DNA of 64,000 nucleotides from assembly GCA_013816245.1 (NCBI GenBank), contig JACDEU010000011.1, forward strand, positions 1-64,000, in the 5' to 3' direction. The notes beneath the pieces were generated by a model. The model ran no database searches. It worked only from the letters and a program-made list of their open reading frames with translations, and was not told the origin of the DNA. A program made the position numbers and the translations under genes. Shown here piece by piece: positions 1 to 64,000 of the stretch. Positions within the stretch are counted from its first letter, which is position 1; each line of letters begins with the position of its first letter. Source of the stretch: Actinomycetota bacterium (GTDB taxonomy: Bacteria > Actinomycetota > Thermoleophilia > Gaiellales > Gaiellaceae).

Positions 1-543
1 CCCCACTTCGAGAAGCCGGACCTCGAGCGCAAGTTCGGCAACCTCACGCTCACGTACGCGACGCAGATCCATGCGTGCGCGGTCGAGATCGATCCCGAGA
101 CGGGGGTCTACGAGATCGTCGACTACGCGGCGGTGGACGATTGCGGCAACCGCATCCACCCCCAGATCGTCGACGGCCAGGTGCACGGCGCCACCGCGCA
201 GGCACTCGGCGCCGCGACACACGAGATTTTCACCTACGACGAGCAGGGCAACCTGCTCACTCCGAACTTCTACGACTACCACGTCCCGCACGCGCTCGAC
301 ATGCCGCCTATTAAGAATGGCTTCATCGAGTCGGAGTCGCCGTTCACACCGCTCGGCGCGAAAGGGATGGGGGAGGGAGGCGGCGCCGGGATCCACGCGG
401 TCTGCGCCGCATTGCAGAACGCGCTCGGAAAGAAGGGTGAAGGGCCGATCGTCTGGCGCAGCTGCAATCCCTACGAGAGTGTGTGGGACCTGCTGCGCAG
501 GCCGGAGGAGACGCGCAAGCTCGTCAGCGTGGAGAGCAGATGA
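1..543 (+). CDS. Molybdenum hydroxylase large subunit (CoxL/XdhA type), C-terminal part
   Basis: The gene enters from the left edge, so only the last 180 residues are visible. It belongs to the xanthine dehydrogenase/CO dehydrogenase family of molybdopterin-binding subunits, which hydroxylate heterocycles or aldehydes or oxidise CO. Near residues 116-127 lies a glycine-rich GAKGMGEGGGAG segment, the family position of the catalytic Glu next to the molybdenum. The substrate-class loop is outside the window, so CO, purine or other substrates cannot be separated. The stop overlaps the ATG of the coxG-like gene (ATGA). An XdhC homologue at 21445-22461 fits its maturation. Sure of the family, not of the substrate. 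Confidence 0.9.
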   Translation, partial: PHFEKPDLERKFGNLTLTYATQIHACAVEIDPETGVYEIVDYAAVDDCGNRIHPQIVDGQVHGATAQALGAATHEIFTYDEQGNLLTPNFYDYHVPHALDMPPIKNGFIESESPFTPLGAKGMGEGGGAGIHAVCAALQNALGKKGEGPIVWRSCNPYESVWDLLRRPEETRKLVSVESR

Positions 544-989
544 GGGTCACCGGGGAAAAAGAGTTCCAGGCCCCTCGGGAGAAGGTGTGGGAGGTGTTGA
601 ACGATCCGGCCCAGATGGCGAAGACCATGCCCGGGGTCGAGTCGTTCGACATCCAGGACGACAGACACTGGCGGGCGCACGTGAAGATCCCGCTCGGGCT
701 CGGCGGGCTACGCATGTCGATCGACTTCGAGAAGATGGAAGAGCGCGAGCCCGAGTTCGCGAAGCTGCACGCCAAGGGCAACGGCGTCGGGGCGGTGCTG
801 AACATGGATACATCCTTCAATCTCTCCGAAGAAGGTGGCGTGACGAAGATGCTGTGGGAGGCAGAGGTGCACCTGCTCGGCCCCGTCGCCTCGATGGGCC
901 AGCGCGTGCTGCAGCCGATCATCAACCAGCAGGTGGCGCAGGTCCTCGGCTCGCTCGACAAGCAGGTCCAGGAGGCAAAGCCAGAATGA
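540..989 (+). CDS. coxG: CoxG-like SRPBCC protein (carbon monoxide dehydrogenase subunit G family)
   Basis: 149 residues. The N-terminus (GEKEFQAPREKVWEVLNDP) is the characteristic opening of CoxG/SRPBCC proteins, followed by a MPGVESF motif around residue 32. In carboxydotrophs CoxG anchors CO dehydrogenase at the membrane; in other molybdenum hydroxylase clusters its role is less clear. The C-terminus ends in a helix with QRVLQPIINQQ, typical of the fold. The start is the ATG overlapping the upstream TGA, indicating translational coupling with the molybdenum subunit. Position directly after the large subunit supports a partner function. Confidence 0.88.
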   Translation: MRVTGEKEFQAPREKVWEVLNDPAQMAKTMPGVESFDIQDDRHWRAHVKIPLGLGGLRMSIDFEKMEEREPEFAKLHAKGNGVGAVLNMDTSFNLSEEGGVTKMLWEAEVHLLGPVASMGQRVLQPIINQQVAQVLGSLDKQVQEAKPE

Positions 990-1014
990 GCGTCGCTCGT
1001 CTTCGGCTCGCTCC

Positions 1015-1041
1015 CGTGAGGGAAGCCATGTTTCCCTCACG
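1015..1041 (+). terminator. Hairpin after coxG (possible terminator)
   Basis: A perfect 10-bp stem (CGTGAGGGAA with TTCCCTCACG) closes a 7-nt loop 26 nt after the coxG stop. There is no clear U-tract. It may be a factor-dependent terminator or an mRNA 3'-end stabiliser. Confidence 0.45.
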
Positions 1042-1062
1042 AGCTCCCTTCTTTAGGGATCG

Positions 1063-1103
1063 CCTCAGCCCCCGCGCCGCTCGGATCGCCGCGTGGGCTG
1101 AGG
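1063..1103 (+). repeat. Second inverted repeat in the coxG-downstream gap
   Basis: CCTCAGCCC at 1063 pairs with GGGCTGAGG at 1095, separated by 23 nt. Together with the hairpins at 1015 and 1151, the 184-nt gap is almost entirely foldable. Function unknown; termination or processing is an inference. Confidence 0.4.
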
Positions 1104-1150
1104 AGAGAGAGCGGCGAAACCTCCCGGTTTCCAGTTACGCCCCTTCCACC

Positions 1151-1179
1151 GCTCATCACCCACGGAGTGGGCGATGAGC
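1151..1179 (+). promoter_or_regulatory. Hairpin enclosing the start codon of the acidic protein
   Basis: GCTCATCACCCAC (1151-1163) pairs with GTGGGCGATGAGC (1167-1179) with one mismatch and a 3-nt GGA loop. The ATG at 1174 sits in the 3' arm and the likely Shine-Dalgarno GGAG is in the loop and stem, so folding would hide the initiation site. Confidence 0.45.
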
Positions 1180-1392
1180 AGCGACGAGATGGGGAACGCC
1201 GGCACGCCCGAACCGACGACCGAGCGCGAGCCCCCGGAGACGGATCCAGAATTCAAGGACGCGGGCGAGCCCGCGGAAGGGCCGGCCGACCCCGAAGGCT
1301 CGAGCGGGGCCGAGGAAGGCCTGAGCCCGTGGGCGCCCGAGTCGTACGACCCCGACGCCGAAGGGCCGACGACCTCGACAGAGGACTCGTAG
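1174..1392 (+). CDS. Small acidic disordered hypothetical protein
   Basis: 72 residues, very rich in Glu, Asp, Pro, Gly, Ser and Thr with almost no hydrophobic residues, so it is predicted to be intrinsically disordered. No family recognised. The start ATG has GGAG about 6 nt upstream, inside a hairpin that also covers the ATG. Its stop (TAG, 1390-1392) lies inside the AGGAG that would serve the downstream acetyltransferase, suggesting coupling. Biased composition makes it possible that this is only an open frame, but the RBS and fit between neighbours favour a real gene. Confidence 0.5.
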   Translation: MSSDEMGNAGTPEPTTEREPPETDPEFKDAGEPAEGPADPEGSSGAEEGLSPWAPESYDPDAEGPTTSTEDS

Positions 1393-1400
1393 GAGCGTCG

Positions 1401-1919
1401 CTGCGCTTTCGCCGGGTCAGCCCGTCGGAGGCGGAAGACATCTGCGGGAGCCTTGCCGCGGTCCACCTGGCCGCTCTCCGGTCCGGGATGGCTCTCGGTG
1501 CGCTCGACACGATGGGACTGGCCTCTCTCGAGCGCTGGTACCGCGAGGTCGTTGCGAGCCTCGACGACGCTGCGCGCATCGTTCTCGTCGGCGAAGACGG
1601 CGGTGAAATCGTCGCGATGGGACAACTCGTCTCGAGCGGTGCGACGAACGCCGATCATCGCGCGGAAGTTCAGCGGGTCGGAGTGGCGAGTCGTGCGCGT
1701 GGCCGCGGCATCGGACGGCAGCTGATGCAGGCCCTCGAGGACGCGGCACGAGAGCAACAACTAGGCCTGTTGTGGCTGACCACACATGACGGCACCGAAG
1801 CCTGCGCCTTCTACGAAGCGATCGGCTACACCAAGCTGGGCGTGATGCCCGACTACTCACGGCGGCCGGACGGCACGCTCTGGCCGGGGGCCTTCTACTT
1901 CAAGGTGCTGTCCGCGTGA
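1401..1919 (+). CDS. GNAT-family N-acetyltransferase (CTG start proposed)
   Basis: 172 residues. The acetyl-CoA binding motif A (VGVASRARGRGIGRQL) lies at about residues 93-108, followed by the strand-helix pair containing ACAFYEAIGY typical of GNAT C-termini. GNAT enzymes transfer acetyl groups from acetyl-CoA to amines; the acceptor is unknown. The fold begins at the LRFRRVSPSEAE strand, and no ATG, GTG or TTG lies near it in frame. The only fitting initiator is CTG at 1401, with AGGAG five nt upstream. The alternative is an ATG about 30 codons later that would delete the first strand and helix. Confidence 0.8.
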   Translation: MRFRRVSPSEAEDICGSLAAVHLAALRSGMALGALDTMGLASLERWYREVVASLDDAARIVLVGEDGGEIVAMGQLVSSGATNADHRAEVQRVGVASRARGRGIGRQLMQALEDAAREQQLGLLWLTTHDGTEACAFYEAIGYTKLGVMPDYSRRPDGTLWPGAFYFKVLSA

Positions 1920-1932
1920 GAAGATCGCTCTG

Positions 1933-2964
1933 ATGGCTCAGCCGTTTCGTATCGGGGTGATGCAACTCACCATGGAGCCGCTCGACGAGATGCTCGAGTC
2001 GGCACGAGCCATGGATCGCGCCGGTATGGACACGATCTGGCTCGCCGAGGCCTATCCATGGTGGCGCAAGCACGGAATGGAGGCTCGCTCTTCGACCGTC
2101 GTGTCGGCACTGATCGCGAAGGAGACCGAGCGGCTCACGGTCGGCTGGGGGATCATCTCCCCGTTCACGCGTCATCCGGTCCAGGTGGCGATGGATGCGC
2201 GGGTCGTCCAGGAAGCGGCCGGCCCCGGGCGGTTCCTGCTCGGCTTCGGCACGTCGAAGATCTTCCTCAACAACGCCCGCTTGAACGGCAAGCGCACGCT
2301 CGGGCCGATGCGCGATGCCGTCGAGATCGTGCGCGGCGTCCTCGGGGGCAAGCCGTTCACATACGAGGGCGGCACGTGGAGCGCCGACGTACCGGGCCTA
2401 CAGGACGAAGCGGAGACTCCGCGGGACGTTCCACCGGTGTACGTCGCGGCGACGGCGCCGAAAATGCAGGCGCTCGCGGGCGAGATCGCGGACGGTTGCC
2501 TCACGCCGTCCATCACGACGCCTCCCTTCGTCGGGTACACACGCGAGAACGTCGTGGCGGACATCGACATCGGCTGCACGGTCGTCGCCTCGATCCACGA
2601 GACGGATCGCGACGCGGGTCGTGACGGTGCGCGTGAGATCGCGGGTATGTACCTCGCGAACAAGGTTCAGAACATCAAGGGGTCCGCGAACACGCTGCTC
2701 GACCTCGCGGGCCTGACTCAGGACGAGATCCGGCCGGTCGCGGACGCGATGGAGCAGGGCGGGCGCCTCGCCGCCAAGGCAAAGGTGACGGACGAGATCC
2801 TCGACAAGTGCAAACCGATCGCAGGAACTCCCGCCGATTGCATCGCGGCGATCGAGGAATATCGCGACGCCGGCTGTACGCACGTGATGCTCGAGCTCTG
2901 GGGCGACCGCCGTCACGAGCAGATCGAGCTCTTCGGCAAGGAGGTGCTGCCACATTTCCGTTGA
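1933..2964 (+). CDS. LLM-class flavin/F420-dependent oxidoreductase
   Basis: 343 residues with the luciferase-like TIM barrel seen in methylenetetrahydromethanopterin reductase-like enzymes: the first strand (FRIGVMQLT), the DTIWLAE second strand, the TVGWGI strand and ARVVQEAAGPGRFLLGFG helix-strand pair characteristic of the family. Such enzymes use F420 or FMN to reduce, oxidise or hydroxylate small molecules; F420 is the likelier cofactor in this lineage, but this is inferred. It sits between the acetyltransferase and an M20 hydrolase in the catabolic cluster. Its 3' end holds an AAGGAGGTG at 2938-2946 that serves the next gene. Confidence 0.88.
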   Translation: MAQPFRIGVMQLTMEPLDEMLESARAMDRAGMDTIWLAEAYPWWRKHGMEARSSTVVSALIAKETERLTVGWGIISPFTRHPVQVAMDARVVQEAAGPGRFLLGFGTSKIFLNNARLNGKRTLGPMRDAVEIVRGVLGGKPFTYEGGTWSADVPGLQDEAETPRDVPPVYVAATAPKMQALAGEIADGCLTPSITTPPFVGYTRENVVADIDIGCTVVASIHETDRDAGRDGAREIAGMYLANKVQNIKGSANTLLDLAGLTQDEIRPVADAMEQGGRLAAKAKVTDEILDKCKPIAGTPADCIAAIEEYRDAGCTHVMLELWGDRRHEQIELFGKEVLPHFR

Positions 2965-4177
2965 GATCGACGCCGACCGGCTCGTCGCGCTCGCAGTCGA
3001 CCTCGTGTCGGTGGCGAGCCCGACCGGCGACGAGCAGGCGATGGGCGAGCGTGTGCGCGACGAGCTCGCGGGCCTGGGGCTCCAGGTGCAGTGGCAGGAG
3101 GTCGAGGGTGGCCGCCCGAACGTCGTCGGGCTCTGGGAAGGGACGGGCGGCGGGAAGTCGCTCATGTTCAACGGGCACATGGACACCTCGTACTCGGGCC
3201 AGGAGCCGTGGCTCGAGGGGATTCGCGGGTTCCAGCCCGAGGGCTTCGTCCAGGACGGCCGGATCTACGGCCTCGGCATCTCGAACATGAAGGGCGCGCT
3301 CGCCTGCTACATCGAGGCAGTGCATACGCTGCAAGACGTGGGCGTCCGGCTCAAGGGTGATGTGATGATCGCGTGCGTCGCCGGTGAGATCGAGAAGACG
3401 CAGTGGCACCCCGAGTTCGTCGGAGCGGAGTACCGGGGCTATGCGGCCGGTTCCCGCTTTCTGCCAACGCACGGCGGCGTGACCGACATGTGCATTCTCG
3501 GCGAGCCGACGGAGCAGAAGATCGTGCTCGGCCACTACGGCGCGGTCTGGATGCGGATCTCCACGAACGGGCCGTTCATCCATACGGCTTTCAGCGAAGG
3601 ACGGCGCGACGAGACGTCGATCGTGCGGATGCGCGACGTCCTCGACGCCGTGCTCGAGTTCGCGCCGGAGTGGGAAGAGCGCACGTCGTACGGTGGCAAG
3701 AAGGGGATCGTGAACGTCGGCGCGATCAACGGCGGCTTCGCCTGGCGGGTCTCCCGCACGCCTCACCGGACCGATCTCTTCGTCGACTTCCGAGTTCCGC
3801 CGACGATGCCGATGGCCGAAGCACGCGCCGCGCTCGGCGACTTCGTCCGCAGCCTGCGCGAGCGCTTCCCCGACCATGGCATCGAGCAGGAGATCTACGT
3901 CACCGCTCCCGGATCGGAGATCGCCGAGAAGCACCCTCTCGTCGAGGCGATCGACGGCGCGCACACCGAGGTCTTCGGGACGAAGCCGGAACGCGACACG
4001 GCACGCTGGTTCTCGGATGCCTCCGCATTGACGCGCTACGGCATCGAGAGCGTCAACTACGGCACGTCGAGCGGCCTCCCTGATCCCGTCCTCGGAGAGA
4101 ATCTCGAAATCGACGGGCTCGTCAAGATGGCCAACGTCTACGCGCTGGTTGCGCAGCGGATCTGCGAAGCGACGTGA
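2954..4177 (+). CDS. M20-family metallohydrolase (ArgE/DapE/carboxypeptidase type; ATT start proposed)
   Basis: About 407 residues. M20 landmarks are present: FNGHMDTSY (metal-binding His and Asp), a GLGISNMKG segment in place of the usual G.G..DMKG, GEIEKTQ with the catalytic Glu, and a C-terminal FSDAS region with NYGTSSG. These zinc enzymes cleave amide, peptide or carbamoyl bonds. The first helix (IDADRLVALAVDLVSV) requires a start upstream of the GTG at 3005. From the preceding in-frame stop only ATT at 2954 qualifies, eight nt after AAGGAGGTG. It overlaps the end of the LLM gene by 11 nt. Confidence 0.88.
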   Translation: MSVEIDADRLVALAVDLVSVASPTGDEQAMGERVRDELAGLGLQVQWQEVEGGRPNVVGLWEGTGGGKSLMFNGHMDTSYSGQEPWLEGIRGFQPEGFVQDGRIYGLGISNMKGALACYIEAVHTLQDVGVRLKGDVMIACVAGEIEKTQWHPEFVGAEYRGYAAGSRFLPTHGGVTDMCILGEPTEQKIVLGHYGAVWMRISTNGPFIHTAFSEGRRDETSIVRMRDVLDAVLEFAPEWEERTSYGGKKGIVNVGAINGGFAWRVSRTPHRTDLFVDFRVPPTMPMAEARAALGDFVRSLRERFPDHGIEQEIYVTAPGSEIAEKHPLVEAIDGAHTEVFGTKPERDTARWFSDASALTRYGIESVNYGTSSGLPDPVLGENLEIDGLVKMANVYALVAQRICEAT

Positions 4178-4653
4178 AGAGCCTCGACGCATACCTGCCG
4201 GCGTACGAATTCTCGACCCGCCACGAGGTTGCAATCGGAGTCGACCCCGTCCGTGCCGATCGCGCGCTGCGCGAGGTGACGTTCCAGGAGCGCCCACTGG
4301 TGCGCGCCCTGTCACTGGTGCGCGGGCTCGGAACCCGTAGGGCGGACGACACGATGCTGGCGACGATGGTGCCGCGCGCAACCGTTCTCGAGGATGTACC
4401 GGGAGAGGGCATGGTCCTGACGTTGACCGGGCAGTTCTGGCGGCTCCGAGGTCGCGGGCCTGAGCCGCCCGCGACCGCAGTCATCGACTTTCGCGCGCTG
4501 CCGGGCCGGCTGGCAACCGAGACGCGGGTTCACGTTCCGGATCCAGTCTCGCGACGGAAGTTCGGCCGCTACTGGCGGATCATCCGCCCCTTCAGCGGGC
4601 TCATTCGGATGCTCGTGCTGCGAGCGGCAAAGCGACGCGCCGAAGCAGCGTGA
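4174..4653 (+). CDS. Hypothetical protein, probable SRPBCC/START-like fold
   Basis: 159 residues beginning with a GTG that overlaps the M20 stop (GTGA). The layout resembles SRPBCC proteins: an early strand (YEFSTRHEVAIGV) followed by a helix (DRALREVTFQE), central strands, and a final helix (FGRYWRIIRPFSGLIRMLVL). No catalytic motif can be named. The assignment to the Bet v1/SRPBCC superfamily is by pattern only. Strict coupling to both neighbours places it in the same pathway, perhaps binding a hydrophobic intermediate. Confidence 0.75.
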   Translation: MKSLDAYLPAYEFSTRHEVAIGVDPVRADRALREVTFQERPLVRALSLVRGLGTRRADDTMLATMVPRATVLEDVPGEGMVLTLTGQFWRLRGRGPEPPATAVIDFRALPGRLATETRVHVPDPVSRRKFGRYWRIIRPFSGLIRMLVLRAAKRRAEAA

Positions 4654-5204
4654 TCGCGCACGACCCTTACGTGCTTCCCGAAGGCTTGCCGGTCCCGACC
4701 GACGACGGCGCCGCCGATCATCTGACCGGTAGCGAGGTTCCCGATCTCGTGCTTCCGTCTTCGCGGGGCGCAGTCAACCTCCGTGACTTCGAGGTCCTGT
4801 ACGTCTACCCACGTTCGGGCCGGCCCGGGACAGACATGGTGCCGGGTTGGGACGACATCCCCGGCGCCCGTGGCTGCACGCCGCAATCGTGTGCCTTCCG
4901 CGACCACAACGTCGAGCTCGCCGCTCTCGGAGCGCGCGTCGCCGGACTCAGTGCGCAAACACTCGACGATCAGATCGAGTTCGCGCAAAGGAACAAGATG
5001 CCGTTCCCGGTCATCAGCGACGAGTGGCTCGAGCTGGCGCGTGATCCCGGCCTGCCAACGTTCGAGGTCGAAGGCCTGACGCTCTACAAGCGGCTCGCAC
5101 TGATCGCAGAGCAAGGTCGTATCGTCAAGGTGTTCTATCCCGTCTTTCCACCCGACCGGAACGCCCAGGACGTGCTCGACTGGCTGGAGGGTGAGCGCAC
5201 GTGA
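4650..5204 (+). CDS. Peroxiredoxin, AhpC/TSA (BCP-like)
   Basis: 184 residues with a thioredoxin-like fold. The motif GARGCTPQSCAFRD places the peroxidatic Cys at residue 76 and a second Cys at 81, the atypical arrangement of BCP/PrxQ proteins. The usual Pro-x-x-x-Thr before the Cys is altered (IPGARGCT). Peroxiredoxins reduce peroxides; in this cluster the likely role is clearing peroxide from flavin or molybdenum oxidases, an inference. The GTG start overlaps the previous stop by 4 nt. Confidence 0.85.
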   Translation: MIAHDPYVLPEGLPVPTDDGAADHLTGSEVPDLVLPSSRGAVNLRDFEVLYVYPRSGRPGTDMVPGWDDIPGARGCTPQSCAFRDHNVELAALGARVAGLSAQTLDDQIEFAQRNKMPFPVISDEWLELARDPGLPTFEVEGLTLYKRLALIAEQGRIVKVFYPVFPPDRNAQDVLDWLEGERT

Positions 5205-6067
5205 AGCTTGTCACCTACGACGACGGAAAGGTCGGCGAGCTCCGTGACGACGCGATCGTGGAGCTAGACGTTCCCTCGATGCGCGAGTACTTCGAGCGGG
5301 GTGGCGCGGCGCCGACAGGGAGGGAGCCGGCTCTCGCAGACGTCAAGCTGCGCGCGCCGATCGTCCCGAAGAAGTTCCTCCACACCGCGGGAAACTTCCG
5401 CGAGCACGAAGAGGAGTCGAAGCGAGTGGGCTGGTCGCACGAGATCGCGCCGTGGATCGTCTTCTTCCAGAACGTCGATGCGATCATCGGGCCGGACGAG
5501 CCGATTGTGTATCCCGAGCATCTGACCGAGGAGCTCGACTACGAGCTCGAGCTCGCGGTCGTCATCTCCAAGTCGGGCAAGTGGTTCGGCCCCGAGGAGG
5601 CGACCGACTACATCGGCGGCTTCGTCATCTTCAACGACATCACCGCGCGCGACATCCAGCGCCGTGAGATGCGTTCCGGTGTGTTCTCGTTCTGCAAGGG
5701 AATCGACACGTTCTGCCCGCTCGGGCCTTGGATCGTGACGCCCGACGAGATCGGCGATCCGCACGACCTGCAGATGACGTTGCGTGTCAACGGCGAGGCG
5801 CGGCAGGAGTCGCACAGCGGCAACATGTCGGTGACGATCCCGGAGATCGTGTCGCACTACTCGGCGCTCGGGTATTCGGCGGGCGACGTGGTCTCGACCG
5901 GAACGGTGAGCGGCGTCGCGGGGTTCAGCGAGGACGCGGCCTCCCTCTACCTGAAGCCCGGCGACATGATCGAGGCGGAGATCGAGAAAATCGGAATCCT
6001 GCGCAATCCGGTGATCTCGTGGCAGGAAGCCCACGGCGAGCCTGCGCCGCCGCGCGTCGCGTGGTGA
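5201..6067 (+). CDS. Fumarylacetoacetate hydrolase (FAH) family protein
   Basis: 288 residues. The C-terminal FAH domain is complete, with the metal-binding E-x-E (Glu115, Glu117, in ELDYELELAVV) and Asp146 (FNDITARD), and the late GDVVSTGTVSGV segment. Members hydrolyse or decarboxylate 3-oxo acids or act as 2-keto-pent-4-enoate hydratases/isomerases, commonly late in ring degradation. The GTG start overlaps the previous stop. Function in ring-cleavage or acyl-acid processing fits the cluster; the exact substrate is unknown. Confidence 0.9.
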   Translation: MKLVTYDDGKVGELRDDAIVELDVPSMREYFERGGAAPTGREPALADVKLRAPIVPKKFLHTAGNFREHEEESKRVGWSHEIAPWIVFFQNVDAIIGPDEPIVYPEHLTEELDYELELAVVISKSGKWFGPEEATDYIGGFVIFNDITARDIQRREMRSGVFSFCKGIDTFCPLGPWIVTPDEIGDPHDLQMTLRVNGEARQESHSGNMSVTIPEIVSHYSALGYSAGDVVSTGTVSGVAGFSEDAASLYLKPGDMIEAEIEKIGILRNPVISWQEAHGEPAPPRVAW

Positions 6068-7215
6068 GCTGGCCGAGCGACGACGCCAAGCTCGACCGCG
6101 TGCGGGCGCTGATGGCCGAGGACGGGCTCGACGCGCTCGTCGTCCGCGCACCCGACAACGTCCTCTACCTGACGAACTTCTGGGGGATGAAGGGCTACGA
6201 CGCCGCCGTGTTTCCGCGCGAGGGGGAACCGGTCCTGATCACGATCGAGCCTTCGGCCGAGGACGCCGCCGGCACCGCCTGGACGGACGCCGTCGTGCTG
6301 GTTCCCGGGTACGACGCAGAGGATCCGCGGCCTCCGCTCGCACGGACGCTGGAGGCGGTCCAGGAAGCTGCGAAGCCGTACGAGCGGGTCGGCCTCGAGC
6401 TCTCGCTCGGCACCCAGGCCTCGGACCGGATGGTGGGGGAGCCGACCACCTTCACGAAGGCCTGGTTCGACGCCTTCCCCTCGGCAGCCGACGCAACGCC
6501 CCTCCTGGCGGGCGCACGGGCCCTCAAGACGCAGCAGGAGATCGAGCGCGTGCGCCTCGCGAACGAGATCGCCGCAGCGGCGATGGAACACGTCGCGAAG
6601 GAGCTCCGGCCCGGGATGAAGGAGAGCCAGGCCGCGGCCCTCTGGCAGGCATTCGTGCATGGCGAGGGGACCGGCTGGAAGGGCCGTGTCGAGCTCGCTC
6701 TGGGCTTCTCGCTCGTCTGGTCGGGCGCGGGGATCCGGACCTTCACGGCGACCGGAGACGGCCCCGTGGCGGAGAACGAGCCGACGCTGTTCGAGATCTG
6801 GGTGTGCGCGGACGGCTACTGGTGCGACCACACGAAGAACGTCTGTCCCGGCGATCTCGACCCCACCTACGGTGAGCTCCTGGACGTCCTCCTGGCCGTC
6901 TACGGGCGTGCTCTCGAGCACTGTCGTCCCGGCGCGAGCCTGGCCGAGCTCGACGTCCTGATCAGGCAGGGGCTCACGGAAGCCGGCTACCCCGGCCAGC
7001 CCTCGCATCCGATCGCCCACGGCGTCGGGGCGCGGGCACACGAGCCTCCCTACGCTCATCAGGCGGGCACCGGAACGGTCGAGGAGGGGATGGTGCTGGC
7101 GATCGAGCCCGGCGCCTACTGGCCCGGCGGGGGCGGCCTGCGGATCGAGGACAACTTCCTCATCACCTCCGAGGGTCCCGAGAAATTGTCCTCCTACCCC
7201 GACGATTTTCGATGA
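6064..7215 (+). CDS. M24-family hydrolase (Xaa-Pro aminopeptidase/creatinase fold)
   Basis: 383 residues: creatinase-type N-terminal domain (about 1-135) and pita-bread catalytic domain. Of the five M24 metal ligands, His (HGVGARAHEPP) and two Glu (IEPGAYW and GLRIEDNF) are present, as is the second Asp (Asp255, CDHTKN); the first Asp is replaced by Glu (Glu244). It may therefore still bind metal. Substrates in the family include X-Pro peptides, creatine-like C-N bonds and DMSP. Start is the second of two adjacent GTG codons, overlapping the FAH stop. Confidence 0.88.
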   Translation: MSWPSDDAKLDRVRALMAEDGLDALVVRAPDNVLYLTNFWGMKGYDAAVFPREGEPVLITIEPSAEDAAGTAWTDAVVLVPGYDAEDPRPPLARTLEAVQEAAKPYERVGLELSLGTQASDRMVGEPTTFTKAWFDAFPSAADATPLLAGARALKTQQEIERVRLANEIAAAAMEHVAKELRPGMKESQAAALWQAFVHGEGTGWKGRVELALGFSLVWSGAGIRTFTATGDGPVAENEPTLFEIWVCADGYWCDHTKNVCPGDLDPTYGELLDVLLAVYGRALEHCRPGASLAELDVLIRQGLTEAGYPGQPSHPIAHGVGARAHEPPYAHQAGTGTVEEGMVLAIEPGAYWPGGGGLRIEDNFLITSEGPEKLSSYPDDFR

Positions 7216-8363
7216 CGTTCTGGACAGGAGAGCTGAACGACCCGCACGGCTTCGACGCAGAGGTCCACTTCTACGACACGACGCTTCGCGACGGCGAGCA
7301 GACCGTCGGCGTCGTCCTCAGTCCCGAGGACAAGCTCGAGCTCGCACGAGGGCTCGACGGACTCGGGATCGAGCGGATCGAGGCCGGCTTCCCGCGCGTG
7401 TCCGCAGACGACTGGCGTGCAGTGGAACTGATCCGCGACGCGGGTCTCGATGCCGAGGTCTGGGGTTTCTCCCGCGCGATCGAGGCCGACGTGAAGGCGC
7501 TCGTCGAGCTCGGTGTCGAGGCGAGCGTGATCGAATCGCCGATCTCCGACCTCAAGCTCGCAGCACTCGGTGTCGACCGCGAAGCGATGCTCGAGCGCAT
7601 CGTCTATGCGATCTCGTTCGCCGTGCAACAGGGAGTGACCGTCGCGTTCTTCGGTGTCGACGGCACGCGCGCGGACCCTGGCTACTTCGAGACCGTGTAC
7701 AAGACGGCGATCGAAGCCGGCGCGCAGGAAGCGGTGGTGGTCGACACGATCGGCATCGCGAGCCCGGAAGCCGTCGCAGAGCTCGTCGGGCGAACGAAGG
7801 ACTGGCTGGGAGCGGACGTCCCGATCCACTTTCACGGGCACAACGACTTCGGCCTCGCGACCGCGGCAGCGCTCGCAGCGGTGCGCGCCGGTGCGAGGTG
7901 GATCCAGGGCACCGTCAACGGCATGGGGGAGCGCGCCGGCAACGCGAACCTCCCCGAGATCGCGCTCGCGCTGCGCGGGCTCTATGGCATCGAGACGAGT
8001 CTGAGACTCGACCGTGCGCGGGCGTTTTCGGAACAGGTGCGCGAAATGTCGGGCTACGAGCTCGAGCCCTTCAAGCCGCTCGTCGGCGACAACCTTTTCC
8101 GCCGTGAGTCGGGTGCGGTAGCCAGCCAGTTCCACGACCCGCCTGCGATCGAGCCCTACTCCTCCGAGCTCGTCTCGGCGAAGCGAAGCATCGTCCTCGG
8201 CAAGAAGAGCGGGATCGACTCGATCCGAATCAAGGCGGAAGAGCTGGGGCTCGACCTGTCCGACGAGGCACAGCGCGATCTGCTCGTACGGGTCAAGGAG
8301 CTGGGCACGAAGAAGCGCGGGCTCGTCACGGACGACGAGTTCCGCGAGCTCGCACGTGGCTGA
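7212..8363 (+). CDS. HMGL-like pyruvate carboxyltransferase family (homocitrate/isopropylmalate synthase-like)
   Basis: 383 residues. The catalytic TIM barrel carries the diagnostic DTTLRDGEQ motif near residue 20, the metal-binding HFHGHND motif near 200 and GMGERAGN near 237, then a short C-terminal extension. The family condenses acetyl-CoA with 2-oxo acids or cleaves the reverse. Length and organisation match homocitrate-synthase/AksA-like proteins without the LeuA regulatory domain, so a biosynthetic LeuA is unlikely. ATG overlaps the previous stop. In this operon a carbon-carbon lyase or synthase step on a degradation product is the natural reading. Confidence 0.88.
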   Translation: MTFWTGELNDPHGFDAEVHFYDTTLRDGEQTVGVVLSPEDKLELARGLDGLGIERIEAGFPRVSADDWRAVELIRDAGLDAEVWGFSRAIEADVKALVELGVEASVIESPISDLKLAALGVDREAMLERIVYAISFAVQQGVTVAFFGVDGTRADPGYFETVYKTAIEAGAQEAVVVDTIGIASPEAVAELVGRTKDWLGADVPIHFHGHNDFGLATAAALAAVRAGARWIQGTVNGMGERAGNANLPEIALALRGLYGIETSLRLDRARAFSEQVREMSGYELEPFKPLVGDNLFRRESGAVASQFHDPPAIEPYSSELVSAKRSIVLGKKSGIDSIRIKAEELGLDLSDEAQRDLLVRVKELGTKKRGLVTDDEFRELARG

Positions 8364-9996
8364 TCACGACGCGATCATCGTCGGCAGCGGGGTGAACTCG
8401 CTGGCGTGCGCCGCCTTCCTCGCTCGCGCAGGTTGGCGGGTCGCCGTGCTCGAACGCGAGTCGGAGCTCGGCGGTGCGGTCCGCACGGCAGAGCTGACCG
8501 AGCCCGGCTTTCACCACGATGTCTTCAGCGCCTGGCATCCACTCTGGGTCGGAGGACCGGCACATGCGGAGCTCGGTGGCGAGCTTGCGGAGCGCGGGCT
8601 CGAGTATCTGAACAGCGAGAGCCCGACGGGCACGCTCTTTCCGGACGGCGAGAGCGCCTTCCTGACGACGGACACCGACGGCAACGCCGCCGAGCTCGAT
8701 CGACACGCGCCGGGCGACGGCGATGCGTGGCGGGAGACGATCGCCGCGGTCGGGAGCCAGGCAGAGCTCGCCTTCGGTGTTCTCGGCACCGAGCTCTGGT
8801 CCCGTGCTGGAATGAACCTCGGCGTCAAGGCCTACCGGAGACTCGGGCGCAGAGGCCTTGCGGAATTCGGCGGCGAGCTCGTCCAGAGCAGCCGCGACTG
8901 GCTGACGACCACGTTTCGATCCGAGCGCACGCACGGATTGCTCGCTCCCTGGGTGCTCCACACCGGCCTCGGTCCCGACGCCGCTGCGTCCGGGTTCATG
9001 ACCAGGGTGATCGCGTTCGCGACCGAAGCCGGCGGCATGCCGATCCCGCGCGGCGGTGGCGCACGCCTCGTCGACGCGCTCGTCCGGCTGATCGAGGATC
9101 ACGGAGGCACGTGCCAGACCGGCCAGGACGTCGAGCGCATCGTCGTCTCCGCCGGCCGTGCGACCGGCGTGCGGCTGGCAGGGGGAGGGGCTCTCAGTGC
9201 AGAGCGCGCCGTCGTCTGCAACGTGACGCCGACGCAGCTGTATGGCCGCCTGCTCGATCCCGGCGATGTTCCCGCCGAGATTGTCGAAGCCGGCAAGCGC
9301 TTTCGCTTTGGCCGTTCCGAGATGCAGATTCACTTCGCCCTCTCGGAACCGCCGCGCTGGGACGGCGACGACCGCCTCGCCCGAACGGCGATCGTTCACC
9401 TGACGCCGGGTCTCGACGGCGTCTCCCGGGCGGTCAACGAAGCCGAGCGAGGTCTTCTCCCTGCGGAGGCCACGGTGGTCGTCGGGCAGCCGCTGACGCT
9501 CGACGACACACGCGCTCCCGCAGGGAAAGGACTCCTCTGGATCCAGCTGCAAGAGCTTCCCTGGAAGGTGAGAGCCGACGCGGCGGGCGAGCTCGACACC
9601 GGTGACGGCACGTGGACAGAGTCACTCCGCGAGCGTTATGCCGACAGGATCCAGGCACGGCTCGCGCAACACATCCCGAACCTCGACGCGTCGATCCTCA
9701 AGCGGGTCGTCCTTTCCCCCGCAGACTTGCAGGAGGCCAACATCAATCTGCAGCAGGGGGATCCTTACTCGGGCTCGCTCGCGCTCGACCAGAACTTTCT
9801 CTGGCGCCCGTTTCCCCGCCAGCCCGGTCACGGCACGCCGATCGACGGTCTGTTCCAGATCGGTGCGAGCACGTGGCCGGGCCCAGGGCTCGGCGCCGGC
9901 TCCGGGACGCTCGTCGCGAAGGAGCTTCTCCAACCACCGGTCGCCGAGCGAATCGCCGGGCGGATCAGCTCGTTTCTGCGGCCGCGACAGGCATAG
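8356..9996 (+). CDS. CrtI/phytoene-desaturase-like FAD-dependent oxidoreductase
   Basis: 546 residues. The N-terminus carries a Rossmann FAD-binding motif (IIVGSGVNSLACAAFLAR) and the LERESELGG ribose-binding Glu strand. The C-terminus has the GLFQIGASTWPGPG segment typical of the amine oxidase/CrtI family. The group includes carotenoid desaturases and many uncharacterised NAD(P)/FAD oxidoreductases; no other carotenoid gene is nearby, so a catabolic dehydrogenase or oxidase is more likely. GTG start overlaps the previous gene by 8 nt. Confidence 0.88.
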   Translation: MADHDAIIVGSGVNSLACAAFLARAGWRVAVLERESELGGAVRTAELTEPGFHHDVFSAWHPLWVGGPAHAELGGELAERGLEYLNSESPTGTLFPDGESAFLTTDTDGNAAELDRHAPGDGDAWRETIAAVGSQAELAFGVLGTELWSRAGMNLGVKAYRRLGRRGLAEFGGELVQSSRDWLTTTFRSERTHGLLAPWVLHTGLGPDAAASGFMTRVIAFATEAGGMPIPRGGGARLVDALVRLIEDHGGTCQTGQDVERIVVSAGRATGVRLAGGGALSAERAVVCNVTPTQLYGRLLDPGDVPAEIVEAGKRFRFGRSEMQIHFALSEPPRWDGDDRLARTAIVHLTPGLDGVSRAVNEAERGLLPAEATVVVGQPLTLDDTRAPAGKGLLWIQLQELPWKVRADAAGELDTGDGTWTESLRERYADRIQARLAQHIPNLDASILKRVVLSPADLQEANINLQQGDPYSGSLALDQNFLWRPFPRQPGHGTPIDGLFQIGASTWPGPGLGAGSGTLVAKELLQPPVAERIAGRISSFLRPRQA

Positions 9997-10006
9997 AATC
10001 CCCTGC

Positions 10007-10885
10007 ATGCGGCCACCTTTCTCGATCTCGCAGATCACGACCTTGGGCTCGACGTTCGAGTCGGACGTGCGCGCCTATGCCGCTGCGGGAGTCGACGGGA
10101 TCGGTGTTTGGGAGATCAAGCTGACCGAAGGCGGCGACGACCAGGCGCTCGAGCAACTCGGGGCGAGCGGGCTCGGCAGCGCAGCGGCAGTCCCGGCGGT
10201 GCCGTCGATCTTGCCGCTGCCGCTGATGGAGGGCCCGGCTGACTCGCGCGAGCGGATCGACGCCATCTGCGCATCGGTTCACCGGCTCGCCCGGTTCGAG
10301 CCGAGCTCGGTGGTGTGCCTCACGGGGCCGGGGGACGACCGCGACACCGTCGTCGAAGGTCTGCGCACGATCGGAGACGAGGCGGAACGCGCAGGAGTGA
10401 GGATCGGGCTCGAGCCGATCAACCGCATCGGTGGGGAGGACTGGACGATCATCTCGTCGCTCTCCGAAGCGGTCGAGCTCCTCGACGACGCGGACCGGCC
10501 GGCGCTCGGCATCCAGTTCGACAGCTGGCACGTGTGGAACTCGCCGGGGGTGGTCGAAGACATCGAACGGCATGCGCACCGCTTTGTCGGTGTCCATCTC
10601 GCCGACTGGCGGGAGCCGACCCGCAGCTGGGCTGACCGGGTGCTGCCCGGCGACGGCGTCGCGAACCTCCCCGAGCTGCTCGGCGCGCTCGAGCGTGCCG
10701 GCTGGGATGGGTTCTACGACCTGGAGATCTTCTCGGACAACGGGACGTTTGGCAACGCCTGGCCTGGCTCGCTGTGGGACGTTCCCGCCGAGGAGCTTGC
10801 GCGTCGGGGGAAGGAGGCGTTCATAGGTGCCTGGTCGTCGCGAAACCAGTCGACGCTTGACCAGGTATCGCCCGGTGCCGTGTAA
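10007..10885 (+). CDS. Sugar-phosphate isomerase/epimerase-like TIM barrel protein
   Basis: 292 residues of the AP endonuclease 2/xylose-isomerase-like barrel (IolE/hydroxypyruvate isomerase type). Candidate metal ligands appear in the expected order: Glu in GLEPINR, Asp and His in IQFDSWHVW, His in VHLADWREP, and Glu in YDLEIFSD. The family isomerises or epimerises keto sugars, inosose or hydroxypyruvate, or acts as dehydratase. First gene here with a short gap (10 nt) rather than an overlap. The promoter-like sequence for the transporter lies within its last codons. Confidence 0.85.
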   Translation: MRPPFSISQITTLGSTFESDVRAYAAAGVDGIGVWEIKLTEGGDDQALEQLGASGLGSAAAVPAVPSILPLPLMEGPADSRERIDAICASVHRLARFEPSSVVCLTGPGDDRDTVVEGLRTIGDEAERAGVRIGLEPINRIGGEDWTIISSLSEAVELLDDADRPALGIQFDSWHVWNSPGVVEDIERHAHRFVGVHLADWREPTRSWADRVLPGDGVANLPELLGALERAGWDGFYDLEIFSDNGTFGNAWPGSLWDVPAEELARRGKEAFIGAWSSRNQSTLDQVSPGAV

Positions 10886-10886
10886 T
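10857..10886 (+). promoter_or_regulatory. Candidate sigma-A promoter for the ABC transporter
   Basis: TTGACC (10857-10862) and TGTAAT (10881-10886) are separated by 18 nt and lie 36 nt before the binding-protein gene. CCTGGTC at 10830 and GACCAGG at 10859 form an inverted pair overlapping the -35, a possible operator. Predicted from sequence only. Confidence 0.4.
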
Positions 10887-10921
10887 TGACCAATGAGGAC
10901 GACCCCAAGAGGAGGCAATAG

Positions 10922-12121
10922 ATGAAAGTTCGAGGGAGGTGGGCGTTCGCCGCAGCTGGACTGCTGGCGTTCGTCCTGATCGGGAGCGCGCTTGCGGCGA
11001 CGTCAGGGCACAGGACAGCGCAGGCGAAGGCGCCGATCATCATCGGTTGGGCGTTCGACGGCACGGGCGCCATGAAGCCTTTCGACACACCCGCTCTGGC
11101 CGCGGCGCAGTTGCAGGTCGCCAAGGTCAACGCAAAGGGCGGAGTCGGTGGGCGGAAGCTGCAGATCCGGACCTGCGATACGCAGGGGAACACTCCTGCA
11201 ACCGCCAAGGCGTGCGCCCTGCGCCTGCTCGGGCAGAAGGCCAACGTCCTCTTCACGACGTGTGACGTCGACTTCGCCGCGCCCGTCGTCAAGGCCGCGA
11301 TCGACCGGGGCGTCCTTGCAATTGCGCCTTGCATCGGCACCGACCAGATGGGACCGAAGCGATTCGGCCCGAAGGGACGCCTTGCGTTCAGCTATGGCAA
11401 CGTCGCACAGGATGAAGGCTCGGCCATGGCCCAGTACGCACGGAGCAAGGGTTGGAAGACGGCGTCCCTCGCAACCGACACGGTCATCGTCTACTTCAAG
11501 AACGTGATCCAGGCGTTCGACGTCCGCTTCAGGCAGCTCGGCGGAAAGATCGTCGCCAAGGAGACGTACCAGTCCCTCGGAGGGAACAACGTGCAGAACG
11601 CGGTCAGCCGCCTGAACGACGTCAAGGCAGACGTGATCGTCACATCGACGGCCGGCGCATTCGGCGCTCTCTCGCCGTTCATCACCGGTCTGCGCTCACT
11701 CGGGAACAACACACCGATCCTGAACTCGTGGGCCGGTGACGGCACGTACTGGCTCCCGACGAGCCCGAAGGTGTCGAACTACTGGTTCGTCACGTTCGCG
11801 TCGTGCTTCGGAGACGATCCGAGCAAGGCTGTCAACGCAATGGCGAAGACGGTCGGCGCTGGAACCGGCGGCTTTATCACGGGGCCGTCTGCGATCGACG
11901 GGCTCGTGGTGGCGATCAAGCGCGCACACGGCTCGACGAAGGGCAGCACGCTCGCGAAGGTGATGGAGAAGTTCAAGAACGTGCCGACGATCTCAGGCAA
12001 CGTGAACTTCTCTCGGACGCTGCACACGGTGTTCGGCCGCCGCTATCGAGTGATCCGGATCCAGGACAACGTTCCGAAGGTCGTCGGAACGATCGTCGCC
12101 AAGAAGGTTCCCAAGATCTAA
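10922..12121 (+). CDS. livK: ABC transporter substrate-binding protein (branched-chain amino acid/amide type)
   Basis: 399 residues, strongly expressed by design: AGGAGG seven nt before the ATG. A signal peptide (about 1-26, ending ALA-AT) directs export; no lipobox Cys is present, so it appears to be released rather than lipidated. The mature part is a Peripla_BP_6 protein (start APIIIGWAFDGTGAMKPFD; EGSAMAQYARSKGWKTASL in the inter-lobe region). Such proteins bind branched amino acids, amides, urea or aromatic acids. It heads the livG-livF-livH-livM set. The ligand is presumably the compound degraded by the flanking enzymes. Confidence 0.9.
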   Translation: MKVRGRWAFAAAGLLAFVLIGSALAATSGHRTAQAKAPIIIGWAFDGTGAMKPFDTPALAAAQLQVAKVNAKGGVGGRKLQIRTCDTQGNTPATAKACALRLLGQKANVLFTTCDVDFAAPVVKAAIDRGVLAIAPCIGTDQMGPKRFGPKGRLAFSYGNVAQDEGSAMAQYARSKGWKTASLATDTVIVYFKNVIQAFDVRFRQLGGKIVAKETYQSLGGNNVQNAVSRLNDVKADVIVTSTAGAFGALSPFITGLRSLGNNTPILNSWAGDGTYWLPTSPKVSNYWFVTFASCFGDDPSKAVNAMAKTVGAGTGGFITGPSAIDGLVVAIKRAHGSTKGSTLAKVMEKFKNVPTISGNVNFSRTLHTVFGRRYRVIRIQDNVPKVVGTIVAKKVPKI

Positions 12122-12155
12122 GGCTCGCTTGGGACGAGCGAACCCGGCCGAAACG

Positions 12156-12911
12156 ATGAGGAGGCCCGGAGACTCACTCCGGGCCTCCTCCGTGTCGCGG
12201 TCATTCGAAGGCGTGCACGCGCTCCGCGACGTCACGCTCGAACTGGGCCGAGCGGAGATCACCGGGCTCATCGGGCCGAACGGGGCGGGCAAGTCGACGC
12301 TCGTGAATGTGCTGAGCGGCTTCGACCGGCCGACGTCCGGGACGGTGGAGCTCGAAGGACGTGACGTCACCCGCTGGAGCCCGAGTCGCCGCGGGCGGCA
12401 CGGTCTGTCGCGCACTTTTCAACACAGCCACGCCTTTCGATCGCTCTCTGTGCGGGAAAACCTCGAGGTCGCGGCGCTCGGTGTCGGTACGGTGGCCCGC
12501 GAAGCACGACGGCGGGCCGCCGAGTTGCTCGAGACGCTGGGTCTCACCTCACAGGCCGAGGCTCTCGCCGGGACGCTTGCGCAGGGCGACGAGCGGCGCC
12601 TTGGTGTCGCACGTGCGCTTGCGACAAGACCGCGTTTCATCCTGCTCGACGAGCCCGCCGCAGGCTTGCCCGAGGCTGAGGTACCGGACTTCGCCCAAGC
12701 GGTGCGAGATGTTCGTGACGACCACGATGCCGGCGTCCTGCTGATCGATCACAACATGGCGCTGATCATGGGCCTCTGCGACCGCATCTACGTGCTCGAC
12801 CAGGGTCGCGTTCTCGCAGAGGGAACGCCGGACGAGATCCGTGCCAACCTCGACGTGGCCGCGGCCTATCTGGGTGAGAGCGCAGTTCACGACGCGGACG
12901 ACGAGGGTTGA
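12156..12911 (+). CDS. livG: ABC transporter ATP-binding protein LivG-like
   Basis: 251 residues with Walker A GPNGAGKST, a signature region (LAQGDERRL) that is divergent from LSGGQ as usual in LivG, Walker B (FILLDEPAAGLP) and switch His (LLIDHNM). It energises uptake with LivF. ATG 12156 is chosen because the first beta strand of the fold (LRASSVSRSFEGVHAL) must be included; GTG 12192 would remove it. The start lies at the foot of a perfect 14-bp hairpin, and 35 nt after the binding-protein stop. Confidence 0.88.
   Translation: MRRPGDSLRASSVSRSFEGVHALRDVTLELGRAEITGLIGPNGAGKSTLVNVLSGFDRPTSGTVELEGRDVTRWSPSRRGRHGLSRTFQHSHAFRSLSVRENLEVAALGVGTVAREARRRAAELLETLGLTSQAEALAGTLAQGDERRLGVARALATRPRFILLDEPAAGLPEAEVPDFAQAVRDVRDDHDAGVLLIDHNMALIMGLCDRIYVLDQGRVLAEGTPDEIRANLDVAAAYLGESAVHDADDEG
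12158..12190 (+). promoter_or_regulatory. Perfect 14-bp hairpin at the livG start codon
   Basis: GAGGAGGCCCGGAG (12158-12171) and CTCCGGGCCTCCTC (12177-12190) pair perfectly around ACTCA. The stem begins with the last base of the ATG. Located after the high-copy binding-protein gene, it could end or stabilise the binding-protein mRNA and reduce transporter translation. No U-tract follows. Confidence 0.6.
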
Positions 12912-13621
12912 GTACCCCGCTCCTCGCGATCGAGGGCCTCGAGGTCCGCCACGGTGCCGTGACGGCCGTTCACGGCCTCTCTCTCGAGGTCGACCGGGGC
13001 GAGATCGTCGGGTTGATCGGCCCGAACGGCGCCGGAAAGTCCTCGACTCTGCACGCAATCATGGGCGCCGTCCGCCCCGCTGCCGGCGATGTGCGGGTCA
13101 GGGGGGAGTCGGTGGTCGGCAAGCGTCCCGAGGAGGTCGCTCGGCAGGGCGTGGCTCTCGTGCCGGAGGGACGGAGGATCTTCGCCGAACTGAGCGTGGA
13201 GGAGAATCTCAAGCTGGGCCTCGCCGGCCGGCGTACGCGTGACGGTGCCGACGACGACTTCGCGCGCGTCTACGAGCTCTTTCCCGCCGTGCGGGAGTCT
13301 CTGCGCCGGAAGGCCGGCACTTTGTCGGGCGGTCAGCAGCAACAGCTCGCGATTGCGCGAGCTCTCGTGGCCGACCCCGAGGTGCTCCTGCTCGACGAGC
13401 CCTCACTCGGACTGGCGCCGCGCATGGTCGACGTCGTCTTCGAGACTCTCGTGACGATCCGCGACCGCGGCCTCGCGGTGCTGCTCGTCGAACAGCGCGC
13501 GCAGCGGACGGTCGCGCTGGCGGATCGCTCGCACGTCCTCGCGAACGGGCAGCAGCGCCTGACCCTCGGCCCGGAGTCGGCTGATGACACGGCCGCGCTC
13601 GTCAGTGCATACATGGCATGA
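12908..13621 (+). CDS. livF: ABC transporter ATP-binding protein LivF-like
   Basis: 237 residues with Walker A (GPNGAGKSS), Q-loop region (GVALVPEGRRIF, the LivF-specific sequence), signature LSGGQQQQL and Walker B (VLLLDEPSLGLAP). It pairs with LivG on the LivH-LivM membrane core. TTG start overlaps the livG stop (TTGA), and its own stop overlaps the ATG of livH, so the ATPase and permease are translated as a coupled unit. Confidence 0.9.
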   Translation: MSTPLLAIEGLEVRHGAVTAVHGLSLEVDRGEIVGLIGPNGAGKSSTLHAIMGAVRPAAGDVRVRGESVVGKRPEEVARQGVALVPEGRRIFAELSVEENLKLGLAGRRTRDGADDDFARVYELFPAVRESLRRKAGTLSGGQQQQLAIARALVADPEVLLLDEPSLGLAPRMVDVVFETLVTIRDRGLAVLLVEQRAQRTVALADRSHVLANGQQRLTLGPESADDTAALVSAYMA

Positions 13622-14529
13622 CCGTCGCGGTTCTCAACATCGACTGGCAGACGCTCGCCGACGCGACCGGGCTTGGCGCGATCTATGCGCTCATGGCGGT
13701 GGGGATCGGGCTCGTGTTCGGCGTGTTGCGCTTGGTGAACTTCGCCTACGGACAGCTCGTCATGGCCGGCGCTTATGCACTCGCGTTTGCTTCGGAGCAC
13801 GGCTGGTCGCTCTGGGTGGGCATCCCTTTGTGCTTCGCCGTCGTCGTCACTCTCTCGATGCTTATGGACCGAATCGTCTTCAGGCCGTTGCGCACCCAGT
13901 CCCCTGCAGTGATGCTCGTCGCGACTTTCGCAGTCGCCTTCCTGCTCCAGAGCATCGCGCTCCTCTGGTTCGGGCCTCTCGGCAAGATCGCTTCGTCGCT
14001 TGCAACGCTCAACCAACCTGTCACGGTCTCCGGCGTCGACATTCGCAAGATCGCCATCGTTGCCATCGGGCTCGGCGCCCTCTGCCTGCTCGCTCTGGTT
14101 CTCCTACTCGGACGCACGCGCGTTGGCCTGCACATGCGGGCAGCGGCCATGGACTTCCGCACCGCAGAGCTCCTGGGTGTGCGCGCCGGACGGGTGATCG
14201 GCGCGGCGGTCGTCATCTCGGGTGTCCTGGCGGCGATCGTCGCCGTCATGCTCACGGTCCAGAACCCGCTGGTGACGCCGGACTTTGCGCTGCGCGACAC
14301 GATCCTCGTACTCGCCGGGGTCGTGCTCGGGGGGATGAACCGGCTCGTTCCGGCGACGCTCGGCGGGTTCGCGATCGGCTTCGCGTCCGGGCTGCTCGGT
14401 GGTGCGCTTCCGACGAACCAGAGCCAGTACCTCCCGTCCTTTCTGTTCGCCGCGGTGATCCTCGTGCTCCTCTTCCGCCCCGGAGGTCTCTTCACACGTG
14501 AGGGACAGCAAGCGGTGGAGCGCGTATGA
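13618..14529 (+). CDS. livH: Branched-chain amino acid-type ABC permease LivH-like
   Basis: 303 residues, hydrophobic with about eight membrane segments. It opens with the family signature (GLGAIYALMAVGIGLVFGVL, then NFAYGQ) and contains the cytoplasmic coupling loop around AAAMDFRTAELLGVRAGRV. It forms half of the membrane channel. ATG overlaps the livF stop; the stop overlaps the livM ATG. Confidence 0.92.
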   Translation: MTVAVLNIDWQTLADATGLGAIYALMAVGIGLVFGVLRLVNFAYGQLVMAGAYALAFASEHGWSLWVGIPLCFAVVVTLSMLMDRIVFRPLRTQSPAVMLVATFAVAFLLQSIALLWFGPLGKIASSLATLNQPVTVSGVDIRKIAIVAIGLGALCLLALVLLLGRTRVGLHMRAAAMDFRTAELLGVRAGRVIGAAVVISGVLAAIVAVMLTVQNPLVTPDFALRDTILVLAGVVLGGMNRLVPATLGGFAIGFASGLLGGALPTNQSQYLPSFLFAAVILVLLFRPGGLFTREGQQAVERV

Positions 14530-15554
14530 GGCGTGCCTTGTTGCTGCAGCTACTGGCTCCGCTCGCGCTCGTCGCGCTTGCCGCGCTCGTTGGCACGCTG
14601 GTCTCGACGTCGACCGAGACCTACGTGATCAACGCGCTCGTGAACGTGGTGATCGTCGTTGCGCTGTACGTCTTCATCGGGAACTCCGGCGTCCTCTCTT
14701 TCGGTCACATCAGTTTTGTCGCCGTCGGCGCCTGGGCGGCAGGGGTGCTCTCGATGCCGGTGGAGGAAAAGCCGGCGATCATGCCGCACCTCTTCGGTCT
14801 CCTCGGCGAGCACACGGTCGGGAACATCTGGTCGCTCGCCCTTGCGGCCGCCGTCGGAGCCGCCTATGCGCTCGTCGTCGGGCTTCCGCTCATGCGGCTG
14901 TCGGGCCTCGGCGCCGGAATCGCGACCTTCGGCGTGCTCGAGATCACCCACAACGTGCTGCGCTACTGGGAGAAAATCGGACCGGGCCTCAACACGTTCT
15001 CCGCGGTGCCGGAGACCACCGGGCTGCTGCAGGCCTCGCTCGGTGCGGCGCTCGCAGTCATCGTGGCGTTCGGCTACAGGCGAATGCGGTTCGGGCGGCT
15101 GCTCAGCGCCACGCGGGAGGACGCCGCTGCTGCCCGGGCCGTTGGGGTATCCGTCTACCGCCAGCGGCTCGTCGCCTTCGTGCTCTCCGGCGCGCTGGCG
15201 GGCTTCGCGGGCGGACTGCTGGTCCACATGCTCCCCGTCAATACCGAATCCGTCTACCTCGACCTGACGTTCCTCACGCTCGCGATGCTTGTGATCGGCG
15301 GCGCGACCAGCCTCTGGGGAGCAGTCGTCGGGGCACTCGCAGTGAGTGCAGTCGACTCGTTCCTCGCCGAGGCGGAGAGCGGGATCCACCTCTTCGGCCG
15401 GTCGGTGGACTTCCCGGCGGGGACGCGCATCGTGGTCGTCGGCGCACTGATGGCGCTCGTCTTGATCCTGCGCCCGGCCGGGCTGACCGGCGGGCGTGAG
15501 TTTTCGGTCCCGCTGGCCCGGCCACGGCGCCTTCTGACAAAGTTCGCTCGATGA
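14526..15554 (+). CDS. livM: Branched-chain amino acid-type ABC permease LivM-like
   Basis: 342 residues with about nine membrane segments. Family markers are GNSGVLSFGHISFVAVGAW near residue 55 and the coupling loop RLLSATREDAAAARAVGV near 200. It completes the transporter with LivH, LivG, LivF and the binding protein. ATGA overlaps join it to livH upstream and to the first M32 peptidase downstream, tying transport and hydrolysis together. Confidence 0.92.
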   Translation: MRRALLLQLLAPLALVALAALVGTLVSTSTETYVINALVNVVIVVALYVFIGNSGVLSFGHISFVAVGAWAAGVLSMPVEEKPAIMPHLFGLLGEHTVGNIWSLALAAAVGAAYALVVGLPLMRLSGLGAGIATFGVLEITHNVLRYWEKIGPGLNTFSAVPETTGLLQASLGAALAVIVAFGYRRMRFGRLLSATREDAAAARAVGVSVYRQRLVAFVLSGALAGFAGGLLVHMLPVNTESVYLDLTFLTLAMLVIGGATSLWGAVVGALAVSAVDSFLAEAESGIHLFGRSVDFPAGTRIVVVGALMALVLILRPAGLTGGREFSVPLARPRRLLTKFAR

Positions 15555-17050
15555 CCGATCCCAAGTTCGAGCAGCTACAACAGCGCCTCGCCGAGGTGAA
15601 CAACCTCACGAAGGCGTCCACGCTCTTGTTCTGGGACCAACGGGTGATGATGCCGCCGGGAGGCGCCTCCGCCCGGGCGGAGGCGATCGGCACCATCAGC
15701 ACCATCGCGCAGGAGCGCTTCGTCGATCCCGCGATCGGCAAGCTGCTCGAGGAGCTGCGCGCCTTCGAAGAAAACTCGGAGTACGACTCGTTTGAGGCGA
15801 GCCTCATCCGCGTGACCCGCCGTGACTACGAGAAGGCGACGCGCGTCCCCCCCGAGCTCGTCGGCGACCTAAATCGGGCCTCTGCGGTCGCGCTGTCGGC
15901 CTGGGGGCCCGCGAAGGAAGAGTCCAATTTTGAAGCGCTGCGTCCCTACCTCGAGACCAATCTCGAGCTGCGTCATCGTTACGTCGAATGCTTCGACCCG
16001 GCCGACGAGACGTACGACGTGCTGCTCGACAACTACGAGCCGAACATGAAGACCGCTGACGTCCGCCAGATCTTCGAGCAGCTGAAGGAGGAGCTCGTGC
16101 CGCTGATGCAGGAGATCGGCGACGCCGGCGATGTCGACGATTCGTTCCTCCACCAGGAGTTCGACCAGGATGCACAGCGGGCCTTCAGCCTCGAGGTGCT
16201 GCGCCGCTTCGGCTACACGGATGACGAATGGCGGATCGACCAGACACAGCATCCGTTCATGACGACCCCCGGACACGGCGACATCAGGCTCACGACGAAC
16301 TACCGCCGGGACGACCTGAGCTCGCTCTTCGCGACCATGCACGAGTTCGGGCACGGGGTCTACGAGTGGGGAGTCGACGAGTCGATCGCAGGAACGCCGC
16401 TCGGTTCGGGTGTGTCACTCGGCCTGCACGAGTCGCAGAGCCGGACGTGGGAGAACCTCATCGGCCGGAACCGGTCGTTCTGGCGCTATTTCTACCCACG
16501 CCTGCAGGCCACGTTCCCCGGCCAGTTCGGCTCGGTCGACGAGGAAGCCTTCTACCGTGCCGTGAACAAGGTGCATCCGTCTCTCATCAGGATCGATGCG
16601 GACGAGGTCACGTACAACCTGCACATCATCCTTCGCTTCGAGTTGGAGCAAGAACTGATCGATGAGCGACTGGCCGTGCGGGACCTGCCCGAAGCGTGGA
16701 ACGCTCGCATCGAAACGTACCTCGGCGTCGAGGTTCCCGATGATGCACGCGGCGTGCTGCAGGACATGCACTGGGCCGGCGGCGGCTTTGGGTACTTTCC
16801 GACCTACTCGCTCGGAAACGTCATCTCCGTGCAGATCTGGGAGCGCTTGAAAGAGGATCTCGATGACGTCGATGAGCGCTTCGAACGCGGCGAGTTCGAC
16901 GACGTGCGCGAGTGGTTGCGCGATCATCTCTATCGCATGGGCCGAAAGTTCAGCCCGCAGGAGACGATCGAGCGCGTCACCGGAAGCCGGATCGACGCGA
17001 AGCCGTACGTGCGTTACCTCCGCGAGAAGCTCGCGCCGCAAGCGGTTTGA
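15551..17050 (+). CDS. M32 metallocarboxypeptidase (carboxypeptidase Taq family), copy 1
   Basis: 499 residues, the usual M32 length. The zinc motif HEFGH (in MHEFGHGVYEW, about residue 267) is intact with the downstream Glu in GLHESQSR; IRLTTNY and GYFPTYSLGN are family-specific blocks. M32 enzymes are cytoplasmic and remove C-terminal residues from peptides. Directly coupled to livM (ATGA) and to a second M32 gene, it suggests that the imported compound is a peptide or amide-linked amino acid, or that the enzyme has been recruited to another C-N bond. Confidence 0.93.
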   Translation: MTDPKFEQLQQRLAEVNNLTKASTLLFWDQRVMMPPGGASARAEAIGTISTIAQERFVDPAIGKLLEELRAFEENSEYDSFEASLIRVTRRDYEKATRVPPELVGDLNRASAVALSAWGPAKEESNFEALRPYLETNLELRHRYVECFDPADETYDVLLDNYEPNMKTADVRQIFEQLKEELVPLMQEIGDAGDVDDSFLHQEFDQDAQRAFSLEVLRRFGYTDDEWRIDQTQHPFMTTPGHGDIRLTTNYRRDDLSSLFATMHEFGHGVYEWGVDESIAGTPLGSGVSLGLHESQSRTWENLIGRNRSFWRYFYPRLQATFPGQFGSVDEEAFYRAVNKVHPSLIRIDADEVTYNLHIILRFELEQELIDERLAVRDLPEAWNARIETYLGVEVPDDARGVLQDMHWAGGGFGYFPTYSLGNVISVQIWERLKEDLDDVDERFERGEFDDVREWLRDHLYRMGRKFSPQETIERVTGSRIDAKPYVRYLREKLAPQAV

Positions 17051-18531
17051 GCGCCACGGGGTCGGCCCAGCCGCGACTCGAGCGGCTGAAGGAGATCCTC
17101 GCGGTGCTTGCAGATCTCGGACACGCGGAGCAGATCCTCGATTGGGACGCTCGCGTGTCGATGCCGCATGCAGGAGCGAAGGCGCGGGCTGACGTGGCCG
17201 CGACGCTTGCGGAGTTTTCACATCGACGCTTCGTCACGGACGAGGTAGGTGAGCTTCTCGAGCAGCTCACCGCGGAGGAGGACCCCGACACTGCGGACGG
17301 AGCGCTCGTCCGCGTCACCCAGCGGGAGTGGGACCGAGAGCGGAAGATCCCGTCGGACCTGGCAGGCGAAATGGCTCAGGCCAGCGGCGTCGGCGTCGCG
17401 GCCTGGGACGAGGCGAAGCTGTCCTCGGACTTCGCGATCTTCCGTCCGCACCTCGAGCGGCAGCTCGAGCTGAAGCATCGCTATCTCGCCTGCTTTCCGG
17501 AGGCGGACGATCCGTACGACGTCCTGCTCGACGAATACGAGGAAGGGCTCACGACAGCACAGGTGGAGGAGGTCTTCGGGCGGCTGAAGGGCGAGCTGGT
17601 CGAGCTCGTGGAGCGTCATCGCGACGACGCCGTCGCGGATCTGAAGGGCCCGTTTCCGATCGCCGCGCAGCGGGAGGCGGGACGCCTCGTCCTCGAGGCG
17701 TTCGGGTGGGATCCGCGCTCATGGCGGCTCGACGAGACGCCGCATCCCTTCGCCTCGAAGCCGGGGGCGGGGGACATCCGGTTGACGACGCACACCGACG
17801 AGCGCGACATCACCTCGCTCTTCTCCACGATGCACGAGTTCGGCCACGGGGTGTACGAGTTCGACATCGACCGCTCGTTCGCGAGGACACCACTCGGAGA
17901 GGGAACCTCGAGCGCGATCCACGAGTCTCAGAGCCGCACGTGGGAGAACCTCGTCGGGCGAAGCGCCGGCTTCTGGCGCTGGTTCTACCCGCAACTTCAG
18001 GGTCTCTTGCCCGAGGCGCTCGGGGGAGTCGACGAAAGCTCGTTCGTCCGGGCTGTGAGCGCGGTGCGGCCCGGACTGATCCGCGGCGACGCAGACGAGG
18101 TCACCTACGGACTGCACATCATCCTCAGGTTCGAGCTCGAGCGTGAGCTGCTCGCGGGGACCGTAGAGGTGCACGATCTGCCCGACGTCTGGAATGCACG
18201 CATGCGCGAGTACCTCAGCGTCGACGTGCCGGACGACGCGCACGGTGTCCTGCAGGACATGCACTGGTCGGCCGGCCTCTTCGGATACTTCCCGACCTAT
18301 CAGCTGGGGAACGTCATCTCTGTTCAGATCTGGCGCCGGGCGGTCGACGAGCTCGGCGACCTTGAGGAGCAGTTCGCGCGTGGTGAGTTCACGGTGCTGC
18401 GCGAATGGTTGCGTGAACAGATCTACCGCCACGGCAGCCGATATGCGCCACCGGAGCTCTTGCGCCGGGTCACCGGCTCGGGCATCGACCCGGAGCCCTA
18501 CCTCGAGTATCTCCATGCGAAGTTCGCGTGA
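17047..18531 (+). CDS. M32 metallocarboxypeptidase, copy 2
   Basis: 494 residues, paralogous to the preceding gene over its whole length. HEFGH (MHEFGHGVYEF), the following IHESQSR Glu and GYFPTYQLGN are all intact, so both copies should be active. TTG start overlaps the copy-1 stop (TTGA); the alternative starts lie far upstream inside copy 1. Two adjacent full-length M32 genes are unusual; they may differ in specificity or form a heterodimer (the family is homodimeric). Confidence 0.92.
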   Translation: MSATGSAQPRLERLKEILAVLADLGHAEQILDWDARVSMPHAGAKARADVAATLAEFSHRRFVTDEVGELLEQLTAEEDPDTADGALVRVTQREWDRERKIPSDLAGEMAQASGVGVAAWDEAKLSSDFAIFRPHLERQLELKHRYLACFPEADDPYDVLLDEYEEGLTTAQVEEVFGRLKGELVELVERHRDDAVADLKGPFPIAAQREAGRLVLEAFGWDPRSWRLDETPHPFASKPGAGDIRLTTHTDERDITSLFSTMHEFGHGVYEFDIDRSFARTPLGEGTSSAIHESQSRTWENLVGRSAGFWRWFYPQLQGLLPEALGGVDESSFVRAVSAVRPGLIRGDADEVTYGLHIILRFELERELLAGTVEVHDLPDVWNARMREYLSVDVPDDAHGVLQDMHWSAGLFGYFPTYQLGNVISVQIWRRAVDELGDLEEQFARGEFTVLREWLREQIYRHGSRYAPPELLRRVTGSGIDPEPYLEYLHAKFA

Positions 18532-19442
18532 GAGTTTGCGTCATCGGCGCAGGAGCGATCGGGAGTCTCCTTGCGGCTCATCTGGCCAGCGTCGCCGACG
18601 TTTCCGTGCTCACGCGGCGTGAGGATCACGCGCGGGCGCTGAACGAGCACGGGCTGAAGGTCAGCGGGCGCCACGACTTCACCGCGCGGGTGACTGCGGC
18701 TGCAACGGCCGCCGAGCTGCCGGAGTTCGACCTCGGCATCATCGCGACGAAGGCGACGGGAGTGGCACGTGCAGCGGCAGCGCTCGTCGGCCGCTTCCCC
18801 GGAGCGACGATCATGACCGTCCAGAACGGGCTCGGCGCGGAGGAGCTCGTGCGAGCGCACGGAGACTGGCCTCTCGTCTCCGCCGTCACCTTCATGAGCG
18901 GGACGAAGCACTCCGACACGCACGTGGAGTACATCCTCGATACGCCGACGTGGCTCGGGCCGTACGGTGGCTCGTCCTACGAGCGAGTGCGGGAGATCGC
19001 GGAGCTGATCGTGGAAGGCGGGCTCCACGCTGAGGCGCTTCCCGATCTGCGGCCCGCACAGTGGTCGAAGCTGATCTTCAACGCGACCGTGAACGGCGTC
19101 TCCGCACTCACCGGTCTCCCGCACGACGGCCACTTCGCAACGGAGGCGGAGCCGTCCGATCTCGGTCACCTCGTACATGCGCTGGTCGACGAGGGAAAGC
19201 ATGTTGCCGCAGCGGCAGGAGTGGAGCTGTACGACGATCCCTGGGAGATGAACGTCCTCGCAACGCAGCGGGGAAGCGCGCACTATCCATCGATGTTCGA
19301 GGACGTCGGGGCGCGCCGCCCCACCGAGGTCGAGCTGATCAACGGAGCGCTCGTGCGCGAGGCAGCGCGCTGCAACGTCGATGCGCCGCTCCACACCGCG
19401 ATCTACCGGCTCGTAGCCGCACGCGAGGCGTCGTACTCGTGA
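18528..19442 (+). CDS. Ketopantoate reductase-like (ApbA/PanE family) dehydrogenase, copy 1
   Basis: 304 residues. The N-terminal Rossmann motif is VCVIGAGAIGSLLAAHLA; TVQNGLGAEE carries the family Asn, and KLIFNATVNGVSALTG contains the catalytic Lys of PanE enzymes. NADPH-dependent reduction of a 2-oxo acid (or oxidation of a 2-hydroxy acid) is expected. Pantothenate synthesis is not supported by the neighbours, so a catabolic role is inferred. GTG overlaps the M32 stop. Confidence 0.88.
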   Translation: MRVCVIGAGAIGSLLAAHLASVADVSVLTRREDHARALNEHGLKVSGRHDFTARVTAAATAAELPEFDLGIIATKATGVARAAAALVGRFPGATIMTVQNGLGAEELVRAHGDWPLVSAVTFMSGTKHSDTHVEYILDTPTWLGPYGGSSYERVREIAELIVEGGLHAEALPDLRPAQWSKLIFNATVNGVSALTGLPHDGHFATEAEPSDLGHLVHALVDEGKHVAAAAGVELYDDPWEMNVLATQRGSAHYPSMFEDVGARRPTEVELINGALVREAARCNVDAPLHTAIYRLVAAREASYS

Positions 19443-20353
19443 GGGTGTGCGTCGTAGGCTGTGGTGCAGTCGGCTCCCTCTTCGCGGCAACGCTCGCGCA
19501 GCTCGACGACGTCGAGGTCTGGGCCTACGACCTCTACCGTGAGCACGTCGACGCGATCAACCGCGACGGACTGCGGCTGAGCGGAGCGGCGGAGGCGCTC
19601 GGTCGGCCGACGGCCACGTCGGATCCGGGCGAGCTCCCGCCGTGCGACTTCGGGATCGTGGCGACGAAGGCGATGCACACCTCGGCCGCGATCGAGGCGA
19701 CCGCCGCCGCTTTTGCGAACGGTTGCGTCGCGACGGTACAGAACGGGCTGGGCAACGAGGAAGCAATTGCAAAACACACCGAGCGTGTCATCCGGGGGAC
19801 GACGTTCCCCGCCGGCAAACTGCTCGAGCCAGGCCATGTCCAGTGGGACGTCAAGGGCGACACGACGTTCGGGCCGTTCGAGCCGAAGCCGGCGCCGCGC
19901 GACGAGATCGCCCGGTTGGCCGAGGCCTGCACCCGCGCCGGAATGCCGACGCACGCCGTCGAGGATGCGCGTGGGCCCCAATGGCGGAAGGTGATCTTCA
20001 ATGCAGCCACGAACCCGGTCGGAGCGCTCACGAGGCTGACCCACGGGCGCGTGTGCGAGGAACCCGAGTTGCGACGGTTGGTGAGCAGTCTCGTCGACGA
20101 GGGCAAGGCCGTCGCGGCAGCCCAGGGAATCGTGCTCGATGCGGATCCCGAGGACCTGATCGACCACGCGGCGAAACCCGAGGTTGCTTACGGGCACAAG
20201 GCGTCCATGCTGCAAGACGTGGAGGCCCGCCGTCAGACCGAGATCGACTATCTGAACGGCGGGATCGTCCGCTTCGGCGAGGAGCACGGGATCCCTACAC
20301 CGCTAAATCGCGCGATCTGGTCGCTCGTGAAAGGGTTGGAGCAATCGTGGTGA
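19439..20353 (+). CDS. Ketopantoate reductase-like (ApbA/PanE family) dehydrogenase, copy 2
   Basis: 304 residues, the same length as its upstream paralogue. VCVVGCGAVGSLFAATLA forms the Rossmann motif, TVQNGLGNEE the Asn block and KVIFNAATNPVGALT the catalytic Lys block. The C-terminal half is moderately diverged from copy 1, so substrate specificity may have shifted. GTG start overlaps the upstream stop; the stop overlaps the GTG of the next gene. Confidence 0.88.
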   Translation: MRVCVVGCGAVGSLFAATLAQLDDVEVWAYDLYREHVDAINRDGLRLSGAAEALGRPTATSDPGELPPCDFGIVATKAMHTSAAIEATAAAFANGCVATVQNGLGNEEAIAKHTERVIRGTTFPAGKLLEPGHVQWDVKGDTTFGPFEPKPAPRDEIARLAEACTRAGMPTHAVEDARGPQWRKVIFNAATNPVGALTRLTHGRVCEEPELRRLVSSLVDEGKAVAAAQGIVLDADPEDLIDHAAKPEVAYGHKASMLQDVEARRQTEIDYLNGGIVRFGEEHGIPTPLNRAIWSLVKGLEQSW

Positions 20354-21438
20354 GCCGAACAGAGATCGAACGCCGCTACAGCGCGGTCCGCGAGGCGATG
20401 ACCGAGCAGCACCTCGACGCCGTTGTCGTGTGCGGCTCCGAGTACACCGGGTTCGAGGGCGCTGTCACGTACATGTCCGGCTTCGTGATCGTCCATCGCT
20501 ACGCCTACGTGATCCTGCCGCGCGAAGGAGAACCGACGATCGTGTTTCCGGCAGAGGCCCGCTACGTCGGCGAGCACGGAACTTCGTGGATCGAGGACCA
20601 GATCTTCGCCGAGCGCCCCGGCCAGTACATCGGCGACCGGCTCGCTGCGCAGCGGGTCGGGTTGTACGGGCTCGACTACGTGCTGGCGGTCCGAGACTTC
20701 GAAGCCATGCACCAACGCGTCGGGTTCGTCCCGTTCGACGTCGAGTTCGACCTGGCACGAGCAGTGAAGAGCGAGACCGAGCTCGAATCCGTGCGCGACT
20801 CGGTGCGCATCAACACCGAGGGGTTCTGGGCGTTCCTCGAGGCCTACGCACCGGGAAAGACGGCCGCCGAAGTCCTCGCGCCGGCAGAGAAGCTGTTCGT
20901 CGAGGAGGGCTGCGGCAGGCTGACGATGAACATGGTGCTCGTCGGCGCGGAGTTCGCGATGGCAAGGGAGAGCACGGTGCTGGGCGACTTCTGCATCCCG
21001 TCACTCGAGATCGCCGGACCGGGCGGGCACTGGGTCGAAGTCTCGCGTTCGCTCGGCAAGCCGAACGCCGAGGTGAGCAAGATGCTCGAAGCCTACGAGG
21101 AGTATTTCGACGCGGCGAAACCGGCGCTCCGGCCGGGCGCGACCTCGCACGACGTTCACCGCGCCGTCTCGAAAGGCTTCACCGACCGCGGCTACCACCT
21201 CGGCCACGTCACGGGACACTCGATCGGCATGACGATGATCGAGCATCCGAAGATCGGCGAAGGGATCGAGACCGAGCTCCGTGAGAACATGGTCTTCTCG
21301 ATGCACCCGCACGTGATCGCCGAAAACGGGCAGGACTGCCTCTACATGCAGGACACCTGGCTCGTCACCGCCGACGGCGGCGAGCCGCTCGCCGGACTGC
21401 CGATGCGGATCTACGAAGCGGGCGAGACGCGGCCCTAG
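20350..21438 (+). CDS. M24-fold hydrolase with degenerate metal site (creatinase/DddP-like)
   Basis: 362 residues with creatinase N-domain and pita-bread domain. Metal-ligand positions differ from peptidases: the Asp pair is replaced by Glu (EIAGPGGHWVEVSR), the IEPG Glu is His (SMHPHV) and the last Glu is Gln (YMQDTWLV); only the His of GHSIGMTMIEHP is kept. Such loss is seen in non-peptidase members such as creatinase, so a non-standard C-N or C-S bond hydrolysis is plausible. Start is the second of two GTGs, overlapping the upstream stop. Last gene of the forward operon. Confidence 0.85.
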   Translation: MSRTEIERRYSAVREAMTEQHLDAVVVCGSEYTGFEGAVTYMSGFVIVHRYAYVILPREGEPTIVFPAEARYVGEHGTSWIEDQIFAERPGQYIGDRLAAQRVGLYGLDYVLAVRDFEAMHQRVGFVPFDVEFDLARAVKSETELESVRDSVRINTEGFWAFLEAYAPGKTAAEVLAPAEKLFVEEGCGRLTMNMVLVGAEFAMARESTVLGDFCIPSLEIAGPGGHWVEVSRSLGKPNAEVSKMLEAYEEYFDAAKPALRPGATSHDVHRAVSKGFTDRGYHLGHVTGHSIGMTMIEHPKIGEGIETELRENMVFSMHPHVIAENGQDCLYMQDTWLVTADGGEPLAGLPMRIYEAGETRP

Positions 21439-21444
21439 GCCGGT

Positions 21445-22461
21445 TCAGCCGACTTCGGCGTGAATGCGGCCGGACGACTCCTTGAGTCGCCCGCCGTCGC
21501 GGCCCGCGCGGACCGCCACGATCTCCGCGAGCATCGAGAGCGCCGTCTCCGCCGGAGTATGCGCCCCGATGTCGAGCCCGGCCGGCCCGGAGATCCGGTC
21601 GAGCGCCGACTCGTCGACTCCCGCCTCGAGCAAGCGCTCGCGGCGTCGTTCCTGATTGCGGCGGGAGCCAAGCGCGCCGATGTAGAAAGCGTCGGTCGTG
21701 AGCGTGCCGACGAGCATCGGAATGTCGAACTTGTCGTCGTGGGTCAGGACGATGACCGCTGTGGCGTGATCCGGTTGCACCTGCGCGAGGGTCTCCTCGG
21801 GCCACGCGACGATCACCTCGTGCGCATTCGGAAGCCGCTCGCTGGTCGCGAAGCGCCCTCGCGCATCAGCGACGGTCGTGTGCCACCCGAGGCCGCGTGC
21901 CGTGGCACAGAGAGCGTCGGCAGTGTCGACGGCGCCGTAGACGAGCAGTCGTGGGGGCGGCCCGAAGACGTCAGCGAAGACACGCCTGCCGTGCAGCTCG
22001 ACCACCCTGCTGTGCCCGCTTCGAATCAGGTCGTCGGCGGCGGGATTGTCGCCCTCGGGAACGAGGCGTTCGGTGCCATCATCGAGGTCGGTGAAAGCAA
22101 CGGCCCGGCGTTCTTCACGGGCAACATCGGCAAGACGGGCGAGGTGCTCGGAATCGGGCTCGGACACCCAAACGTCGATCTCACCGCCGCAAGGAAGCCC
22201 GACGCTGAGCGCAAGGTCGTCCGAGATGCCGAACGTGAGCAGCCGAGGCTCGCCGCCGGCGAGTACCTCGCGCGCAGCCTCGGCGACCTCACTTTCGACA
22301 CAGCCGCCGGAGACGGAGCCCGCGAGCTCCCCGCTTTGCGAAACCGCGAACTTCGAGCCGATGGGCCGCGGCGCAGAGCGGCGGGTTGCGACGACGGTCG
22401 CCACCGCGATGCGCTCGCCGCCTGAGCGCCAGCGCTCGAGCTCCGAAAGAATCTCTCTCAC
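21445..22461 (-). CDS. xdhC: XdhC/CoxI family molybdenum cofactor maturation protein
   Basis: 338 residues. N-terminal XdhC_CoxI domain (VATVVATRRSAPRPIGSKF, then GSVSGGCVESEVA, about residues 18-60) and C-terminal Rossmann XdhC_C domain (LLVYGAVDTADALCATARGLG; HDDKFDIPML; YIGALGSRRNQERRRERL). XdhC binds sulfurated molybdenum cofactor and inserts it into xanthine dehydrogenase-type enzymes. It is convergent with the operon that contains the molybdenum subunit, six nt from its end, and is the best functional link between the two ends of the cluster. Confidence 0.92.
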   Translation of the reverse strand: MREILSELERWRSGGERIAVATVVATRRSAPRPIGSKFAVSQSGELAGSVSGGCVESEVAEAAREVLAGGEPRLLTFGISDDLALSVGLPCGGEIDVWVSEPDSEHLARLADVAREERRAVAFTDLDDGTERLVPEGDNPAADDLIRSGHSRVVELHGRRVFADVFGPPPRLLVYGAVDTADALCATARGLGWHTTVADARGRFATSERLPNAHEVIVAWPEETLAQVQPDHATAVIVLTHDDKFDIPMLVGTLTTDAFYIGALGSRRNQERRRERLLEAGVDESALDRISGPAGLDIGAHTPAETALSMLAEIVAVRAGRDGGRLKESSGRIHAEVG

Positions 22462-22494
22462 GGACAGATCGTAGCCGGGCGGTTCAGCCCAGAA

Positions 22495-22656
22495 CTAGTG
22501 GTGACCGCAGCGGCAGATTGTCTCGCCCAGCTCGGAGCGCTCGAACTTGAGGCCGCAACGGGCGCACATCGGCGGAGCGATCTGGGCTCGCACGAGCAGC
22601 GCTCGCATGAGCACGGCCCAGAAGACCATGTAAGGGACGAGCAGCTGGGCGGTCAT
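22495..22656 (-). CDS. Small membrane/zinc-ribbon-like hypothetical protein
   Basis: 53 residues: a hydrophobic N-terminal half (LLVPYMVFWAVLMRALL) followed by a CxxC-(x)14-CxC arrangement ending in HH (MCARCGLKF, ICRCGHH), consistent with a membrane-attached zinc ribbon. It lies just upstream of xdhC on the same strand. No function recognised. The frame could start further upstream, but there it becomes low-complexity. Confidence 0.55.
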   Translation of the reverse strand: MTAQLLVPYMVFWAVLMRALLVRAQIAPPMCARCGLKFERSELGETICRCGHH

Positions 22657-22688
22657 TGTCCCCGTATCGGCTCCAAGGGCTCCCGGGT

Positions 22689-23966
22689 TTAGTGCACGAC
22701 GACGAGCTGGGTCATGCGGGCAGGGTGCAGCGAGCAGAAGAGCCGGTAGGTCCCCCGCCGGGTGAAGCGGTAGCTGAACGTGCCGCTCCTCATGCTCGGC
22801 GATGCGAAGCCGGCGGGCCCACTCGCGAAGGTCACGTCGTGGTCGACTCCGCCTCGGAAACGCCATGTGAACGTCGCGCCGCGCCGGAGCGAGACTCGTT
22901 GCGCGGCGAACGCGTAGTCACGCACCACTGTGCTCCGGATGTCGCGTCGGATGCGCCCGGCCGGGCGCATCAGCAGCCCGATCGTGACAGGATCGGCTTT
23001 GCTCGTCGGCGGAGTTTCGGACGAATAGCTCGCACACGAGGAGACCTGTCCCGTCGCGAGGTAGAGGATCATGATTCCCATGACGCGCACATGCGGGCGC
23101 GTATCGTCGTAGGTCGCCGTCAGCCGAACGGTGTCACCTGCCCGCACGGCCCTTCCGGCAGGATCCGCGAAGCCGGTCATGTGCATCGGACCGGGCTCGT
23201 GCATGACCGGAAGCGGCTCGACGAGTCCCCAGGTCGGGTACGACGTGAAAAGGCTTCCGCAGCTGGTGTTGCTGACGTCGAGCGACACGCCGCCACCGTG
23301 CAGATGCCCGCCGCCGGCGACGAACCGACCGCTCTCCGGCATGCGGAGGTCGGCCGTCCGGGAGACCGTGGCGTCGGGGCCACCCGTCCCGGCGACGCTG
23401 AAAACCGGATCCGCCTTGCAGTTCTCCACGTCCATCCAGACCGGCTTTACCGGCGTCAAGAGCTCCCCGGTGACGTAGCGCAGCGTGTAGCGAATCCGGA
23501 CCACCATCGTCTGCCGGTGGTGGTTCATCAACATGTAGAGCATGCCCCAGGTGTCGGAGCCACGATTCGGGTAGCCATACCCGTCGGGAAGGTTCAAGGC
23601 GAAATGCTCCTCGCCCTCGGCGTAAAAGCGCTCCGCGCGAAGGGCGGAGGCGTTCCCCGAGTAATCCTCGATGCCCGAGCAGGTGTAGTCGGGCACGCCG
23701 ACCTTCGCGAAGACGACGTGATGGAGCATCACGTCCTCCATCGCCACTGGGTTGCCGAGGATGTCGACTACCTCGGCGCTCAGGCCGACGACGTACCCAT
23801 CTACCTGGGGGGAGGGGGCAAGTCGCACCCCGCGGGCGACCTCGAAGGCGGTGACGTTGATCGGCGCGGACTCGAGCACCAGCGTCTTGGTGCCCGCCGA
23901 CGCCTGCCCGGGGAGGACGAGGGCCGCGAGCCCGGCCAGGAGGAAGAGGCGTGCGAGCAGGCGCAT
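22689..23966 (-). CDS. Secreted copper-monooxygenase-like protein with C-terminal cupredoxin domain
   Basis: 425 residues with a signal peptide (about 1-24, QASA-G). The central part resembles PHM/DBM-type ascorbate-dependent monooxygenases: His pairs at 82-83 (MLHHVVFAK) and 149-150 (LMNHHRQ), HLHGG at 221-225 and a Met-rich strand (VMGIMILYL) near 295. The last 80 residues look like a cupredoxin with ligands His376, Cys411, His414 and Met418 (LFCSLHPARM). An extracellular copper oxygenase or electron-transfer protein is inferred. Not all PHM ligands can be aligned by eye, so a structural relative lacking activity is possible. Confidence 0.75.
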   Translation of the reverse strand: MRLLARLFLLAGLAALVLPGQASAGTKTLVLESAPINVTAFEVARGVRLAPSPQVDGYVVGLSAEVVDILGNPVAMEDVMLHHVVFAKVGVPDYTCSGIEDYSGNASALRAERFYAEGEEHFALNLPDGYGYPNRGSDTWGMLYMLMNHHRQTMVVRIRYTLRYVTGELLTPVKPVWMDVENCKADPVFSVAGTGGPDATVSRTADLRMPESGRFVAGGGHLHGGGVSLDVSNTSCGSLFTSYPTWGLVEPLPVMHEPGPMHMTGFADPAGRAVRAGDTVRLTATYDDTRPHVRVMGIMILYLATGQVSSCASYSSETPPTSKADPVTIGLLMRPAGRIRRDIRSTVVRDYAFAAQRVSLRRGATFTWRFRGGVDHDVTFASGPAGFASPSMRSGTFSYRFTRRGTYRLFCSLHPARMTQLVVVH

Positions 23967-24010
23967 CTCGTCGAATCTAGCACCCGCGGGCGCCGGGTAG
24001 ACTGAGCCTC

Positions 24011-24241
24011 GTGGGCTGGTTGATGATCGCCCTGCTGATCGGCACCGTGGCGGCGGTACTCGGCGCTGAGTGGCCGAGGGTTTCGGCGCGGTTCGGGAGC
24101 GAGGCCAGGCAGCGGCGTGAGCGCTCGCAGCGCAAGAGCCAGCTGAAGCTCCTCCGGACCGAGACGGAAGAGTTCGCCGCGAGCGTCGAGCGTGACCTCA
24201 ACCAGCTGCCGACGATCGAAGAAACCGACCGAAAGAGCTAA
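24011..24241 (+). CDS. Small single-pass membrane protein
   Basis: 76 residues. GTG start. An N-terminal membrane segment (MGWLMIALLIGTVAAVLGAE) is followed by a basic, then charged helical cytoplasmic tail (RQRRERSQRKSQLKLL). No family recognised. It is convergent with the subtilase gene, their stops sharing CTAA, and divergent from the cupredoxin gene (45 nt gap). Confidence 0.6.
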   Translation: MGWLMIALLIGTVAAVLGAEWPRVSARFGSEARQRRERSQRKSQLKLLRTETEEFAASVERDLNQLPTIEETDRKS

Positions 24242-26673
24242 GGAGCCACGAACGAGGTCCGGAGCGTCCGCGTGTTCGGAAGGATGCGCGGGACGTTTTC
24301 CATGTTCTTCGTCTCCTGGTAGTCGGCGACGGAGAAGGTCAGCGCATGCCGGCCGCGGGAGATCCGTGTGAGAGGCACTCGCACACGGCCGCCGCTGTAG
24401 GAGACAGGCACGAAGTCGTCGTCGACGCGAGCCTGCAAGGACTCCGGATCGACGCCCGAGCCGCCGTCGCGCACCGCCAGCTCGAGAAAGCGGCCACGCA
24501 AGCCGACCATCCGCGCCGCCGGCGGGGTCGCGTCACCGAGCCATAGGCGGAACCGAAACGCGCCCGTCCTGCCGCCCACCGGCGTGTCGAAGACGATGTC
24601 GTAGGTCCCGGGACCGGGGAGGGCCACGCCGGCAACGAGCCGGTGGCGACCATAGGTCGCGCGGTAGGGATTCTGGTCGAACGGCAGCGCCGTATAGCCC
24701 GCGAGTCGGTTCTCGTCGCCGGCCCGGACCACGCGCGGCTCGACCTTGACGCCACGATCGCGCGCCGTGACTGCGACGCCGAAGTTCGCGATTCGCCGGC
24801 GAATCTGCACGCGGTACACGACCTCGCGACCCGTGAGCCGCACGGGGAACGGCGCATGTGACGGCAGAACGTCGGGATAGCGGTACGACGTGACGCGGGA
24901 GGCGCCTCGTGACGTGTTGCCGGCGTAGTTCCCTGTTCTTGCCAGGGATGTATGCCGGTCGAGCCGAAGCTTCGGCCGTTCGGTCCGGAACCAGAACGGA
25001 ATCCTCCGGCGGATCCCGCTGCGCGTCAGGACGACGAAGCCCGTGACGTCGCCCTCGCGCGCGCCACGGGGAACGCTCACACGCACTGGCAGGACGCCGG
25101 GGACAGTCACCTGCGTCGGGCCTGAGACAGCGGCAGCTGCGTTGCTGAACGCGACCGTCCAGCTGCCGGCACCGCCGCCCGCATCCGCGAGCGTCAGGTT
25201 GCGCGTCGCCCGCGCGCCGGGTCTCAAGAGGCCGAACGTCAGTGCAGTCGGACTCGAAAAGACGAGCGGGACATCGGCTTTGACGAGATCGATTCGCCCG
25301 CCGCCCTCACGAAGCGGGTTGACCTCGAACGTGCTGCCGTTGTGCACAGGATCGCCCGTCAGCGTGAGCGCCGACTTCACCTGCTCCGGCGTCCAGGTCG
25401 GGTGACGCTGACGCAGCAAGGCCGCCGCTCCCGCGACGTGTGGTGCCGACATGCTCGTTCCACTGAGCTCGACGTAGCTGCCGCCGGGAGCGGCGGAAGC
25501 TACGTCCTCGCCCGGTGCCGTGACGTCCGGCTTGAAGGTCAGCGAATAGGGGGTCGGACCGGCGGAGGAGAAGCCCGCAACGTGATCCACGTCCGGGCTG
25601 CCGTGCCCGCCGCTCGACGCGGCGACCGAGATCACCTTGGCAGCGCTTGCGGGAGAAGTGATCGTCCCGTAGCCGTATTGCTCGAAGTCGTTGCCCGCCG
25701 ACACCGACGCAACGACGCCGGCGGCTGCTGCGGCGTTGAGGGCGTTGACCACCGCATCGCGACGCGGGTCGATCTCCGTTTCTCCGAGCGAGAGATTGAT
25801 CACGTCCATGCCGTCCCTGACCGCCGCTTCGATGGCCGCGGCCAGCTCGGGAGAGTTGCCGTTCGCACCGAACTGGCTTGGGATCCCGAGGGCCTTGTAG
25901 TTCCCGAGGTAGGCGCGAGGGGCGATACCGGAGAGACGAACGCCGGTCCGCGTCGCTGTGTTGTTGTTACCGGCCGCAATTCCCGCCACGTGCGTGCCGT
26001 GGTCGGAGAGCTCGGGATCGAACGGGAGGCGGGCGTTGCGATAGACCGGCGTCGCGGGCGCGAAGGCGCGCGCGACGATCACCTTTTGCGTGGTGTAGGC
26101 CGTTTGACCTTTCGGAAAGCCGGTGGGGTACGAGTAGCCGGCGGGTGCGAAGAACGGATGCGTCTGATCGATGCCGTCGTCGACGATCGCGATCTTCATT
26201 CCCTGCCCGGCGGTGGCGAGCGTGGGCCCCCAGACCTGGGGTGCCCCGATCAGCTGAGGCGTCATGTCGAGCAGCGAGTGGTAGGTGACGCTCGGCCATA
26301 CGTGCGCGACGCCGGTGATCCGGGAGATGGCTTGCAACTTGTCGCTCGGGACGACGACGGCGAAGCCGTTGAGAACGACGCTGTAGCGCCAGCGAACCTG
26401 TGCGCTGGGGATCGAGGCGCGAATGCGCGTCTGCACGGTGCGCTGGGCTCGAGCGAGCCGAAGGAGGTAGTCCTTGCTTGCCGGCGCGCCGAGCAGTAGG
26501 CGGTGTGGTCGCGCAAAGGACGAGAAGGCGAGCGTGTCCCTCTGGGCGAAAACCTGCGCTAGCGGCGCTTGCTTCAGGGTCACGAGCACCTCGACGTTGC
26601 CGGCATGTGCCGGTGAAGCAAACGCCAGACTCGCCAGGCCGCAGATCAGAAGACCCCGTCTCAGGTCGAAAAT
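24238..26673 (-). CDS. Secreted subtilisin-like serine protease (S8), start uncertain
   Basis: About 811 residues. Signal peptide, I9-like propeptide, then the S8 domain with Asp near 165 (IAIVDDGID), His near 220 (DHGTHVAGIAAG) and Ser near 400 (GTSMSAPHVAGAAALL). The C-terminal 350 residues are beta-rich, without a recognised domain. The family degrades extracellular protein. The start is a problem: between the tRNA-Leu and the signal peptide there is no ATG, GTG or TTG in frame. ATT at 26673 or nearby CTG codons are the only candidates giving a good signal peptide; extending further would cross the tRNA gene. Confidence 0.9.
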   Translation of the reverse strand: MFDLRRGLLICGLASLAFASPAHAGNVEVLVTLKQAPLAQVFAQRDTLAFSSFARPHRLLLGAPASKDYLLRLARAQRTVQTRIRASIPSAQVRWRYSVVLNGFAVVVPSDKLQAISRITGVAHVWPSVTYHSLLDMTPQLIGAPQVWGPTLATAGQGMKIAIVDDGIDQTHPFFAPAGYSYPTGFPKGQTAYTTQKVIVARAFAPATPVYRNARLPFDPELSDHGTHVAGIAAGNNNTATRTGVRLSGIAPRAYLGNYKALGIPSQFGANGNSPELAAAIEAAVRDGMDVINLSLGETEIDPRRDAVVNALNAAAAAGVVASVSAGNDFEQYGYGTITSPASAAKVISVAASSGGHGSPDVDHVAGFSSAGPTPYSLTFKPDVTAPGEDVASAAPGGSYVELSGTSMSAPHVAGAAALLRQRHPTWTPEQVKSALTLTGDPVHNGSTFEVNPLREGGGRIDLVKADVPLVFSSPTALTFGLLRPGARATRNLTLADAGGGAGSWTVAFSNAAAAVSGPTQVTVPGVLPVRVSVPRGAREGDVTGFVVLTRSGIRRRIPFWFRTERPKLRLDRHTSLARTGNYAGNTSRGASRVTSYRYPDVLPSHAPFPVRLTGREVVYRVQIRRRIANFGVAVTARDRGVKVEPRVVRAGDENRLAGYTALPFDQNPYRATYGRHRLVAGVALPGPGTYDIVFDTPVGGRTGAFRFRLWLGDATPPAARMVGLRGRFLELAVRDGGSGVDPESLQARVDDDFVPVSYSGGRVRVPLTRISRGRHALTFSVADYQETKNMENVPRILPNTRTLRTSFVAP

Positions 26674-26771
26674 GGTACGTAAACCGAATCGAGGCGGCCT
26701 ACGCGGCGGGAAGGCCCGCCGCCGCGTCGGATGTTCCCGCGCGGAGAGCCTGGCTAGACTGTGCGTCCGAC

Positions 26772-26855
26772 GCGGATGTGGCGGAATTGGTAGACGCGCA
26801 CGGTTCAGGTCCGTGTGGGGGCAACCCCGTGGAGGTTCAAGTCCTCTCATCCGCA
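26772..26855 (+). tRNA. tRNA-Leu (anticodon CAG)
   Basis: GCGGATG acceptor arm pairs with CATCCGC; the anticodon stem CACGG/CCGTG holds the loop TTCAGGT (anticodon CAG). A long variable arm (class II) and GGTTCAAGTCC T-arm follow. CCA is not encoded. Its last 32 nt are repeated downstream as a putative attachment site. Confidence 0.96.
26824..26855 (+). repeat. Putative attL: 3' end of tRNA-Leu
   Basis: 32-bp sequence beginning ACCCCGTGG and ending CATCCGCA, covering the variable arm, T-arm and acceptor 3' side. An identical copy lies at 29878-29909. Tyrosine integrases commonly use tRNA 3' ends as attachment sites and leave such direct repeats. Confidence 0.8.
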
Positions 26856-26963
26856 CTCTCGGAACTAGCAGGGCTTTTAGCGTTGCGGCGTTCGTCCTAG
26901 TCCACGGTCAGTCCACAAACGACCGCTCGACGATCCTCAGCCACACGTTGTCGCTCTCGTCGA

Positions 26964-27134
26964 GTTGAACCAGACCTCGCCGAGCTCGGCTATGAGCGCC
27001 GCGCGATCGACGCCATCTTCCGCAGCTGCGACGTGCTCGTCCTCGACGGCTACAGCCGGCCGCTAATCAGTGTCGCCGACTACCGCGCCCACCTTGACCG
27101 GTGCCGGTACGACGGCCGTAACCGCGTGCGCTAA
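26964..27134 (+). pseudogene. Excisionase/MerR-like HTH fragment
   Basis: The frame to the TAA at 27132 reads as a small DNA-binding domain: LAELGYERRAIDAIFRS (helices) then DGYSRPLISVADYRAHLDR, the wing and second helix pattern of AlpA/excisionase proteins. No ATG, GTG or TTG exists between the upstream in-frame TAG and this segment, so the 5' end is missing or starts abnormally. It lies just inside the element next to the tRNA, where excisionase genes usually sit. Identification is by pattern. Confidence 0.4.
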
Positions 27135-27266
27135 CTCGACTCGCACGGCGGCGTGGGACGCCACGTGACACCCGAATCGTCACCTTGCCGAACCAAAGGC
27201 CCTCGCACTCGGCTGCTGCCTCGTCTTCAGCAGACTCCGCCGTTCATTCTCAATAGGGCAGTAAGA

Positions 27267-27292
27267 GAAACCGCCCTTTTGAGGGCGGTTTC
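27267..27292 (+). terminator. Intrinsic terminator-like hairpin
   Basis: GAAACCGCCCT and AGGGCGGTTTC form an 11-bp stem around TTTG; T-rich DNA flanks the 3' side. It stands 20 nt before the HTH gene at 27313, isolating it from transcription through the tRNA side. Confidence 0.7.
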
Positions 27293-27312
27293 TTGACAGT
27301 CTGCTGCTTGCT

Positions 27313-27657
27313 ATGGCAGCGTTGGATTGGGTGGCGGATACGTCGGGTTGGTGTGTTCGCCTCCGATCGGTGCATCGAGTCACCCCGGAACGCTTGGCGA
27401 CGCTCTCGCCGATGGGCCAGGCGACCCTGCGGCAGATAGCGACACGTCTCTCGACTGGCTGGTCGCTGACCGAGATCGCGAAAGAGACGCGGACCTCGAG
27501 GCCCTTCATCGAGAGTATCGTCGCCGAGCTAGGAACGAGCTCGAGCATCCAAACAGAAACGACTAGCGGCACCGCGCAGGTTTTCGTCACCACGCGGGTC
27601 TATGTAGATGGAGCCTGGCGCGAGGTTTGCGGCAACCTTAAGCCCCACGGGGTCTAG
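27313..27657 (+). CDS. Small helix-turn-helix protein
   Basis: 114 residues. A central HTH of the resolvase/sigma type is visible: ATLRQIATRLSTGWSLTEIA then KETRTSRPFIESIVAEL (about residues 37-73). The C-terminus (AQVFVTTRVYVDG) may be a strand pair. Probably a DNA-binding regulator of the integrated element. It follows the terminator at 27267. No partner genes can be named. Confidence 0.6.
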   Translation: MAALDWVADTSGWCVRLRSVHRVTPERLATLSPMGQATLRQIATRLSTGWSLTEIAKETRTSRPFIESIVAELGTSSSIQTETTSGTAQVFVTTRVYVDGAWREVCGNLKPHGV

Positions 27658-27782
27658 GTAAGGGGGTGGGGTAGCGCTGGGCTCCGTCTCTACCCATTGT
27701 TAACAGGTTGCGGCGGAGATTGCCGAGATCGGGTCCGTAAACTCCGGATCGTGAACTCCCAGGACGTCGCGCTAACCCCCGA

Positions 27783-28142
27783 GTGTGCACTCGTGAGCCG
27801 AACTCGCGCTCCCAGCAGGCGGCGCACCACTCGAGCCGATCCTCGGGGCCGTCGTCGAGGAGCTCGGCCCCGCCACCGCTCCGCGTCGCTGGGAAGCCAG
27901 GCGGTGCCGCACCCTTCACCGGACGACTCGGTTTTCTAGACGCTAGGCCGGCCACGCTTCAAGGCCGACTGCTCGAAGCAGACATTCACAGCCGGCAAAG
28001 CTTCGTCGAGATGGGTGACAAAGCCGTTGTCTTCGTCAAGAACGAAGGTACGACGCCGACCGAGGTAGAGGCCACGCTCGTCCACCCGACGGGCGCGGCG
28101 CCGCGGAGCGAAGAAAACGCCCCGGCAACCTGCAACCCTTGA
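27783..28142 (+). CDS. Hypothetical protein fragment in the integrated element
   Basis: The 3' half reads like a real beta protein (SFVEMGDKAVVFVKNEG, TTPTEVEATLV) and ends 7 nt before a strong hairpin, whereas the first half is low-complexity Arg/Ser/Pro and probably not coding. An internal ATG (in VEMGDKAV) may be the true start, or the gene may be a remnant. The rest of 27658-28287 shows nothing else I can support. Confidence 0.3.
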   Translation: MCTREPNSRSQQAAHHSSRSSGPSSRSSAPPPLRVAGKPGGAAPFTGRLGFLDARPATLQGRLLEADIHSRQSFVEMGDKAVVFVKNEGTTPTEVEATLVHPTGAAPRSEENAPATCNP

Positions 28143-28148
28143 TGTAAC

Positions 28149-28193
28149 CGCGCGGAGGAGGGGCCTGTACGAAAAGGCGGGCCTCTCCGCGCG
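28149..28193 (+). terminator. GC-rich hairpin downstream of 28142
   Basis: CGCGCGGAG (28149) pairs with CTCCGCGCG (28185) and an inner GGCC/GGCC pair extends it. Position immediately after a stop codon suggests termination of the upstream gene. Confidence 0.5.
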
Positions 28194-28287
28194 CGAATGT
28201 CTCTGGATCGAGTTGACGCGGCCCGTCTTGTCACTATCCTTGGTTCTGGGAAGTCAACAAACGACTCTGCGGCATCGAGGGTTTGTG

Positions 28288-28518
28288 ATGCCGATGTGGG
28301 TGTGGATTGCGATCGGGTTGGGCTCGTTTTTAAGCCTCTTAATCGTCGTGGCGTTCGCCGTCGCAAGGATCCTCGGAACGATTGGTCGCCAGATTTCCGA
28401 GCTGCACGAGACCGAGATGTGGACATCGGCGGCGCCTACTCGGGCGCTCGAGGATGCTGGCAATGAACAGCCGCAGGAGGTAGCGACGAAGCATCGGGCC
28501 GTCAATCGCCTGAGGTGA
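28288..28518 (+). CDS. Small single-pass membrane protein
   Basis: 76 residues from the ATG at 28288, preceded by GAGGG. One membrane helix (WVWIAIGLGSFLSLLIVVAF) is followed by ILGTIGRQISELHETEMW and a short polar tail. No family recognised. It is encoded inside the interval bounded by the tRNA-Leu direct repeats. Confidence 0.6.
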   Translation: MPMWVWIAIGLGSFLSLLIVVAFAVARILGTIGRQISELHETEMWTSAAPTRALEDAGNEQPQEVATKHRAVNRLR

Positions 28519-28771
28519 TGCCCTGTTTGCGAGGGTGTCTCTCTTGGGCAGGGATGGGTGCGGGTGTGTGTTGAGAGAGGGTTAGCCGCAACGCCTCAGT
28601 CAGTCACACGGGCACCCGCACTTCTTTTTCGGCGGGCGGCTGGCGGCCGGCTACCTCTCACCGAACTCGCGTTCAGCGCACTCAGGGCAGTAAAGAGGTA
28701 TGAGGGCGACCTGCTCCGCGCTCACGGTGCGAATTCGTCCTCTCCGCGAAAAACTGGGCGAGAGGAAGGTC

Positions 28772-28812
28772 GGGGAGCGGGCGAGGTGTCCCCACACGGT
28801 CGCCCGCTCCCT
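28772..28812. repeat. Perfect 12-bp inverted repeat in a non-coding stretch
   Basis: GGGAGCGGGCGA (28773) and TCGCCCGCTCCC (28800) enclose 15 nt. The 28519-29162 interval has no gene I can support; this is its only strong structure. Terminator or processed RNA is possible. Confidence 0.45.
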
Positions 28813-29162
28813 AACTTGGGTGGCAAGAGCACCCGCGCCGTCGACCTTGCCGTGAAGTGGTGATTGACGGTTCAGTCAGCCGTGAAACACGGTGTTGATC
28901 AGCCGGTCGAATGGAAAGGGACTTCTTCGAATTTTCAGGTCTGGGTCTGGACGCAGGGGGTAAGTCTGAAGGGGGAGGTCCTCGCTTCAGCCATGCTGGT
29001 GCCGCCGCAGTCGCCGGCGTGGCGTCCCCCGCGAGGGCCTTCCCCTTTGATTAGACGTTCAACGGGGGCGAAACCTTCGGTCTGCCTCTAGTCGAAATGG
29101 TGTGCCCAATCAATCGAAAGTACGGGTTCCGTTGCGTGAATGGCCGTCTTTACTCGCGTCGG

Positions 29163-29474
29163 TTAGCGCCGCAGCAGTTGTCTTAGCGTCTCGACTCCGA
29201 CATTCCGATGGCCGTGCCGCAACTCCGCAAGCGCTGACGCAGCGAGCGCGACCTCTGAAAGTGGCGGCAGTCGCTCATCGATGAACCGCTGCAGCCAACG
29301 CAACCCGGCTCGCTCGTAGCGCGCAGGATCCGCGTTCGCCAGCAGTTCGCACAGCGAGAGCGCGTCGGAAAGCGACAGTCCGCCCATCTCTCAGGCGGCC
29401 ATCTCCGCTGCCTGAACGTGCCGGCGATGGATGGCGCGTTGAAAGCGGCCGTGTGCTGTCCCCTGGCTGGTCAT
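29163..29474 (-). pseudogene. Small hypothetical protein interrupted by an in-frame TGA
   Basis: Read through the stop, the frame is one 103-codon protein: MTSQGTAHGRFQRAIHRR, VQAAEMAA, stop, EMGGLSLSDALSLCELLA, then RYERAGLRWLQRFIDE. The stop at 29393-29391 (TGA) stands where CGA would keep an AAREMG-type helix continuous, so one C-to-T change explains it. An ATG lies 3 nt after the TGA, so the second part could be translated by reinitiation. Family unknown; all-helical by appearance. Recently broken gene, sequence variant or recoding cannot be separated here. Confidence 0.6.
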
Positions 29475-29877
29475 CGATCGATGGCCGCTGGGGCGACGGC
29501 GTGCAGCATGGAAGTCTATGGAATATCTGCGTCGCCTTGCTTCGTCGACCAACGCCTCAAGAACCGGCTCCGCGACAGGTCGATGATTCTCGCCGGAGTA
29601 CCCCGCACCCGCGTCCGGAGCTCGCGTTCGTGCGGCCACGGGTACGGCCCGGGATGTATGCCTGCACGATCACCGTGAAATTCCTGCCCGGCGCCTGCCC
29701 GGCGGCGTGACGAAACTGAAGGACTCGAGGCTCACGATTGCGAGACCTTGGGGGGCCGGCCATCGCAATCCCGAGTCAGTCTGTGAACCCCGCCTGATTC
29801 GCGTTCGCTGGCTTGATGTCGAACCCAGCAACGCCTGCGTCCTCCACAGTTCGCCATCGACCGCCAACGCGCTCGGG

Positions 29878-29909
29878 ACCCCGTGGAGGTTCAAGTCCTC
29901 TCATCCGCA
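29878..29909 (+). repeat. Putative attR: second copy of the tRNA-Leu 3' end
   Basis: Perfect 32-bp match to 26824-26855; identity stops on both sides, so no complete second tRNA exists here. With the first copy it bounds a 3.05-kb segment. The remainder of 29475-30068 shows no gene I can support. Confidence 0.8.
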
Positions 29910-30068
29910 TGGCCAGATCAGGCGTTTGGGTGCGTACTCAGTGCGCAAACGACTCGAAAAGTGGTCGCCGCAACGCGGTGAGGAAGCGGGTTCCGCCGTC
30001 TCGGGCGCCGACGGAACCCACCAAGCGGAGCGACCAGCAACTCGCACGAGCGCCGGCCCCTGGCTTAG

Positions 30069-30514
30069 CTACCCGCCGTTCCCAGGCACCGGGATGTCGC
30101 ACGCTCCAAATGAAGCGATGACAGCCGGGATGACCGTGTCGTCGAGGTGGTCGATGCCCGTGCCGTTTGCGAGAACCCAATCTGGCGCATTGTGCGCAAG
30201 GACACCTGGTCCATGTCCCGTCCGGCCACCTGCCACGCCGACGCCGAGCGCGAAATACTTCGGTGCGGTGGACGCCAGATACTCACTCTTGACGCACGCA
30301 AGATCGGCAGGCGCAAGCTCCACACCGAAGAACGACAGAAGTTGCGGTATGCCCCCGCTGGTCATGTCAAACGCCACCCAGTTGCGGACCCCGTTGACTG
30401 TTGCAGACCTTGCAGTGACGACGAGACGCGGATGCAATCGAACGCCAGAGCCGAACCTGCGAGCGCAAGTGCGGCAACCACCACCGCGACGAGCGCGACA
30501 AGACGCTGCTTCAT
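30069..30514 (-). pseudogene. Secreted hypothetical protein with a frameshift
   Basis: ATG at 30514 begins a clear signal peptide (KQRLVALVAVVVAALALAG, then SALA-F) and DCIRVSSSLQGLQQST. The frame then runs into a TGA, while a -1 shift around 30440-30410 continues as NWVAFDMTSGGIPQLLSFFG, ECV-like ADLACVKSEY, PKYFALGVGVAGG, GPGVLAHNAPDWVLANG and GIDHLDDTVIPAV. Together these form one exported protein of about 145 residues. A missing base (mutation or assembly error) is the simplest cause. The region 30515-31348 holds nothing else I can support. Confidence 0.6.
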
Positions 30515-31348
30515 TATCCCTACCTAGAAGTCAGACCGCAGAAGCCACGAAGCTACCAAAAGCAAATCGCACCGACAGGGAGTGCCGACGTGCGCTGTCT
30601 TGCACAGAAAACGGCGTGGAGTGGCTTTTCGGGTTTCGACTGGTTCAGCGGTTTGTCTTGCCGAGCGAGGCTCGGCTCCAGCTGGGCGTTGTCGCCGCGG
30701 CCGTCGAGGCATCGAAGAGATCCTGTGGCGACGAGAGGCGACTCGAGCCCTTTGCCGCAGGCCGGGGAATGGAGTGGAGAGGTCTCGTTTCGATCCGGTC
30801 TCAATTGAGGCTCTGAGATTGCCACCAGCCCTCCGTTGAAGCCTCGTCTGGCAGGATGACCCGCAGCGCGGCGCGTTGCGGCGCGCCTAGCTCACGGACG
30901 ATGCTCGACGCGACCCAGACCGTCGTTGCGTTGTCGGGTTACTGAGCCCGACCTGGGTGGGCTTTACCCTCATCGGCGTGACGCCAACGACCACCTAAAC
31001 CCGCCCGTCGTAGATGACGGAATCTCCAATCAGCATGTGCCGCCGTGCCGGAACCTCTCCCCGAGGCGCCCAGTCGCAGTTGTGCAATTCCGCGTTCAGT
31101 GGCGACTGAAATCTCGACCGGACAGGACTTTCGGCCAGTCCGTATCGAGGTCGGAGTAGGGCGCCCGGCGCAGAGAGCTAGATCGGCCTTGGCCGGGCGA
31201 GATTCCCACTGCTCGAACCGGCCGATCACTCCTGCCGAATGAGGTCAGGTGGGCGCTGTCCGCGGCCACGATTGTCGGCAAATCTCGGCGAGCGGCCAGG
31301 GAAGCGGACCTGGTTCACGGCCGTCTAGTGAGAAAAGGAGAGGGCATT

Positions 31349-31540
31349 ATGGGGAGAGACGACGGTCACTTCGTTCCGAGTCACGGAGACCAGATCGAGC
31401 TACTGCGTGGTGGCATTACCCGTCGCGGCCGCGTCTGGTACGCCGACCAAATCCAGATTCTCGTGAAGTGGGCGGACGGAAAATCGAGCAGCCTGCGAGT
31501 CGGAAGCGAATTCATTCGCCTGAGTTGCCAGGCGGAATGA
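31349..31540 (+). CDS. Small SH3-like (DUF1918-type) hypothetical protein
   Basis: 63 residues from the ATG at 31349, with AGGAG eight nt upstream. The pattern GDQIELLRGGITRRGRVWYAD followed by QILVKWADGKSSSLRVG matches small barrel proteins in which a strand pair is followed by V.W.DG, as in DUF1918. Function unknown. Good RBS and conserved-looking pattern support a real gene in an otherwise poor region. Confidence 0.6.
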   Translation: MGRDDGHFVPSHGDQIELLRGGITRRGRVWYADQIQILVKWADGKSSSLRVGSEFIRLSCQAE

Positions 31541-31638
31541 GGCGAGATGCGTGGGTCGCGGTTCTTCCCACGCTTTGATTCCTCGCCTCTTCCACGCGGT
31601 TCGTAAAGTTCGATGAGTAAGTTGCCGATACGGGAATC

Positions 31639-31776
31639 GTGGCCGATCGGCAACGTCCAAAGTTCTTGCTCGTCCGTGATCCGGGGTGGCGCTCCGACGT
31701 TGCTGTGCGGATTGGATTCCCGATCCTCGGCACCGTCCTGGCCGTCGCGTCAGCCTGGCTGATCAGCCAGCTCTAA
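31639..31776 (+). CDS. Possible small membrane-anchored peptide
   Basis: 45 residues from a GTG start: a basic N-terminus (ADRQRPKFLLVRDPGWRSD) then one membrane helix (IGFPILGTVLAVASAWLI). No clear Shine-Dalgarno sequence and no homologue recognised, so support is limited to its composition. Confidence 0.35.
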   Translation: MADRQRPKFLLVRDPGWRSDVAVRIGFPILGTVLAVASAWLISQL

Positions 31777-31861
31777 AGACGCAGACCCGCCACGAGGGCA
31801 TACGCCCGAGAAACCTGGCAGAGGGGGCCGTAGGCACGTCGACCGAAGGCCATCATGTGGC

Positions 31862-32715
31862 CGTGGTCAACCCCAGGTTGTCGGCGCGGTTCGCCAGGCG
31901 GCGGCTCGGCACGGAGCTCGAGAGCATGCTCCTTGTCGTCCGCCTCGTCAGCGACCCCGTCAGCGGAATTCGCTTCCGGCGGCTCTTCTTGGCGAGAAGG
32001 GGCGTGGGCAGGGGACTCGGCGCGGAGGCGGCTCATCCTCCGCCTGCGGCCGCTCGGCGGCGCCCGTCCGCCTTCGGTCGGGCTCGGCAGAGGTGCAGAC
32101 GGTCATCGACGTGTTCATGGATCGCGAGCACCTCCCACCGACGTCCACCCGCCCGCCGGCGTTGATTCTGGATCTGGGTTCGAATGTGGGCGTGACGATG
32201 GCACACTTCGCGACGCTCTATCGGCGGCCAGGATCGTGGGTGCTGAGCTCGATCCCTCGAGTGCGGAGCTGTGCCGCAAGAACGTGAGGCTCTGGGGCGA
32301 GCAGTGCAGCGTGATCCCGGCGGGTGTATGGAACGCTGACGGACCGGTCTCGTATATCCGACGAGACCGCCGAGAGGTCTCGCATGCGATCGCTACGCGC
32401 GCTCCCGAAGGGACGGCGCAAGCGCATGCGCTTTCGATGACTTCCTCCTGAGCAGGGTGACTCCGAGCGGGGGCAAAGTCGATTACGTCAAGATGGATAT
32501 CGAGGGCGCCGAGCGCGAGGTCCTGCGGGATGCGGAGTCCTGGGCCGCGTACATTCGGTCCGGGTCGAGGCGCACCCCCTCCTTACACGTTGGATGAGTG
32601 AGCGGCCGACCTCGGCAGCCTTGGCTTCGCGACCTATACCGAGAACCGCCGGTGTGCCTACGTGATCGGGACGCGCTCCGATCCATCGCCTCGTCGAGAA
32701 CGCAGCATGCCGTAG
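31862..32715 (+). pseudogene. Decayed FkbM-family methyltransferase
   Basis: Pieces of one SAM-dependent methyltransferase appear in three frames in order: PPALILDLGSNVGVTMAHFA (SAM motif I), IVGAELDPSSAELCRKNVRL, WGEQCSVIPAGVW, then VDYVKMDIEGAEREVLRDAE (the FkbM hallmark MDIEGAE). The tail GFATYTENRRCAYVIG finishes near 32715. At least four frameshifts are needed, so the gene is dead. Its methylation target (sugar or lipid in the family) is unknown. The start is a guess. Confidence 0.75.
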
Positions 32716-32748
32716 CCGTGGTTCAAGACGGGAGACGTGCGATCCGGG

Positions 32749-33021
32749 TCAGCGCCGTAAGCGCTGCGTCCTAGACCGACGCGCATCAGACGGAGGCGTG
32801 CTCGCCGTTCCTTTGCCGCGCAGCCCGAGCCGCCATTTTCGCCAGCTCGCGCAGCCGTCAGCCCACGCATCCATTTCTTCCGCCAGCGCCGGGTAGGCCT
32901 TGGGATCGAACCCATACCCGGGTTGCAACTCGTCCCCAATCGAACTGTAGGGAGTGATCTCGCCCCGCTCGCTCCGGATCAAGTCTCGCCAGCGCACCCC
33001 TGCACTTACGGACTCAGACAC
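32749..33021 (-). CDS. Hypothetical protein
   Basis: 90 residues from a GTG preceded by GGGAGG. The core VRWRDLIRSERGEITPYSSI, GDELQPGYGFDPKAYPALAE and MDAWADGCASWRKWRLGL looks protein-like, while the last 20 residues are basic and low-complexity. No family recognised. It is convergent with the dead methyltransferase and could itself be truncated. Confidence 0.5.
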   Translation of the reverse strand: MSESVSAGVRWRDLIRSERGEITPYSSIGDELQPGYGFDPKAYPALAEEMDAWADGCASWRKWRLGLRGKGTASTPPSDARRSRTQRLRR

Positions 33022-33077
33022 ACGTTTCCTCCCACGAACCGCCAGGACTAGCCGGCGGAGGATCGAAGCAAGGGGTC

Positions 33078-33155
33078 GAGGGGCGAGCCCTGTCCAGGCG
33101 GGGGCGCCTCGCCGCAGGGGCGCCCCGCCTGTTTGCCGTCAGGGGCTCGTCCCTC
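33078..33155. repeat. Long imperfect palindrome (about 78 bp)
   Basis: Two nested stems: GAGGGGCGAGCCCTG with CAGGGGCTCGTCCCTC outside, and CAGGCGGGG with CCCCGCCTG inside. It sits between decayed genes and the NlpC/P60 gene, a plausible terminator or boundary cruciform. Confidence 0.6.
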
Positions 33156-33244
33156 TTCTAGACAGACCTCGGCCACGGCCAAAACCCTGCTGGGCCAATT
33201 CTCGTTGGCCGCCATTCAGAGACCGAAGTAGACTCGGAGCCTCG

Positions 33245-34303
33245 ATGCTTCGCCGGGGACTGGGGGTAGCTGCGGTACTGCTCGTCTTCGCGACGCCGGT
33301 TGCGGGCGCCGCGACACTCGGGCCCGCGGAGGTGCGCTCTGCAGACGGGACCCTGATCGGCAAGGCAGGCGCCGGCGCGTACGCCTACCCCGCGGATGGC
33401 TCCGTGCTTCGGATCGGCTCCTCGCAGGCGACAGCCGCTCGGGTCGTCCTTCGTGACATCTCGATGTTCAACGGCCGAGTCAGCGTTCGGCAGCTGCTTG
33501 TTCCCGCTCGTGGGCTCGACGGGGCGAGGATCGAGGGCCTCGTCGTCGACGGCAAGAGCTACGTCGTCGGTCCGAACGCGATCGTTCCGCTCGACGGCGG
33601 CAGCTACATCGTCGCGCTGCAGGAGGCCGTGTCGCCGGGACGCACGGGCTCGGGCCTCGTCGGACTACGGGCATACGTCTCCGATCCGTCGCTCGGGCTC
33701 GCGCCTGGAACGCAGCTGCTCGTCGGGCTGGCGCGCGCCGCGCATCCGGACTCGTCGACGAGTCGCGCGGCCGCTGTGCTCGGCTTGCCGCAGCTCCCGG
33801 CTGCACAGGCGTCGATGTCAGGTGTGCCGACGTTCCTCGAGCCGACGATCCTGCCCTCGAACGCGACGCTCGGCGGACAGGCGGTCGCGCTCGCGTATCG
33901 CTTCCTCGGAGTGCCGTACGTCTGGGGCGGTGAATCGCCTGCCGGCGGCTTCGACTGCTCCGGGCTCACGATGTACGTGTACGGCCAGCTGGGAATCAAG
34001 CTCGGCCACTACACCGGCTTCCAGTACTACGCGGGTCTTCGCGTCCCGCGCGACCAGCTTCAGCCGGGGGACCTCTTGTTTTTCCATGCGAACTCGGCCG
34101 GCGTGCCGCAGCACGAAGGCATGTACGTCGGCAACGGCTCCTTTATCCACGCACCCCATACCGGCGACGTCGTGAAGATCTCGAGCTTGTTCGACACGCG
34201 GTATGCGCTCGCATACCTCGGTGCGGTCCGGCCTTACGCCGCAGGCGCTTCGTCGTCGCAGGCGTCGTCGCCGCCGCCCAGCTGGACCTCGGCGTCCGGC
34301 TAG
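33245..34303 (+). CDS. Secreted NlpC/P60 peptidoglycan endopeptidase
   Basis: 352 residues with a signal peptide (about 1-22). The C-terminal NlpC/P60 domain (about 218-335) shows the catalytic Cys in GGFDCSGLTMYVYGQLGI, the His in VPQHEGMYVGNGSFIHAPH and surrounding GVPYVWGGESP and QLQPGDLLFF blocks. It should cut peptide stems of peptidoglycan during growth or separation. The N-terminal 180 residues are beta-rich without a named domain; the last 20 are Ser/Pro-rich. The stop shares CTAG with the small reverse-strand gene. Confidence 0.92.
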   Translation: MLRRGLGVAAVLLVFATPVAGAATLGPAEVRSADGTLIGKAGAGAYAYPADGSVLRIGSSQATAARVVLRDISMFNGRVSVRQLLVPARGLDGARIEGLVVDGKSYVVGPNAIVPLDGGSYIVALQEAVSPGRTGSGLVGLRAYVSDPSLGLAPGTQLLVGLARAAHPDSSTSRAAAVLGLPQLPAAQASMSGVPTFLEPTILPSNATLGGQAVALAYRFLGVPYVWGGESPAGGFDCSGLTMYVYGQLGIKLGHYTGFQYYAGLRVPRDQLQPGDLLFFHANSAGVPQHEGMYVGNGSFIHAPHTGDVVKISSLFDTRYALAYLGAVRPYAAGASSSQASSPPPSWTSASG

Positions 34304-34473
34304 AGCACGCACCAGACGCGCAGATAGACCTCGAGCTCTGCCGGCCTCGTGTTCGCGGATGAAAGGTCGACCTCGAGTTGTGCCGGCCCGGCCACGATCG
34401 CCGTCTCGCCCAGACTCCGTAGGAAGTTCGCCAGACGGTCCGTGTAGCTCGGGTCGGAGAGGCGAAGCTGCAT
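34300..34473 (-). CDS. Small hypothetical protein (57 aa)
   Basis: Starts at ATG 34473: MQLRLSDPSYTDRLANFLRS, then LGETAIVAGPAQLEVDL and a final helix PAELEVYLRVWCVL. The order strand, helix, strand, strand, helix suggests a compact alpha-beta fold. No name known. Its stop (TAG) and the NlpC/P60 stop share the four bases CTAG at 34300-34303. Confidence 0.6.
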   Translation of the reverse strand: MQLRLSDPSYTDRLANFLRSLGETAIVAGPAQLEVDLSSANTRPAELEVYLRVWCVL

Positions 34474-34513
34474 GCGGGCCGCCTACCGAGCGTCCCATCT
34501 GAAGCTCAGCTGG

Positions 34514-34558
34514 GGTTCACCCGACCGAGGGACAACCCGTCCCTCCGCCGGGTGAACC
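34514..34558 (-). terminator. Terminator downstream of bcp
   Basis: GGTTCACCCG and CGGGTGAACC form a perfect outer stem, with GAGGGAC/GTCCCTC nested inside, starting 3 nt after the bcp stop on the reverse strand. Confidence 0.75.
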
Positions 34559-34560
34559 TG

Positions 34561-35016
34561 TCACTGGAGCGAGTCGAGCACCTCCGAGGCGTGTCCGGCG
34601 GGCTTGATTCCGAGCATCGCCTTCGCGACGTTTCCCTCCGAGTCGATGATGAACGTCGAGCGCTTGATGCCCATGCTCTTCTTGCCGTACGAATTTCGCT
34701 CGACCCAGACGCCGTACTTCTCGGCCACCTCGTGCTCCGGGTCGGCGAGCAACGTGAACGGCAGCTCGTACTTCGACTTGAACTTTCCGTGCGAGGCGAC
34801 ATCGTCGGGGCTCACGCCGAGGATCTCCGCGCCGCGCTCGCGGAACACGTCGTAGGCATCCCTGAACTCGCGGGCTTCGGTGGTGCACCCGGGCGTGTCG
34901 TCCTTGGGATAGAAGTAAAGGACGACCGGACGGCCTTGGAGTTCGGAGAGCTTCACCGTTTCGCCGGTGTCGCTCTGGAGCTCGAAGTCAGGGGCGGGCT
35001 TGCCTTCCTCGATCAC
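34561..35016 (-). CDS. bcp: Thioredoxin-dependent thiol peroxidase (BCP/PrxQ)
   Basis: 151 residues, the normal length for BCP. Peroxidatic Cys in YPKDDTPGCTTEAREFRD (about residue 44); the resolving Cys of many BCPs is absent (TTEAREF has Ala/Arg instead of Cys), making it a 1-Cys variant. It reduces H2O2 and organic peroxides in the cytoplasm with thiol donors. GTG start. A nested terminator follows it. Confidence 0.95.
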   Translation of the reverse strand: MIEEGKPAPDFELQSDTGETVKLSELQGRPVVLYFYPKDDTPGCTTEAREFRDAYDVFRERGAEILGVSPDDVASHGKFKSKYELPFTLLADPEHEVAEKYGVWVERNSYGKKSMGIKRSTFIIDSEGNVAKAMLGIKPAGHASEVLDSLQ

Positions 35017-35046
35017 GACAGATCCTCTCTGTAGGGTGCGCTCGCG

Positions 35047-35400
35047 ATGCTAACGCTGCATCACGCGGTCGCATTCCTCGTGTTTGCGGTTTGCGTGCTC
35101 TCGGCCCTGCTGGCGCTCGTCGCCTACAGGCGGCGAGGGCATGGGGGAAGGTTGGTGGCTCACGCGCTCGCCCTCGCGCAGACGCTGATCGTCGCGCAGG
35201 TTGCGATCGGCCTGCTGCTCCTCGCCGACCATCGCCACGCGGACAAGGGAGCGCACTACATGTACGGCGGCCTCGCGGTGCTCACGGTGGCCTGGCCCTG
35301 GTTCTACGCGCCACCCGATCCGCGACGCCGGCTGGCCTGGTTCGCCGGAGCTACCCTGTTCGCAGCCGTGCTCGCAGTCCGCGCCTACATGACCGCCTGA
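35047..35400 (+). CDS. Four-helix membrane protein
   Basis: 117 residues with four predicted membrane spans (AVAFLVFAVCVLSALLALVAY; ALALAQTLIVAQVAIGLLLL; YMYGGLAVLTVAWPWFY; LAWFAGATLFAAVLAVRAY). His residues near the second and third helix (DHRHADKGAHYMYG) could bind heme or metal, but this is speculative. The next membrane gene begins 2 nt after its stop, so they form a pair. Confidence 0.75.
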   Translation: MLTLHHAVAFLVFAVCVLSALLALVAYRRRGHGGRLVAHALALAQTLIVAQVAIGLLLLADHRHADKGAHYMYGGLAVLTVAWPWFYAPPDPRRRLAWFAGATLFAAVLAVRAYMTA

Positions 35401-35401
35401 C

Positions 35402-35773
35402 TTGGGCAAGTTCCTTTCAGACCGGCCGACACTCCGCGGGTTCCTGATCATCGGGCTGATTGCGCTCGTCGTGGTCGTCCTCAACCAGTACAGCGCGCTG
35501 CTTGCGATCGCGATGCTCCTGCGGATCGCGTTCTTCCTCGCCGTCGCGTTCTTCGTCTACCTGATGTGGCGGGACCGGCGTAGCGAGATCGACAGCTGGT
35601 CGACGCGCGAACGGGTCGTCTTCTACGGTTCGGCACTCCTGATCGTCACCGCGCTCGGCCTCTACTTCTGGCGCGGCCTGCCCGGCTATGAGCAGCTCGG
35701 GTTCATCGGAGTCATCGCGGGATCCGGGTATGCGATGTTCCGGGTCTGGCGCAGCCGGCATTCCTACTTGTAG
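35402..35773 (+). CDS. Membrane protein of unknown function
   Basis: 123 residues, TTG start immediately after the previous stop. About four membrane spans (GFLIIGLIALVVVVLNQY; LLAIAMLLRIAFFLAVAFFV; VVFYGSALLIVTALGLYF; LGFIGVIAGSGYAMFRV) separated by a charged loop (WRDRRSEIDSWSTRER). Functions with the preceding gene by position only. Confidence 0.75.
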   Translation: MGKFLSDRPTLRGFLIIGLIALVVVVLNQYSALLAIAMLLRIAFFLAVAFFVYLMWRDRRSEIDSWSTRERVVFYGSALLIVTALGLYFWRGLPGYEQLGFIGVIAGSGYAMFRVWRSRHSYL

Positions 35774-35785
35774 AGGGTTGATGTG

Positions 35786-36826
35786 AAATTCGGCGACGTC
35801 GGGGACGCTCCAGACCAAGTCGGGCAGTGCGGGCGTTCGCGGTGTGTGGGGCGCTACGTGCCGCGGGCGACCGTGCTGATCCGGCGCCGCGTCTGGTGCG
35901 TCATCCGGCCGGCGGAAGTTCACATCGAGCCTCCAAATTCAGGCGGCTGGCGGGAACGGCCGATGCGCCTGGGCCGCAGGATTCGGCACCGTCCTGCGCG
36001 AGCTGCGCCAGATCGATCCGATCTGGCTGCCGGTGGCCTTCGGGATGGAGCTTGCGGCCTATTTCGGCTACGTCGTTGCCTACCGCGAGGTGGCACGGCT
36101 CGAGGGAGGGCCACGGCTCGGCCTTGCGCGAGCGGGCGCGTTCGTCATCCGCGGCGGCTTCGTCGTGGACCGGCGTGCACTCGGACGGCAGGGCTCAATG
36201 CACGCGAGGCGCGCGCACGCGTGCTCGGGCCCGGCGGCCTCGAGTACGCGGTGCTGGCACCTGCTGCAGCGCTTGCTGCCGCGATCCTGCTCGCCCGGGG
36301 CGCCAGGCACCCGAGCCTTGGCTTCACACTTCCGTGGGCGATCGCGGTCCCGCTCGGTTTCGTCGCAGCCTTCGGCGCGCTGACCTTTCGTCACCGCGTC
36401 GGAGAAGGGAAGATGGCGAGCTGCGCTCCGGCACGCGCTCGACGCCGTTCACATGCTGAAGAAGCTTGCTGCGCAGGGAGCCGAACATCGGGGAGCGTTC
36501 GTCGGCACGACGCTCTACTGGGTCGGCGACGTCGCTTGCCTGTGGGCGTGCCTCCGTGTCTTTCATGATTCGCCGGACATCACGGCGCTCGTCATCGGGT
36601 ACGCCACGGGCTACGCGCTGACCCGCCGTACGCTCCCTCTCGGCGGCGCAGGCTCGGTCGAGGCGCTTGTTTCCTTCGCTCTGGCTTGGACCGGGATCCC
36701 GCTCGCCAAGCGGTGCTCGCGGTCTGCGCCTACCGGATCTTCAACCTCTGGCTGGCGCTGCTTCCCGCGGCGATCGGCTTGCGCCACCTGAAGCGCTGGC
36801 GCGACCTCGCAGCGGGCGTGAACTAG
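35786..36826 (+). pseudogene. Decayed lysylphosphatidylglycerol synthase/flippase-like membrane protein
   Basis: Consecutive pieces in different frames form one polytopic protein: LRQIDPIWLPVAFGMELAAY, FGYVVAYREVARLEGG, GGLEYAVLAPAAALAAAILL, WVGDVACLWACLRVFH, ALVIGYATGYALTRRTLPLG, GGAGSVEALVSFALAW and CAYRIFNLWLALLPAAIGL. The YALTRR.LPLGGAG block and overall order match the UPF0104/flippase-like domain family, also represented by the intact gene at 42965. At least four frameshifts interrupt it. Its stop shares CTAG with crcB. Confidence 0.75.
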
Positions 36827-37188
36827 AAGGAACGCGCAAGAAACACGCCTGCGCTGAGTGCGATGAGCCCGGCGGCGAGGCTCCCGAGCGAATAGGCACA
36901 CGCCAAGACCAGATGACCGCGATCGATGAGCCGGTAGGTCTCGAGCGAGAGCGTCGAGAACGTGGTGAAGGCGCCCAGGAAGCCGATTGTGATCGCAGGG
37001 CGCAACGCGGGGTGCGGATGAGCGTCGAGCGTCGATACCACGGCCCCGAGAACGAAGGAGCCGCCGACGTTGATCGCGAACGTGACCCACGGGACGTGGT
37101 TAGCGTGGTGCGAGAAAAGCTTGTCGAGTCCGTAGCGGGCGGCGGCTCCGGCGGCGCCGGCAAGGGCGACAGTGAGGAAAAGGGGCAC
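36823..37188 (-). CDS. crcB: Fluoride channel CrcB/Fluc
   Basis: 121 residues, four membrane helices. Family signatures are GAAGAAARYGLDK near the N-terminus, the FAINVGGSFVLG motif with the conserved Asn, and GFLGAFTTFSTLSLE containing the Phe/Thr/Ser track lining the fluoride path. It exports fluoride as a dual-topology dimer. GTG start, with AAAGGAG six to seven nt upstream; that site is embedded in a fluoride riboswitch. Confidence 0.96.
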   Translation of the reverse strand: MPLFLTVALAGAAGAAARYGLDKLFSHHANHVPWVTFAINVGGSFVLGAVVSTLDAHPHPALRPAITIGFLGAFTTFSTLSLETYRLIDRGHLVLACAYSLGSLAAGLIALSAGVFLARSF

Positions 37189-37192
37189 GTTC

Positions 37193-37253
37193 GGCTCCTT
37201 TCGTCCCAGGAGCCATCAGCCGGATCGGCGGTTCTGGGCGAGCCCCATCGCCC
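37193..37253 (-). promoter_or_regulatory. Fluoride riboswitch (crcB motif) with SD-sequestering platform
   Basis: Read on the reverse strand from 37253: GGGCGATGGGGCTCGCCC, then AGAACCGCC, GATCC, GGCTGATGGCTCCTG. This follows the crcB aptamer order (GGCGATG-stem-CGCC, AAC, short hairpin, TGATGG). The following GGCTCC...GGAGCC hairpin (37193-37214) can bury the crcB Shine-Dalgarno AAAGGAG, implying translational control by fluoride. Confidence 0.88.
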
Positions 37254-37265
37254 GTCGAAACGAGT

Positions 37266-37955
37266 CTACGCGCCGACGCGGGCGCCGGCGCCGTCCAACG
37301 CGTCGAGCGCCGCACGGATGTCGACGTGCTGGCCGACGAAGATCGGTGTGTCGCGTTCGGTGTAACGGGACGCTTCGCTCTCGCGGAGGGTGAGCATCAG
37401 GTGCATGAAGTCGGCCGGCTCGTCGCACTCGAACGCGGTCATGAACTCCTGGTCATCGATCCCGAATGAGTAGGTGGTGTGGTTGTGGATCGTCGTGAAC
37501 TCCGCGCCGACGCCCATGTGCTCCTCCATCGCGCGCTGGCGATCCTCGGGCGGCAAGGCATACCAAGGGCGCAGCTTCACGAATGGGTAGACGACGAGAT
37601 ACGGCGAGCCTTTCGGCACGACCTTGCGCGGGCGGCGCGCCTTCGTGTACACCGAAGCCTTGGTCGTCGCGAGGTAGGAGTACGGCGTCTCGAGCCACCC
37701 GGCGAGCGGGGTTCCGTTGAGCGCCGCACCCACCTCGCCGAGGTCCTCGTAGCGCTGCGTGATCTTCCAGAGGAAGAAGTCCGAGTCGGGACGGACTCCG
37801 GTGACCGTGTACGCGCGCAACGCGTCCATGCGCCCCGCCCAGTCCTCGATCACCTGGGCGAAGGCATCCTTCCCCGCCGCACGCTCATCGATCGGCAGCC
37901 GGCGCCAGGCCGGGTCGACCCGAAAGAAGCTGTAGGCGACGTACTGGCCTTCCAT
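37266..37955 (-). CDS. hemQ: Coproheme decarboxylase HemQ (chlorite dismutase-like)
   Basis: 229 residues. The family block VVYPFVKLRPWYALP, followed by DRQRAMEEHMGVGAEF with the heme-ligand His region and IHNHTTYSFGIDDQEFM, is diagnostic of HemQ in Actinobacteria. It converts coproheme III to heme b using H2O2 in the coproporphyrin-dependent pathway. ATG 37955 was chosen (MEGQYVAYSFF); a GTG directly before it is possible. It is the gene upstream of the fluoride riboswitch and crcB. Confidence 0.93.
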   Translation of the reverse strand: MEGQYVAYSFFRVDPAWRRLPIDERAAGKDAFAQVIEDWAGRMDALRAYTVTGVRPDSDFFLWKITQRYEDLGEVGAALNGTPLAGWLETPYSYLATTKASVYTKARRPRKVVPKGSPYLVVYPFVKLRPWYALPPEDRQRAMEEHMGVGAEFTTIHNHTTYSFGIDDQEFMTAFECDEPADFMHLMLTLRESEASRYTERDTPIFVGQHVDIRAALDALDGAGARVGA

Positions 37956-37965
37956 CACGGAAATG

Positions 37966-39234
37966 CTAACCCGAGGAAGCGTTCACGAGGATCCAGCCAC
38001 CGAGCCCGGTGGGAATCTTGTCGGCTGCTGCAATGTCCGCCGGAGTTGCGAGCGACCAGCCGCCGGTTCCCGTGCCGACCGGAGGCTCGGCGCATTCGAA
38101 CGCCCCGGCGCGAATCTCACTCATCCCCTGCTTGACGAAGCTCCTGGTCGACTTGGGCGTCCCGTCCACGTAATAGACGCCCGACTGCCACCGGTTGTAG
38201 TCGTTCTCGTCGGTGACGTGGAAGATCAGGAACCCACGGACGGTGGGCTGGCAGGCCGCCATCTGAAATGCCTTCCGGTAGTACGCCGCCTGCACGCCTT
38301 CGCTCACCGGCTTGGTGGTGGCCGGCTCCTTGCCACCGTAGAAGCGCCGCTTGCCATCGGGAATCTGGGAGTCGACGCCGTACTCGTCGTACACGATCGG
38401 CAGCTTCGAGCCGAGCTGGGGCGTGCCGTCGAAGGCCTTCCCGAGCAGCCCGACGAGCTTGTCGTAGTCGGCCAGGCCGAGTGACGTGCCGCTCACGTGC
38501 GCAAAGGTCGGGGGCGTGCTGGAATTCTCGCCGTAGGGATGGATCGACAAGCCGTCCATGATCGGCCGGTTGCGCTTCATCGCCCTGTAGATCATGCCCA
38601 TGTCGGCGATGAACGCCGTGGGGGAGTGCGTGTCGCGGCCCGTGCCAGGCCTGTCGATGCCACGTGGCGCGAGCGAGCCGCCGATGACGAAGACGTTGCG
38701 GTCAGCCGTCTTCATCGCGTCGTAGGTCCGGGCGAGCAGCTGCGTGTACGACGTCGCAGCCGCGTCCTCGCCTTTGGGGCCGAACTGCGGGAGCCAGTAG
38801 CGATTGAGGTTCGGTTCGTTGCCCACGATGTATTCGCGGATTCCAGGGACGTGCTTGACGATGTCGGCGGCGAACCGTGCGAACTGTGTTCGCGCGGCGG
38901 CCGTGAGCGGCGTCGTCTTACTGCCGAAGTTCATGACCGTCGCGACGACGCGGATGCCGAGGAAGTCTCCCGCTGCCCCGATCGCCTGCAAGGCGGCGAG
39001 CTGATCGGCAGGAACGGCGGTCTGGCCAGGTTCCCAGATCGCGGTGATCCGGATCGTGTCGAAGCCGGCGGCCTTGGCCAGCTGCATCTTGGCCATCGCC
39101 ACCGCGGGGTCGGAGTTGCGGCCCTCGTCCTCGGCGGCACCCATGTACATCCTCCCGTTCGCGAGCGCCTGGGTCGGCAGCACGAGCGCTGCGAAAGCGC
39201 AGACGAATGCTATGAGGGATCGAAGCTCGGGCAA
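37966..39234 (-). CDS. Secreted glycoside hydrolase-like TIM barrel protein (clan GH-A)
   Basis: 422 residues with a signal peptide (about 1-25, ALA-NG). GH-A features: the strand-4 acid/base motif YIVGNEPNLNRYW (Asn-Glu, about residue 138) and a strand-7 nucleophile candidate in LPIVYDEYGVDSQIP. IHPYGEN and GFLIFHVTDENDYNRWQSG fit barrel strands. The polysaccharide attacked is unknown. A good sigma-A promoter lies at 39274-39302. Eleven nt separate its 3' neighbour side from hemQ, so both may be co-transcribed. Confidence 0.82.
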   Translation of the reverse strand: MPELRSLIAFVCAFAALVLPTQALANGRMYMGAAEDEGRNSDPAVAMAKMQLAKAAGFDTIRITAIWEPGQTAVPADQLAALQAIGAAGDFLGIRVVATVMNFGSKTTPLTAAARTQFARFAADIVKHVPGIREYIVGNEPNLNRYWLPQFGPKGEDAAATSYTQLLARTYDAMKTADRNVFVIGGSLAPRGIDRPGTGRDTHSPTAFIADMGMIYRAMKRNRPIMDGLSIHPYGENSSTPPTFAHVSGTSLGLADYDKLVGLLGKAFDGTPQLGSKLPIVYDEYGVDSQIPDGKRRFYGGKEPATTKPVSEGVQAAYYRKAFQMAACQPTVRGFLIFHVTDENDYNRWQSGVYYVDGTPKSTRSFVKQGMSEIRAGAFECAEPPVGTGTGGWSLATPADIAAADKIPTGLGGWILVNASSG

Positions 39235-39273
39235 GAGGAAGGCCCGGTGGCAGGCAAAAACCCGGGCGCGGCC

Positions 39274-39302
39274 AGTGTAGGAACAGACTTTGACAGCGTC
39301 AA
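39274..39302 (-). promoter_or_regulatory. Sigma-A promoter for the glycoside hydrolase gene
   Basis: On the reverse strand TTGACG (39302-39297), 17 nt, TACACT (39279-39274), about 40 nt before the ATG. The -35 lies in the small palindrome TTGAC-AGC-GTCAA. Confidence 0.6.
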
Positions 39303-39460
39303 CAGGGAACCGGCCGGCAGCAGAATCACTCGTCCGGGGGAATGGGGCCAGGCTTGAAGGCCGATAGTTGACACTAGTCAGGATTGTGTCGCCAGGCTCT
39401 CGCCGCAGGGGGCCTCTGGGAAGGTCGCCACCTTCCTCACACCGATCCTCGACTTTTGCG

Positions 39461-39496
39461 GCGGCCCGGTCTCTCCACCCGGGCCGCTGTCTTTTT
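39461..39496 (+). terminator. Intrinsic terminator just upstream of uvrC (attenuator or sRNA end)
   Basis: GCGGCCCGG and CCGGGCCGC form a perfect 9-bp stem followed by TGTCTTTTT. It ends 14 nt before the first uvrC ATG. A TTGACA at 39368 may begin a leader of about 100 nt, but no good -10 is seen. The rest of 39303-39460 holds no gene I can support. Confidence 0.7.
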
Positions 39497-39509
39497 GGGC
39501 CGAAACCCG

Positions 39510-41378
39510 ATGGCTACGCTGGCCTCAATGGCCTCCAGGCTCGAAGACCAACTGAAAGGCCTGCCGGCGAAGCCCGGGGTCTACCTGTTCCGCGACCGGG
39601 CCGGCGATGTCCTCTACGTCGGAAAGGCCAAGTCGCTGCGGTCCCGCGTGAGGTCCTATTTCCAGCAGTCCCAGGACAGCCGGACCGCGATTCAGCAGCT
39701 GCCGGACCGGGTCGAGGACATCGAGGTGATCGTGACGCAGAACGAGGTGGAGGCCTTGCACCTCGAGCAGAACCTCGTGAAGCGGCACCGGCCGCCATTC
39801 AATGTACGTCTCCGGGACGACAAGTCTTTTCCGTACATAGCCGTCACGGTGGAGGACGAGTATCCGCGGATCATGTTCACGCGCGAGCGCCACCGGCGCG
39901 GCGTCGTCTACTTCGGGCCTTACGCGAACGCGAAGAAGGTTCGCGAGACGCTCGACGTTCTCAACCGGGTCTTCCCGTACCGGCCGTGCGAGGGGCCGAA
40001 GCCCGGGCGTCACTCGGGGATCCCGTGCCTCGACTACCACATCGAGCGCTGCCTCGCGCCCTGCGTCGGCTACGTGACGAAGGAGGATTATCGGGCGATC
40101 ATCGATCAGGTGATCGAGTTCCTCTCGGGGGACATCGAGCCGATTCAGCAGGAGCTCGAGCGAAAGATGCAGGAGGCGGCCGCCGCGGAACGTTTCGAGG
40201 AGGCGGCGCGCTACCGCAACCGCCTGCGAAGCATTCAGCACCTGGCGGAGCGTCAGGCCGCAGACCTTCGCTCGGTCGGGACGATCGACGTAGTCGGTCT
40301 CGCAATCGAAGGGAACCGGGCGGTCGTGCAGGTGTTCCCGCTGCGCGACGGCAAGCTGATCGACCGCTACTCGTTTCATCTGGAGAACGTCGAGGGGCAG
40401 GACGTCCCCACCGTGCTCGAGTCGTTCTTCCTCGAGTACTACGGCTCCGCCCCGAGCGTGCCGCCTCAGATCGTCGTGCCTCGGGGCGCCGGGGACACCA
40501 CTGCGCTCGCCGGGTTCCTGTCGGAGCGGCGAGGTGGCCGGGTCGAGGTGCGCGCCGCCGAGCGTGGCGAGAAGCGGCGTCTTCAAGAGCTCGCGTCGGA
40601 GAACGCTCGTCACGCGCTCGCCTCGGACACCCAGCAGGCGGAGCTCAAGCGCCTGCGGCGTGTCGAGGCGCTCGAGGAGCTCCGCGAAGTGCTCAACCTC
40701 GAAGCCCTGCCGATTCGGATCGAGTGCTTCGACATCTCGACGGTGATGGGCCAGGACAACGTCGGTTCGTTGGTGGTCTTTCAGGACGGAGTGACCAAGA
40801 AGGCGCACTACCGAAAGTTCGGGATCAAGGGCCAGGTAGGGATGGATGACTTCGCGGCGATGGCAGAAGTCGTCTCGCGCCGCTTCGCACGGCTTTCCGA
40901 CGGGACCGGCGAGGAGTACGACGAATCGTTCGCGGCCACGCCGAACCTCGTCGTGATCGACGGCGGCAAGGGCCAGCTTTCGGCGGCGCTCGCGGCGATG
41001 CAGGCATTCGACCTACCCCGCGTCGCTGTCGTCGCCCTCGCGAAGAGGGTGGAGGAAGTGTTCGTGCCGGACAGGCCCGACCCGATCCGCCTCGCGCCGC
41101 ACTCACCCGGCTTGCAGCTCCTCCAGCGGGTCCGCGACGAGGCTCATCGCTTTGCGGTCGGGTTCCACCGACAGCGGCGAGATTCGCGCTCCTTCGCGTC
41201 GATCTTCGACGAGCTCGAGGGGGTCGGCCCGGTCCGCCGGCGCGCGTTGCTCCAGCACTTCGGCTCGGCTGAGCGCTTCGTGGCCGCGAGTCAGGAGGAG
41301 CTCGAGGGCGTTCCCGGCGTGCCGGCGAAGACGGCGCGGTCGATCTACGCGCAGCTGCACAAAGCCGGCCGCGGCTAG
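39510..41378 (+). CDS. uvrC: Excinuclease ABC subunit C
   Basis: 622 residues. GIY-YIG domain at the N-terminus (GVYLFRDRAGDVLYVGKAKS), UVR motif (ERFEEAARYRNRLRS, about 225), UvrC RNase H-like domain (IECFDISTVMGQDNVGSLV; NLVVIDGGKGQLSAAL) and tandem HhH at the C-terminus (EGVGPVRRRALLQHFGSAE; EGVPGVPAKTARSI). It makes both incisions in nucleotide excision repair with UvrAB. ATG 39510 or 39528 both fit. Expression may be gated by the terminator directly upstream. Confidence 0.97.
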   Translation: MATLASMASRLEDQLKGLPAKPGVYLFRDRAGDVLYVGKAKSLRSRVRSYFQQSQDSRTAIQQLPDRVEDIEVIVTQNEVEALHLEQNLVKRHRPPFNVRLRDDKSFPYIAVTVEDEYPRIMFTRERHRRGVVYFGPYANAKKVRETLDVLNRVFPYRPCEGPKPGRHSGIPCLDYHIERCLAPCVGYVTKEDYRAIIDQVIEFLSGDIEPIQQELERKMQEAAAAERFEEAARYRNRLRSIQHLAERQAADLRSVGTIDVVGLAIEGNRAVVQVFPLRDGKLIDRYSFHLENVEGQDVPTVLESFFLEYYGSAPSVPPQIVVPRGAGDTTALAGFLSERRGGRVEVRAAERGEKRRLQELASENARHALASDTQQAELKRLRRVEALEELREVLNLEALPIRIECFDISTVMGQDNVGSLVVFQDGVTKKAHYRKFGIKGQVGMDDFAAMAEVVSRRFARLSDGTGEEYDESFAATPNLVVIDGGKGQLSAALAAMQAFDLPRVAVVALAKRVEEVFVPDRPDPIRLAPHSPGLQLLQRVRDEAHRFAVGFHRQRRDSRSFASIFDELEGVGPVRRRALLQHFGSAERFVAASQEELEGVPGVPAKTARSIYAQLHKAGRG

Positions 41379-41460
41379 CGGTCCCAGTCCCTCGATTGGG
41401 GGCACTCTCGTAAGCGATCAGCTTCAGTGGTCACCAGGCCGATACCTGGAGGGCCGCAAC

Positions 41461-42795
41461 ATGGAAGGCCCCATCCTCACCCCTCTTCGCGCGCCGCAGC
41501 GCGCGACCTCTGGCCTAGGCGCCCGCTTACGCCAGCTTCGCATTGCCGCGGGGCTGACGCAGTCGGAGCTCGCCGGCGATCGCTTCTCGAAGGAGTACGT
41601 CAGCCAGATCGAGCGCGGCAAGACGCGGCCGACGAAGGAGACGCTCGGCTGGATCGGCGAGCGGCTCGGCGTCGACGTCTCGTATCTCGAAACGGGCCAG
41701 TCCTGGGACGAGTACGCAGAGGTGGAGGCCGCGGTCACGCGTGCCGAAGCCGCTGTCGAAGGCCATCAGTACGACGATGCTCTCGAAGCGCTCGCAGCGC
41801 TCGAGTTTTCCCCGGAGGCACGCGAGCTCGAATTCCGTGCGCTGCTCGCCGGAGCCTGGGCCTGTATGCAGCAGGCCGACTTGAGGCCGGCTCTCGAGCT
41901 CCTCACGCGGGCGCGTGAACTGTCGGAGGAGCCCGGCTTCTCCGACGTCGAGCGGGCCGACGTCCTGTATCGGATGGGCATCTGCCGCTACAAGCTGACG
42001 TCGATCAACACGGCGCAAACCCTGCTGAGCGAGGCTCTCCACCTGGCCGACCGCTCGGGAATCCCATGCGACCGGCTTCGCTCCCACATTCTCGAGTGGC
42101 GCTCGCGCTGCTCGCGGCGCCAGCGCGACTTCGAGGCCGCGCGCGAAGACATCGAGCTCGCCCTCGAGCTCGCAGAGCAGCTCGACGACACGTTGACCGT
42201 CGCGCACATCACATTCCAGGCGTCGCTCGTCGCCGAGCGGGACGGACAGTGGCTACGCGCTCGGAACCTCGCCGAGCGCGCCAAGGAGCTCTACGAGGTA
42301 CACGGCGACCGGCAGAACCTCGGCCGGATGCTCAACAACCTCGGCGGATTGAACTATCTCCTCGGCAAGTCGGACGACGCTGTTTCGTATCTGAAGCGCG
42401 CGTTCTCCGTTGCGCTCGAGGTCGGCAGCGACGCCGATGCCGCCCAGGCGGTGTCGTCGCTCGCGCAGGTGCATCTCGGCGCGCATGACTGGAGCCTGGC
42501 CGAAGAGCAGTCGCGCCACGCGCTTGAACTGCTCGAAGGACGCCCGGACTTCCTGGACGAGATCGGCAACGCACACATCGTCCTCGGGCGCGCACTTCTC
42601 GAACAGGGTCGGCTCGACGAGGCGGAGCACGCCTTTGCCGAGGCCGAGCTCAACCTGTCACAGCTTTCCTCTGCCAGCCATCGCGCGGTTGCCTGGACGG
42701 CCCAAGGCGATCTCGCATCGCGACGCGGCGACGACAGTACCGCCGCTGCGCTCTACCGGCGTGCAGCAGAGGCCTTGCAAGACGTGAGGTTCTAG
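41461..42795 (+). CDS. HTH-TPR regulator (XRE type; RRNPP-like architecture)
   Basis: 444 residues. Residues about 18-78 are an XRE HTH domain (LGARLRQLRIAAGLTQSELA, FSKEYVSQIERGKTRPTKET). The remaining 360 are helix pairs with TPR character (ALEALAALEFSPEA; MGICRYKLTSINTAQTLLSEA; LNNLGGLNYLLGKSDDAVSY; IGNAHIVLGRALLEQGRLDEA). This two-part layout matches peptide-sensing regulators PlcR, NprR and Rgg, and also some peptide-independent XRE proteins. GGAGG precedes the ATG. Seventeen nt downstream is a small exported-peptide gene, a likely ligand precursor. Confidence 0.9.
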   Translation: MEGPILTPLRAPQRATSGLGARLRQLRIAAGLTQSELAGDRFSKEYVSQIERGKTRPTKETLGWIGERLGVDVSYLETGQSWDEYAEVEAAVTRAEAAVEGHQYDDALEALAALEFSPEARELEFRALLAGAWACMQQADLRPALELLTRARELSEEPGFSDVERADVLYRMGICRYKLTSINTAQTLLSEALHLADRSGIPCDRLRSHILEWRSRCSRRQRDFEAAREDIELALELAEQLDDTLTVAHITFQASLVAERDGQWLRARNLAERAKELYEVHGDRQNLGRMLNNLGGLNYLLGKSDDAVSYLKRAFSVALEVGSDADAAQAVSSLAQVHLGAHDWSLAEEQSRHALELLEGRPDFLDEIGNAHIVLGRALLEQGRLDEAEHAFAEAELNLSQLSSASHRAVAWTAQGDLASRRGDDSTAAALYRRAAEALQDVRF

Positions 42796-42796
42796 G

Positions 42797-42810
42797 AAAG
42801 GAGGTGATCA
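42797..42810 (+). promoter_or_regulatory. Full-length Shine-Dalgarno sequence
   Basis: AAAGGAGGTGATCA pairs with the whole 3' end of 16S rRNA (anti-SD GATCACCTCCTTT), much longer than usual, 2 nt before the ATG at 42813. It implies very strong, possibly post-termination, ribosome capture. Confidence 0.8.
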
Positions 42811-42812
42811 GG

Positions 42813-42968
42813 ATGCTGCGGAAATTCTTCTCATTGGGAGCTCTCGCCGTGGTCGCCGTGACTTTCGGCGTCGGCAACGCTGCTGCCGAGCCCAAGAGCG
42901 CTAGCTCGCCGGCTGTGACGCACAGCCACGGGACGTGGACTGAAGGCTTCTCGGACGGTCGCGACTAG
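42813..42968 (+). CDS. Short secreted peptide encoded after the HTH-TPR regulator
   Basis: 51 residues: a basic start (MLRKFF), a hydrophobic core (LGALAVVAVTFGVG), an Ala-rich cleavage site (NAAA-EP), and a 26-residue tail (EPKSASSPAVTHSHGT, WTEGFSDGRD). Processing by signal peptidase would release the tail. Position right after a PlcR/NprR-like regulator, with the strongest ribosome site in the window, suggests a pheromone precursor, by analogy with PapR, NprX and Phr. A simple small exported protein of other use is the alternative. Its stop shares CTAG with the flippase gene. Confidence 0.75.
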   Translation: MLRKFFSLGALAVVAVTFGVGNAAAEPKSASSPAVTHSHGTWTEGFSDGRD

Positions 42969-42978
42969 CGGCCGTCCG
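42952..42978. terminator. Bidirectional hairpin over two convergent stops
   Basis: CGGACGGTCGC and GCGGCCGTCCG pair (one G-T) around GACTA; the loop and stem contain the stop codons of both the peptide gene and the reverse-strand flippase gene. Confidence 0.6.
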
Positions 42979-43939
42979 AGGCATTCGCTTTCGCCGGCTT
43001 CGTGCCGGCGCGATCGGCTTCGGCGGCACGCCGAACATGGAGCGTGCCGGTCATGAGCAGGATCGCGGCGAACCCGACAGTGGCGTTAACGAGGATCAAC
43101 GTCACGCGCATGCCCACGCTGAAGCTCAGCGCGAGGCTCTTCGACGTGACGTTGCGGAAGACGTAGACGAGCAGTGCCTGCTCCGTGCCGATTCCGGCCG
43201 GGCTGACGGGGAAGATGGTCGCGAGGCTCTGGCTGACCTGAACGAGCAATGCGTTGTGCAGGGTCGCCGGAAGCCCGAACGCCTTCAGGAAGAAAAAGAC
43301 GGTCGCCAGTCGAAGCGACCAGTCGGCGACTTGCCAGGTCACGACATGGCCCAGGTAATAAGACCGGTTCTTAAAGGCCGCGAATCCCTGTGCGACCTTC
43401 GCCTTGAACTCCTCGACGCGTTCTGCGATCCAGGCGATGAGTGCGGTTCCGAAGAGCAGGAGCAGGCCGAAGAGGATCAAGCCCGCCTGCGGGTGGCGAA
43501 AAGCCCAGCCGTAGTCGAGCGCCGGGAGGCTCGGGCTCTGCAGCACGTTCAGGCCCGGTAGTACGTGCTGGGTGACTGCCCAGATGATGAAACAGCTCGC
43601 GACGACCATGTCGAAGATCGTTTGCAGGAGCGACGTCGAGACGAGCGTCGTATACGTCGACCCATCGATGCGCCGCCTCGCAAGGAAGAGCCTGACGACG
43701 TCACCGCCCCGCGCCGGGATGACGGCGTTCACGCCGGTGCCGGCGACATAGGAACCGAACATCTGACGCCAGCGGACCGGCCGGTCCGGGTACGCGGCCG
43801 CGACAATGTTGCGCCAGGCTCGCGAGACGGCCAGCAGCTTGCAAAGGTGGCAGGCGATGCCGATCGCGAGCCACTTCCAGTCCACCGCGGCAAGGTGGTG
43901 AAAGAACACGCTGATCGCGTGGAGAACGGAATGGATCAC
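42965..43939 (-). CDS. Lysylphosphatidylglycerol synthase-like/flippase-domain membrane protein
   Basis: 324 residues, about eight membrane helices. Typical blocks are WKWLAIGIACHLCKLLAVSR, VRWRQMFGSYVAGTGVNAVI, IPARGGDVVRLFLARRRID, and near the C-terminus SLATIFPVSPAGIGTEQALL. These are the UPF0104/AglD-like features of proteins that move or modify lipids or polyprenyl sugars. Intact relative of the decayed gene at 35786-36826. It ends tail-to-tail with the peptide gene. Confidence 0.85.
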   Translation of the reverse strand: MIHSVLHAISVFFHHLAAVDWKWLAIGIACHLCKLLAVSRAWRNIVAAAYPDRPVRWRQMFGSYVAGTGVNAVIPARGGDVVRLFLARRRIDGSTYTTLVSTSLLQTIFDMVVASCFIIWAVTQHVLPGLNVLQSPSLPALDYGWAFRHPQAGLILFGLLLLFGTALIAWIAERVEEFKAKVAQGFAAFKNRSYYLGHVVTWQVADWSLRLATVFFFLKAFGLPATLHNALLVQVSQSLATIFPVSPAGIGTEQALLVYVFRNVTSKSLALSFSVGMRVTLILVNATVGFAAILLMTGTLHVRRAAEADRAGTKPAKANASDGR

Positions 43940-43963
43940 TGGTTCAGTGTGGCCGAGTCCTGA

Positions 43964-45296
<1,333 letters not shown>

Positions 45297-45300
45297 GGGG

Positions 45301-46956
45301 CTAGCTGGAGTTGCGCCCGTCTTCGGGCGCCATGAACGGATAGCGGTAGTCGGTCGGTGGCACGAAGGTCTCCTTGATCGTGCGCGGGCTGACCCAGCGG
45401 ATCAGGTTCCACATCGAGCCGGCCTTGTCGTTCGTGCCGGATGCGCGCGCGCCGCCGAAAGGCTGCTGACCGACGACTGCGCCCGTCGGCTTGTCGTTGA
45501 CGTAGAAGTTGCCGGCGGCGTAGCGGAGCTTCTCGCCCGCAAGGTCGACAGCGTCGCGCTCGCGAGCGAAGACCGCTCCCGTCAACCCGTAGGGCGCGCC
45601 CTGGTCGATCATCTCCAGGGTCTCGCCGTACTTTGCTTCGGGATAGACGTAGGTCGTCACGACGGGCCCGAAGAGCTCGTCGCGCATCGTCCGGAAGTTC
45701 GGATCGGTGGTCTCGAGGACGGTCGGCTCGACGAAGTAGCCCTCCGTGTCGTCGTAGCCGCCGCCGACGAGGACGTTGACCTTGTCTGCCGCCTTCGCCT
45801 CCTCGATCGCGTCTTTCTGGGTCTTGAATGAGCCCGCGTCAATCACGGCGCCCATGAAGTTCTGAAAGTCGGAGACGTCTCCCATCTTGATCGAGCGCAC
45901 CTCTTCGACCACGCGCTCCCGGATCTCCGGCCAGAGATTGGACGGCGCGAAGATGCGTGACGCTGCGGAGCACTTCTGACCCTGGTATTCGAAACTCCCA
46001 CGGACGATGGCGGTAGCGACTGCAGCTGCATCGGCGGAGGGGTGAGCCACGATGAAGTCCTTGCCACCCGTCTCGCCGACGATGCGCGGGTAGTTGCGGT
46101 AGTTCGCGATGTTGTTCCCGATCGTCTTCCACATCGACTGAAAGACGGGTGTCGAGCCCGTAAAGTGGACGCCTGCGAGATCGGGGCTCGCGAGCGCGGG
46201 GTCGCCGATCTCGGCGCCGGAACCGTAGACGAGGTTGATCACGCCGGGAGGCAGGCCGGCGGCCTCGAACAGCTTCATCAGATAGTGGGCCGAGTAGGCG
46301 GCGGTGGATGCCGGCTTCCAGACGACCGTGTTCCCCATCAGTGCCGCGCTCCCCGGAAGGTTTCCACCGATCGCAGTGAAGTTGAACGGCGTCACGGCGA
46401 AGACGAAGCCCTCGAGCGGGCGGTACTCCATCCGGTTCCAGACGCCCGGCGAGGAGATGGGCTGCTCTTCGTAGATCCGCAACATGAACTGGACGTTGAA
46501 GCGGAAGAAGTCGGTGAGCTCACAGGCGGCGTCGATCTCCGCCTGGTGTGCCGTCTTCGACTGGCCAAGCATCGTCGCGGCGTTGAGAGTTGAGCGCCAC
46601 GGCCCCGCGAGCAGATCGGCGGCGCGAAGGAAGACTGCGGCTCGCTCCTCCCACGGGGTGCGATGCCAGTCCTCCCAGGCGTCACCCGCGGCCTTGATCG
46701 CCTGCTCCACGTGTCGTGCATTGCCCTTGTGAACCATCGCGAGCACGTGAGCCTTGTCGTGGGGCATGACGGCCTCGAAGGTGTCGCGTGTCCGAACTTC
46801 CTCACCGCCGATCACCATCGCGGCGTCGATTTGCTGTGACTTCAGTTCGTGCAGACGCAGCCGCAGCTCTTCGCGCTCGGGCGTCCCGGGCGCGTAGGAC
46901 TTCACCGGCTCGTTCTCGGGCGGGGGTGGGCGGAAGAGGCCTGGAGCAGCGGACAT
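45301..46956 (-). CDS. pruA: L-glutamate gamma-semialdehyde dehydrogenase (P5C dehydrogenase)
   Basis: 551 residues, aldehyde dehydrogenase fold. The catalytic Cys is in GQKCSAASRIF (about residue 329), the Glu in RIVGETGGKDFIV, and the proline-specific blocks AVTPFNFTAIGGNLPGSAA and PQQPFGG-like GQQPFGGARASGTNDKAG are present. It oxidises glutamate semialdehyde to glutamate with NAD, the second step of proline degradation. No proline dehydrogenase is adjacent. Its start is 26 nt from the divergent ogt gene. Confidence 0.96.
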   Translation of the reverse strand: MSAAPGLFRPPPPENEPVKSYAPGTPEREELRLRLHELKSQQIDAAMVIGGEEVRTRDTFEAVMPHDKAHVLAMVHKGNARHVEQAIKAAGDAWEDWHRTPWEERAAVFLRAADLLAGPWRSTLNAATMLGQSKTAHQAEIDAACELTDFFRFNVQFMLRIYEEQPISSPGVWNRMEYRPLEGFVFAVTPFNFTAIGGNLPGSAALMGNTVVWKPASTAAYSAHYLMKLFEAAGLPPGVINLVYGSGAEIGDPALASPDLAGVHFTGSTPVFQSMWKTIGNNIANYRNYPRIVGETGGKDFIVAHPSADAAAVATAIVRGSFEYQGQKCSAASRIFAPSNLWPEIRERVVEEVRSIKMGDVSDFQNFMGAVIDAGSFKTQKDAIEEAKAADKVNVLVGGGYDDTEGYFVEPTVLETTDPNFRTMRDELFGPVVTTYVYPEAKYGETLEMIDQGAPYGLTGAVFARERDAVDLAGEKLRYAAGNFYVNDKPTGAVVGQQPFGGARASGTNDKAGSMWNLIRWVSPRTIKETFVPPTDYRYPFMAPEDGRNSS

Positions 46957-46982
46957 CGGGGGCGATTGTAGGCTTGCGGACC

Positions 46983-47549
46983 GTGCCCGTGACGTCCGTC
47001 TCCTATTCGGTCGACGGCTGGGGCAGAGGGGAGTTGTGGCTCGATGGCACGAAGCTGGCCTGGCACGAGCTCCCCCACCCGCCTATAGGTAGACGCGCGC
47101 GCGCGGCGACCCCCACCCGTTCGGAGGGTGGGGTGAAACACCCACCACCCTCGCGGTCGACGTTAGCGCCGCAACGCGTACGGATGGTCAACGCCCGTGT
47201 GGAAATGGCGGAAAAGTTGATCGACAGGTTCATGGCGTACTTCGCAGGCGAGCGGGCTTCGTTCGACGACGTCGCGCTCGAGCTCGACGGCTGGACTCCC
47301 TTCCAGCTCGACGTCGTCCGCGCTCTTCGGCGCGTGCCCTACGGCGATACCGTCTCCTACAGCGAGCTGGCCCGCCTCGCCGGCCACTCCCGCGCTCAGC
47401 GCGCTACCGGGACGTTTTGCGCGAACAATCGCTTCGGCATCGTCGTCCCTTGCCACCGCGTCGTCGCCGCCGACGGTCTCGGCTCGTACGGCTCACTCGG
47501 CCTCGCCTACAAGCGGCGTCTGCTCGCCCTCGAAGGTGTCACTCTCTGA
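46983..47549 (+). CDS. ogt: Methylated-DNA-[protein]-cysteine S-methyltransferase
   Basis: 188 residues. The active-site motif VPCHRVVAADG is intact with RATGTFCANNRFGI before it, so it should remove alkyl groups from O6-alkylguanine. GTG 46983 includes the short N-terminal domain (VSYSVDGWGRGELWLDG); the linker (RRARAATPTRSEGG) is longer and more basic than usual. The 3' end overlaps whiA by 14 nt, coupling the two genes. Confidence 0.93.
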   Translation: MPVTSVSYSVDGWGRGELWLDGTKLAWHELPHPPIGRRARAATPTRSEGGVKHPPPSRSTLAPQRVRMVNARVEMAEKLIDRFMAYFAGERASFDDVALELDGWTPFQLDVVRALRRVPYGDTVSYSELARLAGHSRAQRATGTFCANNRFGIVVPCHRVVAADGLGSYGSLGLAYKRRLLALEGVTL

Positions 47550-48456
47550 CGACCTACGCCACGAGCTTGCGGCGATCACGCCGCAGAGCTCGTGCGACCG
47601 GCTTGCGGAGCTCTCGGGGCTCTTTCACTCTGCCGGCAGCGAACACTTGAAGGGCCGCGGCGAAGTCTCGGTCCACCTGGACGTCGCGGATCCCGCCGTC
47701 GCGCGCCGGGCCTTCAGCCTTTTGCGAGCGTTCGGCGTCGGCTCGGAGATCCGGACCTACCGGCGCCGCGCCTTCGATGGTGGGACGCGCTACCAGCTTC
47801 ATGTCGCCGGCGACGACCGTGCCCTGCAGGTGTTGAACGAGGCGGGAGTGCTGAGCTCCCGGTTGACGCCGCTCGAGCACCCGCCAAAGCGGGTCGTAGC
47901 GCGTGCCTGCTGCCGCGCCGCCTATCTCCGTGGCGCGCTCCTCGGTGGCGGCTCGCTCAGCGGGCCGCGGTCCCCGCATCTCGAAATCCGCAGCGCAGAG
48001 CTGGACGGCGCCAAGTTCCTCTCGCGCATCGCCGAAAAGGAAGGCGCACGGCTCGATTTCCTCGATCGCGGTCGCCACGCCGTCGCGTACGCGAAAGGGC
48101 TGGAGGCGATCGTCGACGTGCTCGCTCTTGCCGGTGCGGGTCGAACCGTTCTGCTCTTCGAAGAGCGTGCAGTCATGTCGGCGACGAAGTCTCGCGCGAA
48201 CCGGCTCGCAAACGCCGACCACGCGAATCTGGTCCGGACGAGTCGCGCTGCGCATGAGCAGCTACGAGCCGTCGAGCTCCTCAGACACAGCGGTCAGCTC
48301 GAAAAACTGCCCATGCCGCTACAGGAGATCGCCGAGCTCAGAGAGCGGCACCCGACGCTGCCGCTGCGAGAACTTGCGCTCAAATGCCGTCCACCGGCGA
48401 CCAAGACGGCGGTGCACAGGCGTTTACGGAAGTTACAACGACTGGCATCAGTCTGA
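47536..48456 (+). CDS. whiA: Sporulation/division regulator WhiA (DUF199)
   Basis: 306 residues. WhiA LAGLIDADG-like core: YLRGALLGGGSLSGPRSPH and the HLE...F strand, then MSATKSRANRLANADHANL and a C-terminal HTH (PLQEIAELRERHPTLPLREL, KTAVHRRLRKL). In Actinobacteria it works with WhiB to control septation genes. The usual neighbours yvcK and rapZ are missing from its upstream side; ogt takes that place. GTG start. Confidence 0.95.
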   Translation: MSLSDDLRHELAAITPQSSCDRLAELSGLFHSAGSEHLKGRGEVSVHLDVADPAVARRAFSLLRAFGVGSEIRTYRRRAFDGGTRYQLHVAGDDRALQVLNEAGVLSSRLTPLEHPPKRVVARACCRAAYLRGALLGGGSLSGPRSPHLEIRSAELDGAKFLSRIAEKEGARLDFLDRGRHAVAYAKGLEAIVDVLALAGAGRTVLLFEERAVMSATKSRANRLANADHANLVRTSRAAHEQLRAVELLRHSGQLEKLPMPLQEIAELRERHPTLPLRELALKCRPPATKTAVHRRLRKLQRLASV

Positions 48457-48577
48457 CTTGCGCGTGTGGTTGTGACTTCTCCCTGCAGTTCGTCATACTC
48501 AGTGAGCGGCGGGTCCGTGCTCGTCCGGCGCCGGATTCAGACCCCGTCCGACGCCACGGTCCTGAGCGTGGTTCAAC

Positions 48578-48728
48578 CGGAGGGGGAGGTCGTCCTCGGA
48601 GCTTCCCCTCCGGCCCGCCGCTTGATCGTCGGAAATCCGGCGCGCTTTGCGCGCCATGATGATTTCCGACGATCTTCGAGTCCTACCGGCCAGCCGTATG
48701 GCCGACGCCGGCAAAGCCGGCATCGGCG
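48578..48728 (+). ncRNA. Structured intergenic element, copy 1 (three hairpins before gapA)
   Basis: H1: CCGGAGGGGGAG/CTTCCCCTCCGG. H2: a perfect 14-bp stem GATCGTCGGAAATC (48624) with GATTTCCGACGATC (48661), enclosing GGCGCGC-TTT-GCGCGCC and an ATGAT bulge. H3: GCCGACGCCGGC-AAA-GCCGGCATCGGC. H2 and H3 recur at 62462-62567 with changed stems. Located between whiA and gapA; no gene found in 48457-48759. Could be a terminator, a leader RNA or a REP-like repeat. Confidence 0.6.
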
Positions 48729-48759
48729 GCGGGTCGGAAAGCTCATTTAGACTGGCTCC

Positions 48760-49788
48760 ATGGCTAAAACACGCGTGGGGATCAATGGGTTTGGGCGGAT
48801 CGGACGGAATTTTTTTCGGGCTCATCTTGAGCGTGGTAGTGAATTCGAGATCGTTGCCATCAACGATCTCGGTGACGCCAAGACGATGGGGCATTTGCTG
48901 AAATACGATTCCGTACTGGGTCAGTTGGACTCCGACGTCGAGGTTGGGGACGGGGTCATCAGGGCTGGGAAGCACGAGTTGAAGGTGCTGTCCGAGAAGG
49001 ATCCGGCGGCGCTGCCCTGGGGCGAGCTCGAGATCGACCTCGTGATCGAGTCGACCGGGTTCTTCACCGACCGTGAAGGCGCGCAGAAGCACATCGATGC
49101 CGGCGCGAGAAAGGTCGTCATCTCTGCTCCGGCCACCGATCCGGACGTGACGATCGTGCTCGGCGTGAACGACGACACCTACGACCCCGAGCAGCACCAC
49201 ATCATCTCGAACGCGTCCTGCACTACCAACTGCGTCGCGCCGCTCGCGAAGGTCCTGCACGACAACTTCACGGTCGAGCAGGGATTCATGACGACCATCC
49301 ACGCGTACACGAACGACCAGCAGATCCTCGATCTGCCACACAAGGACCTGCGCCGCGCACGCGCTGCTGCGATCAACCTCATTCCCACGTCCACCGGCGC
49401 CGCGCGCGCCATCGGGCTCGTGCTCCCCGACCTCAAGGGAAAGGTGGACGGGATCTCGGTGCGCGCGCCGGTTCCGACCGGGTCGATCACCGACCTCGTC
49501 GTGCGGCTCGGGCGCGAGGTGACAGTCGACGAGGTGAACGCGGCCTACCGTGCGGCAGCCGACGACGGTCCGCTCTCGTTGGTCCTTCGCTACGCGGACG
49601 ATCCGCTCGTGTCCACCGACATCGTCCACTCGCAGTACTCGTGCATCGTCGACAGCGAGCTGACGATGGCCAACGGGACGATGGCGAAGGTGTTCGGCTG
49701 GTACGACAACGAGTGGGGCTACAGCTGCCGGCTCGTCGACGTCGTGGCGAAGATCGCCGCGGACATTCCCGCTGCAGTCTCCGCATAG
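48760..49788 (+). CDS. gapA: Glyceraldehyde-3-phosphate dehydrogenase, type I
   Basis: 342 residues. NAD-binding start (TRVGINGFGRIGRNFFRAHL), catalytic SNASCTTNCVAPLAK with the active Cys near residue 155, and the C-terminal WYDNEWGYSCRLVD. First gene of a lower-glycolysis operon gapA-pgk-tpiA-gpmI; pgk begins on the very next base after its stop. A 300-nt structured leader precedes it. Confidence 0.98.
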   Translation: MAKTRVGINGFGRIGRNFFRAHLERGSEFEIVAINDLGDAKTMGHLLKYDSVLGQLDSDVEVGDGVIRAGKHELKVLSEKDPAALPWGELEIDLVIESTGFFTDREGAQKHIDAGARKVVISAPATDPDVTIVLGVNDDTYDPEQHHIISNASCTTNCVAPLAKVLHDNFTVEQGFMTTIHAYTNDQQILDLPHKDLRRARAAAINLIPTSTGAARAIGLVLPDLKGKVDGISVRAPVPTGSITDLVVRLGREVTVDEVNAAYRAAADDGPLSLVLRYADDPLVSTDIVHSQYSCIVDSELTMANGTMAKVFGWYDNEWGYSCRLVDVVAKIAADIPAAVSA

Positions 49789-50835
49789 GTGCATCGGCCA
49801 CGCTCGGTTCGTGACGCCGACATCGGCGGTAAGCGCGTGCTCGTTCGCTCGGACCTGAACGTGCCCCTGGAGGAGGGTCGCATCGCGGACGAGACGCGCA
49901 TCCAGGCGTCGTTGCCGACCCTTCGCCTGCTGCTCGAGCGGGGCGCAAGGGCCGTGACCGTCTGCTCGCATCTGGGGCGGCCGAAAGGGGAGGACTCCGC
50001 GCTCTCGCTCGAGCCTGTCGAGGATCGCCTCCGTGAGTTGCTGCCCGACGACCGCCTGCAAGTCCTCGAGAACACACGCTTCAATCCGGGGGAGACGAAG
50101 AACGATCCGGCGTTCGCACGGGAGCTCGCCGATGACAACGACCTCTTCGTGCAGGACGCCTTCGGCTCGGTGCATCGAGCGCACGCATCGACGGTCGGCG
50201 TCGCCGAGCTCCTGCCGGCGTATGCGGGACTACTGCTGGAACGGGAGCTCGACGAGCTCGGCAAGCTGCTCGGGGTCGTCGAGCGACCTTTCGTCCTGAT
50301 CTCCGGCGGCGCGAAGGTGGATGACAAGCTCGGGGTTCTCCAAAACCTCGGCGGCAAAGCCGACGCCGTGCTGGTCGGGGGGAAGATGGCGGAGCAGATC
50401 AGGTCGGAGAATCCGCTGTCCTTCGAGGTCGTCCTCCCGGTCGACGTCGTTGCAGCGAGCGAGTTCGCGGAGGATGCCGAGACGAAGGTCGTCCCGTACG
50501 GCTCCCTTCCGGAGGGCTGGCTCGGGCTCGACATCGGCCCCGAGACGCGCGAGCTCTTCGCGCAGCACATCGCGAAGGCGCGGACGATCTTCTGGAACGG
50601 CCCCATGGGTGTGTTCGAATGGTCGCCCTTCGCCGAAGGGACGAAGGCGGTGGCCCAGGCAGTGGCCGCCTCGGACGGCTATTCGGTCGTGGGCGGCGCC
50701 GACTCCGCGCGTGCGCTGACCGAGCTCGGGCTCGCGGACAAGGTCTCGTGGGTCTCGACCGGCGGCGGAGCAGCGCTTGAGCTTCTCGAGGGGAAGGATC
50801 TCCCCGGGGTCAGCGTGATACCTGCAGCGCCGTAA
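49789..50835 (+). CDS. pgk: Phosphoglycerate kinase (compact)
   Basis: 348 residues, about 40-50 shorter than the usual 390-400. Key blocks are kept: VLVRSDLNVPLE, HLGRPKG, ENTRFNPGE, DAFGSVHRAHAS, FWNGPMGVFEW and GGADSARAL with a GGGAALELLEG nucleotide site. The reductions lie in surface loops of the N-domain and the middle. GTG start abuts the gapA stop. It produces ATP from 1,3-bisphosphoglycerate. Confidence 0.97.
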   Translation: MHRPRSVRDADIGGKRVLVRSDLNVPLEEGRIADETRIQASLPTLRLLLERGARAVTVCSHLGRPKGEDSALSLEPVEDRLRELLPDDRLQVLENTRFNPGETKNDPAFARELADDNDLFVQDAFGSVHRAHASTVGVAELLPAYAGLLLERELDELGKLLGVVERPFVLISGGAKVDDKLGVLQNLGGKADAVLVGGKMAEQIRSENPLSFEVVLPVDVVAASEFAEDAETKVVPYGSLPEGWLGLDIGPETRELFAQHIAKARTIFWNGPMGVFEWSPFAEGTKAVAQAVAASDGYSVVGGADSARALTELGLADKVSWVSTGGGAALELLEGKDLPGVSVIPAAP

Positions 50836-50847
50836 GATCTGACGACC

Positions 50848-51555
50848 TTGGCGCTGATCGCAGGCAACTGGAAGATGTACAAGGGCCCGGCGGAGGCGGC
50901 GGAGTTCTGCCTTCGCCTCCGCGAGCAGGATCTCGGCGGAGTCGACGTCGTCGTCTGCCCGCCTTACGTCTCTCTTGCTGTGTGCGTGCAGCTCCTCGCG
51001 GGCACCGAAGTCGCGGTTGCGGCGCAGAACGTGCACTGGGAGCAGGAAGGTGCGTACACCGGCGAGGTCTCGGCGGCGATGCTGCTCGAGCTCGGCGTGT
51101 ACGGCGCGATCGTCGGCCACTCGGAGCGGCGCCAGTACTTCGGCGACACCGACGGCACCAGTGCCGAGCGTGCGCGAGCAGCGCTCTCGGCCGGGCTCTT
51201 CGTGATCGCGTGCGTCGGTGAGACTGAGGAGGAACGGGAGGGAGGCGTGACAGAGGACGTTCTACGACGCCAGGTCTCTCTGCTCGAGCCCGACGACAAT
51301 CTCGTCATCGCCTATGAGCCGGTCTGGGCGATCGGGACCGGTAAAACCGCCACACCGGACATGGCACAAGAGGCCCACGCCTTGATCAAGTCAGTGCTCG
51401 ACGTCCCGGTGATCTACGGCGGGTCAGTGAAGCCGGACAACGCCGAGGAGCTCCTCGCCCGGCCGCACGTCGACGGCGCGCTCGTCGGAGGCGCGTCGCT
51501 CGAACTCGACTCCTTCATTGCGATTTGCCGAGCGGGCGCGAGCACCAACTCGTAG
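50848..51555 (+). CDS. tpiA: Triosephosphate isomerase
   Basis: 235 residues. GNWKMYKG (Asn, Lys), GHSERRQYFG with the catalytic His, and AYEPVWAIGTGKTAT with the catalytic Glu and loop 6. TTG start 12 nt after pgk. Its last 31 nt overlap the proposed gpmI start. Confidence 0.98.
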   Translation: MALIAGNWKMYKGPAEAAEFCLRLREQDLGGVDVVVCPPYVSLAVCVQLLAGTEVAVAAQNVHWEQEGAYTGEVSAAMLLELGVYGAIVGHSERRQYFGDTDGTSAERARAALSAGLFVIACVGETEEEREGGVTEDVLRRQVSLLEPDDNLVIAYEPVWAIGTGKTATPDMAQEAHALIKSVLDVPVIYGGSVKPDNAEELLARPHVDGALVGGASLELDSFIAICRAGASTNS

Positions 51556-52985
51556 CGCTCGTGATCCTCGACGGCTGGGGCTGCGCGCCGGCCGGCCCGG
51601 GCAACGCCGTCGAGCTCGCCGAGACTCCGAACTTCGACCGGCTCTGGCGAATCTTTCCGCACACGACGCTCGAGGCCTCGGGCGAGGCGGTCGGGCTCCC
51701 GCCGGGACAGATGGGCAACAGCGAAGTCGGCCATCTCACGATCGGCTCAGGCCGAGTGCTGTTCCAAGATCTGATGCGCGTGAACAAGGCGATCGAGGAC
51801 GGCTCCTTCTTCGAGAACCCTGCGCTCACTGCTGCGTTCGAGCGCGGCGAGCGTGTTCATCTGCTCGGCCTTGTCTCCCACGGCGGGGTGCACTCGCACA
51901 TCGATCATCTACGTGCCCTCCTCCGCTTCGCTCCGGAGAAGACCTGGATCCACGCCTTCACAGACGGACGCGACGTCTCGCCGCACTCTGCGGTGCACGA
52001 CCTCGCCGAGCTGCCGGTCGACCGGATCTCGACCGTTACGGGCCGCTACTACGCCATGGACCGCGACGAGCGTTGGGAGAGGACACAACGAGCTTTCGAC
52101 GCGATCGTCGAAGGGAGAGGCGAAGAAGCAGCCGATCCGATCGAAGCCGTGAGCCGTAGCTACGAGCGGGGCATCACGGACGAGTTCATCGAGCCGATCA
52201 CGATCACAGGCCGCCCACGGCTCAGGCTGGAAAAGGACACGGCGATCTTCTTCAACTTCCGTCCCGACAGAGCACGCCAATTGAGCATGCAGCTCGTGGG
52301 CGCGGGTGCCGATATCACCACGATGACGAGGTACCGCTCGGATCTGGACGTGCCGGTCGTGTTCCCGGAGCAGGAAGTCCAGGAGACGCTAGCCGAGGTC
52401 CTCTCGGAGCACGAGGTCCGCCAACTGCACGTCGCCGAGACCGAGAAGTACGCGCACGTGACCTACTTCTTCAACGGCGGTCGCGAACGGGAATGGACGG
52501 GGGAGACCCGCATCCTCGTGCCCTCGCCGCGAGACGTCGCGAGCTACGACCAGAAGCCCGAGATGTCCGCCCGCGAGGCGACCGCACGGTTCGTGGAGGA
52601 GCTCGACCGCGACGGCTATCGCTTCGCGGTCATCAACCTGGCCAACCCGGACATGGTCGGCCACACAGGATCCATCCCCGCTGCGGTGAAAGCGGTGGAG
52701 ACAGCCGACGAATGCCTGGGGGAGATCGTCGAGGCGGTGAGCCGAAACGGAGGCGTGGCACTGATCACCGCCGACCACGGAAACGCCGAACAGATGCTCG
52801 AGCTAGACGGAGCGAGCCCGCACACAGCGCACACGACGAACCCGGTCCCGTTGATCGTCACTGACCCCGAAGTGACCCTTGTAGGCACCGGGGAATTGTC
52901 CGATTTAAGCCCCACTGTGCTGGGGTTTTTAGGTGTCCGACAACCTTTACAGATGACCGGTAAACCCCTAACTATCCCGGACTGA
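51525..52985 (+). CDS. gpmI: 2,3-bisphosphoglycerate-independent phosphoglycerate mutase
   Basis: 486 residues. Alkaline-phosphatase superfamily motifs: VILDGWG, MGNSEVGHLTIG with the phosphorylated Ser, FNFRPDRARQL, TADHGNAEQM and HTAHTTNPVP. Uses Mn2+ to interconvert 3- and 2-phosphoglycerate. TTG 51525 overlaps tpiA by 31 nt; GTG 51561 (VILDGWG) would be a shorter alternative but cuts into the first strand. Last gene of the glycolytic operon. Confidence 0.97.
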   Translation: MPSGREHQLVALVILDGWGCAPAGPGNAVELAETPNFDRLWRIFPHTTLEASGEAVGLPPGQMGNSEVGHLTIGSGRVLFQDLMRVNKAIEDGSFFENPALTAAFERGERVHLLGLVSHGGVHSHIDHLRALLRFAPEKTWIHAFTDGRDVSPHSAVHDLAELPVDRISTVTGRYYAMDRDERWERTQRAFDAIVEGRGEEAADPIEAVSRSYERGITDEFIEPITITGRPRLRLEKDTAIFFNFRPDRARQLSMQLVGAGADITTMTRYRSDLDVPVVFPEQEVQETLAEVLSEHEVRQLHVAETEKYAHVTYFFNGGREREWTGETRILVPSPRDVASYDQKPEMSAREATARFVEELDRDGYRFAVINLANPDMVGHTGSIPAAVKAVETADECLGEIVEAVSRNGGVALITADHGNAEQMLELDGASPHTAHTTNPVPLIVTDPEVTLVGTGELSDLSPTVLGFLGVRQPLQMTGKPLTIPD

Positions 52986-53008
52986 TCCGGGCTATACTCC
53001 GGAACCTT

Positions 53009-53599
53009 TTGTCACTTCAGCAACCTGACTTTGGCGTCCTGCGGAAGGCACAGAAAGGCGACGAGCGGGCTTTCTCGCTCATCGTCCGTGCCTATCAGGT
53101 GCCTGTTTTCAACTATGTGCTGCGGCTCGTGGGCGATCGCTCGCTCGCCGAGGATCTGACCCAGGAGGTCTTCCTGCGGGTTTTCCAGGGGCTGCCGCGC
53201 TTCTCGCTGCGCTCGAAGTTCACGACGTGGCTGTTCCAGGTGACGAAGAACCGCGTGCTCGACGAGTTGCGGGCATCCGAGCGCCGACCGCGTGCGGTCG
53301 TCGCGCTCGAGGACGTGCCGCCGCTCGAGGTCGTCGACGCTCCGATGGAGCGGATCGAGACGATCGACGCGGTCTGGCGCGCCGTCGAAGCGCTGAACGT
53401 CGACCTGAAGATGGCGCTCCTGCTGCGCGACATCGTCGGCCTTTCGTACACCGAGATCGCGGACTCACTCGAGATCACGCTTGCCACCGTCAAGTGGCGG
53501 ATCTACAAGGCGCGAGAAGACGTCCAGCTTGCACTCGCCCGCGAGGGCATCACCTTCGGCGACAACGAGCAGACCGTCGCCGAGCGCGCCGCGTCCTAG
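53009..53599 (+). CDS. ECF-type RNA polymerase sigma factor
   Basis: 196 residues. Sigma2 region (FSLIVRAYQVPVFNYVLRL, DLTQEVFLRVFQGLPRF, FTTWLFQVTKNRVLDE) and Sigma4 HTH (LRDIVGLSYTEIADSLEITL, VKWRIYKAREDV). TTG start 23 nt after gpmI; TATACT at 52993-52998 could be its -10. The nearest potential partner is the Ser/Thr kinase converging from the other strand; no classical anti-sigma factor is adjacent. Confidence 0.93.
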   Translation: MSLQQPDFGVLRKAQKGDERAFSLIVRAYQVPVFNYVLRLVGDRSLAEDLTQEVFLRVFQGLPRFSLRSKFTTWLFQVTKNRVLDELRASERRPRAVVALEDVPPLEVVDAPMERIETIDAVWRAVEALNVDLKMALLLRDIVGLSYTEIADSLEITLATVKWRIYKAREDVQLALAREGITFGDNEQTVAERAAS

Positions 53600-53603
53600 G
53601 GTT

Positions 53604-54677
53604 CTAGCGCGAGTGCTTTCGTAGCCAGGCGCTGAGGTTTCGCGCCTCGTCTGCGGACGTGGCTCCCCGGACCGGCGCCTCGATCCGCGCGGGCGCTGGT
53701 TTGGCGTCGGGTTTGCCGTCGCTGCCGAGGCTGAGCAGTCCCAGCACGATTGCGACGACGCCGAGCGCAGCGGCGGACGTGATCCAGAGCCAGGCACTCC
53801 AACCCGGGATGGTCTGGTAGGTGCGCGCCTGCAAGGGCTCGGTGACCGCGGTCGCAAAGAGCGCCTCTGTCGGAAGTTCCGTTGCGGCTGCGAGCTCGTG
53901 GCCGAACGCCGCCGCCGACGCCGGCCTGAAGAGCGGGTCGCGCGCCAGCGCGTGCATGATTGCGGCTTCGATCGGCTCGGGCACCGAGGGTTCGAGGTCA
54001 CGGACCGGTGTGATCGCACCACTCGTCTGCATTGCGGCCAGTTCGGCAAGCGAGTCGAACGCGTAGGGCGGTCGCCCGGTAAGGACCTCGTAGAGCACGG
54101 CCCCGAGGGAGTAGACGTCCGCCGCCGTCGTGACCACTTCGCCGGCAGCCTGTTCGGGCGCGAGATAGGCGGCGGTGCCGAGGACGGTTCCGTGCTGGGT
54201 GAGCCGCGTCAGCTCGGCGGCCCGCGCAATCCCGAAGTCCGCGATCTTGAGGACATCGTCTTCGCGGACGAGCAGGTTCGCGGGCTTCACGTCACGATGG
54301 ACGAGCCCGGCGACGTGAGCGTGCTGCAATCCCGCACACGCTTGCAGCGCGAGCGGCACCGCGTGCTCGTACGACAACTTCCCTCGCTGCGCGAGAGTGT
54401 CGCCCTCCACGTACTCCATGACGATGTACGGCCGGCCGTCGGCCTCGCCCGCGTCATACACCTGGACGACGTTCGGATGCGAGAGCCGGCTCGCCAGCCG
54501 CGACTCCTGCAGGAACCGCTCGCGAAACGCCGAGTCGCCCGCGAGGTGCTCGGCGAGGACTTTGATCGCCACGAGACGGCGTAACTCCTCGTCGTGCGCC
54601 AGGTAGACGACCGCCATGCCGCCGTGCCCGAGCGTCCGCTCGATCCGGTAGCGCCCTTCGGCGAGCCTCTCGTTCAA
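53604..54677 (-). CDS. Ser/Thr protein kinase (Hanks type) with one membrane helix
   Basis: 357 residues. Gly loop LGHGGMAVVYLAHD, VAIK Lys, catalytic HRDVKPANLL, IADFGIARAAE and APEQAAG; then a proline-rich stretch and a membrane span (WSAWLWITSAAALGVVAIVLG) with about 45 residues outside. No PASTA repeats. Phosphorylation targets are unknown; the downstream lipoprotein gene overlaps by 4 nt (GTGA-type), suggesting joint function at the cell surface. Confidence 0.93.
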   Translation of the reverse strand: MNERLAEGRYRIERTLGHGGMAVVYLAHDEELRRLVAIKVLAEHLAGDSAFRERFLQESRLASRLSHPNVVQVYDAGEADGRPYIVMEYVEGDTLAQRGKLSYEHAVPLALQACAGLQHAHVAGLVHRDVKPANLLVREDDVLKIADFGIARAAELTRLTQHGTVLGTAAYLAPEQAAGEVVTTAADVYSLGAVLYEVLTGRPPYAFDSLAELAAMQTSGAITPVRDLEPSVPEPIEAAIMHALARDPLFRPASAAAFGHELAAATELPTEALFATAVTEPLQARTYQTIPGWSAWLWITSAAALGVVAIVLGLLSLGSDGKPDAKPAPARIEAPVRGATSADEARNLSAWLRKHSR

Positions 54678-55075
54678 TCGTTCTCCTCGTCCTTCCTTTT
54701 CTTGTCACGGCTCTTGTGCTTGCCGTTGACTTGCGGCTTCGCTGCCGGGACGCACTGAATCCGCGAGACGAGATCAGTTGCGGCGGACGCAAGGTGCTCC
54801 TGGAACGGCCCGGGCACGCGCCCCGAATTGATCGACGCAAGCGTCTCCCGCTGCAGTTGCTGCGCGAGCGTCGCAGCACGGCACGGGTCGCCGGTGGTGA
54901 GAGCCTTTGCCACTTCGTCGCTTCGCGTCGCAAGCGCAGCTGCAATAGGAGCCGGGAGCTTCGGCGGCGGAGCGGCCCGTGGAGTTGGACCGCTCCCGCA
55001 GCCGGCGAGACAGACCGCGGCCGCAAGGGCCGCGATCAGCTCAGGACGTCTCGTTCGGGTCTTCCTCCGCTGCAA
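54674..55075 (-). CDS. Putative lipoprotein
   Basis: 133 residues. Signal sequence (ELIAALAAAVCLAGCGSG) with lipobox LAGC, Pro/Ala-rich linker, a helical region (ATRSDEVAKALTTGDPCRAA, LAQQLQRETLASINSG) with two Cys (CRAA, QCVPA) that could form a disulfide, and a Lys-rich end. No family. Stop overlaps the kinase start by 4 nt; 5' end overlaps the next gene by 35 nt. Confidence 0.75.
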   Translation of the reverse strand: MQRRKTRTRRPELIAALAAAVCLAGCGSGPTPRAAPPPKLPAPIAAALATRSDEVAKALTTGDPCRAATLAQQLQRETLASINSGRVPGPFQEHLASAATDLVSRIQCVPAAKPQVNGKHKSRDKKRKDEEND

Positions 55076-55532
55076 GCTTCAGGGAACCCTGCCTGACCTG
55101 CTCGAGGTGACGCTGCTGGATCGGGATTCCCCACTCGACAAGCTCCTGCACCCCGCTGTCCCGGGCCCGCTCGTTGAGCGTCTTCAAGATCTCCCAGTGT
55201 CCCACCTCGCCGGCCTCGGCCATCGTCAGGAACTCGAAGCCGTCGAGGGCGTCGGAATCGCTGTCGAGGTAGTCCTGCATCATCTCGGTCGCCTTCTTCT
55301 TGACCTCGCGCGCCTCCTCCAGAATCGCCGTCTTCTTGCCCTCGAAGCTGCCGGCGACATCGGTGGCGCGCTCTTCTGCCTGCTTCGCCTCGTTGTGCAT
55401 CCGCTCGAGTGTCTTCGTGAGGTCACCGTCGATCTCGTCGAGGCCCTTCACCTTCTCGGTCGCGCCCTGTGCCGCCATCGCGAGGCCGAGGACCTCGCCG
55501 AGCTTCGTCTCTAGATTCGTCAGTTCCGCCAT
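55041..55532 (-). CDS. Ferritin-like/helical protein of unknown function
   Basis: 163 residues, almost entirely helical. EATEMMQDYLDS-like and FLTMAEAGEVGHWEILKTLN, then LVEWGIPIQQRHLEQV, show the Glu and His spacing seen in ferritin-like four-helix bundles (E..H ..E..H), so metal binding is possible but unproven. It is upstream of the lipoprotein-kinase genes with a 35-nt overlap. Confidence 0.7.
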   Translation of the reverse strand: MAELTNLETKLGEVLGLAMAAQGATEKVKGLDEIDGDLTKTLERMHNEAKQAEERATDVAGSFEGKKTAILEEAREVKKKATEMMQDYLDSDSDALDGFEFLTMAEAGEVGHWEILKTLNERARDSGVQELVEWGIPIQQRHLEQVRQGSLKLAAEEDPNETS

Positions 55533-55552
55533 CTGGATCCCCCTGCGGTCGA

Positions 55553-56278
55553 TTACTCGCCTCGCGCGAGCCGGGCTGCGAGAGGCTCGGGTAGACCCCG
55601 CTCTCCCATCTCGGCCTGCGTCCGCTCAATCGAGTATGCGACCCGGCGGAACGCAGCAAACCTCCGGTCGAAATCGAGTAGCAGCCACGCGGCTCGCGGA
55701 TCTCCGTCGCGCGGCTGCCCGACAGAGCCCGGATTGAGGAGCCAGCGGCCCTCGAGCTCGATCTCCGAACCGGCGGGGGCGACCCCGCCCGAGATCCGGT
55801 CTCCCTTTTCGGACAGGGCCAGCGCCACATGGCTGTGGCCGACGAGGATGAGCGCCGCGTCCGAGAGGTCGAACGTTCCGCGTGCCGCGTCCTCCGTGAG
55901 CACGTACTCCCAGACCGGATCGCGTGCGCTCGCGTGGAACAGATCGACCCCGGCCGCCTCGCCTGCCGGCTTCAGCGGCTCGAGGAAGGCACGCGACTGC
56001 GGCGTCAGGGCTCCGCGGGTCCAGATTGCGGCGTCGGCCGCATCGTCGTTGAAGTCGCTCACGGTCAGCTCCCCGAGCACGACGAGGTCGTGGTTTCCCA
56101 CCAGCGAGTAGGACGAGCGTGACCTCACGGCGTCGCAACACTCGTTCGGGCGTGGGCCGTACCCCACGGTGTCGCCGAGGCACCAGATCGCATCGACGCC
56201 TTCGGCGTCGATCTCCTGGAGCACCGCCTCCAGCGCGTGGTAGTTAGCGTGGACGTCGGAGATGACTGCGACCCGCAT
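55553..56278 (-). CDS. Metallophosphoesterase (YfcE/MJ0936-like)
   Basis: 241 residues. Calcineurin-like motifs in order: VAVISDVHANYHALEAVL, CLGDTVGYGP, SLVGNHDLVV, LVGHSHVAL. Hydrolyses phosphodiesters or phosphomonoesters; actual substrate unknown. ATG 56278 gives the correct DxH start. Its first 17 nt overlap the start of the divergent M48 gene. Confidence 0.93.
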   Translation of the reverse strand: MRVAVISDVHANYHALEAVLQEIDAEGVDAIWCLGDTVGYGPRPNECCDAVRSRSSYSLVGNHDLVVLGELTVSDFNDDAADAAIWTRGALTPQSRAFLEPLKPAGEAAGVDLFHASARDPVWEYVLTEDAARGTFDLSDAALILVGHSHVALALSEKGDRISGGVAPAGSEIELEGRWLLNPGSVGQPRDGDPRAAWLLLDFDRRFAAFRRVAYSIERTQAEMGERGLPEPLAARLARGE

Positions 56279-57473
56279 CGGCAGACTCGCGACCTTAGCC
56301 GTCGCGGCACTCGTCTGGGCAGTCGCGGCCGCTGCGCTCTGGCGGACGAAGGTCCCTTCCAACCTCCAGCTGCCATCTCTCGACGCCCGGACCGTGTTCG
56401 GCGCCGCGGCCGTGCGCGCCGGAGAACGTTACGACCGCTTCCTCGACTACGACTGGCTCCTCGGGACGCTTGCGACGCTCTCGACGCTCGTCGTGATGAT
56501 GCGGCGCGGGCCGCGGCTCGCCCGCTCGCTCGGGCTCGGCCCGGTGAACTCCGGCATCGTCACCGGCGTCGTCGTGCTGACGGTCGTCTGGGGCGTCTCC
56601 CTGCCGTTCGGCATCGCTTCCGCGTGGTGGCAGCGCCGGCACGGCATCTCGAAGGAGAGCTGGACCGAAATCGTCTTCTCGCCCTGGGGGACACTCCTGG
56701 GTCAGACGGCGGGGACGGTTCTCGTGCTGGCAATCCTCCTGCTCTTTGCGAAGCGGTACGCGCGGAGTTGGTGGCTCGCTGCGGGCATCGTGCTGCTCGC
56801 ACTGGGGTTCTTCGTGCAGCTGGTCCTGCCGTACGGCAGCCGGCTCGGGACTCATCCGGTCCGGTCGCCCCAGCTCGCTGCCGCGATCGACCGGCTGGAG
56901 AAACGCGAAGGCACCGGAAACCCGACGGTTCGAATCCAGCCGGTGCACGACCGGACGACTGCGGCGAATGCGTACGCAACCGGGCTCGGACCGAGCCGCA
57001 GCGTCTTCCTCTGGGACACGCTGCTCGACGGGCGTTTCACCGCGCACGAGGTGCACTTCGTCGTGGGTCACGAGCTTGCTCACCATGCGCGGCGTCATCT
57101 CTGGAAGGGAATCGCCTGGGGTGGCTTGATCGGCCTCCCGCTCCTTGCCGGCGTTGCGTTCGTGACGCGGCGGCGCGGCGGGGTGCTGGGGCCTGGTGGT
57201 ATAGCTCTCGCTCTGCTGACGCTCACCGCCCTGCAGCTGGCCCTGTCGCCGTTCACGAATGCGGTCTCGCGGCGCTACGAAGCCGAGGCCGACTGGGTCG
57301 GAATGCAGGGGACACGGGACCCCGAAGCCGCGAAGGGGGTCTTCAAGGAGTTCGTCGTGACCGACCTGCAGGACCCCGCTCCACCCGGGTGGGTGCACGT
57401 CTTCCTCGACACTCATCCGCCGCCCCTCACGCGGGTCGAGCAGGCCGACGCCTTCCAGAAGCTGAACCGCTAG
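56262..57473 (+). CDS. M48-family membrane metalloprotease (Ste24/HtpX-like)
   Basis: 403 residues. N-terminal membrane helices, then HELAHHARRHLWKG (zinc motif HExxH) near residue 272 and SRRYEAEADWVGM with the third ligand Glu near 345. TRVEQADAF closes the domain, as in CAAX prenyl protease 1 homologues. It probably digests membrane proteins at the cytoplasmic face. ATG 56262 overlaps the divergent phosphoesterase start; its stop shares CTAG with the DUF3467 gene. Confidence 0.9.
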   Translation: MTATRIGRLATLAVAALVWAVAAAALWRTKVPSNLQLPSLDARTVFGAAAVRAGERYDRFLDYDWLLGTLATLSTLVVMMRRGPRLARSLGLGPVNSGIVTGVVVLTVVWGVSLPFGIASAWWQRRHGISKESWTEIVFSPWGTLLGQTAGTVLVLAILLLFAKRYARSWWLAAGIVLLALGFFVQLVLPYGSRLGTHPVRSPQLAAAIDRLEKREGTGNPTVRIQPVHDRTTAANAYATGLGPSRSVFLWDTLLDGRFTAHEVHFVVGHELAHHARRHLWKGIAWGGLIGLPLLAGVAFVTRRRGGVLGPGGIALALLTLTALQLALSPFTNAVSRRYEAEADWVGMQGTRDPEAAKGVFKEFVVTDLQDPAPPGWVHVFLDTHPPPLTRVEQADAFQKLNR

Positions 57474-57769
57474 GTGTCGGTGCGGGGCGGCGCTTCGGGA
57501 AGGTTGCGAATCCCTTCCTGGGTCGACCACTTCGAGAACGAGTCCTGCATCGCGGCAAGCAGCTCCTGGAAAAACTGCGAGGACATGTTGACGCGTGAGG
57601 TCACGACCCCCGGGACGTCGCCCTCCTCGATCTCGTGGTCGATCCGCGCGAACGTCAGCGTGAACTCGTAGGGCGAGAACGTCACGTTCGCAAAGTTCGC
57701 GTAGACGCCGGCCATCTGCTCCGGGTCGAGGTGGATGTTGAGCTGTCGCTCCTGGGCCTCGTCGTCCAC
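57470..57769 (-). CDS. DUF3467 family protein
   Basis: 99 residues. The pattern [19 protein letters not shown], followed by LTFARIDHE and a long helix [19 protein letters not shown], is the DUF3467 profile. Function of the family is unknown. Convergent with the M48 gene (CTAG shared); divergent from argS with a 20-nt gap. Confidence 0.88.
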
Positions 57770-57789
57770 GCCGCAACGATACTACGGGC

Positions 57790-59313
57790 ATGACTCGCTC
57801 TCCGGACACGACCGGGAACGCCGTTGCTCGCCTCGCCGATCGCCTCTCGGAGCTCGCCGGAGCAGCCGTCGTGCTCGAACGGCCGAGCGATCCCTCGCAC
57901 GGCGATTACGCGACGAACGTCGCTCTCCGGACAGCGCCGCAACACAAGCAGCCGCCACGCGAGCTCGCGGCCGACCTCGCAGCTCGTGCGGCCGAGCTCG
58001 AAGAGATCGAGCGGGCCGAGGTCGCGGGACCGGGTTTCCTCAACCTCTGGGTGACCACCGAGTGGTTGGTCCGTGCGCTCGCCGAGATCGGGGCCGACTA
58101 CGGTGCCGGTGCGCCCGAGCAAGCGCAGAAGATCCAGGTCGAACTCATCTCCGCCAACCCGGCCGGCCCGTTGACCGTCGGGTCCGCCCGAAACGGAGCG
58201 TACGGCGACTCCGTGGCACGCGTCCTCGCCTACGCGGGACACGAGGTCGAGCGCGAGTACTACTTCAACGACGCGGGACGGCAGGTCGATCTCTTCCGTG
58301 CCTCGGTCGAGGCGCGGCGGCGCGGGGACGAGCTGCCCGAGGGCGGGTACCAGGGCGAGTACATCGACGAGCTCGCCAGGGTCGAAGGCGACCCCGTCGC
58401 GCGCATGCTCGAGGAGATCCGCCGCGAAATCGCCGAGTTCCGGATCCCCGTGGACACCTGGCGCCATCAGGGCGAGATCGAGAAGCACGTTGCCGAGGTG
58501 CTTCCGAAGCTCGACACCTTCGAGGCGGAAGGGACGATCTGGGCTCGTACGAGCGCGTACGAGGACGACAAGGACCGTCCGCTCGTCCGCTCGTCCGACG
58601 GGTCGTACCTCTACTTCGCAGCCGATGTCGCCTACGTCCGCGACAAGCTCGAGCGCGGCTTCGACCGTGCCATCTACGTGCTCGGGGCCGACCACCACGG
58701 GTACGTCGGGCGGCTGAAGGCAGCTGCGGCGATGCTCGGCTACGACCCCGAGCGCATCGAGGTGCTGATCTACCAGCTGGTCCACATCGTCGAGGGCGGA
58801 GAGACGAAGAAGATCTCGAAGCGCCGCGGGGACGTCGTGTTCCTGCACGAGCTAATTGCCAAGATCGGCATCGACGCGGCGCGCTGGTATCTCGTCTCGC
58901 GCGGTCACGATCAGCCGATCGACATCGACGTCGACCTCGCTGCGGATCGGACGCAGAAGAATCCCGTGTACTACGTCCAGTACGCGCATGCGCGAATCGC
59001 CGGCATCCTGCGAAACGTCGAGGGCGACAGCGCCGGAGAGACTCCGACGGACCTCGCCTCGGAAGAGCGGGACCTGATCAAGCGGCTGCTGGAGTTTCCG
59101 CTCGTCGTCGCAGAGTCCGCGGAGCGGCGGGCTCCACACGCAATCCCGATCTACGCGATCCGTCTCGCCGACGACTTCCATCGCTTCTACCACGAGCACC
59201 GCGTCGTCGGTTCCGAGACGGAGGCCTTCCGGCTGACGCTGGCGCGCGCGACGCAGAGTATCATCGCCCGAGCGCTCGACCTGATCGGAGTCGAGGCGCC
59301 CGAACGGATGTAG
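57790..59313 (+). CDS. argS: Arginyl-tRNA synthetase
   Basis: 507 residues, shorter than the common 550-590. The N-terminal Add1-like domain is brief. The HIGH-type motif is [19 protein letters not shown], where the first His is Thr and the second is Ser; downstream [19 protein letters not shown] and the KMSKR-like motif [11 protein letters not shown] are standard. The C-terminal anticodon domain ends with FYHEHRVVG. It charges tRNA-Arg. The altered HIGH motif recurs in some ArgS lineages and should not mean inactivity. Confidence 0.96.
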
Positions 59314-59327
59314 GGTCCCGGCGCAGG

Positions 59328-60314
59328 ATGGGGGCACTTCCCGACCGAAACCTCGCGCTCGAGCTCGTCCGAGTCACCGAGGCGGCCGCGCTTGGCGCCG
59401 GGCGCTGGGTCGGACGAGGCGACAAGATCGCCGCGGATCAGGCGGCCGTCGACTCGATGCGGGCGATGCTCGACTCCGTCTCGATGGACGGCGTCGTCGT
59501 CATCGGCGAGGGAGAAAAGGACGAGGCGCCGATGCTCTTCAACGGCGAATCGGTCGGCGACGGCACCGGCCCGCAGGTCGACGTGGCGGTCGATCCGCTC
59601 GAAGGGACGCGCCTGACGGCGCTCGGCCAGCCGAACGCGATCTCGGTGATGGCAGTCGCGGAACGTGGCACGATGTTCTTCCCCGGAGCGGCGGTCTATA
59701 TGGAGAAGATCGCCGTCGGGCCGCAGGGCATCGACGTCGTCGACATCAATGCGTCGCCGACCGCGAACGTCAACGCTGTTGCTAAGGCGAAAGGAGTGTC
59801 GACGCGAGAGCTCACGGTGGTCGTGCTCGAGCGCGACCGGCACGAAGCGCTGATCGGAGAGCTGCGAGATGCGGGCGCCAAGGTTCTGCTGATCCGTGAC
59901 GGCGACGTTGCCCCGGCGATCGCGGCCGCCCAGGCCGGGGCGGGGGTCGACATGCTCTACGGGATCGGTGGCACGCCCGAAGGCGTTATCTCAGCAGCCG
60001 CTCTCAAGTGCGTCGGCGGCGGCATCCAGGGCAAGCTCTGGCCGCGGGACGACGAGGAACGCCAACGGCTCCTCGACGCCGGGCTCGACCCCGAGCGTGT
60101 GCTGACGACGAACGACCTCGTCGCGGGCGAGGACGTCTTCGTCGCGGCGACCGGCGTCACGGCCGGCTCACTGCTGAGCGGAGTGCGTTATCTGCCGAAC
60201 GGCGCGGTGACCGACTCGATCGTCATGCGTTCCCGGTCCGGCACGTCGCGCAGGATCGAGGCGAATCACCTGCTCGACAAGCTCGAGGCCCTCACGGGCC
60301 GGCAATACCGCTAA
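59328..60314 (+). CDS. glpX: Class II fructose-1,6-bisphosphatase
   Basis: 328 residues. [17 protein letters not shown]-like start ([17 protein letters not shown]), [18 protein letters not shown] with acidic metal ligands, and [19 protein letters not shown] as the FBPase-II signature. It hydrolyses fructose-1,6-bisphosphate in gluconeogenesis. ATG 59328 with AGGATG context follows argS by 14 nt. Convergent with the aldolase (shared CTAA). Confidence 0.97.
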
Positions 60315-61339
60315 GCCGGGACCGCTTCTCTCTCCATGTCCGGGGCGTAGGTGCCCGTCTGCGCAGCACTGTTCATCTTCGCGCGGTGGTAGTACGCGCG
60401 CTGTGCCGCCTCGATGTTCTCTTCCTTGCCGCTCCAGGCCTTCAATGCAGCCGCCTGCAGCGCACGACCGTAGGAGAACGAGAGCTTCCACGGATGTGGG
60501 CCGATCGCGTTCATCGCATTGAGCCTGCCGGTCGCCTGCTCCTCCGATTGGCCCCCGGAGAGGAAGACGACTCCCGGTACGGCCGCGGGAACGTGGCGGC
60601 GGAAGCAGCGCACGGTCTGGTGCGCGATCTCTTCGTCGGAAGCCTGCTGCGGGCACCCGTAGCCTGGAAGGACCATGTTCGGCTTCAGCAGGATTCCCTC
60701 CGGATGCACACGCTGGTCACGCAACTCGATGAAGACCGCGTGCAGCACCCGCGACGTGATCTCGAAGCTGCGCTCGATCGTGTGGTCGCCGTCCATCAGG
60801 ACCTCGGGCTCAACGATCGGGACGATGCCCGCTTCCTGACACAGCGCCGCGTACCGGGCGAGCGCATGGGCGTTCGTCCAGATGCAGTACTCGCTGGGGA
60901 TGTCCTTGCCGATCGTGATCACGGCGCGCCACTTCGCGAAGCGGGCGCCGAGGTCGCCGTATTCGTTCAGGCGCTCGCGCAGCCCGTCGAGCCCTTCGGT
61001 GGTGGTCTCACCGTCGGCGAGTGCGAGCGCCTTCGCTCCCTTGTCGACCTTGATCCCGGGGACTATCCCCTTCGACTCGAGCAGCTTTGGAAAGGGAGTT
61101 CCGTCGGACGAGCTCTGGCGGAGGGTCTCGTCGAAGAGGATGACCCCTCCGATGTACTCCTCTGCGCCCTCGGTCGTGAACAGGAGGTCCCTGTAAGCAC
61201 GCCGTGCTTCCTCGTTCGACTCGACGCCGATCGAGTCGAAGCGCTTCTTGATCGTGCCGTCGCTCTCGTCCGCAGCGAGGATCCCCTTGCCGTCCGCGAC
61301 GATCGACTGGGTGATCTTCTCTAGCTCCTGAACGTCCAT
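60311..61339 (-). CDS. fbaB: Class I fructose-bisphosphate aldolase
   Basis: 342 residues of the classical class I type. [18 protein letters not shown] and [13 protein letters not shown] (Lys), then [30 protein letters not shown] (Schiff-base Lys), and [17 protein letters not shown]. It makes or cleaves fructose-1,6-bisphosphate without a divalent metal. It lies next to glpX on the opposite strand, their stops sharing CTAA. AGGAGGACG precedes the ATG by about 7 nt. Confidence 0.97.
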
Positions 61340-61394
61340 GTTTCGTCCTCCTGGGTCTTTTTCCGGGAGGAAGTATCCCTAAGATCATCGATTT

Positions 61395-61423
61395 GAGGGG
61401 CACCGCTGCGGCGGGCGCCCCTC
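61395..61423 (-). promoter_or_regulatory. Hairpin in the aldolase leader
   Basis: GAGGGGC and GCCCCTC with an inner CCGC/GCGG form a stable hairpin about 60 nt upstream of fbaB, in the divergent gap to the L,D-transpeptidase gene. In a divergent region it is more likely a leader element than an end-of-gene terminator. Confidence 0.45.
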
Positions 61424-61490
61424 CTTGTGTGTACGAGGTCTGTAATGGGGCCTTGGTAAGTGTCGTAGACGTAAGTACGATTCGACTCCG

Positions 61491-62441
61491 TTGATTCGCC
61501 GTCTGGCCCTCATGGTTCTGGTCGTCGCAGCTCTCGCCCCGGCTCTCCGGGGAGATGCGGCTCCGCCCGTGTTGATCGAGCCGGGCGTCACGCTCGCCGG
61601 GGTGCCGGTCGGCGGCATGTCGAACGAGCAGGCGCAGGCCGCGCTCCGACCCGCCTTCGCCCGGACCGTGCGGCTCGTCTACGGCGATCGTGCCTGGAGG
61701 CTTCAGCCGGCCCGTTTCGGCGCCCGGGTGACGATCTCGGACGGCGTCATGCGCGCGCTCGGCGCGAAGGCCGGCTCCGGCGTGTCGCTCGTGCCGGAGG
61801 TGAACACGGAGGGGGTGCGGCGGTTCGTCGGCGCGCTGGACAAGCGCGTCTCGTTCGCGCCGACCGATGCGGAGCTCAGTGGCGTCAAGGGGCTTCGCCC
61901 GCAGTTCACGAGGGAACGGGCAGGCGTCCAGCTGCTGCGCCGGCTGACGGCGCAGCGGATCGTCCGCGCTCTTCAGTCCCCGCAGATCCGTCGCATCAGG
62001 GTCGCTGTGAAAGTGGTGGAGCCACTGCAGACGGTCAAGAACTTCGGCCCGGTGATCATCATCCGGCGCGGCGCGAACCAACTGCGTTACTACCAGGGCG
62101 CCCGATTGGTCCGGCTATTCGGAGTGGCGACCGGCCAGGCGATCTATCCGACGCCGACCGGAACTTTCAGCGTCGTCGACATGCAGCTGAACCCGTGGTG
62201 GCTACCACCGGACTCGGCGTGGGCGAAGGGCGAGAAGCCGATCCCACCAGGGCCCGGGAACCCGCTTGGCACGCGCTGGATGGGCTTGTCGGCTCCGGGT
62301 GTCGGCATCCACGGAACTCCGGACGACACGTCGATCGGCTATTCAGCATCGCACGGCTGCATCCGTATGCACATCCCAGATGCCGAGTGGCTTTTCCAGC
62401 ACGTGGAGCTGGGCACACCGGTCGTCATCACAGACGCGTAG
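61491..62441 (+). CDS. L,D-transpeptidase (YkuD) with N-terminal PG-binding region
   Basis: 316 residues with a signal peptide (about 1-24). The N-terminal half (VTLAGVPVGGMSNEQAQAAL) is a PG_binding_4-like repeat; the C-terminal YkuD domain has GIHGTPDDTSIGYSASHGCIRM, containing HxxG and the catalytic SHGCIRM. It links meso-Dap residues or attaches proteins to peptidoglycan. TTG start. Ends shortly before structured element copy 2. Confidence 0.94.
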   Translation: MIRRLALMVLVVAALAPALRGDAAPPVLIEPGVTLAGVPVGGMSNEQAQAALRPAFARTVRLVYGDRAWRLQPARFGARVTISDGVMRALGAKAGSGVSLVPEVNTEGVRRFVGALDKRVSFAPTDAELSGVKGLRPQFTRERAGVQLLRRLTAQRIVRALQSPQIRRIRVAVKVVEPLQTVKNFGPVIIIRRGANQLRYYQGARLVRLFGVATGQAIYPTPTGTFSVVDMQLNPWWLPPDSAWAKGEKPIPPGPGNPLGTRWMGLSAPGVGIHGTPDDTSIGYSASHGCIRMHIPDAEWLFQHVELGTPVVITDA

Positions 62442-62461
62442 CCGGAGGTTTGACCGTCGCC

Positions 62462-62567
62462 GCCGGTGCCGGCTCTGCCGGCGTCGGCCGCAAACGCTCG
62501 AATCGACGCCGGACCGATCGAAGTCATCATGGCTCCGCGGAGCGGGGCCGGACTTCGATCGGCCGAA
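62462..62567 (-). ncRNA. Structured intergenic element, copy 2
   Basis: Read on the reverse strand it matches copy 1 at 48610-48728: CCGATCGAAGTC/GACTTCGATCGG (12 bp), an inner GGC-rich stem, the same ATGAT bulge, then GCCGACGCCGGC-AGA-GCCGGCACCGGC. The stem bases differ from copy 1 but pairing is kept. It starts right at the 3' end of tRNA-Gly. Confidence 0.6.
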
Positions 62568-62639
62568 GCGGACGACGAGGCTCGAACTCGCGACCCTCAG
62601 CTTGGGAAGCTGATGCTCTACCAACTGAGCTACGTCCGC
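62567..62639 (-). tRNA. tRNA-Gly (anticodon CCC)
   Basis: Reverse strand GCGGACG...CGTCCGC-T; anticodon stem TCAGC/GCTGA with loop TTCCCAA (CCC); D-loop GCTCAGTTGGTAGAGC; T-arm GCGAG-TTCGAGC-CTCGT. CCA is not encoded. Confidence 0.96.
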
Positions 62640-62719
62640 GTAACGGCTCAACCATAACGAAAACGGCCTTTTCCGAGACCGTCCGGGGCGGCCGGCCGTG
62701 GCTTCCATCTACTACTGGT

Positions 62720-62914
62720 CTACCGCGCGGCCTTTCGCAGCGGGTCGTAGAGATCGGCCGCTTCGCTGATCCGCTCGTGCATCAGGTGGCCATAGGTGTC
62801 GAGCGTCATAGACGCCTGCGAATGGCCGGCGATGGACTGGAGGAGTTTGATGTCCGCTCCCTGGGCGATCAGGGCGATCGCGGGGAGTGAGGGCAACAGC
62901 TCCTTCGCGCACAC
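62720..62914 (-). pseudogene. Tyrosine recombinase (phage integrase) C-terminal remnant
   Basis: 64 residues read LIAQGADIKLLQSIAGHSQA and SMTLDTYGHLMHERISEAAD, the last catalytic segment of phage integrases with the GHS His and the DTYGH nucleophile Tyr. The Arg/His-containing upstream part (LRHT box) is missing or out of frame. It sits about 80 nt from the 5' end of tRNA-Gly, a relic of an integrated element. 62915-63224 shows no gene. Confidence 0.75.
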
Positions 62915-63224
62915 GCGTGTAAGAGAGTGGCGCGCACCTGGCGCGCACCCTTCGCTTTACAGGGTCTTTCTTTGCGGTACAAGTTGCAGAGGCTTGTGGT
63001 CTAAAAAAAACTTCAACACATCTGATCCGGTGTGTTCCCAATACGTGAACCAATCTCGAGGCCGCCGGCCCGAGTCGAAGCGAGGGGGGACACCCCCGCT
63101 GACGATTGTCGGGCCGTCGCTTCGCACTGACGGTCGGGGTATCACAGGAACTTTCTGAATCCTCGTCTTTGCTGGCTTAGGTCAGTAGAGGCGCTCGACG
63201 AGGGGGAATGATCTGGGCATTTCC

Positions 63225-63362
63225 ATGCACTTCATCGACTCGCACCTGGCCTATCGCGCTCATGGTGAGGCAGAGGTGCGGCGGCATCGTGAGGCTGCGG
63301 CCAAGGAGCATGCGCGGCGGCACGCACCGCACCCGCTGATAGCGAAAAGCCATTCCCGCTAA
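63225..63362 (+). CDS. Possible small His/Arg-rich peptide
   Basis: 45 residues (MHFIDSHLAYRAHGEAEVRR, REAAAKEHARRHAPH). Basic, helical and rich in His. No convincing Shine-Dalgarno sequence and no family known; could be chance. Confidence 0.3.
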   Translation: MHFIDSHLAYRAHGEAEVRRHREAAAKEHARRHAPHPLIAKSHSR

Positions 63363-63433
63363 GGCGATTTGGGAGCTGTTGTTTTCGGCGGGCCGCTTGT
63401 TTTCGACGGATTGGAGTGCTTAGCTTCCTTTTG

Positions 63434-64000
63434 ATGAGCCCTGGACGTCGTTGGATCGCTGCACTTATTCCACTGCTGGGAATGCTTGTCCTGTCGGGTT
63501 CGGCATCTTCGCGTTCGAGATACAGCGGTTATCCCGATTCGATTGCCGTTCTCGGCCATTCCGGTGCGACCGGGTACGACTCCGATCCGAAGCAGCCCAG
63601 GATTGACATCAACGCCAATTCATGGGCGACGGGGACCAACCCCGCAGTGAACAGCGTCTACCTGCGAATCCTTGCCAAGCATCCGCAGATCAAAGGCCAC
63701 AATCTCAACCTCGCTCAGGACGGGGCAACGGTGCGCGAACTGCTGGAACAAACGAAGAAAGTCGTCTCACTTAAGGATAAGCCGGACCTCCTTATCATTC
63801 AGATCATGGACAATGACATCGTCTGCCCGGCCACGAAGAGAGACTTAGCGAGTTTCCGGGCGGGCTATGTTTCTGCGCTAAAGGTGCTCGCTGACGGCGC
63901 ATCGACCTCCAGTGTCTTTGTTGTGAGTCAGTTCGGCAGTCCGACGACGCAGGTGAAGGTATTGACCCGCATCGAGCGGTTGGGGGTGGGCGGTACCGGC
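63434..64000 (+). CDS. SGNH/GDSL-type secreted hydrolase, 5' part
   Basis: 189 codons visible, running off the right edge. Signal peptide (WIAALIPLLGMLVLSGSASS). SGNH blocks: IAVLGHSGATGYDSDP with the candidate catalytic Ser, NLAQDGATVRELL (block II Gly), and IIQIMDNDIVCPA (block III Asn). The family removes acyl groups from lipids or polysaccharides. Codon use is clearly less GC-rich than the neighbours, so it may be acquired DNA near the integrase remnant. Confidence 0.82.
   Translation, partial: MSPGRRWIAALIPLLGMLVLSGSASSRSRYSGYPDSIAVLGHSGATGYDSDPKQPRIDINANSWATGTNPAVNSVYLRILAKHPQIKGHNLNLAQDGATVRELLEQTKKVVSLKDKPDLLIIQIMDNDIVCPATKRDLASFRAGYVSALKVLADGASTSSVFVVSQFGSPTTQVKVLTRIERLGVGGTG

Follow-up and report, generated by a model that had tools for sequence, protein, structure and literature searches.

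The question raised by this locus is whether a regulator of a Gaiellales bacterium, encoded in the window (the whole 64-kb stretch of DNA that was analysed), is controlled by a secreted peptide encoded by the adjacent small gene, as in the RRNPP systems. RRNPPA genes were found in Firmicutes genera, all but one of which lie within Bacilli (PMC9765709), and the screen with RRNPP_detector covered Firmicutes and viruses alone (PMC10075063). Actinobacteria are described as signalling typically by small molecules (PMC10075063), and a review of actinobacterial quorum sensing contains no report for Thermoleophilia (PMC4748050). A search for Gaiella or Gaiellales in combination with quorum sensing revealed no title or abstract describing such a system. 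Cytosolic peptide-pheromone receptors of this kind have so far, it appears, been described essentially only in Firmicutes; since subscription journals and preprints lay largely outside the search, the novelty of the present system is provisional.

A conserved two-gene family in Gaiellales

The preliminary description reported a 444-aa XRE-HTH and TPR regulator, followed after 17 nt on the same strand by a 51-aa gene with a signal peptide, and both the ORFs and the Pfam analysis agree with this (Table 1), TPR_12/TPR_2 repeats being found beyond the HTH domain. The product of the small ORF, MLRKFFSLGALAVVAVTFGVGNAAA followed by EPKSASSPAVTHSHGTWTEGFSDGRD, is characterized by a basic N-terminus, a hydrophobic stretch and an AAA cleavage-type site; the tail past this site has the claimed length of 26 residues and ends with GFSDGRD. 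A Pfam search with the 51-aa peptide gave no match. The small gene was also said to have the strongest ribosome-binding site in the window, which is consistent with the motif scan: AAGGAGGTGATC, a full-length Shine-Dalgarno sequence before the ATG, is the sole site with 0 or 1 mismatch in the 64 kb (0.17 expected). The Shine-Dalgarno sequence of the peptide gene is similarly strong in most relatives.

Table 1. Features of the regulator and peptide genes in the window
Feature	Position	Strand	Basis or remark
Receptor (regulator) gene, XRE-type HTH and TPR superhelix, 444 aa	41461..42795	+	stop codon TAG
HTH DNA-binding domain, residues 19-76	41515..41688	+	Pfam HTH_31/HTH_3
TPR helices, residues 82-440, about nine helix pairs	41704..42780	+	AF2 model
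Putative groove positions of the regulator, Tyr177, Arg219 and Arg220			AF2 model and association scans
Shine-Dalgarno sequence AAGGAGGTGATC of the peptide gene	42798..42809	+	motif scan of the window
Propeptide gene, 51 aa	42813..42968	+	ORF
Signal sequence, propeptide residues 1-25, AxA-type site (AAA) at its end	42813..42887	+	sequence
Predicted mature pheromone GFSDGR(D)	42945..42965	+	clade conservation; exact mature ends putative

Whole genomes and GTDB contigs served as the source of relatives, which came down to 109 distinct receptors, 106 from Gaiellales and three class-level outgroups (L138-L140). The named records among them include Gaiellaceae and Gaiella MAGs, and among the sampled genomes of the phylum, strong receptor matches were confined to the class of the window. 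The expectation that every such regulator is followed by a short signal-peptide gene stood for most of the family and not as a strict rule. An intact small export-type gene lies directly 3' of the receptor in 101 of the 106 distinct Gaiellales relatives (100 in the scripted set and the receptor-peptide fusion L143), and in the scripted set the median gap between the two genes is 19 nt and the peptides have 28-68 aa. No small secreted gene was found behind the receptor in the distant outgroups as a group (30-35% identity), nor in the Gaiellales relatives L175 and L147. The peptide gene is degenerate in L124 and is cut down to 15 aa in L180 (MKARLILHRSWTDGH), where the signal core is gone and the motif SWTDGH is still there. 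L119 has a readable peptide and an interrupted receptor frame, the last stretch of which runs into the peptide frame, and was therefore ruled out as a second fusion. In L143:3256-4587 (+), one open frame comprises a TPR protein (..QDFRF), a linker and then MKKHLN..GFSSGG; this fusion could be real, or a stop codon could have been lost in the draft MAG.

The peculiarities of L180, which lacks most of the hydrophobic segment, and of L143 would suit a peptide that works inside the producing cell right after translation, as a cofactor or antitoxin-like partner and with no cell-to-cell step. This is the least probable of the alternatives considered here, and the chance given to it is slight: every other intact relative still has an export-type N-terminus, and both exceptions, being single loci in draft MAGs, may be errors or products of decay.

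The arrangement of the two genes was evaluated with a strict layout rule, which comprised an ORF of 20-80 aa, a start within 60 nt, a Shine-Dalgarno match of at least 5 and a hydrophobic segment. The rule was passed by 92 of 108 family loci, with the three outgroups counted as failures, by 0 of 20 further HTH-TPR genes taken from related genomes and by 2 of 449 background ORFs (3/450 non-overlapping, one of these being a family receptor). The gene order of the PlcR-PapR and NprR-NprX type, which had been recognized in the window, is thus no chance arrangement and holds in the family. Moreover, dN was lower than dS for the peptide gene in 6/6 species pairs tested; although the values are approximate, as few sites are available, these pairs show purifying selection on the peptide frame. 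The regulator and the peptide gene are a conserved two-gene family in Gaiellales.

The region upstream of the regulator was searched for repeats, and no palindromic operator was found. A block GTCCCTCGAT..GGGGGCACT..AGCGATC is conserved between species, and GTCCCTCGATTGGGGGCACTCTCGTAAGCGATC at window:41379-41460, conserved among close species, is a possible promoter or operator. Automated clustering of neighbouring genes, in which shadow ORFs of the GC-rich DNA dominated, yielded no shared regulon of the HTH-type loci. A lipoprotein-like gene with no Pfam match lies soon after the receptor at L065:6484-7353 (+), and its similarity cluster is present in about 25 family loci.

Peptide motifs and their relation to the TPR domain

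The peptides of the relatives have in common a charged N-terminal part, a core of hydrophobic residues and, at the C-terminus, a short motif that is in most cases [M/F/W]-x-D-G-x. Lys or Arg occurs among the first 10 residues in 101/101 peptides and the hydrophobic core in 100/101, and on these grounds the tail is predicted to face outward. DG is present within the last 14 residues of 72/100 peptides, as against 23.8 expected from shuffles, with a maximum of 39. An AxA motif was found within residues 15-32 in 44/101 peptides, and an AxA-like site is kept across the (uvrC-linked) clade of the window. In this clade the linker varies and [DE]GFSDGR is kept in 7/7 (DGFSDGR in six, EGFSDGR in the window); no second GFSDGR-coding site was found in the genome of the window. 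Two outlying receptor groups have deviant tails, RGFHEW/GFHQW in L133-L137 versus KGHGGGHMNW in L129-L132 and L183, and the peptides of the latter group also have a Thr-rich linker.

Five relatives carry tandem copies of the motif: five units of the SxFDGG type are present in L046, four in L160 and three each in L155 and L029, while the L033 peptide has four GMHDGHG units. Judging by the six-residue period of the repeats, the mature peptide may be about six residues long, and tandem pheromone copies have been reported for RRNPPA propeptides (PMC9765709, PMC11343458). The small protein might instead be held in the membrane and control the regulator as an anchor or one-component sensor, with no diffusible signal. 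Such a role would fit the many relatives that are just 28-40 aa long and have a hydrophobic core without an evident cleavage site, but the conserved tail is predicted outward and the receptor has no membrane segment, while the tandem copies and the AxA site kept in the clade of the window point to release. A membrane-held sensor is therefore regarded as very unlikely.

The genome of the window also codes for a paralogue of the regulator (61% identity), behind which there is likewise a small gene, and the two tails are GFSDGRD and GMGDGSEI. Two family receptors in one genome were found in 18 genomes, in 17 of which the tails are clearly different and each resembles the tails of its own receptor clade; the exception is G012, where both tails are similar (FADG). 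Such differing tails in one cell, each like those of its own receptor clade, separate the ligand code from species history.

The AF2 model of the regulator (mean pLDDT 91.4) has about nine TPR helix pairs, and some 350 of its residues can be aligned to RapI (Z 27.6) and to NprR (Z 26.9). Eukaryotic LGN chains, however, score higher (Z 31), and the TPR fold alone therefore does not place the regulator in the RRNPP family. The matches to LGN, APC/C and OGT structures (VIA, Foldseek) were rejected as signs of specific kinship and taken as generic TPR similarity. At the sequence level, Rap is matched weakly (E about 1e-4) and less well than eukaryotic TPRs, and the similarity to PlcR and ComR is limited to the HTH.

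The distance between tails is correlated with the TPR distance (Mantel r 0.60, p 0.001), also with the HTH distance held constant (0.51), whereas the correlation with HTH distance is -0.08 when the TPR distance is held constant. Divergence of the tail goes along with that of the TPR domain and not with that of the HTH. When about 360 receptor positions were scanned for association with the acidic residue of the motif, the top three were 219, 177 and 220, in this order. According to the helices of the model and the consensus repeat geometry of TPRs, these are probably positions 12 and 13 of the first helix in neighbouring repeats and would face the groove. Arg220 is kept in 75/77 receptors with acidic tails versus 5/14 others, and in eight receptors the acidic residue of the tail is kept although Arg219 is absent. 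The L041/L044 clade was rejected as a case of Arg219 change, as its near relatives already have Gln219 and the loss of Asp fits Arg220 to Ile; the score of '4 of 4' for position 219 is thus overstated. A tree-controlled test of Asp/Arg covariation found five state changes only, a number with which a tree-based sign test cannot be significant. Loss of the acidic residue of the peptide is associated with changes at the predicted groove positions 177, 219 and 220, an association graded as suggestive because the relatives are not independent and the state changes are few. The preliminary description had made its reading depend on a link between tail variation and the TPR groove, and such a link is suggested by the dependence on TPR distance and by the location of the three positions in predicted groove helices, with few independent events. 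When the L143 fusion was folded with its relatives, no confidently placed tail was obtained (blocks of pLDDT 30-59). The regulator and the secreted-type peptide make up a pair that is widespread in Gaiellales soil bacteria and apparently co-evolves.

These results also bear on the explanation that the small gene, co-expressed with the regulator, yields a secreted or membrane protein, such as a small envelope protein or antimicrobial peptide, which would be the output of the regulator, not its ligand, and whose tail would act outside the cell. The signal sequence and the strong ribosome-binding site are predicted equally well by this explanation, the positive N-terminus and hydrophobic core suit a membrane micropeptide too, and peptide import and binding belong to the inferred steps of the signalling model. 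An output product is nevertheless unlikely, if less so than the other two alternatives, as the tail follows the TPR domain rather than the HTH, the associated receptor positions cluster in groove helices, motif copies occur in tandem and receptors lacking the HTH keep a peptide gene with its own motif.

The TPR-only sister branch

These receptors without HTH (L141-L143, L145, L146 and L184-L186) form a deep branch, in which the peptide gene is likewise located downstream. Their tails have Ser/Thr in place of Asp (GFSSGG, GFSSGN, GFSTGN, GFSTGA and GFYSGL); the code is mostly GFS[ST]G. NarL/LuxR-type response regulators, the class to which the partners of Rap proteins in Bacillus belong (PMC3246441), adjoin 5/8 loci (L145, L146, L184, L185 and L186), some of which are also flanked by histidine-kinase-like ORFs, while L141-L143 have another gene context. 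A gene for a trypsin-like secreted protease is located behind the peptide gene at L142:548-1264 (-), just after 4587 (+) in L143 and at L146:4784-5596 (+), with the Pfam confirmation limited to L142 and L146; in L142 and L143 it starts at or overlaps the end of the peptide gene. This protease could mature the peptide of the TPR-only loci. It may also be, with chances slightly short of even, that Gaiellales have a peptide-pheromone superfamily of their own, perhaps independent of the Firmicutes RRNPP, in which receptors of the HTH type act on DNA, those of the Rap-like TPR-only type act on NarL response regulators, and their separate codes (xDGx versus GFS[ST]G) are in use side by side in one cell.

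Proposed mode of action and comparison with known systems

Summarizing, the earlier reading of the locus as an RRNPP-like peptide-signalling module is supported. The gene pair and its order, the ribosome-binding site, the signal-like sequence, the conservation, the motif, its tandem amplification and the tail-TPR correlation are the observations on which the model is built, and the two genes are probably a receptor-pheromone pair, in which a secreted, matured and re-imported peptide would control the TPR receptor. The small gene would be translated from its strong ribosome-binding site and the product exported by means of the N-terminal hydrophobic signal. Cleavage by signal peptidase at the AxA site and further proteolysis would then yield a mature C-terminal peptide, GFSDGR(D), about 6-7 residues long, which may accumulate outside and be taken up by an oligopeptide ABC importer. 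The genome of the window has 12 SBP_bac_5 matches, two type I signal peptidases and M50 proteases; such genes are common, and they are candidates for the export, maturation and import machinery. Inside the cell, the peptide would sit in the concave TPR groove of the regulator, its Asp probably near Arg219/Arg220, and thereby change DNA binding by the HTH domain. The sign of this effect and the target genes are, like export, exact maturation, import and binding, inferred elements of the model.

If true, soil bacteria of a major and largely uncultured group communicate by short peptides, and the predicted signals (GFSDGR and kin) are open to direct synthesis and testing. The many natural receptor-peptide pairs would also provide a data set for the joint change of receptor and ligand codes and would bear on the single versus repeated origin of RRNPP-like signalling.

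Among actinobacteria, XRE regulators that have a small gene as partner are likewise known from the WhiJ/BldB-type XRE and DUF397 pairs of Streptomyces; these pairs, however, lack a TPR receptor, and the partner protein is small and cytosolic and is not exported. RRNPP/RRNPPA systems are defined by a receptor with 5-9 TPR repeats arranged as a superhelix (PMC9765709), and the regulator has such a superhelix according to Pfam, its helix pairs and the RapI/NprR alignment. The short export-type propeptide gene that adjoins the receptor, immediately downstream in Bacillales subfamilies (PMC9765709, PMC10075063), is found in the window and in the family, and the N-terminal HTH, absent in Rap, was identified by Pfam in the regulator. 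Rap-Phr of Bacillus is resembled by the TPR-only branch in the missing HTH, the downstream peptide gene and the NarL/LuxR-type neighbours of most loci; Rap folds match, and tandem pheromone copies are known in Phr (PMC11343458). The TPR-only peptides differ, however, in their code, mostly GFS[ST]G, as do L141-L143 in their context, with the protease downstream in L142 and L143. With Rgg/SHP and ComR/ComS of Streptococcus, many relatives share very short hydrophobic precursors (28-40 aa), but motifs and arrangements are different, and Rgg, ComR and PrgX have degenerate TPRs (PMC9765709), whereas the repeats of the regulator in the window match canonical TPR models. In layout, the pair resembles PlcR-PapR and NprR-NprX of the Bacillus cereus group, which also combine an N-terminal HTH and TPR receptor with a short secreted propeptide immediately downstream on the same strand, the fold match to NprR extending over 347 residues; these systems belong to another phylum, and the Gaiellales motif is [MFW]xDGx. 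As the sequence similarity does not exceed that of generic HTH and TPR domains, descent from the Firmicutes RRNPP proteins is no more than a possibility, and the likeness of the Gaiellales pair to RRNPP systems would lie in the way of working.
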